A stretch of DNA of 64,000 nt from Fulvivirga sp. M361 (GTDB lineage: Bacteria > Bacteroidota > Bacteroidia > Cytophagales > Cyclobacteriaceae): contig NZ_VKDC01000005.1 of assembly GCF_007097395.1 (NCBI RefSeq), positions 463,813 through 527,812 of the forward strand, in the 5' to 3' direction. The notes under the pieces were generated by a model. It was not told the origin of the DNA. It worked only from the letters and a program-made list of their open reading frames with translations, and ran no database searches. Position 1 is the stretch's first letter. Each line of letters begins with the position of its first letter. The position numbers and the translations under genes are program-made. Positions 1 to 64,000 of this stretch are shown one piece after another.

Positions 1-889
1 CTATTTCCTCCTCAAAACTCTGGCACTTCAGTGTAGCCTTGCCATTCAGGCAAATATAAATGACAAAAGAATCGAGCTTAGAATAGTCGCGGGTATGCAG
101 CTCATCCAATATCATTTTATTAGTGGTGAAGTACTTTGATTTAACCAATGTGGCACTTTCATTTCTACTCCTTTTGTACTCAGTGCGATAAGAGTCATAC
201 GTTTTGAAATCAATGGCATCCACCGCCAGATCATTGTGTAATTCACGAAGATTTCCATCTTTATCGGGACGGTCAAAATCATATATCCGGTACGTTACAT
301 CAGAAGTTTGCTGTATTTCGGCCAGCAATATCCCTTTGCCAATGGTATGCACCCTACCGGCCGGGATAAAAAACACGTCACCAGTTGTCACCGGTTCTTT
401 GTTCAGTATCTCCATGACTTTGTTATCCTTAACATATTGCTGGTAACGCTTACTATCCATGGGTTGATTAAAACCTGTTATCAATGTAGCGCCAGGATCT
501 GCCTGCATGATGTACCACATTTCTGTTTTACCCAGGCTATTGTGCCTCTCTCCTGCAAGATCGTCGTTAGGGTGTACCTGCACAGAAAGGTCTTCATTGG
601 CATCAAGAAACTTAATTAACAATGGAAACTCTCCGTGGAAAGCATTATACAATCTCTTTCCTAACAGGTCAGGCCCATGCTGAGTGACGATTTGGTCCAG
701 AGGTTGACCTTTGAGCGCTCCATTAGCTATTATGGAAACATTTCCTTTAACCGCCGATAGCTCCCACGTTTCTCCACAATTATCCAATGGATGATAATCT
801 TTGTTAAGAATAGATCTTACTTTTTGACCACCCCAAATTTTTTCTTTAAAAATCGTTTCAAACCTTAATGGATATACTTCACTCATCAT
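1..889 (-). CDS. manA: Mannose-6-phosphate isomerase, class I (3' end outside window)
   Basis: This gene interconverts mannose-6-phosphate and fructose-6-phosphate and feeds GDP-mannose and cell-surface glycan synthesis. The minus-strand translation opens MMSEVYPLRFETIFKEKIWG, typical of the cupin-fold class I isomerases. Zinc-site motifs are visible: QVHPND near residue 95, KTEMWYI shortly after, and PAGRVHTIG near residue 160. The reading frame stays open to base 1, so the C-terminus lies outside the window. Two adjacent ATG codons (889 and 886) can start it, and the first is used here. Its upstream region is shared with the divergent lgt gene. The family call is firm; use of the symbol assumes it is the main isomerase of the genome. 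Confidence 0.88.
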   Translation of the reverse strand, partial: MMSEVYPLRFETIFKEKIWGGQKVRSILNKDYHPLDNCGETWELSAVKGNVSIIANGALKGQPLDQIVTQHGPDLLGKRLYNAFHGEFPLLIKFLDANEDLSVQVHPNDDLAGERHNSLGKTEMWYIMQADPGATLITGFNQPMDSKRYQQYVKDNKVMEILNKEPVTTGDVFFIPAGRVHTIGKGILLAEIQQTSDVTYRIYDFDRPDKDGNLRELHNDLAVDAIDFKTYDSYRTEYKRSRNESATLVKSKYFTTNKMILDELHTRDYSKLDSFVIYICLNGKATLKCQSFEEEI

Positions 890-1082
890 TTACTTTCTTA
901 ATAGTCATTTCACAAATAAACCCCGATTACTCCAGGTATGTTCAAGTCATTTTTTTCGAGCTAAAAGTGACTATTTTTTTATCCTTATACAACAGATCGA
1001 TCCAACATCTGCAGTCTATTTTGGCATTTAACCATACTTTACGTTACTTAACACAACCCTTACTACCGGATAATGTCATTGT

Positions 1083-1895
1083 ATGTATCCTATTCTGTTC
1101 AAGCTACCCGTACCCGACTTCCTGGAAAGTATCTTTGGAACGTATTTCACGGTTTACTCCTATGGTTTTTTCATTGTATTGGGGGCCATTGCCGGGGTAA
1201 CCTATACGAGCTATCAAGCCGAAAGAAAATTCGCACTTCCATTTGACAAAATTAACTCTCTATTCCTGCTACTATTACTAGCTGCATTCGTTGGCGGTAA
1301 AGTATTCTTATACCTTGAAAACCCCTCACGTTATGCCAATAATTTTAAGGGGTTGCTTACAGGCAAGGGATTTGTATTCTACGGATCTCTATTATTTTGC
1401 ATTCCTGCAATGCTGGTTTTCTTTAAAAGGAACAAACTACCTGTATATGAAATGCTGGATATTATGGCTGTCACCACCTGCATTGTTCATATATTCGGGC
1501 GTTTGGGGTGCTTTATGGCCGGCTGCTGTTACGGTATTGAATGGCATGGGCCAATCGCCGTCACCTTTTCAGACCCGGTTTGTCTTGCCCGTCCATTGGA
1601 TCAGCCCCTACATCCCACGCAATTGTACGGCGCCAGCATGATCATCTCTATACTATTGGTTTTGTTGTTGGTTAAAAACTATCAAAAGTTTCATGGCCAG
1701 TTATTTCTGACCTACCTTTTGATGTATGCAACGGGCAGATCTATCATTGAAGTATTCCGTGGAGACGTCAGCCGAGGTTTTATCATAGAAGATTACCTGT
1801 CTCATTCACAGTTCATTTCCTTGATAGTATTCTCAGTAACAGCATATTATTATTTCCGATTATATAAGAAATCACGTAGAATACGTACGGAATAA
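1083..1895 (+). CDS. lgt: Prolipoprotein diacylglyceryl transferase
   Basis: Lgt is an inner-membrane enzyme that moves diacylglycerol from phosphatidylglycerol to the lipobox cysteine of prelipoproteins, the first step of lipoprotein maturation. The 270-residue protein is strongly hydrophobic with about seven membrane spans. It carries the family signature GRLGCFMAGCCYG around residues 139-151, followed by LHPTQLYGA and GRSIIEVFRGD, as in Lgt. Length matches the family (about 260-290). The ATG at 1083 places a short N-terminal segment before the first span. It is followed 24 bases later by the J-domain gene on the same strand. Confidence 0.9.
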   Translation: MYPILFKLPVPDFLESIFGTYFTVYSYGFFIVLGAIAGVTYTSYQAERKFALPFDKINSLFLLLLLAAFVGGKVFLYLENPSRYANNFKGLLTGKGFVFYGSLLFCIPAMLVFFKRNKLPVYEMLDIMAVTTCIVHIFGRLGCFMAGCCYGIEWHGPIAVTFSDPVCLARPLDQPLHPTQLYGASMIISILLVLLLVKNYQKFHGQLFLTYLLMYATGRSIIEVFRGDVSRGFIIEDYLSHSQFISLIVFSVTAYYYFRLYKKSRRIRTE

Positions 1896-1919
1896 ACCTC
1901 AATTTTCGTAAATTAAACA

Positions 1920-3155
1920 GTGCTCGATTACTACGACATATTAGGGGTAGAGCGTTCCGCCACAATATCAGAGATTAAAAAAGCGTATAAACTATTGGCG
2001 CTGAAGTATCATCCTGATAAAAACCCTGGTAATTCTGCCGCGGAAGAATACTTCAAACAAATAAATGCTGCTTATCAAATATTATCAGACCCTTACAAAA
2101 AGGCAAGCTATGATCTGCTAACAAAATATGCTGAACAAAAGGCACAAAGTGGGCACCATTCATCTGCCAACCCGTATAATTATCGGCCCAGACGTACAGA
2201 CAAGTCAGTATATGATCGCTATGGATATTATAACTGGAAAAAGGCTCCGAGATATAAAACTGCTCCGGTATACAAAATAGATCGCTCATATGTAAAAAAT
2301 CAGGTAATTACCCTGATCTCCGTATTCCTGCTAATATTAGTAATTATGGGTGTCTATAGATTCAACAGCTACCTTGAACATCAGGAAGAATTACAACTAA
2401 AAGCTAAAAATGAATTGGCTATTGCCAGGGCAAAGCAGTTATACGATCAGTGTAACTATAGAGAAGCCATTCAGTACATTACCCGGCTTATAAGACAACA
2501 ACCCATTGAACATGTTTTTTACCAGGCAAAAGAAGAAATGATACTGGAGCTAAGTCAGGCTGCCTTCCTTAAGTTTGACAATCACCTGTTCCGTGAGGCA
2601 CTGGAAGACCTGGAAATATTAAAGGATTTCGAAAAACCCATGAGACTCAAAACCTGGGAAATGCTTGCAGAATCTTACTATAAGGTTGAAGCATACAGAC
2701 GAGCGGTTCACGCCTATGAATATGTACTTATGCGAGACGAGAGCAACATCGAATTAATAATGAAAATAGGTGATATTTATCTTGATAAACTGGGTATGGA
2801 AGAAAAAGCGTGGGATTATTACACGGATGCCCGCTTCAAATTTAAAGAGTTCCAAAATGCCAATTATGGAGAGGCTTTTGAATTAATTGTTCCCCTCGAT
2901 AATTTCCCCGAAGAGTATTATCAAATGTTCTATAAAAGAGGTAAGCTAAATGTCTCCCTGGAAAAATATGAAGAGGCTATCAGGGACTTTAATTGGGCCA
3001 CCTCTATCCGGCCTGATTATGGAGAGTCTTTTTATCTAAGGGGTTGGTGCAGGCACAAACTGGGAAACAATTATCGTGCATGTCAGGACCTTAGCCAAGC
3101 AGTCAAGTTAGGTTACAGCAAGGCTCGGAAGCTCAGTAAGGATATTTGTAAATGA
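1920..3155 (+). CDS. Membrane-anchored J-domain protein with TPR repeats
   Basis: The protein has an N-terminal J domain (residues about 3-66) with the HPD tripeptide that stimulates Hsp70/DnaK ATPase, a basic linker, one transmembrane segment at about residues 128-146, and a C-terminal region of tetratricopeptide-like helices (about 165-405). It lacks the G/F and zinc-finger regions of true DnaJ, so it is a specialised co-chaperone, probably recruiting DnaK to membrane-associated clients through its TPR part. The start is GTG at 1920, directly before the J domain. The next gene, 50 bases downstream, is a TerB-like protein. The J domain is certain; the client is unknown. Confidence 0.85.
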
Positions 3156-3205
3156 TAGAAAATACACCACCTTTGTATAATATAAAAGCGATGAATTATT
3201 AAAAT

Positions 3206-3649
3206 ATGACCATAAACTCTGAACTATCCGAAGAAGAAATAAAATCTATAAAGGCGAGCTTTTTTAACATCCTGGCGCTCTTTTTAAATAATGAGAACAT
3301 CCAGAGCAGGTATGTGGGATGCTTAATGAAATGGAGCGCTCAATTGAACCTCTCCCAACAAGATCTGCATAATATAGAGGATAACTTTGATCAGCTCGAA
3401 TTCACTTCTCCCGGCACCAAACTTGAAAAGCTTCAGTCCATATATCATCTGGTCCATATGATCTATTTAGATAACGTAGTCGAAGATATCGAGCTGGAAG
3501 TGGCCACACTTTATGCGGAAAGGCTTGGCTTCAAAACCAACGTTGTCAGTGAACTATTCAAGGCTATTGCCACAGCGCCATTTGACGGAAAAAAAACGTC
3601 TGACGTGGAAAATGAGATCGCCGAGTTTCTTGAATTGTATATTGATTAG
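3206..3649 (+). CDS. Hypothetical TerB-like helical protein
   Basis: This is a 147-residue acidic, all-helical soluble protein with no signal peptide. The second half (about residues 75-145) has the pattern of the TerB fold: a helix ending in an acidic turn (YLDNVVEDIELEVATLYAERLG) followed by further helices, comparable to the TerB-like protein at 30670-31041. It follows the J-domain gene on the same strand by 50 bases. TerB and J domains are fused in DjlA-type co-chaperones, so the adjacency may be functional. The family call rests on pattern only and the function is unknown. Confidence 0.6.
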   Translation: MTINSELSEEEIKSIKASFFNILALFLNNENIQSRYVGCLMKWSAQLNLSQQDLHNIEDNFDQLEFTSPGTKLEKLQSIYHLVHMIYLDNVVEDIELEVATLYAERLGFKTNVVSELFKAIATAPFDGKKTSDVENEIAEFLELYID

Positions 3650-3888
3650 GTCAAAAACCGATCATTTTTCTACTCCTACCAACTTAGTGCCGCTTAAATT
3701 TCTCCTCAATGGTAGGTGAAATCTAGTATTAAATTCATAAGTAAAATTTGGTATTTTCATGTAAAACCTTTCATTTCATAGGTAATTTCGTGTTTTACAG
3801 AAAATCTTAGCCCTGAAAACCTTATATTTATCCATTATCAGTTAAATTATTGATAAGCTGATAAATAGGATATAGCATTTTTTCATCT

Positions 3889-4695
3889 ATGGGTAGATCT
3901 TGTAGAATTATAACGTTGTGTGTCGCCATTTTTTTTTCGTTGGACTTTACTTTTAATGAATGTAAGGGGCAAAGCTCAAAGTATAAGTTTCAAAAGTCCA
4001 ATCGGAAATACTACAAGAAAAAATATGGCAGCTCTCTAAAACCAAATAGTCAATGTTGGCAACTGTTCAAGAAAAAATATAAAGTCAGAAATACCAGGGT
4101 GTCCGTTCATGGTAAAAAGCCCGCCAGTGTGCCTTTGGCTGAGTATGACCCCAGCGACAAGCCAGCTCCAAAACCAGCTCCCGTAATAGCCAAGGCAGAG
4201 GAAAAAGATTTTCATGATAAGCCATTTGAAGAGCAGACGTTGGATGAACGTCATGAAATTGAGGATGAAATCCTTGAAAAGAATCATTTACCCACTCCCA
4301 CATCGACCAAACATGAAGAAATCAGAAAACAAGTAGAGCAGCGTATCAAAGGCCATAAGGAAGGTGATCCCATCCAATTAGACCCTTTATATTTTACTTT
4401 TGATGACTCCGAATTTGCCGTAGTAGACATGGAACCTTTTCTTGTGGCTGTGGAATATGCTCTTCAGGGAAGAGTTATACTCATAGAAGGTCATACCGAC
4501 AGCAAAGGGCATGATGACTATAACGTAAAATTATCCATAGAACGTGTTGAAAAAATACGGTCATTAATGCACGATATGGGTGTCCCGGATGAAAGGATAT
4601 CCGTAGTAGGCTACGGAGAAGAAGTTTCCGAGCATGACAATTCAACCGAAGAAGGCAGGGAGAAGAACCGAAGGGTGGATTTTACCGTATTTTAG
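3889..4695 (+). CDS. OmpA-family outer membrane/peptidoglycan-binding protein
   Basis: A signal peptide is visible at the N-terminus (hydrophobic stretch to about residue 22), followed by a basic, Tyr/Lys-rich segment, a proline/lysine-rich linker (around residues 80-105, with repeated KPAP) and a C-terminal OmpA-like domain at about residues 160-268. The domain has the family motifs IEGHTDSKG, a run with RVEKIRSLM, and the closing NRRVDF. Such domains bind the diaminopimelate peptide of peptidoglycan and tether the envelope. There is no N-terminal beta-barrel, so it is probably periplasmic or lipid-independent at the outer membrane. The start is the ATG at 3889. It stands alone with about 240 AT-rich bases upstream. 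Confidence 0.8.
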   Translation: MGRSCRIITLCVAIFFSLDFTFNECKGQSSKYKFQKSNRKYYKKKYGSSLKPNSQCWQLFKKKYKVRNTRVSVHGKKPASVPLAEYDPSDKPAPKPAPVIAKAEEKDFHDKPFEEQTLDERHEIEDEILEKNHLPTPTSTKHEEIRKQVEQRIKGHKEGDPIQLDPLYFTFDDSEFAVVDMEPFLVAVEYALQGRVILIEGHTDSKGHDDYNVKLSIERVEKIRSLMHDMGVPDERISVVGYGEEVSEHDNSTEEGREKNRRVDFTVF

Positions 4696-4810
4696 AGTTT
4701 TCATTCCACTATCATTGCCTTGTTGCAATCACTATCTTTAGATCGTACTTTCGAGAATTGATAAGCATTAGTCAAATAGAGTTTTATCAAAGCTCAATGA
4801 TACTTTCTTA

Positions 4811-5995
4811 ATGAATTTCAATCATACCACCTTTCTAAAAAACATAGCTCAAACCACAGCGTCGCCGATGCTACTCGATATTGAGAAAGCTGAAGGCATC
4901 TATTTGTATGCCCCGAACGGAAAAAAATACATGGACCTGATCTCGGGTGTAGCTGTCAGTAACATTGGTCATAGGCACCCTAGAGTTATTAAAGCCATTA
5001 AAGATCAATTGGATAAACACCTTCATGTAATGGTTTATGGTGAATATGTGCAATCTTCTCCAAACCTGCTGGCTGAAAAACTGACCGGTTTATTACCAAA
5101 AGAACTTAGCTGCTGTTACTTCACTAATAGTGGTACAGAAGCCATTGAAGGTGCATTGAAGCTGGCTAAAAGATATACAGGTCGTACACAGATTATCTCC
5201 TGTGAAAGAGCATATCATGGAAGTACACATGGTGCTCTAAGTATATCGGGCAATGAGTCGAAGAAACAGGCGTTCCGCCCATTACTGCCAGATGTGAAGT
5301 TTATGCGTTTTAATGTAGTCGAAGACCTGAACATGATTACCGATGAAACAGCCTGCGTGATCATAGAGCCTGTGCAAGGTGATGCCGGTGTACGAATACC
5401 CTCTAAAAACTATCTCAAATTGCTGAGGCAAAAATGCAACATGCATGGCGTGCTATTGATATTCGACGAAATTCAAACGGGTATAGGCCGCACAGGCAAA
5501 CTCTTTGCCTTCGAACATTTCAACGTAATTCCGGACATACTTACATCTGCCAAAGCATTAGGAGGAGGCCTGCCTATGGGCACCTTTATTTCATCTTATG
5601 AAATTATGCACCACCTGACACATAACCCGATGCTAGGCCATATTACCACCTTTGGTGGTAACCCTGTGTGTTGTAGCGCTGCACTAGCCACATTGCAGGT
5701 GATAGAAGACGAAAACTTACTGGATCAAGTGGAAAAAAAAGGAAAACTCTTCGAACAATTATTGGTTCATGATAAAATCAAAGAAGTAAGAAGATTAGGT
5801 TTAATGTTTGCCTTTGAATTTGAAACCGAAAATGAAGTCTACCGGATCGTACAAGAGTGTATGACCCATGGTGTAATTTGCTTTTGGTTTCTCTCTTGCC
5901 CTAACAGCTTTAGGATAGCTCCGCCCCTGACGATCACTGAAGCTGAAATAACAGCAGCCTGTAACATAATTTTGACTGCTGTTGATCAACTTTAA
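4811..5995 (+). CDS. Class III PLP-dependent aminotransferase
   Basis: The 394-residue protein has the fold-type I class III layout: substrate loop near GVAVSNIGHRHP, phosphate-binding NSGTEAIEGALKLA (about residues 106-119), IIEPVQGDAG, FDEIQTGIGRTG, and the PLP lysine in SAKALGGGLPMG (about residue 250). Family members include acetylornithine, ornithine and 4-aminobutyrate aminotransferases, and I cannot choose between them from sequence alone. No arginine, proline or GABA pathway gene lies next to it. Two weak promoter-like matches (around 4734 and 4747) precede it, the second with a TTG 20 bases upstream. It begins at the ATG at 4811. Confidence 0.85.
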   Translation: MNFNHTTFLKNIAQTTASPMLLDIEKAEGIYLYAPNGKKYMDLISGVAVSNIGHRHPRVIKAIKDQLDKHLHVMVYGEYVQSSPNLLAEKLTGLLPKELSCCYFTNSGTEAIEGALKLAKRYTGRTQIISCERAYHGSTHGALSISGNESKKQAFRPLLPDVKFMRFNVVEDLNMITDETACVIIEPVQGDAGVRIPSKNYLKLLRQKCNMHGVLLIFDEIQTGIGRTGKLFAFEHFNVIPDILTSAKALGGGLPMGTFISSYEIMHHLTHNPMLGHITTFGGNPVCCSAALATLQVIEDENLLDQVEKKGKLFEQLLVHDKIKEVRRLGLMFAFEFETENEVYRIVQECMTHGVICFWFLSCPNSFRIAPPLTITEAEITAACNIILTAVDQL

Positions 5996-6001
5996 ATCAA
6001 T

Positions 6002-6181
6002 TCAGGAAAACATAGGGTCTATCCTGTAGCACCTTAAATTATCCACATTCAGAAAAAAGCGGCTTTTATTAAGGAGTTTCATTAGCTTAACGTCCTTTTT
6101 CTTTTCATAAACGCCTATTGACGTCTCATACAGAAGGTTTAGCTTATCATCGTAAATACGATAAGAGTTGATGTTGTTCAT
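6002..6181 (-). CDS. Small hypothetical protein, 59 residues
   Basis: A short open frame on the minus strand runs from an ATG at 6181 to a TGA at 6002-6004. The product is basic and rich in Leu, Asn and Tyr (it starts MNNINSYRIYDDKLNLLYE). An AGGA-like sequence lies a few bases before the ATG. It is convergent with the aminotransferase gene, ending 6 bases from that gene's stop, and fills a gap that is otherwise empty. I do not recognise the family. It could be a real small protein or a chance frame. Confidence 0.4.
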   Translation of the reverse strand: MNNINSYRIYDDKLNLLYETSIGVYEKKKDVKLMKLLNKSRFFLNVDNLRCYRIDPMFS

Positions 6182-6330
6182 GATCCTGAGTTTTTGTTGT
6201 TGTTATTGAGTAGTTCTGATCAATCACATGAAATACAAATACATTATACTACGTAACAAAACGCATACCGAAGTGCACATTCTACTTTTAGGACGAATTA
6301 GAAGGTAGAATAGTTACTATTTCAATAAAA

Positions 6331-6371
6331 ACTGTTCCTTATCGGACACATTTATTCCGAATAAGAACAGT
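6331..6371. promoter_or_regulatory. Inverted repeat upstream of the potassium channel gene
   Basis: A near-perfect 15-base inverted repeat, ACTGTTCCTTATCGG at 6331-6345 and CCGAATAAGAACAGT at 6357-6371, flanks an 11-base loop. It ends 26 bases before the channel start codon. It could be a protein operator or a 5' leader hairpin. It has no T-tract directly after it, so a terminator is less likely. Confidence 0.5.
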
Positions 6372-6397
6372 CTTTCAGTAAATTGCGCTCAATAATC

Positions 6398-7339
6398 ATG
6401 GCTAAACAACGAAAAGCACGCGACCCGGGAACCGGGACACAGTACAATTTCAATGCAAAACGTATCATTAATAAAGATGGCTCTTTCAATGTCAATAAAG
6501 TAGGACTGGGCCAAAACACAAGGAATATCTATCAGTCATTGATAAAAATGACATGGTCACGTTTCCTTTTGGTGGTATTTGCATTTTTATTTGCCGTTAA
6601 TGGTGTTTTCGCCTTGTTATACACCATGGTAGGAGTGGAATATTTAGGTAAAGAGCCTTCGGTTTCACTCTTCGGGCAGTTTCTATATGCCTTCTATTTC
6701 AGTTTCCAGACGTTTACTACTGTAGGCTATGGCATCTATCATCCAATAGGGCACCTGGCAAATATTATTTCGGTAGTAGAATCTGTTTTAGGCTGGATGT
6801 GTTTTGCCTTAATCACTGGTATGTTGTACGGACGCTTTTCTCAGCCTTCAGCCAGATTGCTCTACTCTAAGAAAGCCATCATTTCGACCTACAAGAATAA
6901 TATCTCCAGTTTTCAATTCCGAATCGCCAATATGCGTAACAGCTTGTTAATGGAAATGGAGGCTACAGTGCTGCTGATGATAGTGGATAAAACCAAAGGT
7001 TCCTCCTGGAAGCGGGAGTTTATTCCATTATCACTCGAACGGGAGTTTATTTTATTCTTTCCACTCACCTGGACTATTGTACATCCTATTGACGAGAAAA
7101 GTCCGCTTTATCAGAAGTCGCGAAGTGACTTAGAGCAAATGGATATCGAAGTTTTGATCAGGATAAAAGGTTATGACGATACATTTGCTCAAACTGTTCA
7201 CTCGCGTTACAGCTATAAGTCAGATGAAATTATATGGGGTGCCAGATACAACCAGGTCTTTGATGTAGATAATAATGGTGACATCCAGCTCTATTTCGAT
7301 AAAATGCATGATTACGAAAAACTAGATCTTCCTAAATAA
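6398..7339 (+). CDS. Inward-rectifier type potassium channel (KirBac family)
   Basis: The protein forms a tetrameric K+ channel in the inner membrane. It has two transmembrane helices (about residues 55-80 and 122-147) around a pore loop with the selectivity filter TTVGYG (about 107-112), then a cytoplasmic C-terminal half rich in beta strands, as in the Kir regulatory domain. The N-terminus is basic and polar, consistent with the slide helix. I start it at the ATG at 6398 (MAKQRKARDPG); a TTG 15 bases earlier would add five residues. Length (313) agrees with KirBac proteins. It is preceded by a strong inverted repeat and is convergent with the epimerase gene downstream. Confidence 0.88.
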   Translation: MAKQRKARDPGTGTQYNFNAKRIINKDGSFNVNKVGLGQNTRNIYQSLIKMTWSRFLLVVFAFLFAVNGVFALLYTMVGVEYLGKEPSVSLFGQFLYAFYFSFQTFTTVGYGIYHPIGHLANIISVVESVLGWMCFALITGMLYGRFSQPSARLLYSKKAIISTYKNNISSFQFRIANMRNSLLMEMEATVLLMIVDKTKGSSWKREFIPLSLEREFILFFPLTWTIVHPIDEKSPLYQKSRSDLEQMDIEVLIRIKGYDDTFAQTVHSRYSYKSDEIIWGARYNQVFDVDNNGDIQLYFDKMHDYEKLDLPK

Positions 7340-7379
7340 TGTAATATTACGTATACACCATACGTTGTGTACGTGAAAA

Positions 7380-8300
7380 TCAAAAAGAAAAACGCGCAAG
7401 AAAATTTTCAATCTCTTCTTTAAATGACTCTGTGCTGGTAATACCCATTTGCTCTTTAAGCACTTTACTGGGGTTAACCTTTAATTGCCTAAGTTTTAAA
7501 TGCTGATTAACAAAAATAAACTCCAAATCAGGTATAATTTCCTTCAGTACATCCACAATATCCAACACCTCGAGGTCACGATCCACTAAATTATACATCC
7601 CGGTATGGATTTGATTATCGAGTACCTTTTCAAGTGCTCTGGCAGCATGATCAATATGAATGAAAGAGCGATGCTGACGTCCATCACCGTGTATGGTAAT
7701 TTTTTTGCTGAAGTTAGCTTCAAAAACAAACTTGTTGATCACTGCATCGAAACGCATACTACGACTATAACCATAGACATTGCCACATCGGAAAATATAA
7801 GTCTCAAGCTGATCTGCAAGCCGGTTAACATGGTCTTCTGCTCTCAATTTAGAAATGCCATAAAAGGTACGGGGATTAGGTTGATCACTTTCATTTACTG
7901 ATTCCTTTGATGATCCGTACACTCCTGTGCTACTGGTAAAAATAAACTTTTTCACATTGCTTTCCTCTAAAGCATATACCAGCTCAGCGGTGCCCCAATG
8001 GTTTACCTGTTCAAAAAAATGAGGGTCTGTATTTGCAAACGGAGTGGTTACTTTTGCCGCCAGGTGATAGACTACATCGACTTTTTCAAGAAGCTTCTTC
8101 AAATGCCTGGAGTCAAGTAACTCTCCTTTTTCAAAGTGTAGCTTTTTATGTTGTGGAAAGTTATGGCCAATAAAAAAATTATAGTTGGATCGACTTAGGT
8201 TATCATACACGATTACCTGATCTACATCCTCACGTGCCACCAATAGTTTTGTTAGCTCAGTCCCTATGTATCCTGCCCCCCCTGTAATAAGTATATTCAT
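7380..8300 (-). CDS. NAD-dependent epimerase/dehydratase (extended SDR)
   Basis: The N-terminal Rossmann motif TGGAGYIGTEL (about residues 6-16), an acidic residue ending the second strand (VYDNLSRS), the Ser/Thr of FTSSTGVYG and the catalytic YGISK (about residues 148-152) identify an extended short-chain dehydrogenase of the UDP-glucose 4-epimerase/dTDP-glucose dehydratase type. It acts on a nucleotide sugar, but the substrate cannot be read from sequence. It lies 74 bases after cysH on the same strand and may be cotranscribed. Its 3' end is convergent with the channel gene, with a short palindrome (GTAATATTAC at 7341-7350) in the 40-base gap. Confidence 0.85.
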   Translation of the reverse strand: MNILITGGAGYIGTELTKLLVAREDVDQVIVYDNLSRSNYNFFIGHNFPQHKKLHFEKGELLDSRHLKKLLEKVDVVYHLAAKVTTPFANTDPHFFEQVNHWGTAELVYALEESNVKKFIFTSSTGVYGSSKESVNESDQPNPRTFYGISKLRAEDHVNRLADQLETYIFRCGNVYGYSRSMRFDAVINKFVFEANFSKKITIHGDGRQHRSFIHIDHAARALEKVLDNQIHTGMYNLVDRDLEVLDIVDVLKEIIPDLEFIFVNQHLKLRQLKVNPSKVLKEQMGITSTESFKEEIENFLARFSF

Positions 8301-8374
8301 TTTTTGTGTCTATTGCTATTCCTGATCCCTGCCCGTTATATCTAAAGGACAGGCCCATAAAACAAGAATTAAAA

Positions 8375-9037
8375 TCACGATTGCTTTTCTACCAGATCAG
8401 TATGAAGGCCACATTCTACTTTATTCATCCCATACCACCTTGCCTCTCGTTCCATCATATCAGGGTCCACTTTACGTGTGCAAGGCTCACAACCTATACT
8501 TAAGTACCCATTAGATTCCAGCGGATGCTTAGGCAGGTTATATTCTTTTTGATAGCCGTAAATCATTTTAGCATTCCAGTCTAACATCGGATGAAAGCGA
8601 ATACTTCCGTGTGGAGCAGGTTGCTCTACCTTCATTGCCTTACGAACAGCGCTCTGATCTCCACGTACCCCATTTATCCACACATCATGCCGCAGTAAAA
8701 GGCTATCCACCGGCTGAGTTTTATTCAGGTAACAGCAATGGTCAGGGTCAGAAGTAAACAGTAGCCTCCCATCCTGCCCTCTTTGCATAAATTTAGGTAC
8801 ATCAGATTTTAAGTCTACTACCTCTAACCCAAAGGACTGAGCTATCTCATCTTTAAAACGGACTGTTTCAGGGAAATGATACCCGGTATTGATGAATACC
8901 ACAGGTATTTTCGGATCTATTCTACTTAAAATATGTAGTAAAACGAGGCTATGCGATTGAAATGAAGATGTGGTAAAAAGTGCCTTTCCTTCATCCCTAT
9001 ATCTTGTAATGTGCTTTTTTATTTCTTCAAATGACAT
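8375..9037 (-). CDS. cysH: Phosphoadenylyl/adenylyl-sulfate reductase
   Basis: The enzyme reduces activated sulfate (APS or PAPS) to sulfite in assimilatory sulfate reduction. The 220-residue protein has the PP-loop-like start (TTSSFQSHSLVLLH), INTGYHFPET, and the C-terminal catalytic ECGLH with Cys209. It also has the paired cysteines 101-102 (DHCCYLNK) and Cys183/Cys186 (GCEPC), the four ligands of the [4Fe-4S] cluster found in APS-type reductases, so APS is the more likely substrate. No other cys gene is adjacent, and the next gene on the strand is a sugar epimerase. The start is the ATG at 9037. Confidence 0.88.
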   Translation of the reverse strand: MSFEEIKKHITRYRDEGKALFTTSSFQSHSLVLLHILSRIDPKIPVVFINTGYHFPETVRFKDEIAQSFGLEVVDLKSDVPKFMQRGQDGRLLFTSDPDHCCYLNKTQPVDSLLLRHDVWINGVRGDQSAVRKAMKVEQPAPHGSIRFHPMLDWNAKMIYGYQKEYNLPKHPLESNGYLSIGCEPCTRKVDPDMMEREARWYGMNKVECGLHTDLVEKQS

Positions 9038-9159
9038 GTGCCGTGCTCTCTGATGCCGGTAAAGTTATTTAATTCACATGCAGAAAGAAACAAATTTGAC
9101 CACGATATCTGGACTTTACGCTATCAATCCTATAGCTTAGAAAGATTAATGACTAAGGA

Positions 9160-10233
9160 ATGAACCAGCCGATAGCTCCTTTTACCTGTACTCACTCGCC
9201 TAACCTACCTGAATTACTCTTCGACCTGAACTGTACATTGGCTATTAGTACCTATCAGGCAGGCAAAGTGGTGTTTATTAGTTCGAAAGACAGAAAAAAC
9301 CTTGTCCAGTTACCCCGGTCATTCAAAAACCCGATGGGCATAGCATTTAAAGACAATAACCTGGCCATTGCTACGCAAAACGAAGTGATCACTTTGGCAA
9401 ATCATCCCGCCATGGCCCATACTTATCCTAAAAAACCCGGTACGTATGATGGTATTTTTATACCCCGTGCTGTTTATTACACGGGAGATGTTGATATACA
9501 TGACCTGGAATGGGTAAATAACGAGTTGTGGGCAGTGAATACCAGGTTCAGTTGTATAGCCAGGATCAGTGATCAATACAGTTTCGAAAGCATTTGGAAA
9601 CCATATTTTATAACTTCTCTGGCACCTGAAGATCGTTGTCACCTGAATGGGATGGCGACGGAAGGTGGTCGACTCAAATTTGTTTCAGCGTTAGGGAATA
9701 CGGACCAGGCAGAAGGATGGCGCACTCATCGCACGACTGAAGGCATAATCATAGACACGGAAAACCAGGAAATAATAGCAAAAGACCTGGCCATGCCTCA
9801 TTCCCCCAGGGTCTATGAAAACAAGCTATGGGTATTGCTTTCAGCTACTGGCGAACTGGTAGAAATTGACAAAAACAATGGTCGGGTAACTACCCTAAAG
9901 AAATTAGATGGTTTTGTGCGGGGTATGTGTAAATACGGCGATTATTTGTTTATTGGTCTTTCTAAAATTCGTAAAGAAAGCTCTGCCTTTGGCGACCTCC
10001 CCATAGCCAAAAAAGCTGTAGCATGTGGAATTGCGGTTATATATGTACCTCAAATGAGCGTAGTAGGTCATCTGAAATACGAAACAAGTGTTGAAGAGAT
10101 CTACGATGTGAAAATATTACCCCATTTTAAACGTCCCGGCTTATTAAGCCATGAAGGCCCTGAACACCGTATGGCACTCGTCACTCCTGACGGTACCTAT
10201 TGGGCCAAAAACAATTCTACTAGTCATGGATAA
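9160..10233 (+). CDS. TIGR03032/DUF4915-like conserved protein
   Basis: The 357-residue protein begins with FTCTHSPNLPELLFDLNCTL and STYQAGKVV, which I recognise as the opening of the TIGR03032 family of unknown function. The body has recurring short strand pairs (for example GIAFKDNNLAIATQNEV, LEWVNNELWAVNT, PRVYENKLWVLLSATGELVEID), suggesting a beta-propeller. There is no signal peptide, so it is probably cytoplasmic. Its last 8 bases overlap the start of the first ACP gene, so the two are translationally coupled. Its role is unknown; the context points to work on or with carrier-protein-bound intermediates. Confidence 0.75.
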   Translation: MNQPIAPFTCTHSPNLPELLFDLNCTLAISTYQAGKVVFISSKDRKNLVQLPRSFKNPMGIAFKDNNLAIATQNEVITLANHPAMAHTYPKKPGTYDGIFIPRAVYYTGDVDIHDLEWVNNELWAVNTRFSCIARISDQYSFESIWKPYFITSLAPEDRCHLNGMATEGGRLKFVSALGNTDQAEGWRTHRTTEGIIIDTENQEIIAKDLAMPHSPRVYENKLWVLLSATGELVEIDKNNGRVTTLKKLDGFVRGMCKYGDYLFIGLSKIRKESSAFGDLPIAKKAVACGIAVIYVPQMSVVGHLKYETSVEEIYDVKILPHFKRPGLLSHEGPEHRMALVTPDGTYWAKNNSTSHG

Positions 10234-10468
10234 CGCACAGGAAATAGTAACTTTTATGAAAGCTCTGGCATCTGAAGAATTAAGAACTTCAGCCAATGAA
10301 ATAGATGAAAATGCCACATTTCACGAATTGGGTTTTGACTCTATCAGTAGTATCTACCTATTAGAAAAACTTGAAAAAAAATACGAAATAGAACTAAGCC
10401 CGCTTTATTTCTGGGACTTCCCTACCATTGCATTATTGAGTGAACAGGTGAAAAAAGAAATAAAATGA
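10226..10468 (+). CDS. Acyl carrier protein 1 (phosphopantetheine-binding)
   Basis: This is an 80-residue free-standing carrier protein. It has the phosphopantetheine attachment motif LGFDSIS with Ser39, then a helix, and the C-terminal FWDFPTIALLSEQV pattern common in polyketide/peptide synthase carrier domains rather than in the AcpP of fatty acid synthesis. I start it at the ATG at 10226, which overlaps the upstream gene by 8 bases; a longer frame begins at 10151 but would add an unlikely 25-residue extension inside the previous gene. It overlaps the P450 start by 4 bases (ATGA). It probably presents a thioester-bound acyl or aminoacyl group to neighbouring enzymes. Confidence 0.85.
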   Translation: MDNAQEIVTFMKALASEELRTSANEIDENATFHELGFDSISSIYLLEKLEKKYEIELSPLYFWDFPTIALLSEQVKKEIK

Positions 10469-11676
10469 ACACTTCACTCTGGAATCCACTTGATACAAAA
10501 AACATCTCGGACCCTTACCCAATGTATGCGAGACTAAGAAAGGAGCAGCCCGTATACAAGGCCCAGACCGGTGAGTGGATCATCACCAAATACGAGGATG
10601 TGAAAAGTCTTTTAAAAAACAAAGATTTCATCTCAGGCAACAAGATGGATTGGGTAAAAAAAGGAATTGAATATTTTAATAATAAAGACCTGGATCTATC
10701 TGCCATCGGCGAAGCCATAAACTCTTTCTTACTTTTTCTTAACGGCGATCAACATCTCCAGGCAAGACGTTTGATAACACGCGCCTGGGATGATCGGGAA
10801 GTAGATGATATTATAGACAGTAATATATCACATTTACTCCATTGCGTGAAGGGCAACAAAGAATTCGATCTTATCGAAAAATTTGCACAGCCACTGCCCG
10901 CCATGACCATTTCAAAGATCATGGGTTTACCTATGGAAGACTACGAAATGTTAAGGGCGCAAGGTAACCATTTGCTAAAGGTGCTTGACTTATACCTCAC
11001 CTTAAAAGATATGGTAGAAATTGAGCGATCAGCACATTTTCTGGTGGATTATTTTGGACAACATATTACAAGAAAAAGACAGCATCCTGAAAATGATCTG
11101 ACCAGTAAGATCATAAAACTAAATGAAGAAGGGCCGCAGGTTGTTTCAGATCGGGCTCTTACATCATTATGCCTTTTTCTTTTCCTTGCTGGCGAGGAGA
11201 CCACCGTTAGTTTGATCGGTAATGGTATGCTCAATCTCTTCAGACATCAGGACCAGCTCCAATTACTAACGAATGACCAAAACCTGATGGCCGGTGCAAT
11301 AGAAGAACTTTTACGTTATGATTCCCCGGTACATGTAGTAGGTAGGATCGCCTCAAAAAACACGCTCTTCAAGGGGTATGAGATTAAAAAAGGAGAGATC
11401 TGTACTTTATGCCTCGCCAGCGCAAACAGAGATGAAGACACCTATGACCAGGCGGCTCAATTCAACATTCAAAGGGACCCTAACCGGCACCTAGCCTTTG
11501 GCAATGGCATACACTTTTGCCTGGGTGACTGGCTGGCCAAAAGGCAGGGAGCCCTGGCATTTAGTTCACTTATAAAGTTAAACCTGGGCTTAACTGACTC
11601 TACCGTTAATTCTATTGAGTGGAACAAAAATTTATCCATCAGGAGCTTAAAACGTCTGAATGTAAAAATGAATTAA
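10465..11676 (+). CDS. Cytochrome P450
   Basis: The 403-residue soluble bacterial P450 shows the I-helix oxygen-activation motif LAGEETT (about residues 241-247), the K-helix ExxR pair (Glu281/Arg284 in EELLRYDSP), and the heme loop FGNGIHFCLG with Cys352 as the thiolate ligand. It oxidises an organic substrate and needs external ferredoxin-type electron donors, none of which are encoded nearby. The 4-base overlap with the ACP gene suggests the substrate may be carried by that ACP, as known for P450 BioI and for carrier-protein-dependent P450s of peptide synthesis. This coupling is inference. Its stop overlaps that of the convergent GNAT-like gene by 3 bases or so. Confidence 0.92.
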   Translation: MNTSLWNPLDTKNISDPYPMYARLRKEQPVYKAQTGEWIITKYEDVKSLLKNKDFISGNKMDWVKKGIEYFNNKDLDLSAIGEAINSFLLFLNGDQHLQARRLITRAWDDREVDDIIDSNISHLLHCVKGNKEFDLIEKFAQPLPAMTISKIMGLPMEDYEMLRAQGNHLLKVLDLYLTLKDMVEIERSAHFLVDYFGQHITRKRQHPENDLTSKIIKLNEEGPQVVSDRALTSLCLFLFLAGEETTVSLIGNGMLNLFRHQDQLQLLTNDQNLMAGAIEELLRYDSPVHVVGRIASKNTLFKGYEIKKGEICTLCLASANRDEDTYDQAAQFNIQRDPNRHLAFGNGIHFCLGDWLAKRQGALAFSSLIKLNLGLTDSTVNSIEWNKNLSIRSLKRLNVKMN

Positions 11677-12167
11677 ATTCGTGCTCCCTTAAAATACCTT
11701 ACCCGTATGTGACTGCCGGCATTACTTACACCTATAAATGTGAATTTTGTAGATGCCCACACCATCTCCTTTCTGTATTTTTTAAGGTGCTCATTTTCAA
11801 CTAATGTAATAAGACCTATACAATCGGTCTTTCCTTCACTCCATAGGTACTCTAACTGTTGAATGGTTGTTACTCCCATTTTATCCGCAAGCCCCGGATA
11901 ACGTACCTCAGGACTTATCAGTATCCTATAGTTAAAAAAGTAATTATGGTTAAGTCTGCGGATCAAAGTTCTTTCAGCAGTAGTAATGGCGATAATCTCC
12001 CCGGTAGGTGACCGGGCTGTCAATGCCACGTACTGAGACCTTCTGTCAAAATCAAAAGCTTTGGGGTCGACATTCATTCGATGCCAGAAGTTGATAACCT
12101 CAGATTTCGCATCTGATTTATCCATGCACCATTCAAAATAAACATCCTGTTGCTTAATTTTGGCCAT
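11673..12167 (-). CDS. GNAT-like acyltransferase, paralogue 1
   Basis: The 164-residue protein has a weak GNAT pattern: a central strand pair (VALTARSPTGEIIAITTAE), a strand YRILISPEVRYPGLADK in the place of the acyl-CoA loop, then a helix and the strand CIGLITLVENEHLKKY. The usual RxxGxG/A loop is degenerate. It is homologous to the protein at 12449-12979: both end with RV, an aromatic or Arg residue, YFKGA, a basic residue and Ile, and both have a NxHLKK block. The ATG at 12167 lies 2 bases from the ATG of the divergent ACP gene; a TTG at 12170 would start one codon earlier. FeeM-type N-acyl amino acid synthases are GNAT relatives that use acyl-ACP, which would suit the context. Substrate unknown. 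Confidence 0.65.
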   Translation of the reverse strand: MAKIKQQDVYFEWCMDKSDAKSEVINFWHRMNVDPKAFDFDRRSQYVALTARSPTGEIIAITTAERTLIRRLNHNYFFNYRILISPEVRYPGLADKMGVTTIQQLEYLWSEGKTDCIGLITLVENEHLKKYRKEMVWASTKFTFIGVSNAGSHIRVRYFKGARI

Positions 12168-12169
12168 CA

Positions 12170-12436
12170 ATGAAAGTTATGCAAAAAGTAACAAAGGAGT
12201 ATCTTGTTGAATGGATAAAGAAAGAAATCTCTCATGAAACAGGAATAGAGGTTCCACTGGTAGATGTTCATACCGAACTTATCAATTTCAGAATAGATTC
12301 CATACAAACCGGAGCCATATTACAAAAATTGGAAAAGGTGCTCAATCTCGAGCTGGGCATCTTAATGTTTTGGGACTACCCTACCATTGATAAATTAACT
12401 GATTATTTAATAGAAGAAATAAACAAAAAGAGCTAA
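12170..12436 (+). CDS. Acyl carrier protein 2 (phosphopantetheine-binding)
   Basis: This is an 88-residue carrier protein with the attachment site RIDSIQTGAI (Ser44) and the C-terminal block MFWDYPTIDKLTDYL, closely parallel to ACP1. The glycine normally two residues before the DS pair is replaced by arginine (FRIDS instead of LGFDS), unusual but not disabling since the serine is present. It starts 2 bases from the start codon of the divergent GNAT-like gene, and an internal ATG at 12179 is an alternative start. It ends 12 bases before the convergent second GNAT-like gene. It is probably a dedicated carrier for one of the two GNAT-like enzymes (inference). Confidence 0.82.
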   Translation: MKVMQKVTKEYLVEWIKKEISHETGIEVPLVDVHTELINFRIDSIQTGAILQKLEKVLNLELGILMFWDYPTIDKLTDYLIEEINKKS

Positions 12437-12448
12437 ACCCTCAACAGG

Positions 12449-12979
12449 TTAAATTTTGGCTCCTTTAAAATAGTACACTCTCATAGGGTCTCCTTTAGGG
12501 GAATCACCAATGTACATCATACCTGTATCCGGCCAGATCGCATGGTTCCATTTTTTCAAATGATCATTTTGAGCCACCGCTAAAATCCCCTTTACTGCAG
12601 TTTTATTATATTCCTCCTCTAAGAAATCCCGGGTTTTTACTAAAAGCTTAACATCAAGTGCCGGAGCGCGATAATTATCATCAATATAGCACCGGTATAC
12701 ATAAAATGAATTATTCAAAATAGGAAGATCTTGTAAAAATACCGTAGACACTCCGATCACTCTTTCTCTTTCCAAAATAGCATAGACTACCTGATCAAGC
12801 CGGTCTCTTATGGTTACCTTATCCAAGATATTTTTATTTAACCATAAATCGGCAATTTTCTCACGTAAACTTACATCATGAGTCTGCCAACAATTAACAA
12901 ATTTTATATTTTCAATGCTTCTCACTACATTTATACATTGGGTTGTGGTGTTGAGTGTAAGAAATTTATGAATTTTCAA
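12449..12979 (-). CDS. GNAT-like acyltransferase, paralogue 2
   Basis: The 176-residue protein is a paralogue of the one at 11673-12167, with matching central strand (YRCYIDDNYRAPALDVKLL), the NDHLKKW block and the C-terminal VYYFKGAKI. As there, the GNAT acyl-donor loop is degenerate. The frame opens at a TTG at 12979, with a stop codon shortly upstream and no ATG in the N-terminal part, so a non-ATG start is needed. That TTG is 5 bases from the ATG of the large divergent surface-protein gene. Function unknown; a role with ACP2, its convergent neighbour, is a reasonable guess. Confidence 0.65.
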   Translation of the reverse strand: MKIHKFLTLNTTTQCINVVRSIENIKFVNCWQTHDVSLREKIADLWLNKNILDKVTIRDRLDQVVYAILERERVIGVSTVFLQDLPILNNSFYVYRCYIDDNYRAPALDVKLLVKTRDFLEEEYNKTAVKGILAVAQNDHLKKWNHAIWPDTGMMYIGDSPKGDPMRVYYFKGAKI

Positions 12980-12984
12980 CCGTT

Positions 12985-15900
12985 ATGTCATTAGTTATGT
13001 CCCCCAATACCAAAGTTTTGTATGCAAATGCATATCGTAAGTACAAAAAATTTCACTTACGATACAAAAAAAGCATTTCTACGGGTCTTTTTAGTCGCTA
13101 TTCTCAAAAGAAGCAAAGGCTGATCCTGGAGAGAATAGCAAAGCTCAAGAGACGCCTGGAAGATCTAAAACTTCAGCTGAAGTTAGGAGTAGCTGCGGGA
13201 GCATTATCAATAATGACTTCTGTGGGTTCTGCTCAGGCTCAACAAATTGGTCCTTTTGTACGAGAAGATAGTAAAAACCCACTGTCATCCCCTCTGCGAA
13301 GCTTTAATGTTGGGAGCCCTGCCATTGTAGACATAGATGGTGATGGTGATCTGGATGTTTTTGTCGGAAACAGGTTTGGAAGGATTGATTTTCTGAGAAA
13401 TGATGGCAATCCGGACAGTCCGGAATACACCTCGGTGTTCGGAACCGTAAACCCATTGGATGGTATCGACCAGGGACATTTTGCAACCCCTCATTTTGCC
13501 GATCTGGATGGTGACGATGATTTTGACCTGATACTGGGTGATTCAACCCAAACTACTAATAACGTTTTCTATTTTGAAAACACCGGGGACAAAACAAACC
13601 CTGTTTTCGAAACCTCCCCCACCACCGGGATTGTTGATAATATTTCTTCAGACAAATACAACGCCCATCCTGTCTTTGTAGACATTGACAATGACGGGGA
13701 CCTGGACATTGTTGTGGGGACAAACGGCGCACTTAGTCTTTGGAAAAACAGTGACGCTGACGATGGTATAATAGGAAATAACCCTGCATTCTCAAAAGAA
13801 CCTGACACAAGCAATCCGTTAAATTTTGGCACAGACATAATTGGAAGTATTGCAGCTCCGGATTTTCGTGATCTGGATGATGACGGTGACCTCGATCTCA
13901 TCCTGGGAGGTGAAAATGGGGAGATAAAATATTTTCAGAATGATGGCCCCGTCAGCAACCCGGCTTTTACTCAACTTACGGGCAGCAGCAATCCATTTGA
14001 CGGCTTATATTTTGGTGAAAAGAGCTCTCCTGAATTTGGCGATCTGGATGATGACGGAGACTTAGACATGTTCGTTGGAACAGACCTATCCAGACCTTTG
14101 TCTTATGCGGAAAATGTCGGAACTGCCTCCAACCCTGTATTTCAACCTCAACTAGGCCCTGTTGGAGGAATATTCGTAAACCACCGTTCTGCCCCTGAGT
14201 TCGCAGACCTTGATAATGACGGAGATATGGATCTGATCATTGGCGGTAAATACAGTTTTGCACGTGGATCAGGGTTCCTTAGATATTATGAAAATATCGG
14301 AAATCAAAAATTCCTGGAAAAAAGAGATAGTGATAACCCTTTTAATGATCTAACAGATAGTAATTATCAGGTGCCTGAGTTGGTGGACATTGATGATGAC
14401 GATGACCTCGATCTTTTGCTCGGGCTTGAAAATGACTTAGTGCTTTATTTGAATGAGGGGACCCCGGAGTCACCACAGTTCAATGCAACGTTCAGCAATG
14501 AATTTACACTTCCCAGCAGTGTTACAAGGTTTGCGCCAACTGTTTCAAAAGTGGATGAAGATGATGACTATGATGTAGTAGTGGGGCACTCCCAAATCAC
14601 TTTAGATAACTTAATATATTACAGGAACGAAGGTGACCCTACGACATCAAATTTTGTACAGGAGACTTCACCAGGCACCTTCGATTTTGGAAATGTGAGT
14701 AATTTCCCTGTCCCTGAATTCGTAGATATTGATCACGATGGTGAAGATGAAATATTCGTAGGCCTTAGTGGGGGAGATTTCCGCTTTTATGAAAAAAATG
14801 GTTTAGAATCATTTACAGCCCTATTCTCTGTAGATAACCCATTGAATGCCCAGGACGCCGGAAGTGACGCAAATCCAGCCTTTGCAGATTTAGACGAGGA
14901 CGGGGACCTGGATGCTTTTGTGGGTGAATATAACGGCAATATCATATTCTACGAAAATCAAAATGATCCACCGGAAGTATTTAGTAATCTGAATATGCCC
15001 ATTAGCTATGAAGAAGGTAGTGCCCCAGTAAAATTAGATACAGATTTAAGTATTTCCGACAGAGACAATGACGTTATCATTGAGGCCCAGTTTATCATTA
15101 GTAACAATTTTCAACCCGGAGCGGACGTACTGGGTTTTGATCCCGGTACTACCGGCATAAACGGTGACTATGATGCTGACAATGGCATTCTCTTTTTATT
15201 TGGATCAGCCAACATTGGCGATTATGAAGATGTACTACGCAGTGTTTCCTTCGAAAATACCAGTGATAATCCGGGAGCTTCCACCCGTACTATTGAGATT
15301 TTTGCTATCGATTTCGATAATACAAATCCGGAAGTTACTGCTGTTATTGATGTAGATGTAATTCCTGTTAATGACCCACCCAGTATTACGGTCAACAGAG
15401 ATATTATCATCTTTACGGAAGGAGGACCAGCTGTAAATATAGCCCCGGAAGCCTTAGTAGAAGATCCCGACGACGCTACACTGACAAATGCCATCGTTAG
15501 AATAACTGAAAATTTCGCTTCAGGCCAGGACCAACTGGACTTTACAGATCAAAATGGCATCACTGGTAATTACAACCTTTTCACAGGTGAATTAAGATTA
15601 AATGGCACTGCTAGCGTAGAAGAATACCAGGCGGCCCTCCGGAGCGTGGCGTTCAGGAATACTTCATCCGTACCATCTCCGGGTATTCGGCAAATAACCT
15701 ATGTGGTAAGCGACGGCACAGCTACCAGTTCTGTAGAAACAAAATCACTAGATATACAAGAGGCGAATACACGACCATTTTTAAGTTCGGATAATTTCGG
15801 AACATCTGTCAATTACAATACCGGTGAAGCCCCGGTAACAATAGATAGCGACTTATCTGTGATAGACAATGACTCTGAAAATATGGCGCAGCTCACCGTC

Positions 15901-16428
15901 AGCATTCAGGAATATGTAACCGGGGATTCACTCGATGTAGATGTTCCTGTGGGAATGACAAAAAACTTTGATACCGGTACAGGTATATTGACGATAGCAG
16001 GAAGTAGAGATCAGTCTGTTTACTCATCAATTGCCAGCTCTGTCACTTTTAAAACATCCAATGGCACATCTTCGCGTTTGATTGAATTTGTAGTCAATGA
16101 CGGTGATTTAAATAGTGACCCTTATAGCCGTAGCATCAGTATTGAAGGAACGCCTGTAGGTGAAATAGAAGTATTCAATGCCATATCCCCAAACAATGGT
16201 GACGACAAAAATGATTTTTTAGAAATAGCAGGCATTACCGATCCGAACCAGGTGAAGATCTACAACCGTTGGGGCGACCTGGTGTATGAAACGGACAATT
16301 ACGACAATGTGACCAACCGTTTTGAAGGAATTTCTGACGGCGGTGAAGAACTACCTTCAGGCACCTATTTCTATAAGATCAATACAGACACACAAGAATT
16401 GACCGGTTATTTAGTGATAAAAAAATAA
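12985..16428 (+). CDS. Large secreted FG-GAP/VCBS and cadherin-like surface protein with type IX (type B) sorting domain
   Basis: The 1147-residue protein is built in blocks. Residues 1-66 are a very basic leader, followed by a hydrophobic segment with likely cleavage after AQA near residue 85. Residues about 115-650 hold ten Asp-rich FG-GAP/VCBS calcium-binding repeats of the form DxDxDGDxD plus a hydrophobic strand. Residues about 660-1070 hold three cadherin-like repeats (motifs such as LRSVSFENTS). The last 80 residues match the gliding motility-associated C-terminal domain (SPNNGDDKNDFLEI, KIYNRWGDLVYE, PSGTYFYKI), the type B signal for type IX secretion. It is therefore exported to the cell surface. 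The PorP/SprF-like gene follows 3 bases later and is its likely partner. Confidence 0.88.
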   Translation: MSLVMSPNTKVLYANAYRKYKKFHLRYKKSISTGLFSRYSQKKQRLILERIAKLKRRLEDLKLQLKLGVAAGALSIMTSVGSAQAQQIGPFVREDSKNPLSSPLRSFNVGSPAIVDIDGDGDLDVFVGNRFGRIDFLRNDGNPDSPEYTSVFGTVNPLDGIDQGHFATPHFADLDGDDDFDLILGDSTQTTNNVFYFENTGDKTNPVFETSPTTGIVDNISSDKYNAHPVFVDIDNDGDLDIVVGTNGALSLWKNSDADDGIIGNNPAFSKEPDTSNPLNFGTDIIGSIAAPDFRDLDDDGDLDLILGGENGEIKYFQNDGPVSNPAFTQLTGSSNPFDGLYFGEKSSPEFGDLDDDGDLDMFVGTDLSRPLSYAENVGTASNPVFQPQLGPVGGIFVNHRSAPEFADLDNDGDMDLIIGGKYSFARGSGFLRYYENIGNQKFLEKRDSDNPFNDLTDSNYQVPELVDIDDDDDLDLLLGLENDLVLYLNEGTPESPQFNATFSNEFTLPSSVTRFAPTVSKVDEDDDYDVVVGHSQITLDNLIYYRNEGDPTTSNFVQETSPGTFDFGNVSNFPVPEFVDIDHDGEDEIFVGLSGGDFRFYEKNGLESFTALFSVDNPLNAQDAGSDANPAFADLDEDGDLDAFVGEYNGNIIFYENQNDPPEVFSNLNMPISYEEGSAPVKLDTDLSISDRDNDVIIEAQFIISNNFQPGADVLGFDPGTTGINGDYDADNGILFLFGSANIGDYEDVLRSVSFENTSDNPGASTRTIEIFAIDFDNTNPEVTAVIDVDVIPVNDPPSITVNRDIIIFTEGGPAVNIAPEALVEDPDDATLTNAIVRITENFASGQDQLDFTDQNGITGNYNLFTGELRLNGTASVEEYQAALRSVAFRNTSSVPSPGIRQITYVVSDGTATSSVETKSLDIQEANTRPFLSSDNFGTSVNYNTGEAPVTIDSDLSVIDNDSENMAQLTVSIQEYVTGDSLDVDVPVGMTKNFDTGTGILTIAGSRDQSVYSSIASSVTFKTSNGTSSRLIEFVVNDGDLNSDPYSRSISIEGTPVGEIEVFNAISPNNGDDKNDFLEIAGITDPNQVKIYNRWGDLVYETDNYDNVTNRFEGISDGGEELPSGTYFYKINTDTQELTGYLVIKK

Positions 16429-16431
16429 GGC

Positions 16432-17340
16432 ATGAAAAAACTTTATCTCCTCTTCCTATCAGGCTTGGTCTTTTGCACCCAGGGATATGCACAACAAGAT
16501 CCACTCTATGCTCAGTATATCAACAATCCCCTGGTGATCAACCCTGCTTATACTGGGATCAATAATGTATTAAACGCTTCACTCAGCTATAGAAAACAGT
16601 GGTCAGGATTTGATGAAGCACCGTCCACCACTGCTTTTACAGCTCACACGTCCTTAGTTGACAATAAAATAGGTGGCGGAGTTATGTTGGTAAGAGATCA
16701 GGTGGGTTCTACCATTAACACACAATTTAACGCTACATACGCTTATAAAATAGATTTCGGTGACAAGGTAGTATCTTTTGGATTACAAACAGGAGTGTTA
16801 AACCTTAAAGAGGATAACAATGAGCTTAACCCAAGAGATACTGACGACCCCGTGTTTGCCGGAGAGCAGACGGTAACCAAATTTAATTTTGGGGCAGGAA
16901 TAGCAATCAAGGGTGAGGATTTCTACCTTGGTCTATCTGTGCCCCGATTAGTAAACAGTCAGGCTGAATTCGAGCAGCTGGAAGCACAGGTGTATCAAAG
17001 GCATTTTTATTTCGCTGCCGGATATGTTTATCATTTTGGAACAGGTCTTTCGTTAAAAGCTGCTACATTGTTAAGGGGTGTTTCAGGCTCCCCATTATCA
17101 GTAGATTACAATGTAAATTTGATACTACAGGATCGGTTTTATGCAGGCATCCTTTCCCGAAATTTCCAGACATATGGCTTGCTTGCCCAGGTAAACATTA
17201 ACGAAAACTTCAGGTTCGGTTATGTCTTTGAAATACCTACGGACAAGTCTGTAGGCTCAAATTTCAATAGCCATGAACTCACGTTGACCATTGACTTTGC
17301 CGTATTAGACTTTCACTTTTTAAATGAACGCTACTTCTGA
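16432..17340 (+). CDS. PorP/SprF-family type IX secretion outer membrane protein
   Basis: The 302-residue protein has a signal peptide ending near AQQ (residues 1-21) and the family opening QQDPLYAQYINNPLVINPAYTG, followed by alternating beta-barrel strands and the terminal strand pattern of outer membrane proteins. PorP/SprF proteins are needed for secretion or anchoring of type B CTD cargo (SprF for SprB in Flavobacterium). The gene begins 3 bases after the large surface protein, which carries such a CTD, so the two form a cargo/partner pair. The assignment of family is firm and the specific pairing is inferred from adjacency. Confidence 0.9.
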   Translation: MKKLYLLFLSGLVFCTQGYAQQDPLYAQYINNPLVINPAYTGINNVLNASLSYRKQWSGFDEAPSTTAFTAHTSLVDNKIGGGVMLVRDQVGSTINTQFNATYAYKIDFGDKVVSFGLQTGVLNLKEDNNELNPRDTDDPVFAGEQTVTKFNFGAGIAIKGEDFYLGLSVPRLVNSQAEFEQLEAQVYQRHFYFAAGYVYHFGTGLSLKAATLLRGVSGSPLSVDYNVNLILQDRFYAGILSRNFQTYGLLAQVNINENFRFGYVFEIPTDKSVGSNFNSHELTLTIDFAVLDFHFLNERYF

Positions 17341-17421
17341 TAGCAAAAATAAAGCTGAACTCTCCTTAATTTTATTCCGGTATACCGAACCATTTCAGCA
17401 TCTTTATGTTAATTGCAGTGT

Positions 17422-17829
17422 ATGAGAGTTTCGGTATTCAGGAAGGAGCACTTTAATGCTGCTCACCGATTGCACAATAGTGAATGGACTGCAGAGAAAA
17501 ATCACATCGTTTTTGGAAAGTGTAACAATCCTAATTATCATGGCCATAATTACGAGTTAATCGTTAAGGTCATAGGTGAGGTGGACCCTAATACCGGCTA
17601 TGTTTATGATATGAAAAAGCTAAGTGACCTGATCAAAGTTCAGGTTTTAGACCGCTTTGATCATAAGAATCTCAACCTTGATACAGAAGAATTCAAAGAA
17701 CTCAATCCCACAGCAGAGAATATTGCTATTGTTATTTATGATCTTTTAAGAGCTAAAATCGACAAAGCACTTGACCTTAAAATCACACTTTATGAAACCG
17801 AACGAAATTTTGTTGAATACCCCGTTTAA
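17422..17829 (+). CDS. queD: 6-carboxytetrahydropterin synthase / 6-pyruvoyl-tetrahydropterin synthase
   Basis: The enzyme acts on dihydroneopterin triphosphate, the product of GTP cyclohydrolase I encoded immediately downstream. Visible features are the zinc histidine in FNAAHRL, the catalytic cysteine in GKCNNPNYHGHNY with two further zinc histidines, and the C-terminal ETERNFVEY. The ATG at 17422 gives 135 residues; a TTG 9 bases earlier is possible but less likely. It overlaps folE by 38 bases, so they are coupled. Whether the product enters queuosine or tetrahydrobiopterin synthesis cannot be decided here, since no queC/queE or sepiapterin reductase gene is nearby. Confidence 0.88.
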   Translation: MRVSVFRKEHFNAAHRLHNSEWTAEKNHIVFGKCNNPNYHGHNYELIVKVIGEVDPNTGYVYDMKKLSDLIKVQVLDRFDHKNLNLDTEEFKELNPTAENIAIVIYDLLRAKIDKALDLKITLYETERNFVEYPV

Positions 17830-18481
17830 AAGAGATTATGGAGACGATATAGGAGATGATCATGTAGCATCTTCCTACAACACCCCTTTACGACCAGACG
17901 CATTTGACCTTTCAGAATCTGAAAAGATCGAAAAAATCGAACAACATTTCGAAGAGATCATGAACATACTGGGACTCGACCTTTCAGATGATTCACTCAA
18001 AGGCACCCCACGAAGAGTGGCTAAAATGTATGTACAGGAAGTTTTCAGCGGCCTGGATCCTGAAAACCAGCCTGAAATGACCCTTTTTGAAAATAAGTAC
18101 AAGTACAACCAAATGCTGGTTGAAAAAGACATAACGTTTTATTCGCATTGCGAACACCATTTTGTACCTATATATGGTAAAGCACATGTGGCCTATATTT
18201 CCTCAGGCAAAGTTATCGGGTTATCCAAGATCAATCGTATTGTTCAATACTTCTCCAAAAGACCACAGGTACAAGAGAGGTTAACCGTACAAATAGGTAA
18301 CGAACTGAAAAAGGCATTGCAAACGGAAGATGTAGCTGTTGTAGTAGATGCCACTCACTTGTGTGTTGCATCTCGTGGTGTAGGTGACACTAACAGTAAA
18401 ACCGGCACTGCATTTTTCAGTGGTAAATTCGAAGAAACACAGATAAAGAACGAATTTCTGAATTACATCAATAGCCATTAG
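17792..18481 (+). CDS. folE: GTP cyclohydrolase I
   Basis: This enzyme converts GTP to 7,8-dihydroneopterin triphosphate, the first step for folate, queuosine and pterins. It has the classical type IA motifs: TPRRVAKMY, FYSHCEHHF with zinc ligands Cys120 and His123, GLSKINRIV, QERLTVQI, and HLCVASRGV with Cys191. The start ATG at 17792 (MKPNEILLN) lies inside queD; the earlier TTG at 17771 is less likely. The length of 229 residues, with a divergent 40-residue N-terminus, fits the family. Confidence 0.93.
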   Translation: MKPNEILLNTPFKRDYGDDIGDDHVASSYNTPLRPDAFDLSESEKIEKIEQHFEEIMNILGLDLSDDSLKGTPRRVAKMYVQEVFSGLDPENQPEMTLFENKYKYNQMLVEKDITFYSHCEHHFVPIYGKAHVAYISSGKVIGLSKINRIVQYFSKRPQVQERLTVQIGNELKKALQTEDVAVVVDATHLCVASRGVGDTNSKTGTAFFSGKFEETQIKNEFLNYINSH

Positions 18482-18534
18482 CATGAGCTAAAGATTTTGT
18501 ATCTTCGTGAAACACAATACTATTTTTTTAAAAA

Positions 18535-18984
18535 ATGGGACTATCCGAAGATATACAGCAAAGAGAGTTCGTAAATGAACAACAAAAAGTGTTGATCAAT
18601 CTTTTGTATACGTACAATCATGTGATTAATGAGATGAACGTTTTTTTCAAGCAACATGATCTAACACGTCAACAGTACAATGTACTCCGAATACTTAGGG
18701 GGCAATTCCCAAAGCCGTCTACAATTAACCTGATCAAAGAACGTATGTTGGATAAAATGTCTGACGCATCCCGTATTGTTCAACGTTTGGAACAAAAGTC
18801 TTTAATAGAAAGAAAAATTTCCTTCGATGACAGAAGGTCTGTAGAGATAAGGATAGCTGATGCAGGGTTGTTGTTACTTGCTCAAACCGATGAGAGTGTA
18901 AAAGGATTCACTCACCTGGCTGAAAATTTATCCGATAGTGAAGCGAAACAACTCAATTTTTTGTTAGATAAAATGAGAAAGTAA
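18535..18984 (+). CDS. MarR-family transcriptional regulator
   Basis: A 149-residue winged-helix protein with the MarR layout: N-terminal dimerisation helices, a helix-turn-helix around residues 52-85 (LTRQQYNVLRILRG to MSDASRIVQRL), and the wing with the DDRRSVEIRI motif (about 97-107). It follows folE by 53 bases. TATCTTCG at 18500-18507 resembles a Bacteroidota -7 element, so it may have its own promoter. No palindrome as clear as the one before the MarR gene at 29780 is visible. Target genes unknown. Confidence 0.85.
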   Translation: MGLSEDIQQREFVNEQQKVLINLLYTYNHVINEMNVFFKQHDLTRQQYNVLRILRGQFPKPSTINLIKERMLDKMSDASRIVQRLEQKSLIERKISFDDRRSVEIRIADAGLLLLAQTDESVKGFTHLAENLSDSEAKQLNFLLDKMRK

Positions 18985-19016
18985 AATTTGGTGCCGTGCA
19001 GCAGGCTTTTACTGGA

Positions 19017-19045
19017 TTGATATAATGAATTTATTCGTACTTTAG
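19017..19045 (+). promoter_or_regulatory. Predicted housekeeping promoter of the aconitase gene
   Basis: TTG at 19017-19019 and TACTTTAG at 19038-19045, 18 bases apart, fit the Bacteroidota -33/-7 consensus (TTTG, then TAnnTTTG) with one mismatch in the -7 box. The expected start of transcription is about 25 bases before the aconitase ATG. Sequence match only. Confidence 0.4.
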
Positions 19046-19075
19046 TATTGAATTTTAACCTTAAAAATCCAATAA

Positions 19076-21343
19076 ATGGCGTTTGACATAGACATGATTA
19101 AAGCCGTGTACTCCAGTCTCGGGGAACGCATAAACTCTGCCAGAAAAGTAGTAAACAAACCTCTTACTTTATCGGAAAAGATCCTTTACTCCCACCTACA
19201 CAGTGATCAACCCCTTGAAAATTTCGAAAGGGGTAACTCATACGTAGATTTTGCTCCTGATAGAGTAGCTATGCAGGACGCCACTGCTCAAATGGCGCTC
19301 TTACAGTTTATGCAGGCCGGAAAAAGTAAGGCTGCAGTACCTTCTACGGTACATTGCGACCACCTGATCCTGGCTAAGACAGGCGCTATTGAGGATCTAC
19401 GCAACTCCATTTCGGCTAGTGGTGAGGTATTCAACTTCCTGGAATCGGTTTCAAATAAGTACGGCATTGGTTTTTGGAAACCCGGCGCTGGTATCATTCA
19501 CCAGGTTGTATTGGAGAACTATGCCTTTCCGGGAGGTATGATGATCGGTACGGATTCTCATACCGTAAATGCCGGTGGTCTTGGAATGGTAGCCGTTGGG
19601 GTCGGCGGTGCGGATGCAGTAGATGTAATGGCCGGGATGCCATGGGAATTAAAATTCCCAAAGTTGATCGGTGTTAAGCTTACCGGAAAAATGAGTGGAT
19701 GGACATCTGCAAAAGATGTAATCCTGAAAGTGGCAGGAATTTTAACCGTAAAAGGTGGTACCGGTGCGATTGTAGAATATTTTGGTGAAGGCGCTAAAAG
19801 CCTGTCATGTACAGGAAAAGGTACAATATGTAATATGGGAGCTGAAATTGGTGCTACTACCTCCACATTCGGTTATGACGAAAGTATGGAACGCTATCTG
19901 CGGGCCACTGACAGAAGCGATGTAGCTGACCTTGCTAACGATGTTAAAGAACATTTAACCGCCGACGACGAGGTATATGCTAATCCTGAAAAGTACTTCG
20001 ATCAGGTAATAGAGATCAATTTATCTGAATTAGAACCACACCTGAACGGACCTTTCTCTCCTGATATCGCCACACCTATTTCTCAAATGAAAGAAGCGGC
20101 TGAGAAAAATGGTTGGCCTACAAATGTCGAAGTAGGATTGATTGGTTCTTGTACCAACTCTTCTTATGAAGATATTAGCCGCGCAGCATCACTGGCAGAA
20201 CAGGCGGTGGAAAAGGGACTAAAAACAAAGTCTAAGTTCACCATCACACCAGGGTCCGAACAAGTGCGATACACCATTGAGCGGGACGGTTTCATTGACA
20301 CGTTCCATAAAATAGGAGCCAGCGTTTTTGCCAACGCCTGCGGCCCTTGTATAGGTCAATGGGACAGAGCGGGTGCTGATAAAAAAGAAAAAAATACCAT
20401 CGTTCATTCATTTAACAGGAACTTTGCTAAAAGAGCGGACGGAAACCCAAACACACATGCTTTTGTTGGTTCTCCTGAGCTCGTTACAGCTATTGCTATT
20501 TCGGGCGACCTGGGGTTCAATCCAATGAAAGACTCACTCACCAATGAAAAAGGCGAAGAGGTTATGCTATCTGAACCTACAGGTGATGAGCTTCCTGAAA
20601 AAGGTTTTGCAGTAGAAGATGCAGGGTATCAGGCACCCGCAGAAGATGGCAGTGGAGTAGAAGTGAAAGTAGCCCCTGATTCAAAAAGATTACAGCTACT
20701 GACACCTTTCTTACCCTGGGATGGACAAAACATCACCGGAGCAAAGCTATTGATCAAAGCAAAGGGAAAGTGTACTACTGACCATATATCCATGGCTGGA
20801 CCATGGCTAAGATTCAGAGGGCATTTGGATAATATTTCAGATAATACACTTACAGGTGCTATTAACTTTTTTAATGAAAAACCTGATACGGTTAAAAGTC
20901 AGTTGAGTGGAGAATATGGGACAGTACCTGCCACACAACGTACTTATAAAGCAGAAAACATTCCTACCATAGTAGTAGGAGATCATAACTATGGAGAAGG
21001 TTCTTCAAGAGAGCATGCAGCCATGCAACCGCGACATTTAGGGGTAAGAGCTGTATTGGTAAAATCATTTGCACGTATCCACGAAACCAATCTTAAAAAA
21101 CAGGGGATGCTGGGACTCACTTTTGCGGATGAGAGTGATTATGATAAGATCAAGGAAGATGATACATTTGATTTTATTGATTTAAATACATTTGCTCCAG
21201 GCAAGCCCCTTAACATTAAAATTACACATGCCGATGGGTCAACTGACACTATTAAAGTGAATCATTCCTACAATGCTCAGCAAATAGAATGGTTTAAAGC
21301 AGGTTCAGCATTAAACCTGATAAAGCAAAAAGAAAAAGCTTGA
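19076..21343 (+). CDS. acn: Aconitate hydratase (mitochondrial-type)
   Basis: Aconitase interconverts citrate and isocitrate in the TCA cycle with a [4Fe-4S] cluster. The 755-residue protein has [23 protein letters not shown], the first cluster cysteine in [11 protein letters not shown], the cysteine pair in [10 protein letters not shown], and the C-terminal swivel domain with [15 protein letters not shown]. The length and the order of motifs fit the mitochondrial-type aconitase common in Bacteroidota rather than AcnB. A promoter-like sequence precedes it and a strong terminator follows, so it is probably transcribed alone. Confidence 0.95.
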
Positions 21344-21366
21344 GAAATTTCTTAATGTAATCTAAT

Positions 21367-21394
21367 GGCCGTTTCATTTGGAACGGCCTTTTTT
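21367..21394 (+). terminator. Rho-independent terminator after aconitase
   Basis: GGCCGTT at 21367-21373 pairs with AACGGCC at 21382-21388 around an 8-base loop and is followed by six T. It begins 24 bases after the aconitase stop. Confidence 0.85.
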
Positions 21395-21755
21395 GTTTTA
21401 GGCCCCTAATGAAAAAAATCATTTTGACTCAAAAAGTACTCTTTTAGCGATTAGATATACTTTTTTGTCGGATGTTTTGTCAGTTTGCACCTCAGAATCA
21501 TGAAGCTATATGCTTGCCAGTAACCCAGTAGCCAGCACCCAGCAACAAAAGCTGGAAATGAATTTTCAAGAGAAGCCTCTTTTAAATCAATACAGACGCA
21601 TATCTGTTTATGCCAGGATCTAAATCATGTCCAAGGTTCAATGCTAAATATTAGTTCATTGAGAAACTGGTTTCGGAGAACACTGTTCGATTCCTTTCAA
21701 TAAAATTTACAATATTTAGGAACCTTAAAGCCCTTCTTGGGTTGTATTCAATATA
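21395..21755. other. Intergenic region without a recognisable gene
   Basis: I find no convincing coding frame or structured RNA gene here. The one visible feature is a short run of degenerate CCAG units at 21516-21546 (CCAGTAACCCAGTAGCCAG and so on). The last 100 bases are AT-rich and probably hold the promoter of the PagL-like gene. Confidence 0.5.
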
Positions 21756-22844
21756 ATGAAATGGACGGCAATACCTATACTCATTTCTTTCCTCATGCCT
21801 GGGTCAATCTATGGTCAGGAGGATATACAAAACCCAACCATCTTTGGTGCCCGGTCACATTATGGCTTCATCATACCACATTCCAGTGAGCTTAAGAATA
21901 TTTCACAGACTAATCCATGGGGCTTCCAGATAGAGTGGAGTAAACTGATGGTGAAAGATAAATCCTGGAATAACTGCAATTGTTATGCGCAAACCGGGCT
22001 GTCATTTACCTACTTTAATCATGCCAACCCAAAGCAATTGGGAAACTCTTATAATCTGATCTATTTTGTAGAACCTTATCTGAGTTTTAACAGAAAACTG
22101 TTTTACAGCTTCCGTGCGGGAACCGGTGTTACATTTCTGGATAAAGTCCATGACGAAGTGAGTAATCCTGACAATACTTTCTATAGTAGTCCGATTAGCT
22201 TTCTATTACTTATGAATTTCAATATTAACTATCGCATTACTAATCAATATACGGCAAGTATCACTGCGCAGTACAACCATATTTCCAACGGAGGTATGAA
22301 ACAACCAAACAAGGGGATGAACTTTCCAACCTTTGGATTAGGTATAAGCTACAGTCCTAATCCAACTAAACTGCAACGAAAACCAACGTTAAGGTCCAAA
22401 AAAGGAACCATAGACGGTTACGCCAGGCTGTTCGGAACCTTACCTAATGTAGAGGCTACAGAACAGCTTCCTGACAAAAGAAAATTATTAATAGGCCTTT
22501 CAGGAGGTGCCTTATGGTATATGACTAATTTCAATGCACTCAATCTTGGTGTAGAATTGGTGCGAGATGAATCACACAGAGAAGCCGCCGCCAGGGCCGG
22601 TAAAAGTGATGATCATCACCTGATAGGCATTACCTTGGGGCATAATTTCGTTTTTGGAAAATTTACATTCAATCAACAGTTGGGATATTATGCCTACAAA
22701 CCTTTCCCATTTACGAGTAAGGACTTTTATCAGCGCTATGAACTTTTGTACCTTATCGGAAAAAAATACCAGGTAGGTACATCCCTGAAAGCGCATGGAC
22801 ACGTCGCGGAAAACCTGGATGTACGTTTTGGTATCCTGTTTTGA
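21756..22844 (+). CDS. PagL-like lipid A deacylase / acyloxyacyl hydrolase family outer membrane protein
   Basis: The 362-residue protein has a signal peptide (residues 1-20, ending near IYGQ) and alternating beta strands. The segment QYNHISNGGMKQPNKG (about residues 168-183) resembles the HxSN active-site region of PagL lipid A 3-O-deacylases. A second barrel-like half ends in LDVRFGILF. It is longer than PagL (about 180), as is usual for Bacteroidota members annotated as acyloxyacyl hydrolase. It would trim acyl chains from lipid A in the outer membrane. The family is likely; activity is unproven. Confidence 0.72.
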   Translation: MKWTAIPILISFLMPGSIYGQEDIQNPTIFGARSHYGFIIPHSSELKNISQTNPWGFQIEWSKLMVKDKSWNNCNCYAQTGLSFTYFNHANPKQLGNSYNLIYFVEPYLSFNRKLFYSFRAGTGVTFLDKVHDEVSNPDNTFYSSPISFLLLMNFNINYRITNQYTASITAQYNHISNGGMKQPNKGMNFPTFGLGISYSPNPTKLQRKPTLRSKKGTIDGYARLFGTLPNVEATEQLPDKRKLLIGLSGGALWYMTNFNALNLGVELVRDESHREAAARAGKSDDHHLIGITLGHNFVFGKFTFNQQLGYYAYKPFPFTSKDFYQRYELLYLIGKKYQVGTSLKAHGHVAENLDVRFGILF

Positions 22845-22892
22845 CATTCCAACTTTTCATACTTTAGTTATCAAACCAAGGCCATCGATCCC

Positions 22893-23498
22893 ATGCATTA
22901 CCTTTCCTTTTTGCCTTTCTTGATCTCATTTACTATCCATGCACAAACTGACACGTCATTCGTAGCATTAAAATCCCTAAGTATGTCTTTTTCCTATGAC
23001 ATGCGTTATGCCACAAACAACAATTTTCTTAATGAAACAGTCTATGCATGTGATGAATGTTTGTTGAGAAATGAAGTAGCCAAAGCACTTATCATAGCCA
23101 ATGACCATTTCCTAAAACAAGGATACCATATCAAACTATTCGATTGTTACCGTCCCCTGGATGTACAGAAAAAAATGTGGGTAATACTACCGGATGCACG
23201 TTATGTAGCTGATCCGGCAAAGGGTTCTATCCATAATAGAGGCGGCGCCGTTGATATCACTCTTGTAGATGCGGCCGGAAAAGAACTCGAGATGGGCACA
23301 GGTTTTGACCATTTTGGAAAAGAGGCTCACCATACCTATCAAGATCTGCCGGACCAAGTGCTCAAAAACCGTATACTCTTAAAAAAAGGTATGGAAAAGG
23401 CCGGGTTTGGAAGCATCAAAACCGAATGGTGGCACTACAACTATACTTCCTCATTCAAATATCCTGTATCCAATTTTATTGAAACCTGCAATGAATAA
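22893..23498 (+). CDS. D-alanyl-D-alanine dipeptidase (VanX/DdpX type, peptidase M15D)
   Basis: The enzyme is a periplasmic zinc peptidase that hydrolyses free D-Ala-D-Ala. An N-terminal signal sequence ends near residue 17 (IHAQ). The M15 motifs are present: SIHNRGGAVD with His114 and Asp121 as zinc ligands, and EWWH with Glu178 as catalytic base and His181 as third ligand. The FDCYRPLDVQ segment is also typical. The length of 201 agrees with DdpX. No vanH, vanA or vanRS gene is nearby, so peptidoglycan turnover rather than glycopeptide resistance is the likely role. Confidence 0.88.
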   Translation: MHYLSFLPFLISFTIHAQTDTSFVALKSLSMSFSYDMRYATNNNFLNETVYACDECLLRNEVAKALIIANDHFLKQGYHIKLFDCYRPLDVQKKMWVILPDARYVADPAKGSIHNRGGAVDITLVDAAGKELEMGTGFDHFGKEAHHTYQDLPDQVLKNRILLKKGMEKAGFGSIKTEWWHYNYTSSFKYPVSNFIETCNE

Positions 23499-23500
23499 AC

Positions 23501-24556
23501 CTAAACCAGAGGCTCTTGCATACTTAAGCAGTGAAAACTACCCAGCCCCCAAATAATATCCAGGGAATCTATACCCACTACTTCTCTGTCGTCAAAGCAC
23601 TCTTGTAGTATGCTAAGTGCGGCGTCATCCGCTGTATCCCTGAAAGTAGGCATAATAACGTGCTCATTGGCAATATAAAAGTTAGCATAGCTGGCCGGCA
23701 GACGTTGCCCCTTATACAGAACAGGTGATGGACAGGGCAGCTCAACAATGGTTGGGCGTTTCCCGTTTTCCAACGTGGCTTGCTGAAGTAGTTTTAAGTT
23801 ATTCTTCAGGGGAGTGTAATTAGCATCCTGTTTTCGTTTTTCCACTAGTGTTACGATGGTATTTTCATCTACAAAACGGGTAAGGTCATCCACATGACCA
23901 TCAGTGTCATCACCTACTATTCCGTCTTCCAGCCAAATCAAATGAGTAACTCCGTAATAGTCTTTTAAATACTGTTCTATTTGCTCAAAAGACAAATGTG
24001 GATTTCGATTTACATTGAGTAAACATGCCCGGGTGGTGATCAATGTACCATTGCCATTGAATTCTACTGCTCCTCCTTCCATGACAATACCGGGAGAGAA
24101 TACAGGCACATTAAGATGGTCAGCTATTTGAACAGAAATAGCATTATCAAGATCATACGGAGGGTACTTATTTCCCCAGGCATTATACTCCCAGTTTACA
24201 ACGACCTTTCTCTCTTTTGCTCTCGGGTTGATCAAAAAAGCAGGACCATGATCACGACACCAGGCATCATTAGTAGCAAATAAGTAGAACTCCACATTAT
24301 CCATATTCGCACCGGCACGGATGAAGTGCTCTAACGCAAAGTCCTTCATTTGCTCATCATTAACGTTGATCCTTACTTTCTCACCCAAGGACAGATATCT
24401 CACAAATGTTGCAAAGGAAGTGTAAATATTATCCATTTTACCTGGCCAGGATTCCTTATTATGAGGGAAGCTAAGCCAGGTTGCTTCATGGGTATGCCAT
24501 TCAGCCGGAAAATAATATCCTTGCAGACCAGGGGCAACTATACGTTTTGAGGACAT
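23501..24556 (-). CDS. aguA: Agmatine deiminase
   Basis: AguA hydrolyses agmatine to N-carbamoylputrescine and ammonia. The 351-residue protein of the guanidino-modifying superfamily starts with the family pattern PAEWHTHEATWLSFPHN, has DDTDGHVDDLTRF, and the catalytic cysteine near the C-terminus in GSFHCLSMQ (Cys343). It lies 11 bases downstream of aguB, the next enzyme of the pathway, on the same strand. Together they make putrescine from agmatine. The ATG at 24556 is the natural start. Confidence 0.93.
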   Translation of the reverse strand: MSSKRIVAPGLQGYYFPAEWHTHEATWLSFPHNKESWPGKMDNIYTSFATFVRYLSLGEKVRINVNDEQMKDFALEHFIRAGANMDNVEFYLFATNDAWCRDHGPAFLINPRAKERKVVVNWEYNAWGNKYPPYDLDNAISVQIADHLNVPVFSPGIVMEGGAVEFNGNGTLITTRACLLNVNRNPHLSFEQIEQYLKDYYGVTHLIWLEDGIVGDDTDGHVDDLTRFVDENTIVTLVEKRKQDANYTPLKNNLKLLQQATLENGKRPTIVELPCPSPVLYKGQRLPASYANFYIANEHVIMPTFRDTADDAALSILQECFDDREVVGIDSLDIIWGLGSFHCLSMQEPLV

Positions 24557-24567
24557 ATTACTATTTA

Positions 24568-25434
24568 CTAGTCATCTAAAAGTCGTTTGGTGATAGGTGT
24601 ATAGCTGTCAATACGCCTATCGCGTAAAAAAGGCCAATGTGTTCTGTATGTATCTGTCTCATCGAGATCCATCTCTACCACTTGTAATGCATCACTATCC
24701 TGCGGGGCCTGGTATATAATTGAGCCAAAAGGATTACTAACAAATGAGCCTCCCCAGAAATTCATATTGCCCTCCTGCCCTACACGGTTCACGGAAACTA
24801 CATGAACTCCGTTAGCCACGGCATGAGATTTCTGGATCGTCTGCCAGGCCTGGAACTGTTCTTGATTTGTCGCTTCATCCTGATCCATTGCCCAACCAAT
24901 AGCTGTAGGATATACTAAAAAATCAGCTCCCTTCAATGCCGTAATTCGTGCAGCTTCAGGGTACCATTGATCCCAGCATATCAATACTCCTATCACGCCA
25001 TATTGGGTTTTAAATACCTTATAACCTAAATCTCCAGGTGTGAAATAAAACTTCTCATAATAGCCGGGGTCATCCGGAATATGCATTTTTCTGTATTTAC
25101 CAAGGTAAGTGCCATCAGCATCCAATATGGCTGTACTGTTATGATAAACACCCTTAGCCCGCTTTTCAAATAGAGAGGCTATAATTACCACGCCAAGTTG
25201 CTTTGCCTCCTCGGACAATATCTCCGTAGTAGGGCCAGGAATGGGTTCCGCTAGTTTAAAGTTATTGTAGTCTTCTACATCACAAAAATAAAGTGAGGCA
25301 AACAGTTCTTGCAGACATATGACCTGGGCTCCCATTTTTGCTAATGACCTGACCCGGTCTACCGCCTTGTCCACATTCACCGCCTTATGTTTTTCGCAAG
25401 AAAACTGGGCTAAGCCCACTTTTAGTTTTGTCAT
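24568..25434 (-). CDS. aguB: N-carbamoylputrescine amidohydrolase
   Basis: This nitrilase-superfamily enzyme converts N-carbamoylputrescine to putrescine, CO2 and ammonia. The Glu-Lys-Cys triad is visible in LQELFASLYF, KYRKMHIPDDPG and VLICWDQWYPE. I start it at the ATG at 25434 (MTKLKVGLAQFSC), 289 residues, since the family begins close to this strand; a TTG at 25461 would add nine residues. It lies 31 bases after the DUF4340 gene and 11 bases before aguA, so it may be transcribed with the gld genes. Confidence 0.92.
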   Translation of the reverse strand: MTKLKVGLAQFSCEKHKAVNVDKAVDRVRSLAKMGAQVICLQELFASLYFCDVEDYNNFKLAEPIPGPTTEILSEEAKQLGVVIIASLFEKRAKGVYHNSTAILDADGTYLGKYRKMHIPDDPGYYEKFYFTPGDLGYKVFKTQYGVIGVLICWDQWYPEAARITALKGADFLVYPTAIGWAMDQDEATNQEQFQAWQTIQKSHAVANGVHVVSVNRVGQEGNMNFWGGSFVSNPFGSIIYQAPQDSDALQVVEMDLDETDTYRTHWPFLRDRRIDSYTPITKRLLDD

Positions 25435-25465
25435 GGATGAATCATCAAAATTGATGGCCAATCAC

Positions 25466-26401
25466 TTATTCTACCGCCTGACCATCAACAAATAACTGGC
25501 TACTCACAAACAGCTTATCAAAAATATTTAATCCTTCAGGTGTAAAATAGGCATTTTCATTCAATGAAGAAGATAAAATTAAATCATCTGCCTCTTGATA
25601 GGCGGTAATAATTATCACAGACATATTATTACCATCCAATGTTAACCGATACATCGGTATTTTACCATCCTCGGAAAACTCATCCATGAATTTTCCAGGT
25701 GTTATCGTCCGGATTCCGTTCAAATAGTTTTGTACAGCCGCCGAATCAGCTGCTAAACCATTCACCTGCCACTGATCAGCTGTTTTACCTAACACAAAAC
25801 TACTGTCACCCGGATAATCGAAGGTAAGGGTAATCAAATTTTCCTTGTCCGTCTTTAAAAACGTCTTATCCCGAAAGCCGCTAAACTCACGGTTGAACGT
25901 AGAAGAGAGAAATCCTTCCACAGCATAAACTTCGTCTTCTTCCTTAAGCCTTACAAAAGTGGACATAGAGCGGTTAGTTTGCTGAAAATTGAATTTACCA
26001 ATCACCAGATCAGCCAATAATTTATCTCCACCAAACGCTTTCACACGAGTGCCAAGAGAATCATTCACTTCATACTGAGCCCATTTATCTTTCGATTTAG
26101 CCACTAGCCTTTTGGGGGTTATCTTTGACAAAGAAGACAACGCCCCTCGTAAACTACCGTTATCTGCTTCATCTTTAACATTCCCATTCGTTACTTCCCA
26201 CTGACTACCCGTCTTAACGAATTCCACCGGATCAAAATCATTAGCCCTGGCCATTATTTCTACTTTTGTCACAGATGCAGTGTCCAACTCTACCAGTATT
26301 TCCCTGAAATTTCGATTGCCATCTGATCCTAAAAATTGCTTCCCTAAAAGTATCACCAGAAGCATAACAAAGACGACCAATAATATCATATTCCTATTCA
26401 T
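25466..26401 (-). CDS. DUF4340 protein of the gldFG operon
   Basis: The 311-residue protein has one N-terminal membrane segment (about residues 5-20) and a soluble periplasmic part with repeated segments of the DUF4340 type (for example QWEVTNGNV and QWQVNGLAAD). DUF4340 proteins are commonly encoded after GldG-like ABC transporter components. Its first 8 bases overlap gldG, showing translational coupling. A role with the Gld ABC system is inferred from the overlap. Confidence 0.8.
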   Translation of the reverse strand: MNRNMILLVVFVMLLVILLGKQFLGSDGNRNFREILVELDTASVTKVEIMARANDFDPVEFVKTGSQWEVTNGNVKDEADNGSLRGALSSLSKITPKRLVAKSKDKWAQYEVNDSLGTRVKAFGGDKLLADLVIGKFNFQQTNRSMSTFVRLKEEDEVYAVEGFLSSTFNREFSGFRDKTFLKTDKENLITLTFDYPGDSSFVLGKTADQWQVNGLAADSAAVQNYLNGIRTITPGKFMDEFSEDGKIPMYRLTLDGNNMSVIIITAYQEADDLILSSSLNENAYFTPEGLNIFDKLFVSSQLFVDGQAVE

Positions 26402-27923
26402 AGCTCACCTCCATTCTTTTTACTCGTTGCATTCTCCTGATCTGCGCCCTAACAATACCGTAGATCACTGCAAACAGAAGCGGTAATGCAAAGTTTAACC
26501 ATTTTAATGTTGTTTTAGTACCATCCTCCAGTTGATCAATTGGCCTGGATGTTACACCTTTTGTTCGCAATTCAATTAATCCGGTATCATCCGACAGCCA
26601 ATCAATGCTGTTGACAAACAGGCTGACATTATCCGGCTGCACGGCCTGCGGCTGTTGCTGTCCTTCTCTGGCATTGATCACAAAGTCACCATCACCAATC
26701 AGAACCATTTTAGTTACTGTATTTCCCGCAAGCGGGCCTTCAACCGCTGCTGCTACCACCTGACTTCCTAATGGAAAATCAGCATCTGTCCACTGTTGTT
26801 GAATATTAAAATAAATGGGTACGGAAGACGTACCGGATTGCTCTGAACTATAGGCAAGAGGCATATAATTCATTGTTGTATCCCCTGCAAAGACCAATGG
26901 GCTGGCAAAAGGCAGCACCACAGACTCTAACCCTTTGGTCACTGGGTGGTCGGCAAAATTATTGAGAACGGGTAAGAACGGAAACTGTACCTGTGATTGT
27001 ACCCTGAACGGTCCTTGCTGCTGCTGTACTGTAACAGAAGCACAATTTGCATCAGTCAAAAACTTGTTTTCTACTGTTAACCCTTTTTTCTTTAACCATG
27101 GGCCTAATCCAGTAAAAATTGACCTGCCATAAGCCTGCTGGAGATCTCCGTCCACCTTGTTCATGGCCACCAATAGCCTTCCTCCTCTTTCCAGAAACTG
27201 GTCTAGTTTCGCCAAATGAGATGCCGGAATGGTATCTGTCGGAGCTACAATAGCCAGTGTTTTAAAACGACCATCAATGTCCTCGGTATCTGTAATGGTT
27301 ACATCTTCGAAGTTATATAATACAGACAATGCCTGACCTGCCTGCTGCAAACCATATCCCGGCGGTTCTCCATGCCCCTGAACCAGGCCAATGGTAGGCT
27401 TATCCACTACTGACAGTTTTTTTATACTAGTGGTCAGGGCATATTCCATAGCTTCCCCTGGCTGCATAAAAGGAATAACGTCCTGCTGATCACCCATCTG
27501 AATAATGGCCCCCATGAAAGCTTTCTGTTGTTTCATCTGATCTTTTTCCCTTACGTTGATCATTACCGGACTGATACCGGATTGGGCGGCTTCCTCTTCA
27601 GACTGCGGGTCTTCATTTGGATTGATAAATTCGTACACCAGGTTACCACCGGATAAGTTAGCATACTCCACCAGCAAGTCTTTAAAATCCTGACGTGTTT
27701 GCGCAATATTTGGAGGTAGGTTTTCTGAAAAATAAGCTTTTACAGTAACCGGTTCCAATAGCTCTTCCAAAATATTTTCAGAAGCATCACTTAATGTAAA
27801 TCGTTGATTTTCCGTTAGGTCAAATCGGATAAAATAATCTTTTGACATGAAATTGATCAAAAGAAGTATTCCAATGACCAATAAAACCGAAGTATAAAAT
27901 GATTTTTTTGTTCTCATGATCAT
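26394..27923 (-). CDS. gldG: Gliding motility-associated ABC transporter substrate-binding protein GldG
   Basis: The 509-residue protein has an N-terminal transmembrane segment (about residues 10-28), a large periplasmic domain of the ABC-transporter auxiliary (GldG) type with FDLTENQRFTLSDAS near residue 35, and a C-terminal membrane anchor (about residues 478-495). It works with GldA and GldF, all three being required for gliding in Flavobacterium johnsoniae. It begins with ATG at 27923, overlapping the gldF stop by 4 bases (ATGA). Confidence 0.88.
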   Translation of the reverse strand: MIMRTKKSFYTSVLLVIGILLLINFMSKDYFIRFDLTENQRFTLSDASENILEELLEPVTVKAYFSENLPPNIAQTRQDFKDLLVEYANLSGGNLVYEFINPNEDPQSEEEAAQSGISPVMINVREKDQMKQQKAFMGAIIQMGDQQDVIPFMQPGEAMEYALTTSIKKLSVVDKPTIGLVQGHGEPPGYGLQQAGQALSVLYNFEDVTITDTEDIDGRFKTLAIVAPTDTIPASHLAKLDQFLERGGRLLVAMNKVDGDLQQAYGRSIFTGLGPWLKKKGLTVENKFLTDANCASVTVQQQQGPFRVQSQVQFPFLPVLNNFADHPVTKGLESVVLPFASPLVFAGDTTMNYMPLAYSSEQSGTSSVPIYFNIQQQWTDADFPLGSQVVAAAVEGPLAGNTVTKMVLIGDGDFVINAREGQQQPQAVQPDNVSLFVNSIDWLSDDTGLIELRTKGVTSRPIDQLEDGTKTTLKWLNFALPLLFAVIYGIVRAQIRRMQRVKRMEVSYE

Positions 27924-28648
27924 GAATTAGTTAAGTTCCTTTTCGCAAGACTCATTTCTGCCAGCAACGTACCAATGGTTATGATACTCAAAAAGTAAAC
28001 AATATCCTTGGTATCTATAACGCCTCGTGCCATTGATTCAAAGTGCACGGATAAACTCAGTGTATGAAACAATTGACCTACAAAACCTGTAATGTTCGAA
28101 GCCAATACATTAAAAATGATATGGAAGAAAAGGCCTATAAACAGCGCCAATAAAAAGGCTACAATTTGATTGTTGGTAATACTACTGGTGAACAGACCAA
28201 TACTTATGTATGCAGCGCTCATTAGTAGCAATCCCAAATATCCACACCAAACAGCCCCATGATCTACATTACCAATATTCGCTAAGGTAATATAGTAAGG
28301 CAAGGTAAAAAGTACAGCTGTAGCTACCAAAACAAAGCAAGCCAGGAATTTACCCAACACCACCTGCCGGTCGCTCACAGCCTTAGTGAGTAATAATTCT
28401 ATGGTTCCCGTTTTCTTTTCTTCTGCGAGCATCTTCATAGTGATGGCAGGAATAAAAAAGAAAAGTGTCCAGAAGGCGATATCAAAAAAGCCTTTCATAC
28501 TAGCCTGGCCTACTAAGAAAATATCGGCCCCGTAAAGCCATGTAAAAAAACCGCTGAAGCCCAAAAAGAGTACCAACATAATGTAAGCAATCAAGGAGTC
28601 AAAAAATGACTGTAATTCTCTTTTCGCAATTATCCAAATGGATTTCAT
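27920..28648 (-). CDS. gldF: Gliding motility-associated ABC transporter permease GldF
   Basis: The 242-residue protein has six predicted membrane spans and the ABC-2 permease layout, including an EEKKTGTIELLLTKAVSDRQVV cytoplasmic segment (about residues 75-96) typical of the family. It lies 69 bases after gldA and overlaps gldG. It would form the membrane part of the GldAFG transporter, whose cargo is not known. Confidence 0.87.
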   Translation of the reverse strand: MKSIWIIAKRELQSFFDSLIAYIMLVLFLGFSGFFTWLYGADIFLVGQASMKGFFDIAFWTLFFFIPAITMKMLAEEKKTGTIELLLTKAVSDRQVVLGKFLACFVLVATAVLFTLPYYITLANIGNVDHGAVWCGYLGLLLMSAAYISIGLFTSSITNNQIVAFLLALFIGLFFHIIFNVLASNITGFVGQLFHTLSLSVHFESMARGVIDTKDIVYFLSIITIGTLLAEMSLAKRNLTNS

Positions 28649-28717
28649 GATCTGATATACTTTAATTTTGATTAAATATTGAACATTGGTAAAGAATGCC
28701 TAATGCTTCGGGAAACA

Positions 28718-29638
28718 TCAGGTGGTTAAATCCCGGAATATATCTTCCAACTTAGTCTCAGTGGGTGTCATTTCGGTAATTACCCACTTATTTTCAACAC
28801 AACAATTGAATACCTCTCTTTTTGCCGACTGGTCCGGCTTGCTCTGTATTTCAAACCTTAACGGTCCTTTCCGTTCCACACTTGCCACGGAAGGTAAACT
28901 TTGTAAAGCTTTCAGGACTTTATCTTCTTCACCATCTTCAACGGTTACTACCAATAATTCCTGCCCCTGGGCCTGCTTACGCAACGTTTCAGCAGTACCA
29001 TCCGCTACTATCTTCCCTTTGCTAATGATCAGTATCCGATCACAGGTAGCTTCTACCTCTGGCAAAATGTGCGTACTAAGGATTACTGTTTTTTCTTTTC
29101 CTATCTCTCTTATCAATCGCCTGATCTCTACAATCTGGTTAGGGTCCAAACCTGTGGTAGGCTCATCAAGAACGAGAATTTCCGGGTTATGGATCATTGC
29201 TTGTGCTAATCCTACCCGCTGGCGATATCCTTTCGACAATTCCCCAATCTTTTTATGCTTTTCTGCATTCAACCCGCAAAGTTTTACCATCTCCCCAATT
29301 CGCGCTTTGGTGAGGTGCTTGGGTACACCTTGCAAGGCGGCGGAAAATTCAAGATAATCAAGTACAGGCATTTCAAGGTAAAGTGGGTTATGCTCAGGCA
29401 AGTAGCCAATGTGTCGACGAAGATCATCCCCTTCTTTGCGCACTGAGTTCCCTCCTATCTTTACATCTCCATGGTCTAAGGCGATGTAATTAGTGATCAT
29501 CTTCATGGTAGTGGTTTTACCCGCACCATTAGGACCCAAAAAACCTAGTATTTCACCTGTTTTTACCTCAAAAGAAATGTCATCCACAGCTTTTTGGGGG
29601 CCGTAAGTCTTTGTTAAGTTTTCAATCTTAATGTCCAT
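28718..29638 (-). CDS. gldA: Gliding motility-associated ABC transporter ATP-binding protein GldA
   Basis: The ATPase shows Walker A GPNGAGKTT (about residues 35-43), the ABC signature LSKGYRQRVGLAQ (about 133-145), Walker B ILVLDEPTTGLD and the switch histidine in STHILPE. A C-terminal extension of about 85 residues follows the ATPase core, as in GldA. Its position before gldF and gldG supports the symbol. The 140-base gap upstream is shared with the divergent MarR gene and contains a strong palindrome. Confidence 0.88.
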   Translation of the reverse strand: MDIKIENLTKTYGPQKAVDDISFEVKTGEILGFLGPNGAGKTTTMKMITNYIALDHGDVKIGGNSVRKEGDDLRRHIGYLPEHNPLYLEMPVLDYLEFSAALQGVPKHLTKARIGEMVKLCGLNAEKHKKIGELSKGYRQRVGLAQAMIHNPEILVLDEPTTGLDPNQIVEIRRLIREIGKEKTVILSTHILPEVEATCDRILIISKGKIVADGTAETLRKQAQGQELLVVTVEDGEEDKVLKALQSLPSVASVERKGPLRFEIQSKPDQSAKREVFNCCVENKWVITEMTPTETKLEDIFRDLTT

Positions 29639-29740
29639 AAAAGTGAAATTTGTAACATTCTACATTGATAAAAGATGGATGCAATTATAAGAATTCATTG
29701 ATTTTCTGTAAAGCCAACTCATAAAAATCAAACATTCTTT

Positions 29741-29761
29741 TTACTTGATTTTGTCAAGTAA
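29741..29761. promoter_or_regulatory. Palindromic operator before the MarR gene
   Basis: TTACTTGA (29741-29748) and TCAAGTAA (29754-29761) form a perfect 8-base inverted repeat around a 5-base spacer, 18 bases before the MarR start codon. The size and symmetry suit a MarR dimer, so autoregulation is likely. Being between divergent genes, it may also affect gldA. Confidence 0.6.
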
Positions 29762-29779
29762 TTTATAGTATTTTAAAAA

Positions 29780-30214
29780 ATGATCTCCTCAAACATCGTC
29801 CATGAAATCCGTGCATTCAACCGATTTTATACGAATGTAATAGCCGTGCTGGACCAGGACGTACTGAAAAGCAATTTCTCATTGGCAGAGGCCAGAGTAT
29901 TATTTGAGATAGAACGTTTACAGCCATGTTCCGCCCGTAAAATCATGGAAGTCATCATCATTGATGAAGGTTATTTAAGTCGAATAGTGAAAAAACTTGT
30001 CGCTAAAAACTACATAACTAAGATCAGGTCCGACCATGATAAGCGTTTATATCTTTTGAAACTTTCTGCTTCCGGAGTTCGGCAAATGCGGCGATTAGAT
30101 GAATTAGCTAACCAAGCTACTTTCGGTCTAATTGAACGGCTCACGGCCGACCAGACGAAAACACTGCTTGAAAACATGCAGCATATTCAAAACCTCTTAA
30201 ATTTTAAAACCTGA
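29780..30214 (+). CDS. MarR-family transcriptional regulator
   Basis: The 144-residue winged-helix protein has a helix-turn-helix around residues 32-75 (LAEARVLFEIERL to GYLSRIVKKLVAK) and the wing motif SDHDKRLYLLKLS, as in MarR. It overlaps the following GNAT gene by 1 base, so the two form an operon. MarR-GNAT pairs are widespread, and some are found as a single fused protein. The palindrome at 29741-29761 is its likely operator. Confidence 0.87.
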   Translation: MISSNIVHEIRAFNRFYTNVIAVLDQDVLKSNFSLAEARVLFEIERLQPCSARKIMEVIIIDEGYLSRIVKKLVAKNYITKIRSDHDKRLYLLKLSASGVRQMRRLDELANQATFGLIERLTADQTKTLLENMQHIQNLLNFKT

Positions 30215-30681
30215 TGAAACTGGAAGACATTCAAGTAAGAACCGATATCCAAAAGGGTGACCTGGGTTACCTTATTTACCTGCATGGCACTCTTTATCAC
30301 TTCGGTTTGGAATTCGAACTGTATGTAGCCCGTACCGTGTATGATTTTTACAAGAACATGGATGTTTCCAAAGAAAGGGTGTGGCTGGCAGAAGATAGAG
30401 GTAGAATAATAGGTAGTCTGGCATTAAAAAACACAAAAGGAGTTGGTCAATTGCGCTATTTCCTAATCGACCCGGATTACAGAGGACTTGGTCTGGGTAG
30501 AAAAATGATGGACCTATTCATGCAATACTGTAGAGCATCTGGTTATAAATCATCTTTCCTTCTCACTGAAGACAATTTAAAAACAGCTAAGCATCTCTAC
30601 AACAGTTATGGTTATCAATATGTCTCCTCAAAAGTGACTGATTTCGGACTTGTGGAAAAGCGCTACGAATTAAGTCTGTAG
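30214..30681 (+). CDS. GNAT-family N-acetyltransferase
   Basis: The 155-residue protein has the GNAT core with the acetyl-CoA loop DPDYRGLGLGRKMM (about residues 88-101), preceded by the strand QLRYFLI and followed by LTEDNLKTAKHLYNSYGY. It is translated with the MarR regulator upstream. The acceptor substrate cannot be inferred. Its 3' end overlaps the convergent TerB-like gene by 12 bases. Confidence 0.88.
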   Translation: MKLEDIQVRTDIQKGDLGYLIYLHGTLYHFGLEFELYVARTVYDFYKNMDVSKERVWLAEDRGRIIGSLALKNTKGVGQLRYFLIDPDYRGLGLGRKMMDLFMQYCRASGYKSSFLLTEDNLKTAKHLYNSYGYQYVSSKVTDFGLVEKRYELSL

Positions 30682-31041
30682 ATCATCTGGCTTTGTATCT
30701 TCGCAATGCGTGTTTATAATTTCATCTACTTCTTCTACCGAAAACCCGAGTCGCTGACCTACCATTTTAACCAGCTCTACTTCTGCCAAAGCAAACTCTC
30801 CGTCGACCAAGGCAAACTCAATCATATCCTGCAATTGCTTTTCCCTCTCTTCATGGTTCTGAGGGATCAAGAAAACATACTCGTTTGAATGATCTAACAT
30901 TACATTTAGCCGATCTAACGGTATATTTTGCTCAAAGGCAATTTTTGACAGCGCTATTCTTTCTGTTTCTTCGATCTTACCGTCGGCACCTGCCAATGAA
31001 ACTAAATTTCTGAAATGCTCTAGTTTTACTAAATCCAACAT
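30670..31041 (-). CDS. TerB-like protein
   Basis: The 123-residue helical protein has the TerB pattern twice in shortened form: LVSLAGADGKIEETERIALSKIA (about residues 13-35) and IEFALVDGEFALAEVELVKMVGQRLGFS (about 73-100). The DGK/DGE acidic turns resemble the metal-binding loops of tellurite-resistance TerB relatives. No ter operon is present, and the family in Bacteroidota is of unknown function. It stands alone on the minus strand. Confidence 0.75.
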   Translation of the reverse strand: MLDLVKLEHFRNLVSLAGADGKIEETERIALSKIAFEQNIPLDRLNVMLDHSNEYVFLIPQNHEEREKQLQDMIEFALVDGEFALAEVELVKMVGQRLGFSVEEVDEIINTHCEDTKPDDLQT

Positions 31042-31310
31042 ATAGTGTTATCGTAATAAATTGGAATCTAAAGTAATTATTCTTTTAGTGCAATTTTTAT
31101 TTACTCAATGTAAGTTATTATCTGAAAATCAAGCAAATGTGAGTGAATTGCTGAATTTTTCCATTTAAAGAGCGTCTATCTTTTACGCTTGAAATCTCCT
31201 GTGCCATTTATCTATTTCCTACATCCCAAAGCATCGAAATGATGATGAAAAATGTCTTTTTCAGTCCAAACTTAAACCGGTAAGTAATAATTATGTTAAT
31301 TCGTGTCATC

Positions 31311-32327
31311 ATGACAGTTTTAGAAAACGTATCGCTCAAAGCATACAATACCTTCGGCCTTAACACCAAAGCTGCCTACTTCATTTCTATAGGTACGATT
31401 AAAGACCTTCATGCCATTTTAAAACGTGAATTCGTACAGAAAAAAGCCATGATATTAGGAGGGGGTAGTAACCTGCTCCTTACCCGGGATTTTGACGGTG
31501 CCGTTATCAAAATGGATATCTGTGGAAAGGAAGTCATCGCTGAAGACGATGACAAAGTGCTCATTAAGGTTGGGGCTGGTGAGAATTGGCATGAATTTGT
31601 TTTATACTGTTTGGATAATGACTGGGGTGGTGTAGAGAACCTATCACTGATACCTGGCACAGTAGGCGCTGCACCCATGCAGAATATTGGCGCCTATGGA
31701 GTTGAAATACAGCATGTATTTGACCACCTGACAGCCGTAAACAAAACCACATTAGAGACCCGCCGGTTTAATAAAGATGAATGTAAATTTGGATACCGGG
31801 AAAGTGTATTCAAAAATATTCATAAAGATGAGTATGTGATAACACATGTTGTTTTCAAGCTTACCAAAAGGCATCATACGATCAATACCTCCTACGGTGC
31901 GATTGAGGATGTGTTAAAGCAACGAAATATTAAGTCTCCCGGAATACGCGAGGTAAGTGAAGCCGTTGTATCCATCAGGCAAAGTAAACTCCCGGATCCA
32001 GAGGAAATTGGGAATGCAGGCAGTTTTTTTAAGAACCCTACGATCGATAAAATAGATTTTGAAGGACTCAAAGCAGAATTTCCGTCCATCCCTGGCTACG
32101 AAATATCAGATCAAATGGTAAAAATTCCAGCCGCCTGGTTGATTGAGAACTGTGGATGGAAAGGATATACAAGAAATCATATAGGTGTTCATAAGAACCA
32201 GGCACTTGTATTAGTAAATTATGGAAATGGTACGGGCAGTGACCTTAAGATGCTAGCCTCTGAAATTCAGGATTCCGTGGCAAGCAAATTTGGGATAGAA
32301 CTAAGCCCTGAAGTAAATATTATCTAA
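31311..32327 (+). CDS. murB: UDP-N-acetylenolpyruvoylglucosamine reductase
   Basis: MurB reduces UDP-GlcNAc-enolpyruvate to UDP-MurNAc with FAD and NADPH in peptidoglycan synthesis. Visible are the family opening SLKAYNTFGLN, the FAD-binding GGGSNLLLT, LIPGTVGAAPMQNIGAYGVE, YRESVFKN and the catalytic serine in NAGSFFKNP. I use the ATG at 31311 (338 residues); an ATG 18 bases earlier is also possible. Its stop overlaps that of the convergent toxin gene by 4 bases. Confidence 0.93.
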   Translation: MTVLENVSLKAYNTFGLNTKAAYFISIGTIKDLHAILKREFVQKKAMILGGGSNLLLTRDFDGAVIKMDICGKEVIAEDDDKVLIKVGAGENWHEFVLYCLDNDWGGVENLSLIPGTVGAAPMQNIGAYGVEIQHVFDHLTAVNKTTLETRRFNKDECKFGYRESVFKNIHKDEYVITHVVFKLTKRHHTINTSYGAIEDVLKQRNIKSPGIREVSEAVVSIRQSKLPDPEEIGNAGSFFKNPTIDKIDFEGLKAEFPSIPGYEISDQMVKIPAAWLIENCGWKGYTRNHIGVHKNQALVLVNYGNGTGSDLKMLASEIQDSVASKFGIELSPEVNII

Positions 32328-32701
32328 TGCGAATCGCCATCGATATGATTCATGGCCTCCATCAGTTTTTTGTCTAACGTCCAAAGCGCCATGTTTTGTT
32401 CAAGAGCGGCTGAAAGAATATAGCAATCAATAAGACCTACCCCTTTCGCATAAAACTTATATTGATTGGATAATTTGCCCGCTTTAATAAATAAATCTTC
32501 CTCCTCTACTTTAGGCAAATACTCCCAGAACTCATTTAAGACCGCACGTTCACGCTGATTTTTGGCTCCTTGAAAGAGTTCTCCAAAAATGGCGCTCATT
32601 GCATAAATGTGACCTTTTCTTAAGTAAGGGGCAAAGAGGGTCGAAATATCTTCGTCCCCTTTTAGAAATTCAATCCATACTGAAGTATCCGCTATGATCA
32701 T
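32324..32701 (-). CDS. vapC: VapC-type PIN-domain toxin
   Basis: The 125-residue PIN-domain ribonuclease has the acidic active-site residues Asp5 (IADTS), Glu41, Asp92 (LIDCYI) and Asp110 (TLDKKL), in the right order for VapC. It overlaps the upstream small gene by 4 bases (ATGA), as antitoxin-toxin pairs do. The target RNA is unknown. The call is certain for the fold and likely for the toxin role. Confidence 0.87.
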   Translation of the reverse strand: MIIADTSVWIEFLKGDEDISTLFAPYLRKGHIYAMSAIFGELFQGAKNQRERAVLNEFWEYLPKVEEEDLFIKAGKLSNQYKFYAKGVGLIDCYILSAALEQNMALWTLDKKLMEAMNHIDGDSH

Positions 32702-32913
32702 CTCTTACGGTTAATCTTTCTGATACCGTATTCTACAAAGGCTTCGTTAAATTGTAGGGGCTCCTTAGATACTTCATCAATAAGGTATTCTACCTTTTTA
32801 CCTGATACGTAAGACTTCAATGCTATGATAAGACTATCTGTAATATTTTTTCCTTCTGTGAGTTTCATTACCTCTTTTACTAAATCGTCAGGTATTAGGG
32901 CCGTTACTTTCAT
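32698..32913 (-). CDS. vapB: VapB-type antitoxin
   Basis: The 71-residue protein has an N-terminal segment that looks like a ribbon-helix-helix DNA-binding domain (KVTALIPDDLVKEVMKLTEG, then ITDSLIIALKSYV) and a C-terminal tail that would wrap the toxin. Its gene precedes and overlaps the PIN toxin gene. A perfect palindrome 29 bases upstream of its start is its likely operator. The exact antitoxin family is not certain. Confidence 0.8.
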   Translation of the reverse strand: MKVTALIPDDLVKEVMKLTEGKNITDSLIIALKSYVSGKKVEYLIDEVSKEPLQFNEAFVEYGIRKINRKR

Positions 32914-32941
32914 CTCAGTAGAATTTTATTAGATATTTCAA

Positions 32942-32964
32942 ATATACGATATAATATCGTATAT
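32942..32964. promoter_or_regulatory. Palindromic operator of the toxin-antitoxin genes
   Basis: ATATACGATAT (32942-32952) and ATATCGTATAT (32954-32964) are a perfect 11-base inverted repeat separated by one A. The repeat is 29 bases upstream of the antitoxin start on the minus strand, a usual place for a VapB-bound autorepression site. It could also act on the divergent sigma-factor gene. Confidence 0.65.
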
Positions 32965-33086
32965 AGAAAATTCACATACCATGACAGAAATAAATATCTG
33001 AAAATGAATTAACTAGAAAGATTTGACATAAATTAAACCTTTGACTGTTTGAATAGTCTATCGACCAGGAACAATCAACCGATCTT

Positions 33087-33635
33087 TTGGAAGATAAAGA
33101 GCTCGTAGAAAAACTAAAGCAAGATGAAAGCAAAAACTTTGCTTTCAATCAATTGGTGCGTAAATACCAACAGCAACTTTATTGGCATATCAGAAAAATG
33201 GTAATCGATCATGACGATGCCGATGATCTGATACAAGAAGTATTTATCAAGGTGTACAAAAAGATCGATAGCTTTAGGGAAGATGCTCAACTGTACACAT
33301 GGATTTATCGTATCGCCACTAATGAATGCCTGACGTTTCTGAATAAAAAAAGAAAAAGGGTTTTTTTACCAATTGTTGACCTGGAAGGAGTGCTTAGTAA
33401 AGTGTTAGATTCGTCACCTCACATCAGTGGAGACGAAGTCCAGCTTAAATTACAGAAAGCACTTCTAAAACTCCCCGATAAACAACGATTAGTATTTAAT
33501 ATGAAATATTTTGATGATATGAAATACGAAGATATCTCCGGCATCACAGGCACAAGCGTTGGCGCGTTAAAAGCAAGCTACCATCATGCTACAAAAAAAA
33601 TTGAAGAATTTTTAAAAATGGATTTAAACCATTAG
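33087..33635 (+). CDS. ECF-type RNA polymerase sigma factor
   Basis: The 182-residue sigma-70 family protein contains region 2 (about residues 20-85, with DDADDLIQEVFIKVYKKID and TWIYRIATNEC) and region 4 (about 120-175, with LPDKQRLVFNMKYF and YEDISGITGTSVGALKASYHHA). It would direct RNA polymerase to a stress or envelope regulon. No ATG fits the start, and the best candidate is TTG at 33087, since a stop codon lies about 30 bases upstream. It is followed by a membrane protein and a Spy-like periplasmic protein. Confidence 0.9.
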   Translation: MEDKELVEKLKQDESKNFAFNQLVRKYQQQLYWHIRKMVIDHDDADDLIQEVFIKVYKKIDSFREDAQLYTWIYRIATNECLTFLNKKRKRVFLPIVDLEGVLSKVLDSSPHISGDEVQLKLQKALLKLPDKQRLVFNMKYFDDMKYEDISGITGTSVGALKASYHHATKKIEEFLKMDLNH

Positions 33636-33657
33636 CACAACACAACGTCAAAGAAAT

Positions 33658-34089
33658 ATGTCACATAAGTTGGAAGATATTGAGAAGAAAAACATCCATA
33701 AGTTACCTGATGGATACTTTGACCAGCTACCACAGGTTATTCAATCCCGGATAGCCGACAGAAAAACTGTAATAGATCGGCCCTGGATTGTACCAACACT
33801 AAAATGGACGCTGGCAAGTATCACATTACTGGTAGCGGGTTATCTTGTTTTATTCAGTGACAAAGACACACCTACCACTCCGGAGCAGTTGCTGTCTGAG
33901 GTAGAGACAGAGTATTTGATCGACTATCTGGCCATGTCAGATATTACTACTGATGAAATAGTAGAAGGATTGGATTTTAATGAAATAGAAGTGGTTTTTG
34001 ATAACTCATCAACCAATCTATTCGATAGTCCTGATCTAAGAGACCTGGAAAATTTTCTGGATGACGATTTTGAAGTAAATGAATTGTAA
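33658..34089 (+). CDS. Single-pass membrane protein, possible anti-sigma factor
   Basis: The 143-residue protein has a cytoplasmic-type N-terminus with the pattern HKLPDGYFDQLPQVIQSRI (about residues 14-32), one membrane span (about 50-66) and a very acidic C-terminus. Bacteroidota often encode such a protein next to an ECF sigma gene, and I infer an anti-sigma or sensing role. The zinc anti-sigma motif is absent. It lies 22 bases after the sigma gene. Confidence 0.6.
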   Translation: MSHKLEDIEKKNIHKLPDGYFDQLPQVIQSRIADRKTVIDRPWIVPTLKWTLASITLLVAGYLVLFSDKDTPTTPEQLLSEVETEYLIDYLAMSDITTDEIVEGLDFNEIEVVFDNSSTNLFDSPDLRDLENFLDDDFEVNEL

Positions 34090-34108
34090 AGTTTTAACTA
34101 ACTGTTTT

Positions 34109-34597
34109 ATGAAACAGATCATAGCAATTTTGATAATGACATTGGCATATTTGACCCAAATACAAGCACAGGATAAACAGACAAGAGAAAAAATCCAAGC
34201 TGCCAGAATAGCATTGATTACAGAACGGCTTGGGTTAACGCCTGAACAGGCAGAGAAATTCTGGCCTTTATATAATGAGTTCACGCAGAAGAAAAAACAG
34301 CTTAACCAGCAATATAAAATTGAAAAGGCGAAATTGGATATGGAAACAGCCAGCGAAAAGGAGAAAAAAGCACTGCTGGATTTCGGCTTAAAACTTAAGG
34401 AACAGTCACTGGGATTAGAGAGAAGTTATTCGGACCGCATGTTGAACATCATTTCTACGGATCAGATCATCTCACTTAGAAAGGCCGAAGGTGACTTCCG
34501 GCAAATGGTACTCCAGCAGATTCAAAAAAGAAAAGAGCAACGTCAGAATCAAAGACTGCGTAATAACGAACGTCAGCGACAACACAGAAATAACTGA
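34109..34597 (+). CDS. Periplasmic Spy/LTXXQ-like protein, sensor-type partner of the ECF sigma factor
   Basis: A signal peptide (residues 1-20, ending IQAQ) is followed by a helical, lysine-, glutamine- and arginine-rich protein with the motif LTPEQAEKFWPLYNEF, recalling the LTXXQ repeats of Spy and CpxP. Proteins of this kind next to ECF sigma genes in Bacteroidota are named sensors of ECF-type sigma factor. I start it at the ATG at 34109 since it gives a clean signal peptide; the ATG at 34079 would add ten residues. The C-terminal 30 residues are a basic, Gln/Arg-rich tail. Confidence 0.72.
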   Translation: MKQIIAILIMTLAYLTQIQAQDKQTREKIQAARIALITERLGLTPEQAEKFWPLYNEFTQKKKQLNQQYKIEKAKLDMETASEKEKKALLDFGLKLKEQSLGLERSYSDRMLNIISTDQIISLRKAEGDFRQMVLQQIQKRKEQRQNQRLRNNERQRQHRNN

Positions 34598-34626
34598 TCC
34601 TGAGGAACTTTACCAGCAAATAGGCT

Positions 34627-35583
34627 ATGAAAGGCAAAAAGAAGAAATATAATTGTCTTATCTACTGGCTCTCAATCTTCTCTTGCCACCTGCTTTTTAT
34701 CCTCATTTCCTTAACACCATCTTATACTCAAAACACTTTAGAGGACGAACTGTCAGCGTTAGAAAAGTCATTGGATGAACTGGATACTGCCGGTCTACTC
34801 TTCCTACTTGACAGCCTGGTCAAGATCAACGACCGTATGGCTAAGACCTCACATCTGGCATTGAAAGTCGGCTATAATAGTCAGGTGCTAAACGCAGGCA
34901 GAGATTTTGACCTTGATCAGTTCGGCTTGTCTTACGGCGTAGCATTTCATCATTATTCAGGCATTTATGCAGACCTGACCGGATATTCTAACAGCCAAAA
35001 TGAGCCTAACTACTATCTGAATCTGGCAACCATTGGATACATTGGAGAGTTAGGGAAAAATTGGTCTTACCTGGCCAGTTATGATCATTATTTCTATCGT
35101 AAACAAACATCAGATATAGCGCCACCTATTTACACCGACGGCCTTAATATCTCTCTTTACTCCAGCAATCGACGCTTTGAATCAGGCTTACATTATTCTA
35201 TGGTATTCGGTGATACACTAACAGCCCACCGCATAACATGGTCAGTCCATTACAATCTTGATATTCAGAAAGCCTGGTTTTTTGATAAGATCACATTAAC
35301 ACCTGTTTTTGGCATGACATTTGGCAATGGCACGAGTTTCCTATTACCCTACAGTCGTGAAAACCTACGCAGGTTCAGGGCAGGACGTATTGCATATGAA
35401 GAGGTCAATACATTTGGTCTACTAAATTATACACTTTCCATTCCTGTAAGTTTTCATCTGAAAAATTTCAACCTTATGACAGCCTATCAGTACAACATAC
35501 CTTCAGAGCTTCCGGGGCAAAATGAAACCCTGGATAATTCAGGTTTTATCAGTTTAAATGCTTCCTATTTCCTAAGTTTTTGA
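34627..35583 (+). CDS. Hypothetical outer membrane beta-barrel-like protein
   Basis: The 318-residue protein starts with a basic stretch and a hydrophobic segment (about residues 12-35), followed by an acidic helix (LEDELSALEKSLDELD) and then a long run of alternating strands rich in Tyr, Ser and Asn, ending in SLNASYFLSF. This suggests an outer membrane barrel. It lies 29 bases after the Spy-like gene, so it may belong to the same operon. I do not recognise a family. Confidence 0.65.
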   Translation: MKGKKKKYNCLIYWLSIFSCHLLFILISLTPSYTQNTLEDELSALEKSLDELDTAGLLFLLDSLVKINDRMAKTSHLALKVGYNSQVLNAGRDFDLDQFGLSYGVAFHHYSGIYADLTGYSNSQNEPNYYLNLATIGYIGELGKNWSYLASYDHYFYRKQTSDIAPPIYTDGLNISLYSSNRRFESGLHYSMVFGDTLTAHRITWSVHYNLDIQKAWFFDKITLTPVFGMTFGNGTSFLLPYSRENLRRFRAGRIAYEEVNTFGLLNYTLSIPVSFHLKNFNLMTAYQYNIPSELPGQNETLDNSGFISLNASYFLSF

Positions 35584-35666
35584 CAAAACCTAGCAAACCA
35601 CTTTCGGTGTTATTTCTTAGAGAAGATAGCATTCTTTTATTTATTAGATAATTTTGATGCTAAGCT

Positions 35667-36905
35667 ATGGAACGCCTGTCCTTATTCGAACTAAATGAAA
35701 CTATCAAAAAGAACCTGGAACAACACCTGGAACCAAGCTATTGGGTAATTGCAGAAATTGGAGAGATGCGGACACATTCCAGTGGTCATTGTTACCTGGA
35801 ATTAGTTGAGAAAGAAGATGACAAGATCATCGCCAAAATGCGGGCCACTATCTGGGCATATACCTATCGTAACCTGGCCAGTTGGTTTGAAAACATTACA
35901 GGACAACCGCTTAAAAAAGGTTTAAAAGTATTATCTCTTATAACTGTTCAATTTCACGAACTATACGGTTTAAGCCTTAATATCAAAGATATTGACGCTA
36001 ATTTCACCCTTGGAGAAAGGGCAAGACGGAGGCAGGAAGTTATCGCACAACTTAAAGAAGACGGCATTTATGATCTAAATCAGCAGCTATCACTTCCAAC
36101 TGTCACCCAACGTGTAGCAGTCATTAGTTCTCCTTCTGCCGCCGGGTTTGGCGACTTCATGGATCAATTGAAGCAAAACTCTAAAGGGTATGACTTTCGG
36201 ATAGACTTATTTAAAGCTATTATGCAGGGAGAAAATGCCTCTGAATCGATTATTAACGCCCTGCTCGCTATCGCACAGCAAGAAGATGCATACGATGTGG
36301 TGATAATAATAAGAGGTGGCGGTTCTCAAATAGACCTGGATTGCTTTGATAATTATGACCTGGCTGCTCATGTAGCCCAGTTCCCATTACCAGTGCTCAC
36401 AGGTATCGGGCATGATCGTGATGAAACCATCACCGATCTGGTAGCACATACAAAACTCAAAACTCCTACTGCTGTGGCTGAATTCCTGATCAGTGGGATG
36501 GTGGCTTTTGAAGATCGTATAGATATGATATTTAGCAGATTATATCAATTAGCACGCTCAGGCATCAATACAAATGACCAGCAATTGGCCAGGTTCGAGC
36601 ACCGCTTATCATCAGCTTCTAACAGATTATTGGAACGTCAACATTACCACTTACAGCTTTTATGGAAGCAACTACACGCCGGGGCTAACAATGGCATGAA
36701 TATCAATAGAAAAAAAATAGAAACCATAGAAAAATCACTTGAGTTATTAAATCCTGAGAATATCCTGAAAAGAGGATATTCTATAACCACAGTAAATGGC
36801 TCAAAAATAGTCCCGGAAAAACTAAAGGTTGGTGATAATATCAAAACTTACACGTTAGACCAGATCATAAAAAGCGAAGTAGAACAAATCAGTCCAAAAA
36901 AATGA
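35667..36905 (+). CDS. xseA: Exodeoxyribonuclease VII large subunit
   Basis: XseA is the catalytic subunit of ExoVII, which degrades single-stranded DNA in repair. The protein has an N-terminal OB-fold (about residues 1-100, with GEMRTHSSGHCYLEL), then the catalytic domain with VISSPSAAGFGDF, IIRGGGSQIDLDCFDNY and TGIGHDRDETITDLVAH, and a coiled C-terminal part ending in ILKRGYSI. Length 412 agrees with the family. It overlaps xseB by 4 bases. Confidence 0.94.
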   Translation: MERLSLFELNETIKKNLEQHLEPSYWVIAEIGEMRTHSSGHCYLELVEKEDDKIIAKMRATIWAYTYRNLASWFENITGQPLKKGLKVLSLITVQFHELYGLSLNIKDIDANFTLGERARRRQEVIAQLKEDGIYDLNQQLSLPTVTQRVAVISSPSAAGFGDFMDQLKQNSKGYDFRIDLFKAIMQGENASESIINALLAIAQQEDAYDVVIIIRGGGSQIDLDCFDNYDLAAHVAQFPLPVLTGIGHDRDETITDLVAHTKLKTPTAVAEFLISGMVAFEDRIDMIFSRLYQLARSGINTNDQQLARFEHRLSSASNRLLERQHYHLQLLWKQLHAGANNGMNINRKKIETIEKSLELLNPENILKRGYSITTVNGSKIVPEKLKVGDNIKTYTLDQIIKSEVEQISPKK

Positions 36906-37102
36906 GTGAGAATAACCTATCTTATAGTGAATCTTTGAAAAAACTTGAGGCATTATTAGAGCAATTAGAAAATGGAGACCTGGACATAGATCTATTGTCA
37001 ACAAAAGTGAAAGAGGCCACCGGGCTTATCCGGTTTTGCAAGGAAAAGCTCCGAAACACAGAAGCAGAATTGGAACAATTTTTAGATAAACCGGAAGATT
37101 AA
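36902..37102 (+). CDS. xseB: Exodeoxyribonuclease VII small subunit
   Basis: The 66-residue protein forms two helices with the family pattern SYSESLKKLEALLEQLENGD then LSTKVKEATGLIRFCKEKL. Several copies bind the coiled-coil arm of XseA. Translation is coupled to xseA through an ATGA overlap. Length is normal. Confidence 0.92.
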   Translation: MSENNLSYSESLKKLEALLEQLENGDLDIDLLSTKVKEATGLIRFCKEKLRNTEAELEQFLDKPED

Positions 37103-37122
37103 ATGCCGGTTATAACATCCTG

Positions 37123-37154
37123 TTTGGCTAACTATTAAGCTTTCTATAATTTCG
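37123..37154 (+). promoter_or_regulatory. Predicted promoter of the M1 peptidase gene
   Basis: TTTG at 37123-37126 and TAATTTCG at 37147-37154, 20 bases apart, resemble the Bacteroidota -33 and -7 elements. The -7 box has one mismatch. Transcription would begin some 60 bases before the start codon used here. Confidence 0.35.
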
Positions 37155-37219
37155 ACCTGAAAATGTAAAGTTTCATTACAGGTTCTCCGACAATGAACAA
37201 ACTTATACCACTACCTAAT

Positions 37220-39094
37220 ATGAACAAGTACCTACTGTCCCTTTTGCTTTATTCAGCTTTATTATATGCTCATGCACAACCTACCTCTACCACCTACTGG
37301 CAACAACATGTAGATTACAAAATGGAGATAAAGGTAGATGTGAAAACACATCAATTCGAAGGTTCTCAAAAACTGACGTACACCAACAACTCTCCTGACA
37401 CTTTGACAAAAGTGTACTATCACCTGTATTTTAATGCTTTCCAACCGGGAAGTATGATGGATGTACGTTCACTTAACATAGAAGACCCTGACCGTAGAGT
37501 AGGTAGCAGAATATCAAAATTAAGTGACTCTGAAATAGGCTATCAGCATGTCACCAGCCTGAAGCAAAATGGAAATACAGTAAGCCATCACACAGAAGGC
37601 ACTATACTGGAAGTAATGCTTAATAAGCCAATTTTACCTGGTCAGAAGGCTACTTTTGATATGGAGTTTAACGGACAGGTACCTTTACAGGTCCGAAGGA
37701 CCGGGCGTGATAATGCAGAAGGCATCTCTTATTCTATGTCCCAGTGGTATCCTAAGATGACCGAATACGACTACCTGGGCTGGCATGCAAACCCATATAT
37801 TGCCCGTGAATTTCATGGAGTATGGGGTAATTTTGATGTAAAGATTACTATTGACCCAACCTACACGGTAGCCGGCACGGGCTATCTTCAAAATGCCAAT
37901 GAAATAGGTCATGGATACGAGAAAAAAGGAAGTAAAATAAAAAGCACTGATAAACCCCTTACCTGGCATTTCAAAGCTCCTAATGTGATTGATTTTATGT
38001 GGGCGGCGGACCCTGATTACGAACACACCACAGCACAGGTACCTAATGGCCCTATGCTTCATTTCTTCTATCAAAAAAACCAACAGACAGAAGAAAATTG
38101 GAGCAAACTACCAGAAAAAATGGTACAAGCCATGCAGTTTATGAGCACCAATTTCGGCCAATACCCTTACGACCAGTATTCGTTCATTCAGGGAGGTGAC
38201 GGGGGCATGGAATACCCTATGGCTACATTGATTACCGGAAATCGTAAATTCCAAAGCCTGGTAGGGGTTTCTGTTCATGAGCTCATACACAGCTGGTTTC
38301 AGGGCGTATTAGCTACCAATGAAAGTCTATTTCCCTGGATGGATGAAGGCTTTACATCATATGCCAGCTCAATCACCATGCAACATCTGTTCTATCCGAA
38401 AAATGATAAAAACCCTCATCTGGGATCACAAGGCAGTTATCTATTGATGGCCAGTAGCGGCTTAGAAGAGCCTTTAACGACACATTCCGATCATTATAAA
38501 ACAAACCGTGCCTATGGCGTCAATGCCTATTCCAAAGGTGCCATATTTCTAGATCAGTTGAGTTACATTATTGGTCATGAAACTTTTATGAAAGGTATGC
38601 GACGTTATTATAACACCTGGAAATTTAAACATCCTACTTCCATCGATTTCATCAGAATAATGGAAAAGACGTCAGGAATTGAACTGGACTGGTACCTGGA
38701 ACATTTTGCCTATACTACCAAGCAGTTAGACTACGGTATAAAATCAGTGATCGGCCAGGGGGATGCCACTTTCGTAACACTTGAGAGGCTTGGGGAGATG
38801 ATCATGCCCATTGATCTATACATTGAATATATGGATGGGTCTAAGGAAATCATTTATGTCCCTCTACGAATAATGAGAGGATTTAAGAATGTGGAAGATA
38901 CTAAAGTGGAACGCATAACAAAAGAGAGTTGGCCCTGGACCTACCCTAGTTACACATTGAAGATCAAACATCCTGCCAGTAAAATAAAAAGTTTGGAAAT
39001 TGACAGTTCTTTAAGAATGGCAGATATTGATCGTTCGAATAACACGTTTAGGCTTAATGAGCATGTACAAGAGTTTAAAGACCCCACAAAGTAA
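37220..39094 (+). CDS. M1-family metallopeptidase (gluzincin)
   Basis: The protein has a signal peptide (MNKYLLSLLLYSALLYAHAQ), an N-terminal beta domain of M1 aminopeptidase type, and the zinc site HELIH (residues 353-357) with the third ligand Glu376 in WMDEGF, at the standard spacing of 18. Upstream of it GGDGGMEYPMATL corresponds to the family exopeptidase motif. It should act in the periplasm or at the outer membrane. I use the ATG at 37220 as it gives a clean signal peptide; an ATG at 37193 would add nine residues. The peptide specificity is unknown. Confidence 0.88.
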   Translation: MNKYLLSLLLYSALLYAHAQPTSTTYWQQHVDYKMEIKVDVKTHQFEGSQKLTYTNNSPDTLTKVYYHLYFNAFQPGSMMDVRSLNIEDPDRRVGSRISKLSDSEIGYQHVTSLKQNGNTVSHHTEGTILEVMLNKPILPGQKATFDMEFNGQVPLQVRRTGRDNAEGISYSMSQWYPKMTEYDYLGWHANPYIAREFHGVWGNFDVKITIDPTYTVAGTGYLQNANEIGHGYEKKGSKIKSTDKPLTWHFKAPNVIDFMWAADPDYEHTTAQVPNGPMLHFFYQKNQQTEENWSKLPEKMVQAMQFMSTNFGQYPYDQYSFIQGGDGGMEYPMATLITGNRKFQSLVGVSVHELIHSWFQGVLATNESLFPWMDEGFTSYASSITMQHLFYPKNDKNPHLGSQGSYLLMASSGLEEPLTTHSDHYKTNRAYGVNAYSKGAIFLDQLSYIIGHETFMKGMRRYYNTWKFKHPTSIDFIRIMEKTSGIELDWYLEHFAYTTKQLDYGIKSVIGQGDATFVTLERLGEMIMPIDLYIEYMDGSKEIIYVPLRIMRGFKNVEDTKVERITKESWPWTYPSYTLKIKHPASKIKSLEIDSSLRMADIDRSNNTFRLNEHVQEFKDPTK

Positions 39095-39170
39095 TCATAG
39101 AAATAAAAAGGCATACAAGTTTCACAACTGCATTTGCCCTGTATGAGTGAAGTTATGATGTGATAAATGA

Positions 39171-41219
<2,049 letters not shown>

Positions 41220-41732
41220 ATGTTTAACAAAAGATTCCTGGCGTTTAAAACTTCAAGGTACTTGAAAAAAAATGCAGTCTATCGGTCTACTATGGCCTAT
41301 CGATCTGCTAAGAATGTTGGAATTGTTTTCAGTGTTGAGGACCTTAAAAAACATGAATTGATCAAACGCTTTAAGAAAGCCTTAGAGAATGATGGTAAGA
41401 ACGTGAGTGTATTGGCTTATGTTCCTAAAGGGCATCAAAACTTTGAATTCCTGTTTGATTTCTTCACTATCAAAGAATTAGATTTTTGGGGACAATTCAA
41501 CTCTGAGGCAGTACAAAAATTTACATCCCAATCTTTTGATTACCTGTTTTACCTTGATCAGGAGGGAAATCCGCTAATAAGAAACATTTTGGCTATGAGT
41601 AAAGCCAAATGCCGTGTTGGAAACTGTTTGGAAGACAATGCCAATTTTTGTGAGTTAATGATACAAACCCATAATGGTTCGATGCAAAACATGGTAGACG
41701 AAATTTACAAATATACAAAACTACTTACCTAA
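41220..41732 (+). CDS. DUF6913-like conserved protein
   Basis: The 170-residue basic protein lacks a signal peptide. It has alternating helices and strands with KNVGIVFSVEDLKKHELIKRF (about residues 31-51) and a C-terminal CRVGNCLEDNANFCELMI. Small proteins of this kind lie between ligA and dapA in several Bacteroidota, and I believe the family is DUF6913. It begins at the base after the ligA stop and overlaps dapA by 1 base. Function unknown. Confidence 0.65.
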   Translation: MFNKRFLAFKTSRYLKKNAVYRSTMAYRSAKNVGIVFSVEDLKKHELIKRFKKALENDGKNVSVLAYVPKGHQNFEFLFDFFTIKELDFWGQFNSEAVQKFTSQSFDYLFYLDQEGNPLIRNILAMSKAKCRVGNCLEDNANFCELMIQTHNGSMQNMVDEIYKYTKLLT

Positions 41733-42628
41733 TGCCTGCCCAAAAATTAGTTGGTACCGGGGTGGCCTTGATCACACCCTTTAACGAAGCGCTTGAAATT
41801 GACTTTACAGGACTAAAACGTCTGTTAGATTCTACTGCTGAAAAAGGTGTAGACTATTATGTGGTTATGGGAACTACAGGAGAATCAGCTACCCTGGATA
41901 AAAACGAGAAAAAGAAAATATTAGATTTCGCATGTGCTAATAACGCTAAACAGTTACCTATTATCTATGGCATTGGAGGAAACAACACCAAAGAAATAAT
42001 AGAGCAAATAAGTGACACTGACCTAACAGCGGTAGATGCTGTACTTTCGGTAAGTCCCTACTATAATAAACCTTCACAAGAGGGTATTTATGAGCATTAT
42101 TTAAAAATAGCAGACCATAGCCCTGTACCCATCATTCTTTACAACGTTCCAGGCAGAACGGGTTCGAACATTAGCGCTGAAACTACCATTAGATTAAGCG
42201 AGCATGATAACATCATAGGAACCAAAGAAGCCTCAGGAGATATTAGTCAGGCTTTGACCATTATAAAACATAAAGCTGATGATTTCCTGCTTATTTCAGG
42301 CGATGACTTACTCACTATATCTTTACACGCCATAGGAGCAATCGGTGTGATATCAGTTTTAGCCAACGCTTTTGCAGATATTTTCAATAATATAATGGAG
42401 CACTTGAAAACTTCGGATTACCAAAGCGCCACGCAGGAAGTGTTAAAGCTAACAGAAATAAACCCGCTGATGTATGAGCAAAGTAATCCGGTAGGTATAA
42501 AACAAGTACTTATGGAGCAGGGCATATGTGAAAATTATGTGCGGCTTCCGTTAGTACCTTGCACAGTTGCTCTCAAAGAAAAAATACAGCATTGCATGAC
42601 GTTATTTGAAGGGGAAAAAGCTTTGTAA
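41732..42628 (+). CDS. dapA: 4-hydroxy-tetrahydrodipicolinate synthase
   Basis: DapA condenses pyruvate with aspartate semialdehyde in the lysine and diaminopimelate pathway. The Schiff-base lysine is Lys165 in GTKEASGD, the catalytic tyrosine is Tyr137 in ILYNVPGRTG, and MGTTGESATL carries the pyruvate-binding Thr pair. The 298-residue length is standard. It is translationally coupled to the DUF6913-like gene (TAATG overlap). Confidence 0.94.
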   Translation: MPAQKLVGTGVALITPFNEALEIDFTGLKRLLDSTAEKGVDYYVVMGTTGESATLDKNEKKKILDFACANNAKQLPIIYGIGGNNTKEIIEQISDTDLTAVDAVLSVSPYYNKPSQEGIYEHYLKIADHSPVPIILYNVPGRTGSNISAETTIRLSEHDNIIGTKEASGDISQALTIIKHKADDFLLISGDDLLTISLHAIGAIGVISVLANAFADIFNNIMEHLKTSDYQSATQEVLKLTEINPLMYEQSNPVGIKQVLMEQGICENYVRLPLVPCTVALKEKIQHCMTLFEGEKAL

Positions 42629-42717
42629 GCTGACCCGATTTAGCTTATCGCTACCTTGAATTACTATTTTAGGGGATTTATATGGTTTTTCCGCAGTTTT
42701 TTCTGTTTATGGCATAA

Positions 42718-42749
42718 AAAAAGGAGCACTTGATCAAGTGCTCCTTTTT
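42718..42749. terminator. Bidirectional terminator between dapA and the Hc1 gene
   Basis: A perfect palindrome of 16 bases per arm, with A-run, GGAGCACTTGA, TCAAGTGCTCC and T-run, lies between two convergent genes. The A and T tracts on either side suit termination in both directions. Confidence 0.88.
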
Positions 42750-42768
42750 CATCTCTTAGATTCAAGGA

Positions 42769-42948
42769 TCATCCTTTATTTTTGACATCCTGAACTTGTA
42801 CTCTAATATCTTGAGCCAGATTTTTCAGTTCCTGCATACCTTTTCTAACTCTTGTACCCGCAGCGTTATTGTTTTTATCATAGAATTTGTCGAAGTCCGA
42901 CTCTAGCGCGTGTATTAAGCTTTTAAGTTCTTCAAATCTGTTGGTCAT
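42769..42948 (-). CDS. Hc1-type histone H1-like DNA-binding protein
   Basis: This 59-residue gene runs from the ATG at 42948 to the TGA at 42769. The product MTNRFEELKSLIHALESDF, followed by DKFYDKNNNAAGTRVRKGM and a Lys/Arg-mixed tail, matches the short Hc1 proteins of Bacteroidota, thought to bind DNA as nucleoid proteins (inference from the family name; biochemical evidence is sparse). It is flanked by a terminator on its 3' side. Confidence 0.85.
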   Translation of the reverse strand: MTNRFEELKSLIHALESDFDKFYDKNNNAAGTRVRKGMQELKNLAQDIRVQVQDVKNKG

Positions 42949-43046
42949 ACTTAATAAAATTTTAAGGTTATTGAATTTTTTTTAGTTTGAAATGAGTCGG
43001 CAATATACTCAAAATGTTTCTAATTCAACTTAAAACCGACTTTTTT

Positions 43047-44294
43047 TTACTTTGTGATCGAAATTATCTCTTCTCTCTTATAGACCCCATTGTCCAATTT
43101 ATTCTTCACAGCCGCAAAAGCTTCAATGGTTTCATTCACATCTTCCAGGGTATGTACAGCAGTTGGTATAAGGCGCAGCATCATGACATCTTTAGGTACC
43201 ACGGGATAAATTACCATAGAACAGAAAATATTGTAATTTTCCCTCAAGTCCATTGCCATATTAGCTCCTTCTCCAAGCCCCCCTTTAAAAAGTACAGGAG
43301 TTACAGGCGACTGAGTAGTTCCGATGTCAAAGCCCTGGTTTCTCAACTCAGACTGCAGTGCGTTTACAACCTTCCAAAGATTACCTTTTAATTCAGGTCT
43401 TGTCCTAAGTAATTCCAGCCTTTTCATAGCTCCTATTACCAAAGGCATCGGCAGACTTTTAGCAAAAATCTGGGACCTCATCGTATATCGCAAATATTGA
43501 ATAATGGAACTGACTCCTCCAACAAAAGCACCAATACTCGCCATGGATTTAGCAAATGTAGAAAAGTAAAGGTCGATACCGTCTTGTACACCAAGCTGTT
43601 CCCCAGTTCCTGCCCCGGTTTCTCCCATAGTGCCAAAACCATGTGCATCATCCACCAATAATCGGAACTGATATTGGTCTTTAAGTGCAACAATTTCTTT
43701 TAGCTTACCCATGTTTCCTGACATTCCAAAAACACCTTCCGTAATGACTAAAATACCTCCTCCGGTCTCTTCAGTAATTTTTTGTGCCCGTTGAAGTTGT
43801 TTCTCCAGATTCTCGACATTATTATGAGGGAATACAAAACGCTTACCCATATGCAGGCGTACTCCATCTATAATACACGCATGTGATTCCGCATCATAAA
43901 CAATAACATCTTTTCTATCAACAATAGCATCAATGATTGAAAGAACTCCCTGATAGCCATAGTTTAACAGCATCACCTCCTCCTTATCAATAAAATCAGC
44001 AAGTTGTTCTTCCAACGCAATATGATTTACCGAATTACCTGACATCATACGAGCGCCCATTGGATAAGCGAGCCCCCAATCAGCAGCGGCCTCCGCATCT
44101 ACCTGACGCACTTCAGGATGATTAGCCAAACCAAGATAATTATTTAAACTCCAGGTCAAGACTTCCTTCCCGTTAAATCGCATTCTTGGAGCAATCTCCC
44201 CTTCCAACTTTGGAAACATGAAATAGTCCTTACGTAGGTGTGAATGCTGTCCTAACGCACCTTGTTCAACACGTAGTTTCTCAAAAATATCCAC
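43047..44294 (-). CDS. Alpha-oxoamine synthase, probable serine palmitoyltransferase
   Basis: The 415-residue PLP enzyme of fold type I has the alpha-oxoamine synthase motifs: NNYLGLANHPEV, His138 in ESHAC, LLVDDAHGFGTMGETGAGTGE, and PLP Lys249 in STFAKSMAS. Members include serine palmitoyltransferase, glycine C-acetyltransferase (Kbl) and BioF. The FGTMGETGAGTGEQLGVQDGIDLYFSTFAKS region is closest in memory to the Bacteroidota enzymes that start sphingolipid synthesis, so I favour SPT. A GTG at 44294 starts the frame. It is divergent from the biotin carboxylase gene. Confidence 0.75.
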   Translation of the reverse strand: MDIFEKLRVEQGALGQHSHLRKDYFMFPKLEGEIAPRMRFNGKEVLTWSLNNYLGLANHPEVRQVDAEAAADWGLAYPMGARMMSGNSVNHIALEEQLADFIDKEEVMLLNYGYQGVLSIIDAIVDRKDVIVYDAESHACIIDGVRLHMGKRFVFPHNNVENLEKQLQRAQKITEETGGGILVITEGVFGMSGNMGKLKEIVALKDQYQFRLLVDDAHGFGTMGETGAGTGEQLGVQDGIDLYFSTFAKSMASIGAFVGGVSSIIQYLRYTMRSQIFAKSLPMPLVIGAMKRLELLRTRPELKGNLWKVVNALQSELRNQGFDIGTTQSPVTPVLFKGGLGEGANMAMDLRENYNIFCSMVIYPVVPKDVMMLRLIPTAVHTLEDVNETIEAFAAVKNKLDNGVYKREEIISITK

Positions 44295-44451
44295 TATTAA
44301 AACTTCTTTAAATTACTGTTATCAAAAAACATCCAAATCTAACACTAATTAGTTTGTTCTCAAAAGTGCATTTTCATTATGTTCAAACCCTATTTAGAAA
44401 AAAGCAATTTATTATTTAGCATTGTAAAGACGACTTTATAGCTCCTCTAAT

Positions 44452-45951
44452 ATGAATAAGATTAAAAAAATATTAATAGCAAACCGTGGTGAAATCGCAT
44501 TGAGAGTAATGCGTACCGCAAGGGAGATGGGCATCCAAACCGTGGCTGTTTTCAGTGAAGCAGACCGCCAGGCATCTCACGTTAGATACGCCGATGAAGC
44601 TGTATGTATTGGCGCTGCACCGTCCTCTGAATCCTACCTTCGCGGTGATGTGATCATAGATGTATGTAAACGGCTGAAAGTGGATGCAATACACCCGGGC
44701 TATGGGTTTCTATCCGAAAATGCCGACTTTGCACGTAAAGTAAGTGATAATGGTATAAAGTTCATCGGCCCCAGTCCGGAGGCCATTGAAACTATGGGAG
44801 ATAAACTGGCAGCTAAATCTGCTGTTTCCAAGTATGATGTACCATTAGTTCCTGGTGTTGATCACGCCATCATGGATATTGAGGACTCTAAAAGAGTGGC
44901 CGAAGAGATCGGGTATCCGATACTCATAAAAGCCAGCGCCGGTGGTGGTGGTAAAGGAATGAGAATAGTGGAAAACACTGAGGAATTTGAAGAGCAGATG
45001 CAGAGGGCTATGAGTGAGGCAAAATCAGCTTTTGGAAACGACTCGGTATTCGTTGAAAAATTTGTAACCTCTCCCCGGCACATTGAATTTCAAATACTGG
45101 GAGACGAGCATGGCAATATTGTGCATCTATTTGAACGTGATTGTTCTGTTCAAAGACGGCATCAAAAAGTGGTGGAAGAAGCACCCTCTTCCGTGTTAAC
45201 CCCAGAATTACGTAAAGCCATGGGTGAAGCTGCTGTTGGGGTAGCTAAGTCATGTAATTATTATGGTGCAGGTACCGTTGAGTTTATTGTAGATGAAGAT
45301 CTGAATTTCTTTTTTCTTGAAATGAATACCCGCCTGCAGGTAGAACACCCGGTAACGGAAGAAATTACAGGTATTGATCTTGTAAAAGAACAAATAAAAA
45401 TAGCGGAAGGCCATGAGCTGCCGTTCAAACAGGAAGATATTAAATTCAAAGGGCACGCATTAGAGCTCAGGGTATATGCTGAAGATCCTTCAAATAACTT
45501 CCTTCCTGATATTGGCAGATTGAACCGTTATGTACTTCCGCAAGGGCCTGGTGTGAGGGTAGATGATGGTTTTGAAGAAGGTATGGAAATACCCATATTC
45601 TATGATCCTATGATCGCCAAATTGGTCACCTACGCGGATACCAGGGAAAAAGCAATTGAAAGAATGCTGCGAGCTATAGCTGAATACAAAATATCAGGTG
45701 TTGAAACTACTTTGAGTTTCGGCACATTCGTACTCAATCATGAGGCTTTCAAAAGTGGTAACTTCAACACTAAGTTTGTGGAAAAATACTTCAATCCGGA
45801 CACCATAGTACATGAAGAAGACAAAGAAGAAATCGAATTGGCAGCTGCATTAGGTGCCATGTTGATCAATGAGCGAAATAATGATCAGGCTGATAGAACC
45901 AACGGTCAGATCTCCACAAGTAAATGGCAACAGAGAAAGTGGGTGAGTTGA
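44452..45951 (+). CDS. accC: Acyl-CoA carboxylase biotin carboxylase subunit
   Basis: The protein carboxylates biotin on a carrier protein with ATP and bicarbonate. ATP-grasp features include KASAGGGGKGMR (about residues 162-173), ERDCSVQRRHQKVVEEAPS and EMNTRLQVEHPVTE. The 499-residue length exceeds the standard AccC (about 450) by a C-terminal tail, a form seen in biotin carboxylases of acetyl/propionyl-CoA carboxylases. No accB or carboxyltransferase gene is next to it, so the substrate of the complex is not settled, and the symbol is used for the family. Confidence 0.88.
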   Translation: MNKIKKILIANRGEIALRVMRTAREMGIQTVAVFSEADRQASHVRYADEAVCIGAAPSSESYLRGDVIIDVCKRLKVDAIHPGYGFLSENADFARKVSDNGIKFIGPSPEAIETMGDKLAAKSAVSKYDVPLVPGVDHAIMDIEDSKRVAEEIGYPILIKASAGGGGKGMRIVENTEEFEEQMQRAMSEAKSAFGNDSVFVEKFVTSPRHIEFQILGDEHGNIVHLFERDCSVQRRHQKVVEEAPSSVLTPELRKAMGEAAVGVAKSCNYYGAGTVEFIVDEDLNFFFLEMNTRLQVEHPVTEEITGIDLVKEQIKIAEGHELPFKQEDIKFKGHALELRVYAEDPSNNFLPDIGRLNRYVLPQGPGVRVDDGFEEGMEIPIFYDPMIAKLVTYADTREKAIERMLRAIAEYKISGVETTLSFGTFVLNHEAFKSGNFNTKFVEKYFNPDTIVHEEDKEEIELAAALGAMLINERNNDQADRTNGQISTSKWQQRKWVS

Positions 45952-46031
45952 CACCCACTTTAATTCAGGCAAGACATATTTGGTATGGAACAACAAGCGG
46001 GATTCTTTATCCTTCTTTATAATTACATTTT

Positions 46032-47324
46032 ATGGCAGAAATCAGGCCCATTCAGGCATGGAGATTTAATGAGGAATTATCAGAAAAAATTGATCAACTC
46101 ACCTCTCCGTTATTCGACGTAGTTTCTAAAAAACAACGGGCAAAGCTTTATCAGGATCCAATAAACAGTATACATTTATCGGTACCCAACAGCAGTAATG
46201 AAGCCGCCGAACTGCTGAAAATATGGAAAAAAGAGGGCATCCTTAAACAGGACTCATTACCTGGCATCTATGTATATTATCAACATTTCTCGTTAGCCGG
46301 AAGCACAACAGCATATTGTAGAAAAGGCTTTATCTGTAATATGAAAGCGTATGATTGGGACGATCAGGTATTACTTCGGCACGAAAACACCATTCCTAAA
46401 GCTGTAAATGACAGGGTAGAACTGCTGGAACATACCCAACTCAATGTAAGCCCAACACATGGGCTCTATACTGACCCGTCCTTTGAGTTAGAAAAGTATA
46501 TGGATGAGAGTATGCTGAATCCCATTTACGAAACTGAGGACTACCAGGGCGTAAGGGATGTGCTCAGCGTTATTCATGATCGTAAAATAATTGAGCAGTT
46601 TCTGCGGGTATTGGGAGACAAGCAAGTGATCCTTGCCGATGGCCACCACAGGTATGAAGGATCCCTTCTTTATAGAAAAAAAATGACGGCAATGAACCCA
46701 CGGCACAAAGGGGATGAAGGGTATAACTATCATTTTACATTTTTGACCAATACTGAGGCAAAAGACCTGCGTATCTTACCCACTCACCGTCTTGTAAAAG
46801 GATTAGAAAGTATTGATGAAGCGAAACTCCTGGCCAAACTGGAAGAAGATTTTATTATCAAACCAGTGGAAGATGCACATATGATCAAGGAAATCATTTT
46901 AGGGAAAAAATGGGCGTTTGGACTTTTATTTAATGAAAATACCTATAAGATCAGGTTAAAGCCGGAACGTATCACCACCATGCCATGGAACTTTCCTGAT
47001 GAAATAAAAGAGCTTGACTTAACGGTACTGCATTATTTTGTAATCGAAAAAGCGCTTGGCATAGCGGGAAAAGATCAACGAACATCCGAGATCATTGAAT
47101 TTGACCGTAGCTTCAGTGATTGTTTAGCAAAAGTCATTCGTGAAGAGGCACAACTGGCACTAATTACTAAGGAAATCTCGATGGAAGATGTAAAAAAAGT
47201 GTGTTACAGTGGTCATACAATGCCTCAAAAATCGACTTATTTTTATCCTAAAGTGATTTGTGGGTTTCTTTTCAGCTCAATTAAAGAAGATGAATTTCAA
47301 CCACCGGTTTATTCTGGCTTCTAA
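46032..47324 (+). CDS. DUF1015 family protein
   Basis: The 430-residue protein has the DUF1015 layout: an N-terminal RPIQAWRFNEEL, a central PTHGLYTDP, and ILADGHHRYEGSLLYRKKM (about residues 197-215), followed by PTHRLVKGL. The family, which is found in many phyla, has no firmly established function to my knowledge. It overlaps the Maf gene by 35 bases. Confidence 0.87.
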   Translation: MAEIRPIQAWRFNEELSEKIDQLTSPLFDVVSKKQRAKLYQDPINSIHLSVPNSSNEAAELLKIWKKEGILKQDSLPGIYVYYQHFSLAGSTTAYCRKGFICNMKAYDWDDQVLLRHENTIPKAVNDRVELLEHTQLNVSPTHGLYTDPSFELEKYMDESMLNPIYETEDYQGVRDVLSVIHDRKIIEQFLRVLGDKQVILADGHHRYEGSLLYRKKMTAMNPRHKGDEGYNYHFTFLTNTEAKDLRILPTHRLVKGLESIDEAKLLAKLEEDFIIKPVEDAHMIKEIILGKKWAFGLLFNENTYKIRLKPERITTMPWNFPDEIKELDLTVLHYFVIEKALGIAGKDQRTSEIIEFDRSFSDCLAKVIREEAQLALITKEISMEDVKKVCYSGHTMPQKSTYFYPKVICGFLFSSIKEDEFQPPVYSGF

Positions 47325-47961
47325 ATCTCCCAGAAGACAGCAACTTCTGAAAGCCCTGGGCATATCCTTCGAAATACTAACGAAAGATATTAGTGAAGAT
47401 TATCCATCTGAGATGCCAGCAAATGAAGTGGCTAAATACCTGGCGGAAAAAAAGGCACTCACATTTCTGGAAGATTTAAAAGACCAAATTTTGATTGCCG
47501 CAGATACAACAGTAATATTAGGAAAGGAAATCTTAGGCAAACCCTTAAATACCAATGATGCAAGGCATATGTTATCCTTGCTTTCAGGAAAAAAGCACGA
47601 GGTTAATACAGGAGTATGTCTCTTAAGCAAATACAAAAAAGTCACGTTTTCTGAAACTACAGTAGTGAACTTTGAAAGTTTAACCACATCTCAGATTCAT
47701 GAGTATGTTGAAAACTTTCACCCTCTTGACAAAGCAGGTTCATACGGAATCCAGGATTGCATAAAGCCGGGGGTTAACCTACTCTCCAGCCTGGAGCAAT
47801 CTTTCCTAAAGAAAATAAAGAAGCCGGCACTCTTTGAAGATTCATTGCAACAAGAGACGATAAAACCACCGACCTTTTTTATTGAAAGCATCCAAGGGGC
47901 TTATTTCAATATAGTAGGGCTACCTATAGAACGGTTGTATCATGAATTGGAAGCCTTTTAA
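47290..47961 (+). CDS. maf: Maf-like nucleoside triphosphate pyrophosphatase
   Basis: Maf proteins hydrolyse non-canonical nucleoside triphosphates. The start motif FILASKSPRRQQLL (residues about 6-19), then AADTTVILGKEILGKP, MLSLLSGKKHEVNTGV and GSYGIQD identify the family; the longer C-terminus here (about 30 residues after GSYGIQD) reaches 223. I start at the ATG at 47290, inside the DUF1015 gene, because the first residues match the family N-terminus. It overlaps the next gene by 1 base. Confidence 0.92.
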   Translation: MNFNHRFILASKSPRRQQLLKALGISFEILTKDISEDYPSEMPANEVAKYLAEKKALTFLEDLKDQILIAADTTVILGKEILGKPLNTNDARHMLSLLSGKKHEVNTGVCLLSKYKKVTFSETTVVNFESLTTSQIHEYVENFHPLDKAGSYGIQDCIKPGVNLLSSLEQSFLKKIKKPALFEDSLQQETIKPPTFFIESIQGAYFNIVGLPIERLYHELEAF

Positions 47962-48896
47962 TGAAGGAAATTCTAAAATACTTAAAAAAACATCTCAAAG
48001 AAGATTTTCAGTGGGACTACTACATAGCCATTACATTGTTTCTGGTTTTATGCATAAGTGTTAACTATTACCTGGATTTTGAAGACTCGATACTGGATAG
48101 TTACTACGGTCAAAATATTAGAATATTCTATTTCTTCCTGTTTTATGGATTTGCTTATTATGGCGCAACTTTCATCGCGGTAATCTTTAAGAAACAAAAG
48201 AAGCTACTCGGGAACCCCTGGTTCTGGGTTAAAAGTGCTTTCATCCTTTTTATCATTGCCCTGGATGGCGCATTTCATCATCACAATGAATGGGTTCGTG
48301 CAAGTATTTCTCCACAAACCCAATATTTTGTTCGAAAAGTACTGGGAAACTTCATTAACATAATGACCATGCTGGTACCATTGATCCTATTCTATAAGTG
48401 GCATGACCGACGTTTAGAAAGTTTTTATGGCCTCAGTCTCAAAGGTTTTAACTACCGCCCGTATGTAAGCATGTTGCTTATTATGATGGTCCTGATAGGC
48501 TTTGCCTCTTTCATCGACAATTTCAGCGACTTTTATCCTATGTACAAAAGTAGTCTGGCCCATACATATTTCAATGTTCAGGAATGGGTATTGGTGTTGA
48601 TCTATGAACTGGCCTATGGGTGGAATTTTTTAACCATAGAACTAGCTTTCAGAGGGTTTATGATCTTATCATTATTTACTATTATGGGTAGAAATGCAGT
48701 AATACCTATGGTAGTTACCTATTGTTTTTATCATTTTGGCAAACCTGCAGGTGAAGCTATAAGCTCAATTGCAGGTGGATATATACTAGGAGTTATTGCC
48801 TTAGAAAGCCGGAGTATACTGGGAGGAGTAATGATCCATATTGGTGTGGCCTGGCTTATGGAACTGTTTGCCTGGTTACAGCAAAAGCTTTTTTGA
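47961..48896 (+). CDS. CPBP-like (CAAX protease/Abi) integral membrane protein with altered motif
   Basis: The 311-residue protein has about eight membrane spans. The C-terminal half has a CPBP-like set: IELAFRG at residues 226-232, the FYHFGK block with His258, and HIGVA with His293. In canonical members the first motif reads EExxxR; here the first Glu is replaced by Ile226, leaving Glu227 and Arg231. The protein may therefore be a non-peptidase member or use a different pair. It overlaps maf by 1 base. The stop abuts the convergent GT9 gene. Confidence 0.68.
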   Translation: MKEILKYLKKHLKEDFQWDYYIAITLFLVLCISVNYYLDFEDSILDSYYGQNIRIFYFFLFYGFAYYGATFIAVIFKKQKKLLGNPWFWVKSAFILFIIALDGAFHHHNEWVRASISPQTQYFVRKVLGNFINIMTMLVPLILFYKWHDRRLESFYGLSLKGFNYRPYVSMLLIMMVLIGFASFIDNFSDFYPMYKSSLAHTYFNVQEWVLVLIYELAYGWNFLTIELAFRGFMILSLFTIMGRNAVIPMVVTYCFYHFGKPAGEAISSIAGGYILGVIALESRSILGGVMIHIGVAWLMELFAWLQQKLF

Positions 48897-49859
48897 TTAG
48901 CTATAGATACTTTGAATTTGCTGACGTACTAAATCAACAGGAATATCTAATAATCGTTTTTCTTCTGCTTCTAGTATATTTCCTTCTAAAACCTTAGTCT
49001 TCTTCCCTACCGGGCCCCATCTACCTGCATGCATTGGCTTTTTGGTAGGGTAAAGTCCTATAGCATTAATTCCAGAAGCTGCCGCTATATGTAAAGGACC
49101 TGTGCTGCAGGCGAGCAGACCATCACACTGGCTGATTAATTCAATAAAGTCTGGCAAATTAAATTTTGCTGTAACATCCTGAACATGATCAAGTTCAAAA
49201 ATCTCTTTGTTTTCTGACTTTATCCTGTCCCCCTCTTCCTGCGTACCAGTAACCAGGATATTGAATTTTTCCGGTGACAATTGCTCTGCCAGCAACTTAA
49301 AGTTGCTGACGGTCCATTCCGCCGCACTACCCTTTGACTTCATATGAAAAACGAAGTTCACTTTTTCTGTATCTAAATAAATGGATTTGTAATCCGTTTT
49401 TTCCCATCCATAGTACTGATGAAGTTCTTCCACCTCATTCGGTAATTGAATATTCAAGTATTTGAGTAATTTAAAATTCAAAATACCTTCATGCTGATCG
49501 CTACTTTTTCTGCTAAAATTAACGAGTCGATTACAAGTCCACCAGTGAAATAATCTGTGACTCGTTCCCACTCTCGTATCAATACCAGCTTTTTTTGCCA
49601 TGGCCGCAAACTTCTTATTTGGATAGACATGTATTACAGTATCCACTTCAAGCTTTTCCAGGTCATCCAATGTAAGTGTATTCACATTGATAAACTTATC
49701 TATAAAAGGGGATTTCTTAATAACTGCCTCTGTATAATCATTGCCAAGAAAAAGAACATTACAATCAGCCATATTCTTTTTGATGATACCTGCCATAGGA
49801 AGGGTTAATATCACATCCCCTATGCTATCGGTCCGACTGATCAGAATATTATTTGCCAT
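48897..49859 (-). CDS. Glycosyltransferase family 9 (heptosyltransferase-like)
   Basis: The 320-residue protein starts with ISRTDSIGDVILTLPMAG, the acceptor-binding start typical of GT9, and has the C-terminal donor-site region LLACSTGPLHIAAASGINAIGLYP. GT9 enzymes add heptose or related sugars from nucleotide donors to lipopolysaccharide. It overlaps the upstream GT2 gene by 11 bases. The sugar is unknown. Confidence 0.87.
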   Translation of the reverse strand: MANNILISRTDSIGDVILTLPMAGIIKKNMADCNVLFLGNDYTEAVIKKSPFIDKFINVNTLTLDDLEKLEVDTVIHVYPNKKFAAMAKKAGIDTRVGTSHRLFHWWTCNRLVNFSRKSSDQHEGILNFKLLKYLNIQLPNEVEELHQYYGWEKTDYKSIYLDTEKVNFVFHMKSKGSAAEWTVSNFKLLAEQLSPEKFNILVTGTQEEGDRIKSENKEIFELDHVQDVTAKFNLPDFIELISQCDGLLACSTGPLHIAAASGINAIGLYPTKKPMHAGRWGPVGKKTKVLEGNILEAEEKRLLDIPVDLVRQQIQSIYS

Positions 49860-50613
49860 CCTTCGTCAATTGTTTCATTTTGGCATACTTTAAAAAATTA
49901 GAAACAGCTGAAAGGTAACAGATAACAAATCCATAAAACCCATCCAAAAAACCTAGCCGGATAAAGTACTTGTGAATGAATGTATATACAGGGTTTAGTA
50001 CCATATGAATAAGTACATTTACTTTTTTCCCTTTGGCCGCCCCTTCTCTGGCTGCTATATCAGAAAATGCATTAGCAGTACGTACATGATCGGCTATATT
50101 GGAATAGGAATAATGCAAAATATCGCCTACCAGTGTTTGTGAGCCGGCCCCAACGCTCAGTATTACTTTGTCATGTGGGTTTTCCCCCCCCCAGAGACCC
50201 TTGGTTTTGTTCCATAACCGAAATTTAGTATCAGGGTACCAGCCACAATGCTTTATCCACTTTCCACAATAAGAGGTCAATCGGTTCATCTCATAAGCAT
50301 CGGCTAAAGGGAGACTTTGATTTTTTAAAGTAGCAATGGACCTCTGAAGTGTCTCTGATAAAGCCTCATCCGCATCTAAAGACAAAACAAAATCGTGAGA
50401 TGCCAGTGAGACTGCATAATTCTTTTGTTGAATATGCCCTTCAAACTCATGTTCAACAAAGGTTACCCCCAACTCAATACATATCTTTTTGGTACCATCC
50501 GTCGAATATGAATCCACTACAATGATCTCGTCTACAACCGATCTCATTGAGGTGATACAACGACGTATATTATTCTCCTCGTTATATGTAATGATGGTCC
50601 CTGTTATTTTCAA
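49849..50613 (-). CDS. Glycosyltransferase family 2
   Basis: The 254-residue GT-A enzyme starts GTIITYNEENNIRRCITSM, with VVDSYSTDGTKKIC and the metal-binding DXD type motif SLDADEAL (about residues 75-82). This layout is of the LPS core beta-1,4-glucosyltransferase type (WaaE-like). A TTG at 50613 is the only suitable start close to the first strand. It shares an 11-base overlap with the GT9 gene. The acceptor is unknown. Confidence 0.86.
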   Translation of the reverse strand: MKITGTIITYNEENNIRRCITSMRSVVDEIIVVDSYSTDGTKKICIELGVTFVEHEFEGHIQQKNYAVSLASHDFVLSLDADEALSETLQRSIATLKNQSLPLADAYEMNRLTSYCGKWIKHCGWYPDTKFRLWNKTKGLWGGENPHDKVILSVGAGSQTLVGDILHYSYSNIADHVRTANAFSDIAAREGAAKGKKVNVLIHMVLNPVYTFIHKYFIRLGFLDGFYGFVICYLSAVSNFLKYAKMKQLTKDGK

Positions 50614-50717
50614 CGATCTGGTTTTTGGGCAAAATTTCTTACTTTCGCAGCTTCAAAGTAAGCCATTTTAACAAACAGTTTTTGATTTAAAGAAAGATTT
50701 TGACCCAACCCCAAGAA

Positions 50718-51458
50718 ATGAACACTATCGATAAAATTAAAATGATTCATAGGTTTTGGAGATACAGATTGCGAGCAGAAAAAGAATCTGTCCGGTTTTT
50801 ATTAGAACAAAATCTGGAAGGGTCAACTCTCATCGACATAGGGGCTAACAAGGGCATTTATACTTATTGGCTTTCAAAAAAAGCGGGTAAAAATGGTAAA
50901 GTATTTTCGTTTGAAGCTCAACCTGAGTTGGAAGACCATTTGATAGAAGTAAAGAAGGCTTTTCACCTTACGAATACGCGAATTGAAAGCGTTGGTTTGT
51001 CCAGTGAACAGGGTAAATCATATATATACAGATCTAAGATAGGTGCTGGTGGAGCTTCCATAGAAAAACAATTTTCTAATGATTCCAAAGAACTTGAAAA
51101 TTTGGAAAAAATTGGAATCGAACTGACCACTTTGGATATTTTCGCCAAAAATAACAACCTTCAAAACCTTTCATTTATAAAATGTGATGTGGAAGGTCAC
51201 GAGTTCTCGGTTTTTAAAGGAGCGAAAGAAACACTAAAACAGTATACGCCTACCTTACTTTTTGAATGTTATCATGATGAAGCCGCATCAGGGGAAATAT
51301 TCAATTTCCTGACCGCATTGGGTTACTCTGGTTTTTTTATTGCTGGCGGCGAAAAGCATCATTTTTCAAAATTTAATGATTACAAATATCCCCGGTCAGA
51401 TAATCATAGAAACTATATCTTTATGCGGAAAGATAAAATGCCAGAACTGTCAGCTTAG
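50718..51458 (+). CDS. FkbM-family methyltransferase
   Basis: The 246-residue protein has the SAM-binding motif TLIDIGANKGIYTYWLS (about residues 35-51), FSFEAQPELEDHL and FIKCDVEGHEFSVFKGA, as in FkbM O-methyltransferases. The start I favour is the ATG at 50718, after a TTG at 50700. It stands in a glycan locus and probably methylates a sugar hydroxyl. It is transcribed opposite to its neighbours. Confidence 0.86.
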   Translation: MNTIDKIKMIHRFWRYRLRAEKESVRFLLEQNLEGSTLIDIGANKGIYTYWLSKKAGKNGKVFSFEAQPELEDHLIEVKKAFHLTNTRIESVGLSSEQGKSYIYRSKIGAGGASIEKQFSNDSKELENLEKIGIELTTLDIFAKNNNLQNLSFIKCDVEGHEFSVFKGAKETLKQYTPTLLFECYHDEAASGEIFNFLTALGYSGFFIAGGEKHHFSKFNDYKYPRSDNHRNYIFMRKDKMPELSA

Positions 51459-51584
51459 CAAGCAATCTCCAGCCCCATTTCATTTAAGGTTTCCACTATC
51501 ATACTTTCATCATTTTTCATCGAAAAACTCTACGGAAGTTTTGCTTCATAGATCTATCATTATGCTAATCGCAAAAAAATAAGG

Positions 51585-52670
51585 TCAATTTTTTACAACC
51601 TGTTCGAAAATTTCAATCAACTTATCGAAATGTAATTTCGTATTGAAGAGCCTGTCCGCTTTTTGTTCACCTGATAATGCCAGGTTTTTCCGTATTTCAG
51701 GTTGTTTATAAAGCTTTTCTATGTTTTGGGCCAACTGGTCATGGTTACCCCATTCAAACAACAATCCTTCCTTTCCATTATCTACTATCTCAGGGACACC
51801 GCCTGAGTTTGTAGCAATAACGGCCACCCCTGCACGCATAGCTTCTGCCAATACCAACCCAAAGGTTTCGTTCTTTGAGGGCATAATAATCAAATCAAAC
51901 AAGGGCATTACTGATAAGGGTTGCGTATGAAATCCCTTAAAATGAAAGTGCCCCCTACTTTCATCCTCTATTTGAGACTCCAAATGTTTCTGATATTCTC
52001 CGATCATAACATCACCTATGAAATAAATATCATAATGATTGTTAGTCTTTAAAAGCTTGTTTGCAGCTTCTATCACAAGGTGTTGTCCTTTTTGATGTTC
52101 AATCCGGCTAAACACACCTATATTGAACTGTCCCGGGTTTACAATAAATGAATTGTCCAGTTGAGTTCTATCGGCTTTTTCTACACCGTAATACAAACGT
52201 CCGATTTTAGCATGATCTATAGGCAGCTTCTTTTCAGCTTCCCTTCTTAGCTGATCAGTAATCGCAATAAGAAAGTCGATCCCTCTGTAAATAAAAGTAT
52301 GATAAAGGTCCTTCTTGCTACCAGGAAGTTGCATTTGTCTGGTATGCACCACTTTGACCTTAGTTTTGGAAAGGTATTTAGCCCAAATAACCAATGGCAG
52401 ATCATCTTTATGATGAACATGGATCAGGTCAATGCTTTCCTTATTAATGATCGAAATAAGTTTTCTAATACTTGCAAGAGGGAAATGTTTAACCCTGTGT
52501 TGAACCTGATAGTGGTGTTCATCTTTGGCATCAGATAAATCAGCCAGCCGGGTATTATTCTTTGTTACTACGACTACGTGATGATCCTGACAAAGAACTT
52601 CACAACATTTCCGGAAGTATAGTTCCAATCCTCCAAGCCCTTTACCCAAACAAAGTTCTATTATCCTCAT
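51585..52670 (-). CDS. Glycosyltransferase family 4
   Basis: The 361-residue GT-B fold protein opens with IIELCLGKGLGGLELYFRKCCEVL. In the C-terminal half are FNIGVFSRIEHQKGQHLVIEA, and the donor-site motif PSKNETFGLVLAEAMRAGVAVIATNSGG with a catalytic Glu pair (ENE-type motif KNETFGLVLAE). It lies between two FkbM genes on the opposite strand. The sugar and the acceptor are unknown. Confidence 0.88.
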   Translation of the reverse strand: MRIIELCLGKGLGGLELYFRKCCEVLCQDHHVVVVTKNNTRLADLSDAKDEHHYQVQHRVKHFPLASIRKLISIINKESIDLIHVHHKDDLPLVIWAKYLSKTKVKVVHTRQMQLPGSKKDLYHTFIYRGIDFLIAITDQLRREAEKKLPIDHAKIGRLYYGVEKADRTQLDNSFIVNPGQFNIGVFSRIEHQKGQHLVIEAANKLLKTNNHYDIYFIGDVMIGEYQKHLESQIEDESRGHFHFKGFHTQPLSVMPLFDLIIMPSKNETFGLVLAEAMRAGVAVIATNSGGVPEIVDNGKEGLLFEWGNHDQLAQNIEKLYKQPEIRKNLALSGEQKADRLFNTKLHFDKLIEIFEQVVKN

Positions 52671-52915
52671 TTGCTCAAATTGATTTATCTTTTGCTTTTT
52701 TTTATTTGTACAACAGGGTTCGAAGATAGTAGGAAATTAAAACATCAAAAAAATAAGATTGTACTACTGAAACAGCTTTTCTCCTGTGTCACAAAATGCC
52801 CCCTAAACGTTCTATACTATCGTTTTATATTAAATAGCCAGTAGATTATTATCTTATTTCCAAAAGTTCACTTTGAAAAATTTAATGCTTACCTTGCGCG
52901 ACAAATTGAATTTTA

Positions 52916-53605
52916 ATGAGTAAACAAAAGGCATATAAGGACATTTATTTGAAGTGCAAAAACAAAGGCATTCAACCGACACATACAGCTGAAGTGGGAG
53001 TATATTTACCCGAGACGTCCAACATCCTTGATTTTATCAATGATGGCATACGTACTACACTGGTAGAGCCTGACCCGGACACCGTTAAAGTTATCAACAG
53101 CTACTTTTATGACCTAAATAATGTTACACTCTATCCTGTAGCTGCTTATTATAAAAATGGAACCGTTTCGTTGTATCGTAGAGCTGCTTCCACTTTTTTG
53201 GGAGATTCGGGTCCAAGCCCGGCCATGGTCAACGACAGGTACGAAACTTCCGATGATGATAAATTTGAAGTAGAAGCTAAAATGTTTTCAGAAATAGACG
53301 ATGGTACCATTGATCTGTTAAGTGTGGATATTGAAGGCGCTGAGTGGTATGTCATTCAACATTTGGTAAGCAGACCTATGGTTATATCCGTAGAGACTCA
53401 TGGCAAGTATTATATTAATCCAAAGCTTAAAGAGATTGAGGATTGGATGGAACAAAATGGGTATATCATTTGGTATAAAGACCGTTCAGATACTGTGTAT
53501 ATTAAAAAAGAGCTTCACCATCCTTCTGTTTTTGAAAACATAAAGGTTGGCATGTTCAATATCTACCTGCGCTTAAGGCGAGCAAAAAAGATCTTTAAGA
53601 GATAG
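52916..53605 (+). CDS. FkbM-family methyltransferase
   Basis: The 229-residue protein has AEVGVYLPETSNILDF at the SAM loop, VEPDPDTV, and IDLLSVDIEGAEWYVIQHLV (about residues 135-154), the FkbM signature. It differs from the FkbM at 50718, with a degenerate glycine-rich loop. It overlaps the convergent GT9 gene by 11 bases. About 245 non-coding bases lie upstream. Confidence 0.82.
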   Translation: MSKQKAYKDIYLKCKNKGIQPTHTAEVGVYLPETSNILDFINDGIRTTLVEPDPDTVKVINSYFYDLNNVTLYPVAAYYKNGTVSLYRRAASTFLGDSGPSPAMVNDRYETSDDDKFEVEAKMFSEIDDGTIDLLSVDIEGAEWYVIQHLVSRPMVISVETHGKYYINPKLKEIEDWMEQNGYIIWYKDRSDTVYIKKELHHPSVFENIKVGMFNIYLRLRRAKKIFKR

Positions 53606-54599
53606 ATTCCAGGAGGGGTTCAATAGATATTGATAATGCACATTTAAAATGTCCTTCAGGGCACTTTTGATGTCCATGTAAGCCACAAGGCCTGCAACTT
53701 AGCGGTTCCCTTACCTCTACAATTGAAGCATCTTCTGATAATGGCGTAAAACCAAATCCAGGTACTGTAGAACAAAACACTGCCGTAACTGCAGCATTCA
53801 TAGCACTCGCAAAGTGTAACGGCGCCGAATCATTTACGTAATTCATGGCGGCATCCTGCATTAAAGCACAAGAGGCTAATGGTGATAGTTTACCTGCTAA
53901 AACAGTGACCCTTTTTTCATTTTGAGCATCAGATTGTATTTGTTCGCAAATTGTACTATCTCCCGGAGCGCCAAGAAGGTATATGTCAAAGTCATCAGGA
54001 ATGGCATCAATTAATTCCACCCATTTTGACACAGGCCACTGTTTGGTGTGCCAGACTGAAGCCGGTGCAATACAGATGAACCGATTTTCCTTGTATTTTC
54101 TTACTTCATCATAATGGTTTGGCAAGGGGTATAACCTGGGCCTTGCTGACTTTTTCGATGGAGATAGATCACCGATAAGTTGGTAATTACGCTCCACTTC
54201 ATGCACAGGTGAATCAGCGTCTATCTTGTGAATGAAGGTATAGTTAAAGAGCCTGGATAAAGGATTCTTTTGAAACCCCCTGGTTTGACGCGCTCCGGAT
54301 AGCACGGTTATGACTCCGGATGTAAAAAAACGCTGTAGATTTATTACGAGGTCAAACTTTTCTTTTCGTAAAGAAAGGATAATACGGATAAGGTTTCTAA
54401 TCTTATTTTTTTTATCAAACACCCAAACCTTCAAAAAAGGGTGATTTTTTAAAACTGTTTCATTACCCTTTCTGACCAGGTAATGCAGCTCTGCATTCGG
54501 GTAACTGACACGAAGTGATTCCAGTAAGCTGGTGCCAAGAATAACGTCTCCCAGAAAAGCAGTTTGAATGACAAGGATCTTATTTAGCGGTCTACTCAT
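53595..54599 (-). CDS. Glycosyltransferase family 9 (heptosyltransferase-like)
   Basis: This is a second GT9 enzyme of 334 residues, with ILVIQTAFLGDVILGTSLLESL at the N-terminus and YVNDSAPLHFASAMNAAVTAVF near the C-terminus. The cysteine-rich end (SCRPCGLHGHQKCPEGHFKC) has four cysteines in a possible metal-site pattern also found in other GT9 enzymes. I start at the ATG at 54599; a longer frame to 54641 is less likely. It closes the glycan locus. Confidence 0.86.
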   Translation of the reverse strand: MSRPLNKILVIQTAFLGDVILGTSLLESLRVSYPNAELHYLVRKGNETVLKNHPFLKVWVFDKKNKIRNLIRIILSLRKEKFDLVINLQRFFTSGVITVLSGARQTRGFQKNPLSRLFNYTFIHKIDADSPVHEVERNYQLIGDLSPSKKSARPRLYPLPNHYDEVRKYKENRFICIAPASVWHTKQWPVSKWVELIDAIPDDFDIYLLGAPGDSTICEQIQSDAQNEKRVTVLAGKLSPLASCALMQDAAMNYVNDSAPLHFASAMNAAVTAVFCSTVPGFGFTPLSEDASIVEVREPLSCRPCGLHGHQKCPEGHFKCALSISIEPLLESIS

Positions 54600-54656
54600 T
54601 ATGGATGCCACCAAAGTAGTAGTATTTAAGGTCACAGACAACGCCTGACCTACTTA

Positions 54657-54699
54657 TCACCGGGAAAATAGTTTAATGCACAGTCAGATATCCCGGTGA
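54657..54699. repeat. Inverted repeat between the adaptor gene and the GT9 gene
   Basis: TCACCGGGA (54657-54665) and TCCCGGTGA (54691-54699) are perfect 9-base arms with a 25-base loop, just after the stop codon of the HlyD-like gene on the minus strand. There is no T-run after it, so a factor-independent terminator is uncertain. Confidence 0.45.
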
Positions 54700-54703
54700 G
54701 CTA

Positions 54704-56071
54704 TTACTTTTTAGTCTTGTCTTTTTCTTTCTTTTCTTCTTCCTTTATAAGGTCCCCTTCTTCAAGTCTTTTTGATACCACCAAAAATGGTCCGGATACT
54801 ACATATTCATCCTGTTCAACACCATCAAGTACTTCAATATTTTCGTAATCACTGATGCCAGTCACTACCTCTTTCATTTTAACAACGCCATTCTCAGCAA
54901 CAAACACAACTTCTTTCACCTCTTCTTTTTTTCCAGGGGATTTGTCATCGTCTTTATTCTCGTCATCTTTATCATCTTTTTTTCCTCGTTCTTTCTCCTC
55001 TCCAGGTATCCGCGTGGTCACAGCTGACAATGGCACTGAAAGTACGTTATCTTTTTGATTGGTAATGATCTCCACACTGGCAGTCATTCCCGGACGAAAT
55101 GGATATTTATTACCCTCCGCTACCAGGTCTTGATAAGAAGAATTTAATATTCTGATCCTGACTTCAAATTCAGTCACTGCGTCGGAAGACGCTTTATCAT
55201 TCGCAGTATTAGCTATTGCAGTTACCGTTCCTTTGAATTCTTTATCCATATAAGAATAGGAATCCACGTCAATAATGACCGTATCACCAACAGTGACTCT
55301 GATGATGTCGTTTTCATTGACATTAACCCTTACTTCCATTTTATTGAGATCTGCTATTCTCATGATCTCGGTGCCTTGAAATTGTTGGGTCCCCAATACG
55401 GTCTCTCCTTTTTCAACATTTAGTTTGCTTATTATACCGCTCATTGGAGCTATAATTGTTGTTCGGCGAAGATTCTCCTGGGCCTGAGAAAGTGAGGCTT
55501 CACTGCTTTTAACAACAAACTTAGCGGCCTCTAACAGCTCCTGAGCCGATTTCAAATCATTTTTAGCCACGTCATAGTTTTGTTGGGCCAGCTGCCAGTC
55601 TGCTTCGGAGATCACCTTCTCATCCCATAGTTTCTGTTGTCTTTCGTAATCCAGTTTCGCTCTTTGGAAAGTAGCTTTAGACCGTGATAAGGATGCCTCA
55701 GACGAAGCGCGGTTAGCTCGTTGTGTATTTAGAGATGCCCTGGATTGCTCTAATGCAGCAACAAAATTATCCGGCCTGATCTTAGCAAGCACCTCGTTTT
55801 GACGAACTGAATCCCCTTCTTCTACATTCAACGATATTAGCTCACCTGAAACTTCAGGGCTCATTTTTATCTCTACTACGGGCTGCACCATTCCTGAAGC
55901 ACTGACCTTTTCAGTAATCGATACACGAGCGGCTTGTGCCAGGATTACTTCAGTTTGGTTTGGATTACCAATCCAGCCAGTTGACTTTCCTACAACCACA
56001 AAAAGAACGATTAAGATAAATCCACCTAATAAGTAGTATATCCATTTGTTAGATTTTTTCTTCGTTGCCAT
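54704..56071 (-). CDS. HlyD/MacA-like periplasmic adaptor protein
   Basis: The 455-residue protein has an N-terminal membrane anchor (about residues 10-28), a biotinyl-lipoyl domain (EVSGELISLNVEEGDSVRQNEVLAKI), a long coiled-coil hairpin (about residues 105-205), a second lipoyl half (SGIISKLNVEKGETV) and a beta-barrel domain. The C-terminus includes a low-complexity, Lys/Asp/Glu-rich insert (about 355-385) and a similar tail. This is the adaptor of a tripartite efflux pump. It follows TolC by 3 bases, but no pump gene is adjacent. Confidence 0.88.
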   Translation of the reverse strand: MATKKKSNKWIYYLLGGFILIVLFVVVGKSTGWIGNPNQTEVILAQAARVSITEKVSASGMVQPVVEIKMSPEVSGELISLNVEEGDSVRQNEVLAKIRPDNFVAALEQSRASLNTQRANRASSEASLSRSKATFQRAKLDYERQQKLWDEKVISEADWQLAQQNYDVAKNDLKSAQELLEAAKFVVKSSEASLSQAQENLRRTTIIAPMSGIISKLNVEKGETVLGTQQFQGTEIMRIADLNKMEVRVNVNENDIIRVTVGDTVIIDVDSYSYMDKEFKGTVTAIANTANDKASSDAVTEFEVRIRILNSSYQDLVAEGNKYPFRPGMTASVEIITNQKDNVLSVPLSAVTTRIPGEEKERGKKDDKDDENKDDDKSPGKKEEVKEVVFVAENGVVKMKEVVTGISDYENIEVLDGVEQDEYVVSGPFLVVSKRLEEGDLIKEEEKKEKDKTKK

Positions 56072-56074
56072 TGT

Positions 56075-57523
56075 TTAGAATTCTAAGGTTTTGCCCTGGT
56101 AAAAATCCAGTATTTTTAGTTTAAAAATATAGTCATATTTTGCCCTGAGCAGGTCGGACTGAGCTTGGAAAAGATCATTTTCTGCAATTTGATAATCTAC
56201 GAAATTTACGGCACCAAAGTCATAGCGCTGTTTAGTAACTCTGAATGATTCTTCCCTGGCCTCTACCTGTGTGATGGACGCATAGTATGATTTGGAAGCC
56301 GCTTCGACATCATAATAAGCCTGTTCTATCACCTGCCATAATTGATATTTGACATCCTTTAGGTTAATATCCGCCTGCTCCTGACTTATAACGGCACGTT
56401 GAATACCGGCTCTTGCCTGAAAGCGATTGAAAATGGGGATGTTCAAATTAAATTGTATGAATTTGCTCAGGTTATCATCGATCTGGTCTCCGAAACTATA
56501 TCCTTGAACCACCCTGCCAGATGGAACCTCAACTTCGTCTAGCACTACCTGATTAGTACCTTCCACGAAACCTACCGGCTCAAAAGCAGTAGTTGGCTCA
56601 CCTCCATCACGGATAAATCGTGGTAAATCAGCCGTAGCATCAGAATACCTGGTAGCCATTCCACCTCTTAAACTCAACGTAGGATAAAGATTCCCTTTAG
56701 CCGCTTTTACCCCCCAGTCAGCACTTTCCTGTTGTAATTGAGCACTTTGTATTTCCGGTAAATTAAGTAACGCCAGTTCGTAAACCTCCAGTACTGTAAC
56801 GTCCAATAGGTTTTCCTCTACATTTATCTCCGGGATTACAATTTCTACTTGTGAAGCCGGTGGCAGTTGCAGTGCTTGTTTTAACTGGATCTTTGAAAGT
56901 TTGTAGTTATTTTCTGCATTCACCACATTTACTTCATTGGTAGCTTTTTGGGCTTGAAGGTCCAGCAAAGTAGCCTGTGGTAAAGCTCCGGCTTCCACCT
57001 GTTTCGTGGTCCTGTCTACCTGTTGTTCTGTTGAATTCAACTGCTTAAGGGTATTATCATAAAGCTCTTTATTGAATAATATATTAGTATACAACGTAAT
57101 TACGTTCAGAATAACATCGTTTTTGGTTTTATCCAGGTCTTTCCCGCTAGCCTGGAAAGCTGCCTGATTTTGTCTTATGGTATTCCTAAGGTTCATCCCT
57201 CCAAAAATGGGTACCGTACCACCAATGGAACCGTCAGAAGCAGCTATACGCTGATCAACAAAAAGGTTAGTGGTAGGGTCAATAGACCTACCCCAATTCC
57301 AACTGTAGCTGGCATTTGCACTGGCATTTGGAAGCAAAGCCATTTTAGATTGCTGGAAGTTTATGTTGCTGGATTGTAAATTCAACTCAGAACGCTGAAT
57401 AGCCAGGTTATTTTCCAATGCGTAGTCTATGCATTCCTGTAACGTCCACACTTCCGTTTCTACCGCTTGCCCGAACAATGAAGCAAACCGGCCAATAAAT
57501 ACTATGAGTAAGATAATTCTCAT
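56075..57523 (-). CDS. TolC-family outer membrane efflux protein
   Basis: The 482-residue protein has a signal peptide (residues about 1-20), then two repeats of long helices, with the TolC start pattern LQECIDYALENNLAIQRSELNL and strands such as NASYSWNWGRSIDPTTN. It is an outer-membrane channel tunnel. It lies 12 bases after sdaAB and 3 bases before the adaptor gene. Confidence 0.88.
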   Translation of the reverse strand: MRIILLIVFIGRFASLFGQAVETEVWTLQECIDYALENNLAIQRSELNLQSSNINFQQSKMALLPNASANASYSWNWGRSIDPTTNLFVDQRIAASDGSIGGTVPIFGGMNLRNTIRQNQAAFQASGKDLDKTKNDVILNVITLYTNILFNKELYDNTLKQLNSTEQQVDRTTKQVEAGALPQATLLDLQAQKATNEVNVVNAENNYKLSKIQLKQALQLPPASQVEIVIPEINVEENLLDVTVLEVYELALLNLPEIQSAQLQQESADWGVKAAKGNLYPTLSLRGGMATRYSDATADLPRFIRDGGEPTTAFEPVGFVEGTNQVVLDEVEVPSGRVVQGYSFGDQIDDNLSKFIQFNLNIPIFNRFQARAGIQRAVISQEQADINLKDVKYQLWQVIEQAYYDVEAASKSYYASITQVEAREESFRVTKQRYDFGAVNFVDYQIAENDLFQAQSDLLRAKYDYIFKLKILDFYQGKTLEF

Positions 57524-57535
57524 TGCAAGAAAAAT

Positions 57536-58213
57536 TTATAGGTCTATGTTCGGGATATAGACTACTTCCCTTATCCAGCTAAGGCTCTTCAGGTATTCTA
57601 AAGAGACTGGCTTCAACCCTGAGTCCATCTCTATGACCAGGCAGGCAATGTCGTTCTTTCCTTTGCGGGACACCGACATTGTGGCAATATTACAATCTTC
57701 ATTGGATAGTATGTTAGCTACATTGGCTATGCTACCCTTAATGTCTTCTGCCTTAATGATCAGTGTATGCAACGCCGCGGAAAAATTGGCATTAAAGCCG
57801 TCAACCTCCGCTATATTAATAACTCCTCCTCCTTTACTTTCACCAACTACTTCTATTTGTCGCTGACCTCTCGACATATCCAGTTTTATAGTATTAGGAT
57901 GTAAAGTTGATGCATTTCCTACTGACTTGAACTGATACGTTAACCCTTCCTTTTCAGCATGTTCAAATGCGTTTCGTATTCTTACGTCATCGGTTTTATA
58001 ATCTAATAACCCTGCTATTATGGCCTTATCGCTACCATGTCCTTCATAAGTACGGGCAAAAGAATTATAAAAAGTAATGACAGCTGTTTCTGGTCCCCCC
58101 CCTAATACTCTGATCGCAGCTCTGGCTATACGCACTACTCCTGCGGTATGAGAACTCGAAGGGCCTATCATGACCGGTCCTATCATATCGAAAATACCAC
58201 TTTTTTCAGCCAT
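57536..58213 (-). CDS. sdaAB: L-serine ammonia-lyase, iron-sulfur-dependent, beta subunit
   Basis: The enzyme, with an alpha subunit, deaminates L-serine to pyruvate. The 225-residue protein has the serine dehydratase beta domain with IGPVMIGPSSSHTAG (about residues 11-25) and a C-terminal ACT domain (about 150-225). The alpha subunit carrying the catalytic Fe-S cluster is not encoded nearby. It leads an apparent operon with tolC and the adaptor gene. Confidence 0.9.
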   Translation of the reverse strand: MAEKSGIFDMIGPVMIGPSSSHTAGVVRIARAAIRVLGGGPETAVITFYNSFARTYEGHGSDKAIIAGLLDYKTDDVRIRNAFEHAEKEGLTYQFKSVGNASTLHPNTIKLDMSRGQRQIEVVGESKGGGVINIAEVDGFNANFSAALHTLIIKAEDIKGSIANVANILSNEDCNIATMSVSRKGKNDIACLVIEMDSGLKPVSLEYLKSLSWIREVVYIPNIDL

Positions 58214-58351
58214 GTTTGTTTTTTATAGATGCACTATCAATATTAATTATATTTTTACTCTGCTAATGTTGATATCTGTATAAATGGTCATTTTAATGTA
58301 TGAAATCGCAAAATGGGCGAATGAAATCATTTACGCTCCAAATCTCTCTGT

Positions 58352-59170
58352 ATGAAGGCTTACTTTAACGGTACCTGGATTGAAAACGATATAAGGCTGC
58401 CTCTGAATGATAGGGGGCTTCAATTCGGTGACGGATTGTTTGAAACTATAATTGTCAAAGATGGTGCCGTTAGATTTTTAAAACATCATCTCACCAGAAT
58501 ACAAAAGGGCGCTGAGGTAATGGGGTTAAAAAATTTACCATTTTCTATTGAGGAATTAGAAAACGTTATACTCAAAGTTCTCGCACTTAACAAAATAGAT
58601 AAACATGCCCGTGTTAAATTACAGATATGGCGCCAACCATCTTCAAGAAATGGCTATCATCCTACCTCATTAGATGTCAATATTCTAGTGACAGCCTCCG
58701 AACATGTGCCTTTCGTAAGCAGAGTTATTGAAAAAGTATCATTTTGCACATCAGTTGCACTTACCTATTCAGCTGTATCCCGATTTAAAACAATCAGTGC
58801 ATTACCTTATGTAATGGCCTCTAAAGAAGCAGAAGAAAAAGGTATGGATGACCTTATTTTACTTAATGAGAGAGGCCTGGTAAGTGAGTGCATCATGTCG
58901 AATATCTTCTGGATTAAGGACAAAACGATTTTCACTCCCAGTTTGGCAACAGGATGCATTGAGGGCATTATGCGCAATCATCTGATAACACAATGCCATC
59001 AAAGTATTGACCCAATTATTGAGGTCGAAGCCAAACCAGCAGAATTAGCGAAGGCTGATGTAATTTTCAGCGCTAACGTTGCTGGTTTTTATATTTTTCA
59101 AAATGTCAACACACGGCCTTTCTCGACCCGGCATCCTACGATGCAAGCCTTGATCAATAACACAGCCTGA
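58352..59170 (+). CDS. Class IV aminotransferase (aminodeoxychorismate lyase / branched-chain type)
   Basis: The 272-residue fold-type IV PLP enzyme has LNDRGLQFGDGLFETI (about residues 18-33), the PLP lysine Lys146 in SRFKTISALPYVMASKEA, and LVSECIMSNIFW with the PLP nitrogen-binding Glu. PabC-type aminodeoxychorismate lyases and D-amino acid transaminases share these features. The length fits PabC, but pabA/pabB are absent here. Confidence 0.82.
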   Translation: MKAYFNGTWIENDIRLPLNDRGLQFGDGLFETIIVKDGAVRFLKHHLTRIQKGAEVMGLKNLPFSIEELENVILKVLALNKIDKHARVKLQIWRQPSSRNGYHPTSLDVNILVTASEHVPFVSRVIEKVSFCTSVALTYSAVSRFKTISALPYVMASKEAEEKGMDDLILLNERGLVSECIMSNIFWIKDKTIFTPSLATGCIEGIMRNHLITQCHQSIDPIIEVEAKPAELAKADVIFSANVAGFYIFQNVNTRPFSTRHPTMQALINNTA

Positions 59171-59445
59171 AGTACCTGGTGTTACACCATGAATCACTGG
59201 TATGTTAAAAGCTCTTGATATTTAAACGTACCATTTCACTCTTAAAAAACGATCTGACCCAGAGGAAGCAAAACTTGTTCAATTATTTTCACAAAAAAAA
59301 TAAAATGTATAAATCGGCTCAAATCTTACGTAGAGGGCGAATGTTGAAAACATGTGGATAACTTCTTTAGCCAACTATTAAAAAAAATTTTATCCTAACT
59401 GAATTAATTTATATTATTGCTCTGTAAGGATACAGTCAATACCCT

Positions 59446-59682
59446 ATGTTTAATGAACCCGATGTTTTAATGAGTAAGGTGAGGATGATCATGGAATCTC
59501 CTACTGAACGCACTAAATATCAAGAGTTTACAACCTTTCAGGAAAAGCTTAACTTTATTAAGAATCACTTTATCATGAACGATATGGCTGTTCGATTGTT
59601 AGAGCGAAAATATCTCCTTAGTAGTGATAAAAGAGATGAATTAATAAGGACTGTCGAAGATATTATCGACAAAATTGACTGA
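59446..59682 (+). CDS. Small hypothetical protein, 78 residues
   Basis: The protein is helical and charged, with an early segment MSKVRMIMESPTERTKYQ and a C-terminal RDELIRTVEDIIDKID. It has no signal peptide and no motif I recognise. It is transcribed from its own AT-rich upstream region and ends 24 bases before the convergent thyA. It is likely real given its composition and the free space around it. Confidence 0.55.
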   Translation: MFNEPDVLMSKVRMIMESPTERTKYQEFTTFQEKLNFIKNHFIMNDMAVRLLERKYLLSSDKRDELIRTVEDIIDKID

Positions 59683-59705
59683 TTAACAGCCCGTTAAACC
59701 TTACA

Positions 59706-60500
59706 TCAGACCGCTATTGGTGCTTTAATGCTGGCATGTGCTTCATAGCCTGTGATTTCAAAGTCCTCAAATTTGTATTCAAAGATGGATGCAGGCTTTC
59801 TTTTAATCTTTAATTGCGGTAATGCCAGCTCTTTACGAGTTAATTGAAGCCTGGCTTGTTCCTGATGATTTGAATAAAGGTGCACATCTCCACCGGTCCA
59901 AACGAACTCTCCGGGTTCCAGATCACATTGCTGAGCAAACAAATGGACCAATAAAGCATACGAAGCGATATTAAAAGGTACACCTAAAAAGTAATCTGCA
60001 CTTCTCTGGTATAATTGGCAGGACAGTTGACCATTAGCCACATAAAATTGAAAGAGTGCATGACATGGAGGTAAAGCCATTTTGTTTACTTCTGCAGGAT
60101 TCCATGCACTAACTATATGTCTTCTGGAATCAGGGTTGTCCTTAATCTGCTGTATTACCTGTGCAATTTGATCCACTGTTTCACCTCCCGGGGCGGGCCA
60201 ACTTCTCCATTGATGACCATATACTGGTCCCAAGTCACCATTTTCATCTGCCCACTCATCCCAAATAGACACACCATTGTCTTTCAAATATTTGATATTG
60301 GTATCGCCACTCAAAAACCAAAGTAACTCATGAATAATGGATCTGGTGTGTAATTTCTTAGTGGTTAAAAGAGGAAAACCCTTAGTCAGATCAAAGCGTA
60401 ACTGTCTGCCAAAGACAGATAAAGTTCCGGTCCCGGTCCTATCACCTTTTAGTACACCATTGTCCAGAATATCTTGCATCAGATCTAAATACACTCTCAT
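59706..60500 (-). CDS. thyA: Thymidylate synthase
   Basis: ThyA methylates dUMP to dTMP with methylene-tetrahydrofolate. The 264-residue protein has the catalytic Cys146 in [12 protein letters not shown], the DRTGTGT and FPLLTTKKL segments, and [12 protein letters not shown] at the C-terminal part. Length is exactly that of E. coli ThyA (264). No folA is adjacent. An inverted repeat lies 86 bases upstream. Confidence 0.96.
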
Positions 60501-60585
60501 ACGATTTATGCTTTAGTAGCTCCAAGTAAAGCGTCAAACGAACTTCCTTGAACGCGTTATTTTTTTCAAACTATTGAATACAACA

Positions 60586-60636
60586 AAGTTAGATAAGCGT
60601 GTCGACAGGAATTATCTAACTTAAAGCTAAGTTAGA
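60586..60636. promoter_or_regulatory. Inverted repeat with third half-site between thyA and the RND gene
   Basis: AAGTTAGATAA (60586-60596) and TTATCTAACTT (60612-60622) are perfect 11-base arms with a 15-base loop. A further AAGTTAGA occurs at 60629-60636 in the first orientation. The array sits between two divergent genes. It may be an operator with three half-sites or a leader hairpin. Confidence 0.5.
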
Positions 60637-60769
60637 AATTAGAATAATAGTATTTGGTATTTAAGAATACGGAATTTTGATTTTAGCTTTAAATCCAAAA
60701 GAAAAAATCAGCAGTTGATTAAAACATTGGCAATGTGTTATGTTATGTTAGGATAAAATGTATTAATTA

Positions 60770-63046
60770 ATGTCAAGAAAGAGTGCTCGCTGGGGGTTAG
60801 TTATTGTTTTTCTAATTACCGTTTTCTTATCTTATTTCATAAAAGACCTACGATTCAATTACGTGTTTGAAGACTTTTTCCCTGTAGGTGATGCGGACCT
60901 GAAATACTACATGGAGTTTCGTGAAAAGTTTGAGAATGATAATAATTACCTGCTTATAGGTCTGGAAAACCGCCCTTCTATTTTTGAACAAACTTTTTTA
61001 TCTAAAGTAGACTCACTTTCCGAAAAACTCAGACAGCTTGAGCATGTCAATTCTGTTGTTTCCCTTACTACCTCTGAAAGGCCTATAATCAGTCAGGCTG
61101 GGTTCTACCGGTTGCCCTATGTTCATATTGAAGAACCTGAGCGTTATCAACAAGATTCCATCACTATTTACCAAAGCCCTTTATTAAAGGGGTCATTGGT
61201 TTCTAATGACGCAAATGCTGTGGCTATTTTGCTGAAACATGACGAACTAACTTCCAAAAAGGCTTCAGATGAATTTGCCTCAACTACTTTAGCAACTATC
61301 CAATCATTTAATTTTGACAACTATCATGTAGCAGGGAAGATCCATGCGCAAAAAGTATTCGTAAGTAAATTACAGGAAGAGCTACTTATTTTCTTATCGG
61401 CTTCCCTTATTTTAATCGTTTTTTTCCTGGCTGTAACCTATCGTAGCTGGTGGGGAGTACTCATGCCATTATGCGTCGTTCTCATTTCAGCTTTATGGAT
61501 CCTTGGGATCATAGGTGCATTTGATAAACCGTTAGACTTCATTATGGTCTTATTACCTACCATCATATTCGTGGTAGGCATGTCCGATGTGGTGCATATA
61601 ATGACCAAATATATCGAGCAACTGAGGCGGGGAAATAGTAAGATCTCTTCCATCAAAACTACATTCAAAGAAGTGGGACTGGCGACTTTTTTGACGTCCC
61701 TCACAACTTCTGTTGGCTTCCTGACCCTTTTAACAGCCAGTATCAAACCCATTCAAGGTTTCGGGCTATTTACCGCTATTGGTGTCTTTGTAGCTTTTAT
61801 CGTTGCCTTTACGTTGATTCCATTTTCGTTGTTATTACTGCCACGTCCACATATATCAAAAAAGCTCATACATCGCTCCCGTTGGTTCAAAGTACTCAGC
61901 AACTTATTCCTTAAAGTACTGAAAAATGCCAGGTGGATCATTTGGGTAAACCTGATATTGGTGGTTCTATCTATCTATGGGATATCAATGATACGTATCA
62001 ATACACGTCTTATAGAAGACCTACCTGATGACGACCCCTTAAAACAGGATTTTGTTTTTTTTGATGAAAATTTCGGAGGTTCAAGACCTTTCGAGTTAAC
62101 GGTAGAGGCCAATGGTGACCATTCGATTTTTGACCTCCCCGTTTTACATCAAATAGAGCATATCTCACAATACCTTACCGATTCTATGTACGCAGGTAGT
62201 GTAGTCGGCCCCCATGTCATCGTAAAGTCACTTAATCAGGCTGTAAATGGTGGTAATTCCAACGCTTTTACGCTACCTGAAAGTAATTATGAAAAGAGAC
62301 AAGTGGGGAAAAACCTGAAGCGACTCTTAAAAAGAAATGATGATATAGCGTCTATCGTCACCGACGATCAAAAGCTAGGCAGGATAAGCATGCGGGTTGG
62401 CGACATTGGCAGTGAACTATCTCTCAGCAGAACACGTAGATTGAGACGGTATATTCAGGAAACTACTGATCCGGCCATAGCTACATATAAGATTACAGGC
62501 ACCTCAAATCTCATCGATAAAAATAACGAATACCTGGCCAGAAATATGTTTGAAGGATTAGGTATCGCTTTTGCAGTAGTAGCAATGATTGCCGGGTTAT
62601 TATTCAGATCATTCCGAATGGTCATTGTTACACTTATTCCAAATGTAATACCCTTACTTGCAGTAGCCGGTATAATGGGAATATTTGGGGTAACACTAAA
62701 GTTATCTACCTCTATCGTTTTTACGATTGCCTTTGGAATTGCAGTAGATGATACTATTCACTTTACCAGCAAATTAAAATTAGAACTGGACAAGGGTAAA
62801 TCCATGCTTTATGCACTCAAAAGCACCTATTTAAGTACTGGAAAAGCATTAATGGTGACCAGCATTATTCTTTCAGGAGGCTTTCTGACTTTGATTCTGT
62901 CCTCTTTTGGAGGAACTTTTTACACAGGCCTGCTTATCAGCCTGACCTTGATTTTTGCATTGGTCATTGACATGACACTACTTCCTGTCCTGATTCTACA
63001 TTTTTCCGGAAAAACCAGAGTTGAAAAAAAACGTAATGAAGGTTAG
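60770..63046 (+). CDS. RND/MMPL-family transporter
   Basis: The 758-residue inner membrane protein shows the duplicated RND layout: one N-terminal span, a periplasmic loop (about residues 30-200), five spans (about 205-385), a second set of the same kind (about 395-750) and a short basic C-terminus. The small loops and IFVVGMSDVVHIMTKYIEQ and FGIAVDDTIHFTSKLKLEL repeats (the D-containing fourth-helix pair) place it in the MMPL/hydrophobe exporter group rather than AcrB. It may export lipids. The substrate is unknown. Confidence 0.87.
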   Translation: MSRKSARWGLVIVFLITVFLSYFIKDLRFNYVFEDFFPVGDADLKYYMEFREKFENDNNYLLIGLENRPSIFEQTFLSKVDSLSEKLRQLEHVNSVVSLTTSERPIISQAGFYRLPYVHIEEPERYQQDSITIYQSPLLKGSLVSNDANAVAILLKHDELTSKKASDEFASTTLATIQSFNFDNYHVAGKIHAQKVFVSKLQEELLIFLSASLILIVFFLAVTYRSWWGVLMPLCVVLISALWILGIIGAFDKPLDFIMVLLPTIIFVVGMSDVVHIMTKYIEQLRRGNSKISSIKTTFKEVGLATFLTSLTTSVGFLTLLTASIKPIQGFGLFTAIGVFVAFIVAFTLIPFSLLLLPRPHISKKLIHRSRWFKVLSNLFLKVLKNARWIIWVNLILVVLSIYGISMIRINTRLIEDLPDDDPLKQDFVFFDENFGGSRPFELTVEANGDHSIFDLPVLHQIEHISQYLTDSMYAGSVVGPHVIVKSLNQAVNGGNSNAFTLPESNYEKRQVGKNLKRLLKRNDDIASIVTDDQKLGRISMRVGDIGSELSLSRTRRLRRYIQETTDPAIATYKITGTSNLIDKNNEYLARNMFEGLGIAFAVVAMIAGLLFRSFRMVIVTLIPNVIPLLAVAGIMGIFGVTLKLSTSIVFTIAFGIAVDDTIHFTSKLKLELDKGKSMLYALKSTYLSTGKALMVTSIILSGGFLTLILSSFGGTFYTGLLISLTLIFALVIDMTLLPVLILHFSGKTRVEKKRNEG

Positions 63047-63066
63047 TCTCTTACCCTATACTACTT

Positions 63067-64000
63067 GTGAAAGGAAGCCTACTAATTTCAACTGTTTGTA
63101 TACTCTCCTTGATTATCTTTTTCGTGTCATGGAATACGACAAAAGAAAAAACAGGTGAAAAGATAAATGGTGCAAACCTTGTAGCACCTCCAAAACCTAT
63201 GGATAAAGAGGCCTTGATCCCATTGAAGTCAATCCATGCCGATTGGATTTCTGTCATCCCTTATGCTTTCATCAATCCAAATGAACCCACCGTGAGATTC
63301 GACTTTTCAGATCAATGGTGGGGTGAGAGTATAAAAGGCTCTTCCAAGATGATTGAAATGGCTAAGGAGCAAGGCTTTAATGTTATGTTAAAACCACATG
63401 TATGGGTACGTGGTCAAGGATGGGCCGGTGATTTTCAGCCGCAAAATGAACAAGATTGGAAAAACTGGCAGAAAAGTTATGAAAGATACATTCTGACCTT
63501 TGCTAAAATCGCGGAATCTCATGATGTTCCTCTACTTTGTGTCGGAACAGAATTCAGAAAAACAACAGTTCAACACCCGGAATATTGGCAACAACTTATA
63601 AGAAAGGTTAAAAACATTTACCAAGGTAAAATTACCTATGCTGCAAATTGGGATAACTACAAAAATATTACCTTTTGGGATGATCTGGACTACATCGGTA
63701 TAGATGCATACTTTCCGCTTAGCGAGAAAAAGACGCCAACCGTATATGAGCTGACCTCCAGCTGGGAAAGAATAGCTCATGAACTACAGGAATACTCTGC
63801 CCGGCACAGCAAGCCTATCTTATTTACCGAATATGGATATGAAAGCATAGATTATACGGCTGACGGGCACTGGAAGCATGACAAGGACACTCTTTCTGTA
63901 AACTATACAGCACAAATGAACGCATATGAAGGGCTATACAACGCCATATGGGATGAAACATGGTTTAAAGGTGGTTTTTTTTGGAAATGGCACCTTACCA
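63067..64000 (+). CDS. GH113-like glycoside hydrolase (3' end outside window)
   Basis: The translation starts at GTG 63067 with a hydrophobic segment (about residues 3-22) and then a TIM-barrel of GH113 type. Visible are IPYAFINPNEP, MLKPHVWVRGQGW, the acid/base Glu in CVGTEF, YIGIDAYFPL, and the nucleophile Glu in LFTEYGYES. These are the usual places in clan GH-A. The frame is open at base 64000, so the C-terminus is missing. It follows the RND gene by 20 bases and is likely cotranscribed. The substrate is probably a mannan or similar glycan, which is inference. Confidence 0.78.
   Translation, partial: MKGSLLISTVCILSLIIFFVSWNTTKEKTGEKINGANLVAPPKPMDKEALIPLKSIHADWISVIPYAFINPNEPTVRFDFSDQWWGESIKGSSKMIEMAKEQGFNVMLKPHVWVRGQGWAGDFQPQNEQDWKNWQKSYERYILTFAKIAESHDVPLLCVGTEFRKTTVQHPEYWQQLIRKVKNIYQGKITYAANWDNYKNITFWDDLDYIGIDAYFPLSEKKTPTVYELTSSWERIAHELQEYSARHSKPILFTEYGYESIDYTADGHWKHDKDTLSVNYTAQMNAYEGLYNAIWDETWFKGGFFWKWHLT

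What the first reader, a model, noticed from the sequence alone, without database searches (positions are those of the whole stretch)
9160..12979. Compact cassette with two free ACPs, a P450, two GNAT-like proteins and a TIGR03032-like protein
Seen: six small genes in 3.8 kb, with overlapping or nearly touching ends, two carrier proteins with intact serine sites, one P450 with complete motifs, and two paralogous GNAT-like proteins. No ketosynthase, adenylation, condensation or thioesterase domain is present. Known: FeeM-type N-acyl amino acid synthases are GNAT relatives using acyl-ACP, and P450 BioI acts on acyl-ACP. Inference: a minimal carrier-protein-based pathway that loads, oxidises and transfers an acyl or aminoacyl group. 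I know of no described system with this gene set.
Basis: partly seen in the sequence, partly recalled or inferred. Interest (0 to 1): 0.75.

Follow-up and report, generated by a model that had tools for sequence, protein, structure and literature searches.

The report
Acyl-carrier cassette beside secreted surface protein
A small conserved set of genes in bacteria of the Fulvivirga group looks like a dedicated kit for attaching an oxidised fatty-acid-like group to a large surface protein before it is exported, which would be a new way for bacteria to decorate their outer proteins, although no chemistry has been shown.

Summary
In detail: TIGR03032/DUF4915 protein, ACP, P450, GNAT, ACP, GNAT lie at 9160-12979, both GNATs on the minus strand. 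ACP, P450 and GNAT sit together in all 14 GNAT-bearing genomes among 145 searched. TIGR03032 and this leader co-occur (23 of 24 leader genomes; 12 of 13 without the genomes that seeded the profile, p 8e-11). Elsewhere TIGR03032 sits beside or is fused to protein-modifying enzymes (GT41, GNAT, Asp-hydroxylase/sulfotransferase) near large exported proteins. Best reading: a cytoplasmic, carrier-protein-dependent acylation module for the surface protein; the P450 oxidises the ACP-bound chain, the GNATs transfer it, TIGR03032 (a propeller model) holds or prepares the client. It works like HlyC/CdiC acylation but is not a member: the catalytic His is absent. Client, acyl group and loading enzyme are inferred. 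A small-molecule product is the main rival; G094 keeps the triad away from any leader gene.

The parts
9160..10233 (+). TIGR03032 / DUF4915 protein, no signal peptide seen by eye, beta-propeller model
10226..10468 (+). ACP1, free-standing acyl carrier protein (ORF open from 10151; relatives favour 10226); overlaps the end of TIGR03032
10465..11676 (+). cytochrome P450, overlaps the ACP1 stop by 4 bases
11673..12170 (-). GNATa, GNAT-fold transferase
12170..12436 (+). ACP2, second carrier protein, pairs with GNATb
12449..12925 (-). GNATb, paralogue of GNATa (ORF open to TTG 12979; likely start GTG 12925)
12985..16428 (+). probable client: FG-GAP repeat surface protein with C-terminal CHU_C type IX sorting domain (residues 1061-1144)
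   Evidence: FG-GAP_3 100.1 bits, cut-off 26.9; CHU_C 77.6, cut-off 27
12997..13245 (+). extended basic N-terminal leader plus hydrophobic signal segment ending AQAQQ
16432..17340 (+). PorP/SprF type IX secretion membrane protein
   Evidence: 228.2 bits, cut-off 22.3

Best explanation
A dedicated cytoplasmic acylation module for one large surface protein. Steps: (1) ACP1 and ACP2 receive acyl chains from general metabolism (inferred; no loading enzyme identified). (2) The P450 oxidises the chain on ACP1, as its relative BioI acts on an ACP-bound chain (inferred from relatives). (3) GNATa, with ACP1, and GNATb, with ACP2, move the chains onto the FG-GAP protein or its leader (inferred; the ACP/GNAT pairing is suggested by linked duplication). 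(4) TIGR03032 binds the preprotein and presents it or keeps it unfolded; it may be an enzyme itself (inferred from fold and association). (5) The basic leader delays or tags the preprotein in the cytoplasm, then Sec and the type IX system export it and PorP/SprF holds it on the surface (sorting domain and partner gene shown; timing and attachment inferred).
For: ACP and P450 lie with the GNAT in 14 of 14 GNAT-bearing genomes among 145 searched (maps). All 14 also carry a leader gene and TIGR03032, though 11 of the 14 seeded the leader profile; the 3 that did not (G071, G094, G095) have both. In 12 of 14 the leader gene is in the same fetched locus. Leader against TIGR03032: 23 of 24 leader genomes and 9 of the other 121, p 2e-18; by genus 11 of 12 and 7 of 104, p 5e-10; without the 11 seed genomes 12 of 13 and 9 of 121, p 8e-11. 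In 80 TIGR03032 loci, FG-GAP or leader genes are 42 of 153 adjacent genes but 3 of 492 genes four or more away; 42 of 80 loci have one directly adjacent. TIGR03032 is beside or fused to protein-modifying enzymes elsewhere: GT41 adjacent in 6 of 80 loci and in 0 of 492 far genes, GNAT fusions, Asp-hydroxylase plus sulfotransferase. ACP2 and GNATb each form a clade and lie side by side in 5 genomes. Precedents for ACP-dependent acylation of exported proteins: CdiC/CdiA with 3-hydroxydecanoate (PMC8510554, abstract and passages), IacP/SipB with a dedicated ACP (PMC5279801, abstract), ApxIC with a GNAT-like fold (PMC8339906, passages).
Against: No modification has been seen. In G094 the ACP-P450-GNAT triad stands alone, with TIGR03032 and the leader genes on other contigs. 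In G011 and G012 TIGR03032 is not in the fetched cassette locus, and in G008 its only copy is on another contig. G010 and G013 keep the FG-GAP/PorP pair at the same place without the cassette, so the client does not need it. Comparing 10 cassette-bearing and 2 cassette-free clients gave no convincing target residue. The GNATs lack the HlyC His. L149 has two GNATs and one ACP. Only 3 of 80 TIGR03032 loci have an ACP or P450 within four genes, and two of those three are Fulvivirga. Cyanobacterial and some other clients lack the leader.
Confidence: 0.5

Rival explanations
1. A small-molecule pathway: the GNATs release the ACP-bound, P450-oxidised acyl group onto an amine (amino acid, polyamine), giving an N-acyl signal or lipid, as in FeeM-type synthases. 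The surface protein is only a neighbour.
For: Several of the closest solved P450s act in small-molecule pathways; the ACP profile matches several polyketide carrier proteins well; GNATs can use small amines (recalled); G094 keeps the triad apart from any surface-protein gene of this kind.
Against: 12 of 14 triads lie in a locus with a leader-bearing surface-protein gene; all 14 genomes have leader and TIGR03032; no FeeM-type match in Pfam or NCBIfam.
Confidence: 0.22
2. TIGR03032 and the surface protein form one system (chaperone and client), and the ACP-P450-GNAT triad modifies something else at the cell envelope, such as lipid A, a lipoprotein or an anchor partner that helps the surface protein attach.
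For: TIGR03032 with leader proteins is commoner than the triad; G010 and G013 have the client without the triad; G011 and G012 have triad plus client without TIGR03032 at the locus.
Against: Among the 145 genomes the triad was found only in genomes that also have leader and TIGR03032 (14 of 14); enzymes found beside TIGR03032 in other loci include types known to modify proteins, such as GT41.
Confidence: 0.18
3. Aminoacyl rather than acyl transfer: the ACPs carry an amino acid, the P450 hydroxylates it and the GNATs add it to the protein.
For: P450s that oxidise carrier-bound amino acids exist (recalled); carrier type alone does not settle the cargo.
Against: No adenylation domain in the cassette (not all other genes of the compared loci were scanned); the best-scoring named chains of the ACP profile are polyketide-type carriers, above peptidyl carriers.
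Confidence: 0.07

Closest known systems
Toxin-activating acyltransferases (HlyC, ApxIC) and CdiC of class IV CDI
   Same: ACP-dependent acylation of a large exported protein by a small enzyme, GNAT-like in ApxIC; CdiC adds a hydroxylated chain (PMC8510554, PMC8339906; passages read)
   Different: No conserved His (at most 7 of 14 in any column); here dedicated ACPs and a P450; type IX export of the presumed client; no HlyC-family match
IacP and SipB (dedicated ACP of a type III system)
   Same: A dedicated ACP gene linked to a secreted protein that is acylated (PMC5279801, abstract read)
   Different: Acylation depends on a Cys of SipB, different export route; no P450 or GNAT partner named in the abstract
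HMW1C/HMW1 and other pre-export adhesin glycosylation; serine-rich repeat adhesins
   Same: Modification of a big adhesin in the cytoplasm before export (PMC8151025, passages; PMC7948813, start of abstract in a listing). Separately, about 10% of type V proteins have signal sequences over 50 residues with an ESPR extension (PMC8151025)
   Different: Sugar, not acyl; in TIGR03032 systems the GT41 variant is the closer parallel
P450 BioI and PksS
   Same: Closest solved P450s by sequence; BioI entries 3ejb, 3ejd and 3eje also hold an ACP chain
   Different: Named for biotin-type and polyketide pathways, not for a surface protein
FeeM-type N-acyl amino acid synthases
   Same: GNAT-related fold using acyl-ACP (recalled)
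   Different: No family match here; neighbours point to a protein client

Membership tests
TIGR03032 / DUF4915 | score over curated cut-off | tested here: met
   377.6 against 251.5 bits; 397.4 against 35
Acyl/peptidyl carrier protein (PF00550) | family score and Asp-Ser attachment site | tested here: met
   51.7 and 40.0 against 20.8 bits; DS in 16 of 16
Cytochrome P450 (PF00067) | family score, ExxR, Cys ligand | tested here: met
   85.5 against 22.8; invariant in 14 of 14
P450 acting on acyl-ACP (BioI-like) | activity on ACP-bound chain | not testable with these tools
   only similarity: 199.4 bits to BioI, 200.6 to PksS
GNAT superfamily | GNAT fold | tested here: met
GNAT superfamily | Pfam GNAT match of the window proteins themselves | tested here: not met
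   no GNAT family over its cut-off
Toxin-activating acyltransferase (HlyC/CdiC) | catalytic His/Asp pair | tested here: not met
   no column of A1 with His or Asp in 11 or more of 14; His at most 7 of 14; no HlyC family match for the two window GNATs
FeeM-type N-acyl amino acid synthase | family profile match | tested here: inconclusive
   none in Pfam or NCBIfam; not among the 50 structure rows shown
Type IX secreted protein | C-terminal sorting domain | tested here: met
   CHU_C 77.6 against 27; TIGR04183 29.3 against 23, TIGR04131 34.9 just under its 35
Known extended signal peptides (ESPR, KxYKxGKxW) | family profile match of the leader | tested here: not met
   no match in the leader region of the window protein at E 0.01 in Pfam or NCBIfam
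Protein acylation system | acyl group shown on the client | not testable with these tools
   needs mass spectrometry

The most novel reading that the evidence does not exclude
TIGR03032/DUF4915 marks an undescribed, cross-phylum class of cytoplasmic modification systems for large exported proteins. A propeller protein and an extended basic leader (in Bacteroidota and some Spirochaetota) form the core, and the modifying enzymes are swapped: OGT-like GT41, fused GNATs, Asp-hydroxylase plus sulfotransferase, or, in Fulvivirga and kin, a carrier-protein/P450/GNAT set that adds an oxidised acyl group.
Probability: 0.5. Interest if true: 0.87.

Novelty: new variant of a known kind. Interest (0 to 1): 0.72.

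Why it matters
If true, it gives a first role to TIGR03032/DUF4915, named as of unknown function in Pfam and in no paper of the held library. It would show protein acylation with its own carrier proteins and a P450, and acyl decoration of type IX secreted surface proteins. It makes a testable claim: the mass of one surface protein should change when any of three small genes is deleted.

Tried and rejected
Rejected: a chance set (conserved order); a transposase reading of GNATa (weak PF12762 match at 16.7 bits, below its cut-off 27; the model is a GNAT fold); the CysH-like neighbour as a functional part (it stays in place in cassette-free G010 and G013); glutaminyl cyclase for TIGR03032 (E 0.18 only; the model aligns best to YWTD propellers).

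Led nowhere: a scan of named genomes for GNATa (28 stretches, 0 relatives); GNATb in plasmids (none); a search for client residues that track with the cassette (8 columns of 1582, only 2 cassette-free sequences, not informative); literature for a type IX/ACP/P450 system (0 papers with 4 of 5 terms; 55 papers with 3 of 5 terms, 8 listed, none describing such a set by title or start of abstract; 20 papers, 8 listed, only IacP pertinent; 2 papers, neither pertinent by title; 1 paper, on a bacterial O-GlcNAc system, not read). HlyC-like and FeeM-like folds did not appear among the 50 rows shown, which shows nothing either way. Leader conservation is not universal: cyanobacterial and several proteobacterial clients lack it.
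Full report
WHAT IS THERE. Six genes fill 9160-12979: TIGR03032/DUF4915 (+), ACP1 (+), P450 (+), GNATa (-), ACP2 (+), GNATb (-). Ends overlap or nearly touch. Both ACPs keep the Asp-Ser site, invariant in 16 of 16 aligned ACPs. The P450 keeps its motifs, invariant in 14 of 14, and its closest solved relatives are PksS (200.6 bits) and BioI (199.4 bits). The GNAT-like proteins share 29% identity; the window proteins do not reach a Pfam GNAT cut-off, but the GNATa model (pLDDT 88.6) is a clear GNAT fold, and a distant family member does pass PF00583 (L204). The likely starts of ACP1 (10226) and GNATb (12925) differ from the longest frames.

The gene at 12985-16428, at once downstream, encodes an FG-GAP repeat protein with a CHU_C type IX sorting domain, followed by PorP/SprF. 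Its N-terminus is odd: about 60 basic residues (pattern like LY..TL.KYKKF..R..K...G.F...S.KK...I.RI.KLK.RL..LK.QLK) before a hydrophobic stretch that ends in AQAQQ. Eleven related leaders align with 13 invariant columns. The window leader matches no family in Pfam or NCBIfam at E 0.01.

CONSERVATION OF THE CASSETTE. Relatives G002 and G009 are Fulvivirga imtechensis and F. marina (contig lengths and titles), so the window is from that genus as the search tool groups it. With a profile of the GNATs, 14 of 145 genomes have it, the own one included; 10 of the 14 seeded the profile. In all 14 an ACP and a P450 lie with the GNAT. In 10 genomes of the genus the order is TIGR03032-ACP-P450-GNAT-FG-GAP-PorP or a part of it: TIGR03032 is absent from the fetched locus in G011 and G012, split into two frames in G004, and in G008 its only copy is on another contig. 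G025 and G071, other genera, have the same parts rearranged. L149, a Cyclobacteriaceae MAG, has TIGR03032-P450-ACP-GNAT-GNAT-leader protein and then a PorP-like gene (the last by eye). Counter-examples: G094 has the triad with no TIGR03032 or leader gene on that contig, G095 lies on a 3.4 kb contig and cannot be judged, and G010 and G013 of the same genus have the FG-GAP/PorP pair at the same site without the cassette. In an even sample of the phylum the GNAT was in 3 of 395 genomes: the own one, G387 (with a TIGR03032-GNAT fusion and a GT41 nearby) and a weak match in G336.

ACP AND GNAT PAIR UP. GNATb proteins of G000, G003, G008 and G011 form a clade (bootstrap 83), and ACP2 proteins of G000, G003, G008 and G025 form one (76); the G011 ACP2 and the cut G025 GNAT were not in the trees. 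Each of G000, G003, G008 and G011 has an ACP2 beside GNATb (the one in G011 was missed by my ORF filter and found by translation), and so does G025 at a contig end, where the GNAT piece is closer to GNATb. G003 has a second P450 in the second unit; G000, G008 and G011 do not. A whole triad was probably duplicated and later lost its second P450. This is the best evidence that the ACPs are the donors for the GNATs. L149, with two GNATs and one ACP, is an exception.

TIGR03032 AND LEADER PROTEINS. The leader profile hits 24 of 145 genomes and TIGR03032 hits 32, of which 30 are over its cut-off. 23 of the 24 leader genomes have TIGR03032, against 9 of the other 121 (p 2e-18); by genus 11 of 12 and 7 of 104 (p 5e-10). 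The profile was seeded from 11 of these genomes, chosen by their GNATs; without them it is 12 of 13 against 9 of 121 (p 8e-11). Shared ancestry inflates these p values, the genus count less so. Within the genus 12 genomes have both and 3 have neither. A scan of named genomes gave 80 TIGR03032 loci, the best 80 of 572 confirmed and so biased to near relatives. Genes with FG-GAP or leader matches were 42 of 153 adjacent genes (31 of 78 downstream, 11 of 75 upstream) and 3 of 492 genes four or more away; 42 of 80 loci have one directly adjacent, 38 do not. Among same-strand downstream proteins of 200 aa or more with a detectable signal segment, in the 64 Bacteroidota and Spirochaetota loci, 29 of 35 had it behind 40 or more residues with 12 or more K/R, against 35 of 288 other proteins; proteins without a detectable segment were dropped, one of the 29 (L144) is a GT41 protein and so a false positive, and the other proteins include leader proteins at other positions. 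With a stricter rule 44 of 64 such loci have an FG-GAP or leader protein within two genes, against 4 of 173 distant proteins of 300 aa or more with such a leader; 20 of 64 do not, among them L140 and L154, where it lies beyond the cassette, and several contig ends.

OTHER PHYLA, OTHER ENZYMES. I looked at 6 of the 15 plasmid records with TIGR03032: all 6 have a large protein annotated as surface, repeat or autotransporter type next to it or, in one case, one gene away (choice-of-anchor Q twice, Ig-like, IPTL-CTERM, autotransporter twice). These six do not show the Bacteroidota-type leader. Pfam finds protein-modifying enzymes beside or fused to TIGR03032: TPR-GT41 (OGT-like) in L071 (two), L078, L129 and L086; GNAT domains fused in L130, L135 and L086; a glycosyltransferase-9 domain in L137, just over its cut-off; Asp-hydroxylase plus sulfotransferase in one protein in L136; a two-GNAT protein in L169. 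These were chosen for scanning because they looked promising, so they are examples, not rates. In the 80 loci GT41 was adjacent in 6 and in 0 of 492 far genes, and an ACP or P450 lay within four genes in 3 (L140, L149, L154).

HOW IT MOST LIKELY WORKS. Shown: gene set, intact motifs, folds of GNATa and TIGR03032 as models, conserved linkage, ACP-GNAT pairing, sorting domain, leader. Inferred: the ACPs carry acyl chains; the P450 oxidises the chain on ACP1; the GNATs transfer chains to the FG-GAP preprotein (Lys, N-terminus or another nucleophile); TIGR03032 binds the preprotein; the leader slows or tags export. I did not search for the loading enzyme or the P450 redox partner. Precedents exist for the separate ideas: CdiC adds 3-hydroxydecanoate to CdiA (PMC8510554), IacP is a dedicated ACP for acylation of SipB (PMC5279801), ApxIC has a GNAT-like fold (PMC8339906), and some type V adhesins are glycosylated in the cytoplasm before export, while some type V proteins have extended signal peptides (PMC8151025). 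Abstract or passages only were read.

MEMBERSHIP AND NOVELTY. It works like HlyC/CdiC acylation but is not of that family: no conserved His or Asp column and no family match. No paper in the held library names TIGR03032, DUF4915 or PF16261, and none holds four of type IX secretion, ACP, P450, acyltransferase and FG-GAP; that library lacks most subscription papers. I rate the cassette a new variant of a known kind. The wider TIGR03032 class, if real, would be more than that.

Noticed in passing
L144, L147, L156, L157, L204, L216: TIGR03032 next to TPR-GT41 (OGT-like) genes by similarity; L144 and L157 also have a leader-bearing protein beside them whose mature start reads like GSEF.VNT, a motif also seen at the start of cyanobacterial TIGR03032 partners (L209, L212, L214).
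   Followed up: partly
L130 7751-9886, L135 7971-9965, L086 3308-4771: Single proteins that fuse DUF4915 to a GNAT domain, hinting that propeller and transferase act on one client.
   Followed up: partly
L205, L208, L210, L211, L217 (+1 genes): Planctomycete TIGR03032 partners, some over 3,000 aa and cut by the locus end, start with a basic N-terminal stretch that ends in a motif like D(P/T)LE(E/Q)R(Q/T)LL(S/T); perhaps their equivalent of the leader.
   Followed up: no
L118 3107-9166, L119 511-3333: A second, divergent leader type (WVKLQR.YR...) next to a divergent TIGR03032 copy; the L118 protein has FG-GAP repeats and its leader has a sub-cut-off DUF2721 match.
   Followed up: no
L031 8109-9371: A CotH kinase-like gene follows the TIGR03032/FG-GAP pair in G025; another possible modifier of surface proteins.
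   Followed up: no
L030 10472-11550: TIGR03032 in G004 is split into two overlapping frames; broken gene or sequence error.
   Followed up: no
window 4811-9037: Upstream genes (class III aminotransferase, inward-rectifier K channel, NAD-epimerase, CysH-like reductase); the epimerase and reductase lie at this site in several relatives, with (G001, G002, G004, G009, G012) or without (G010, G013) the cassette.
   Followed up: partly
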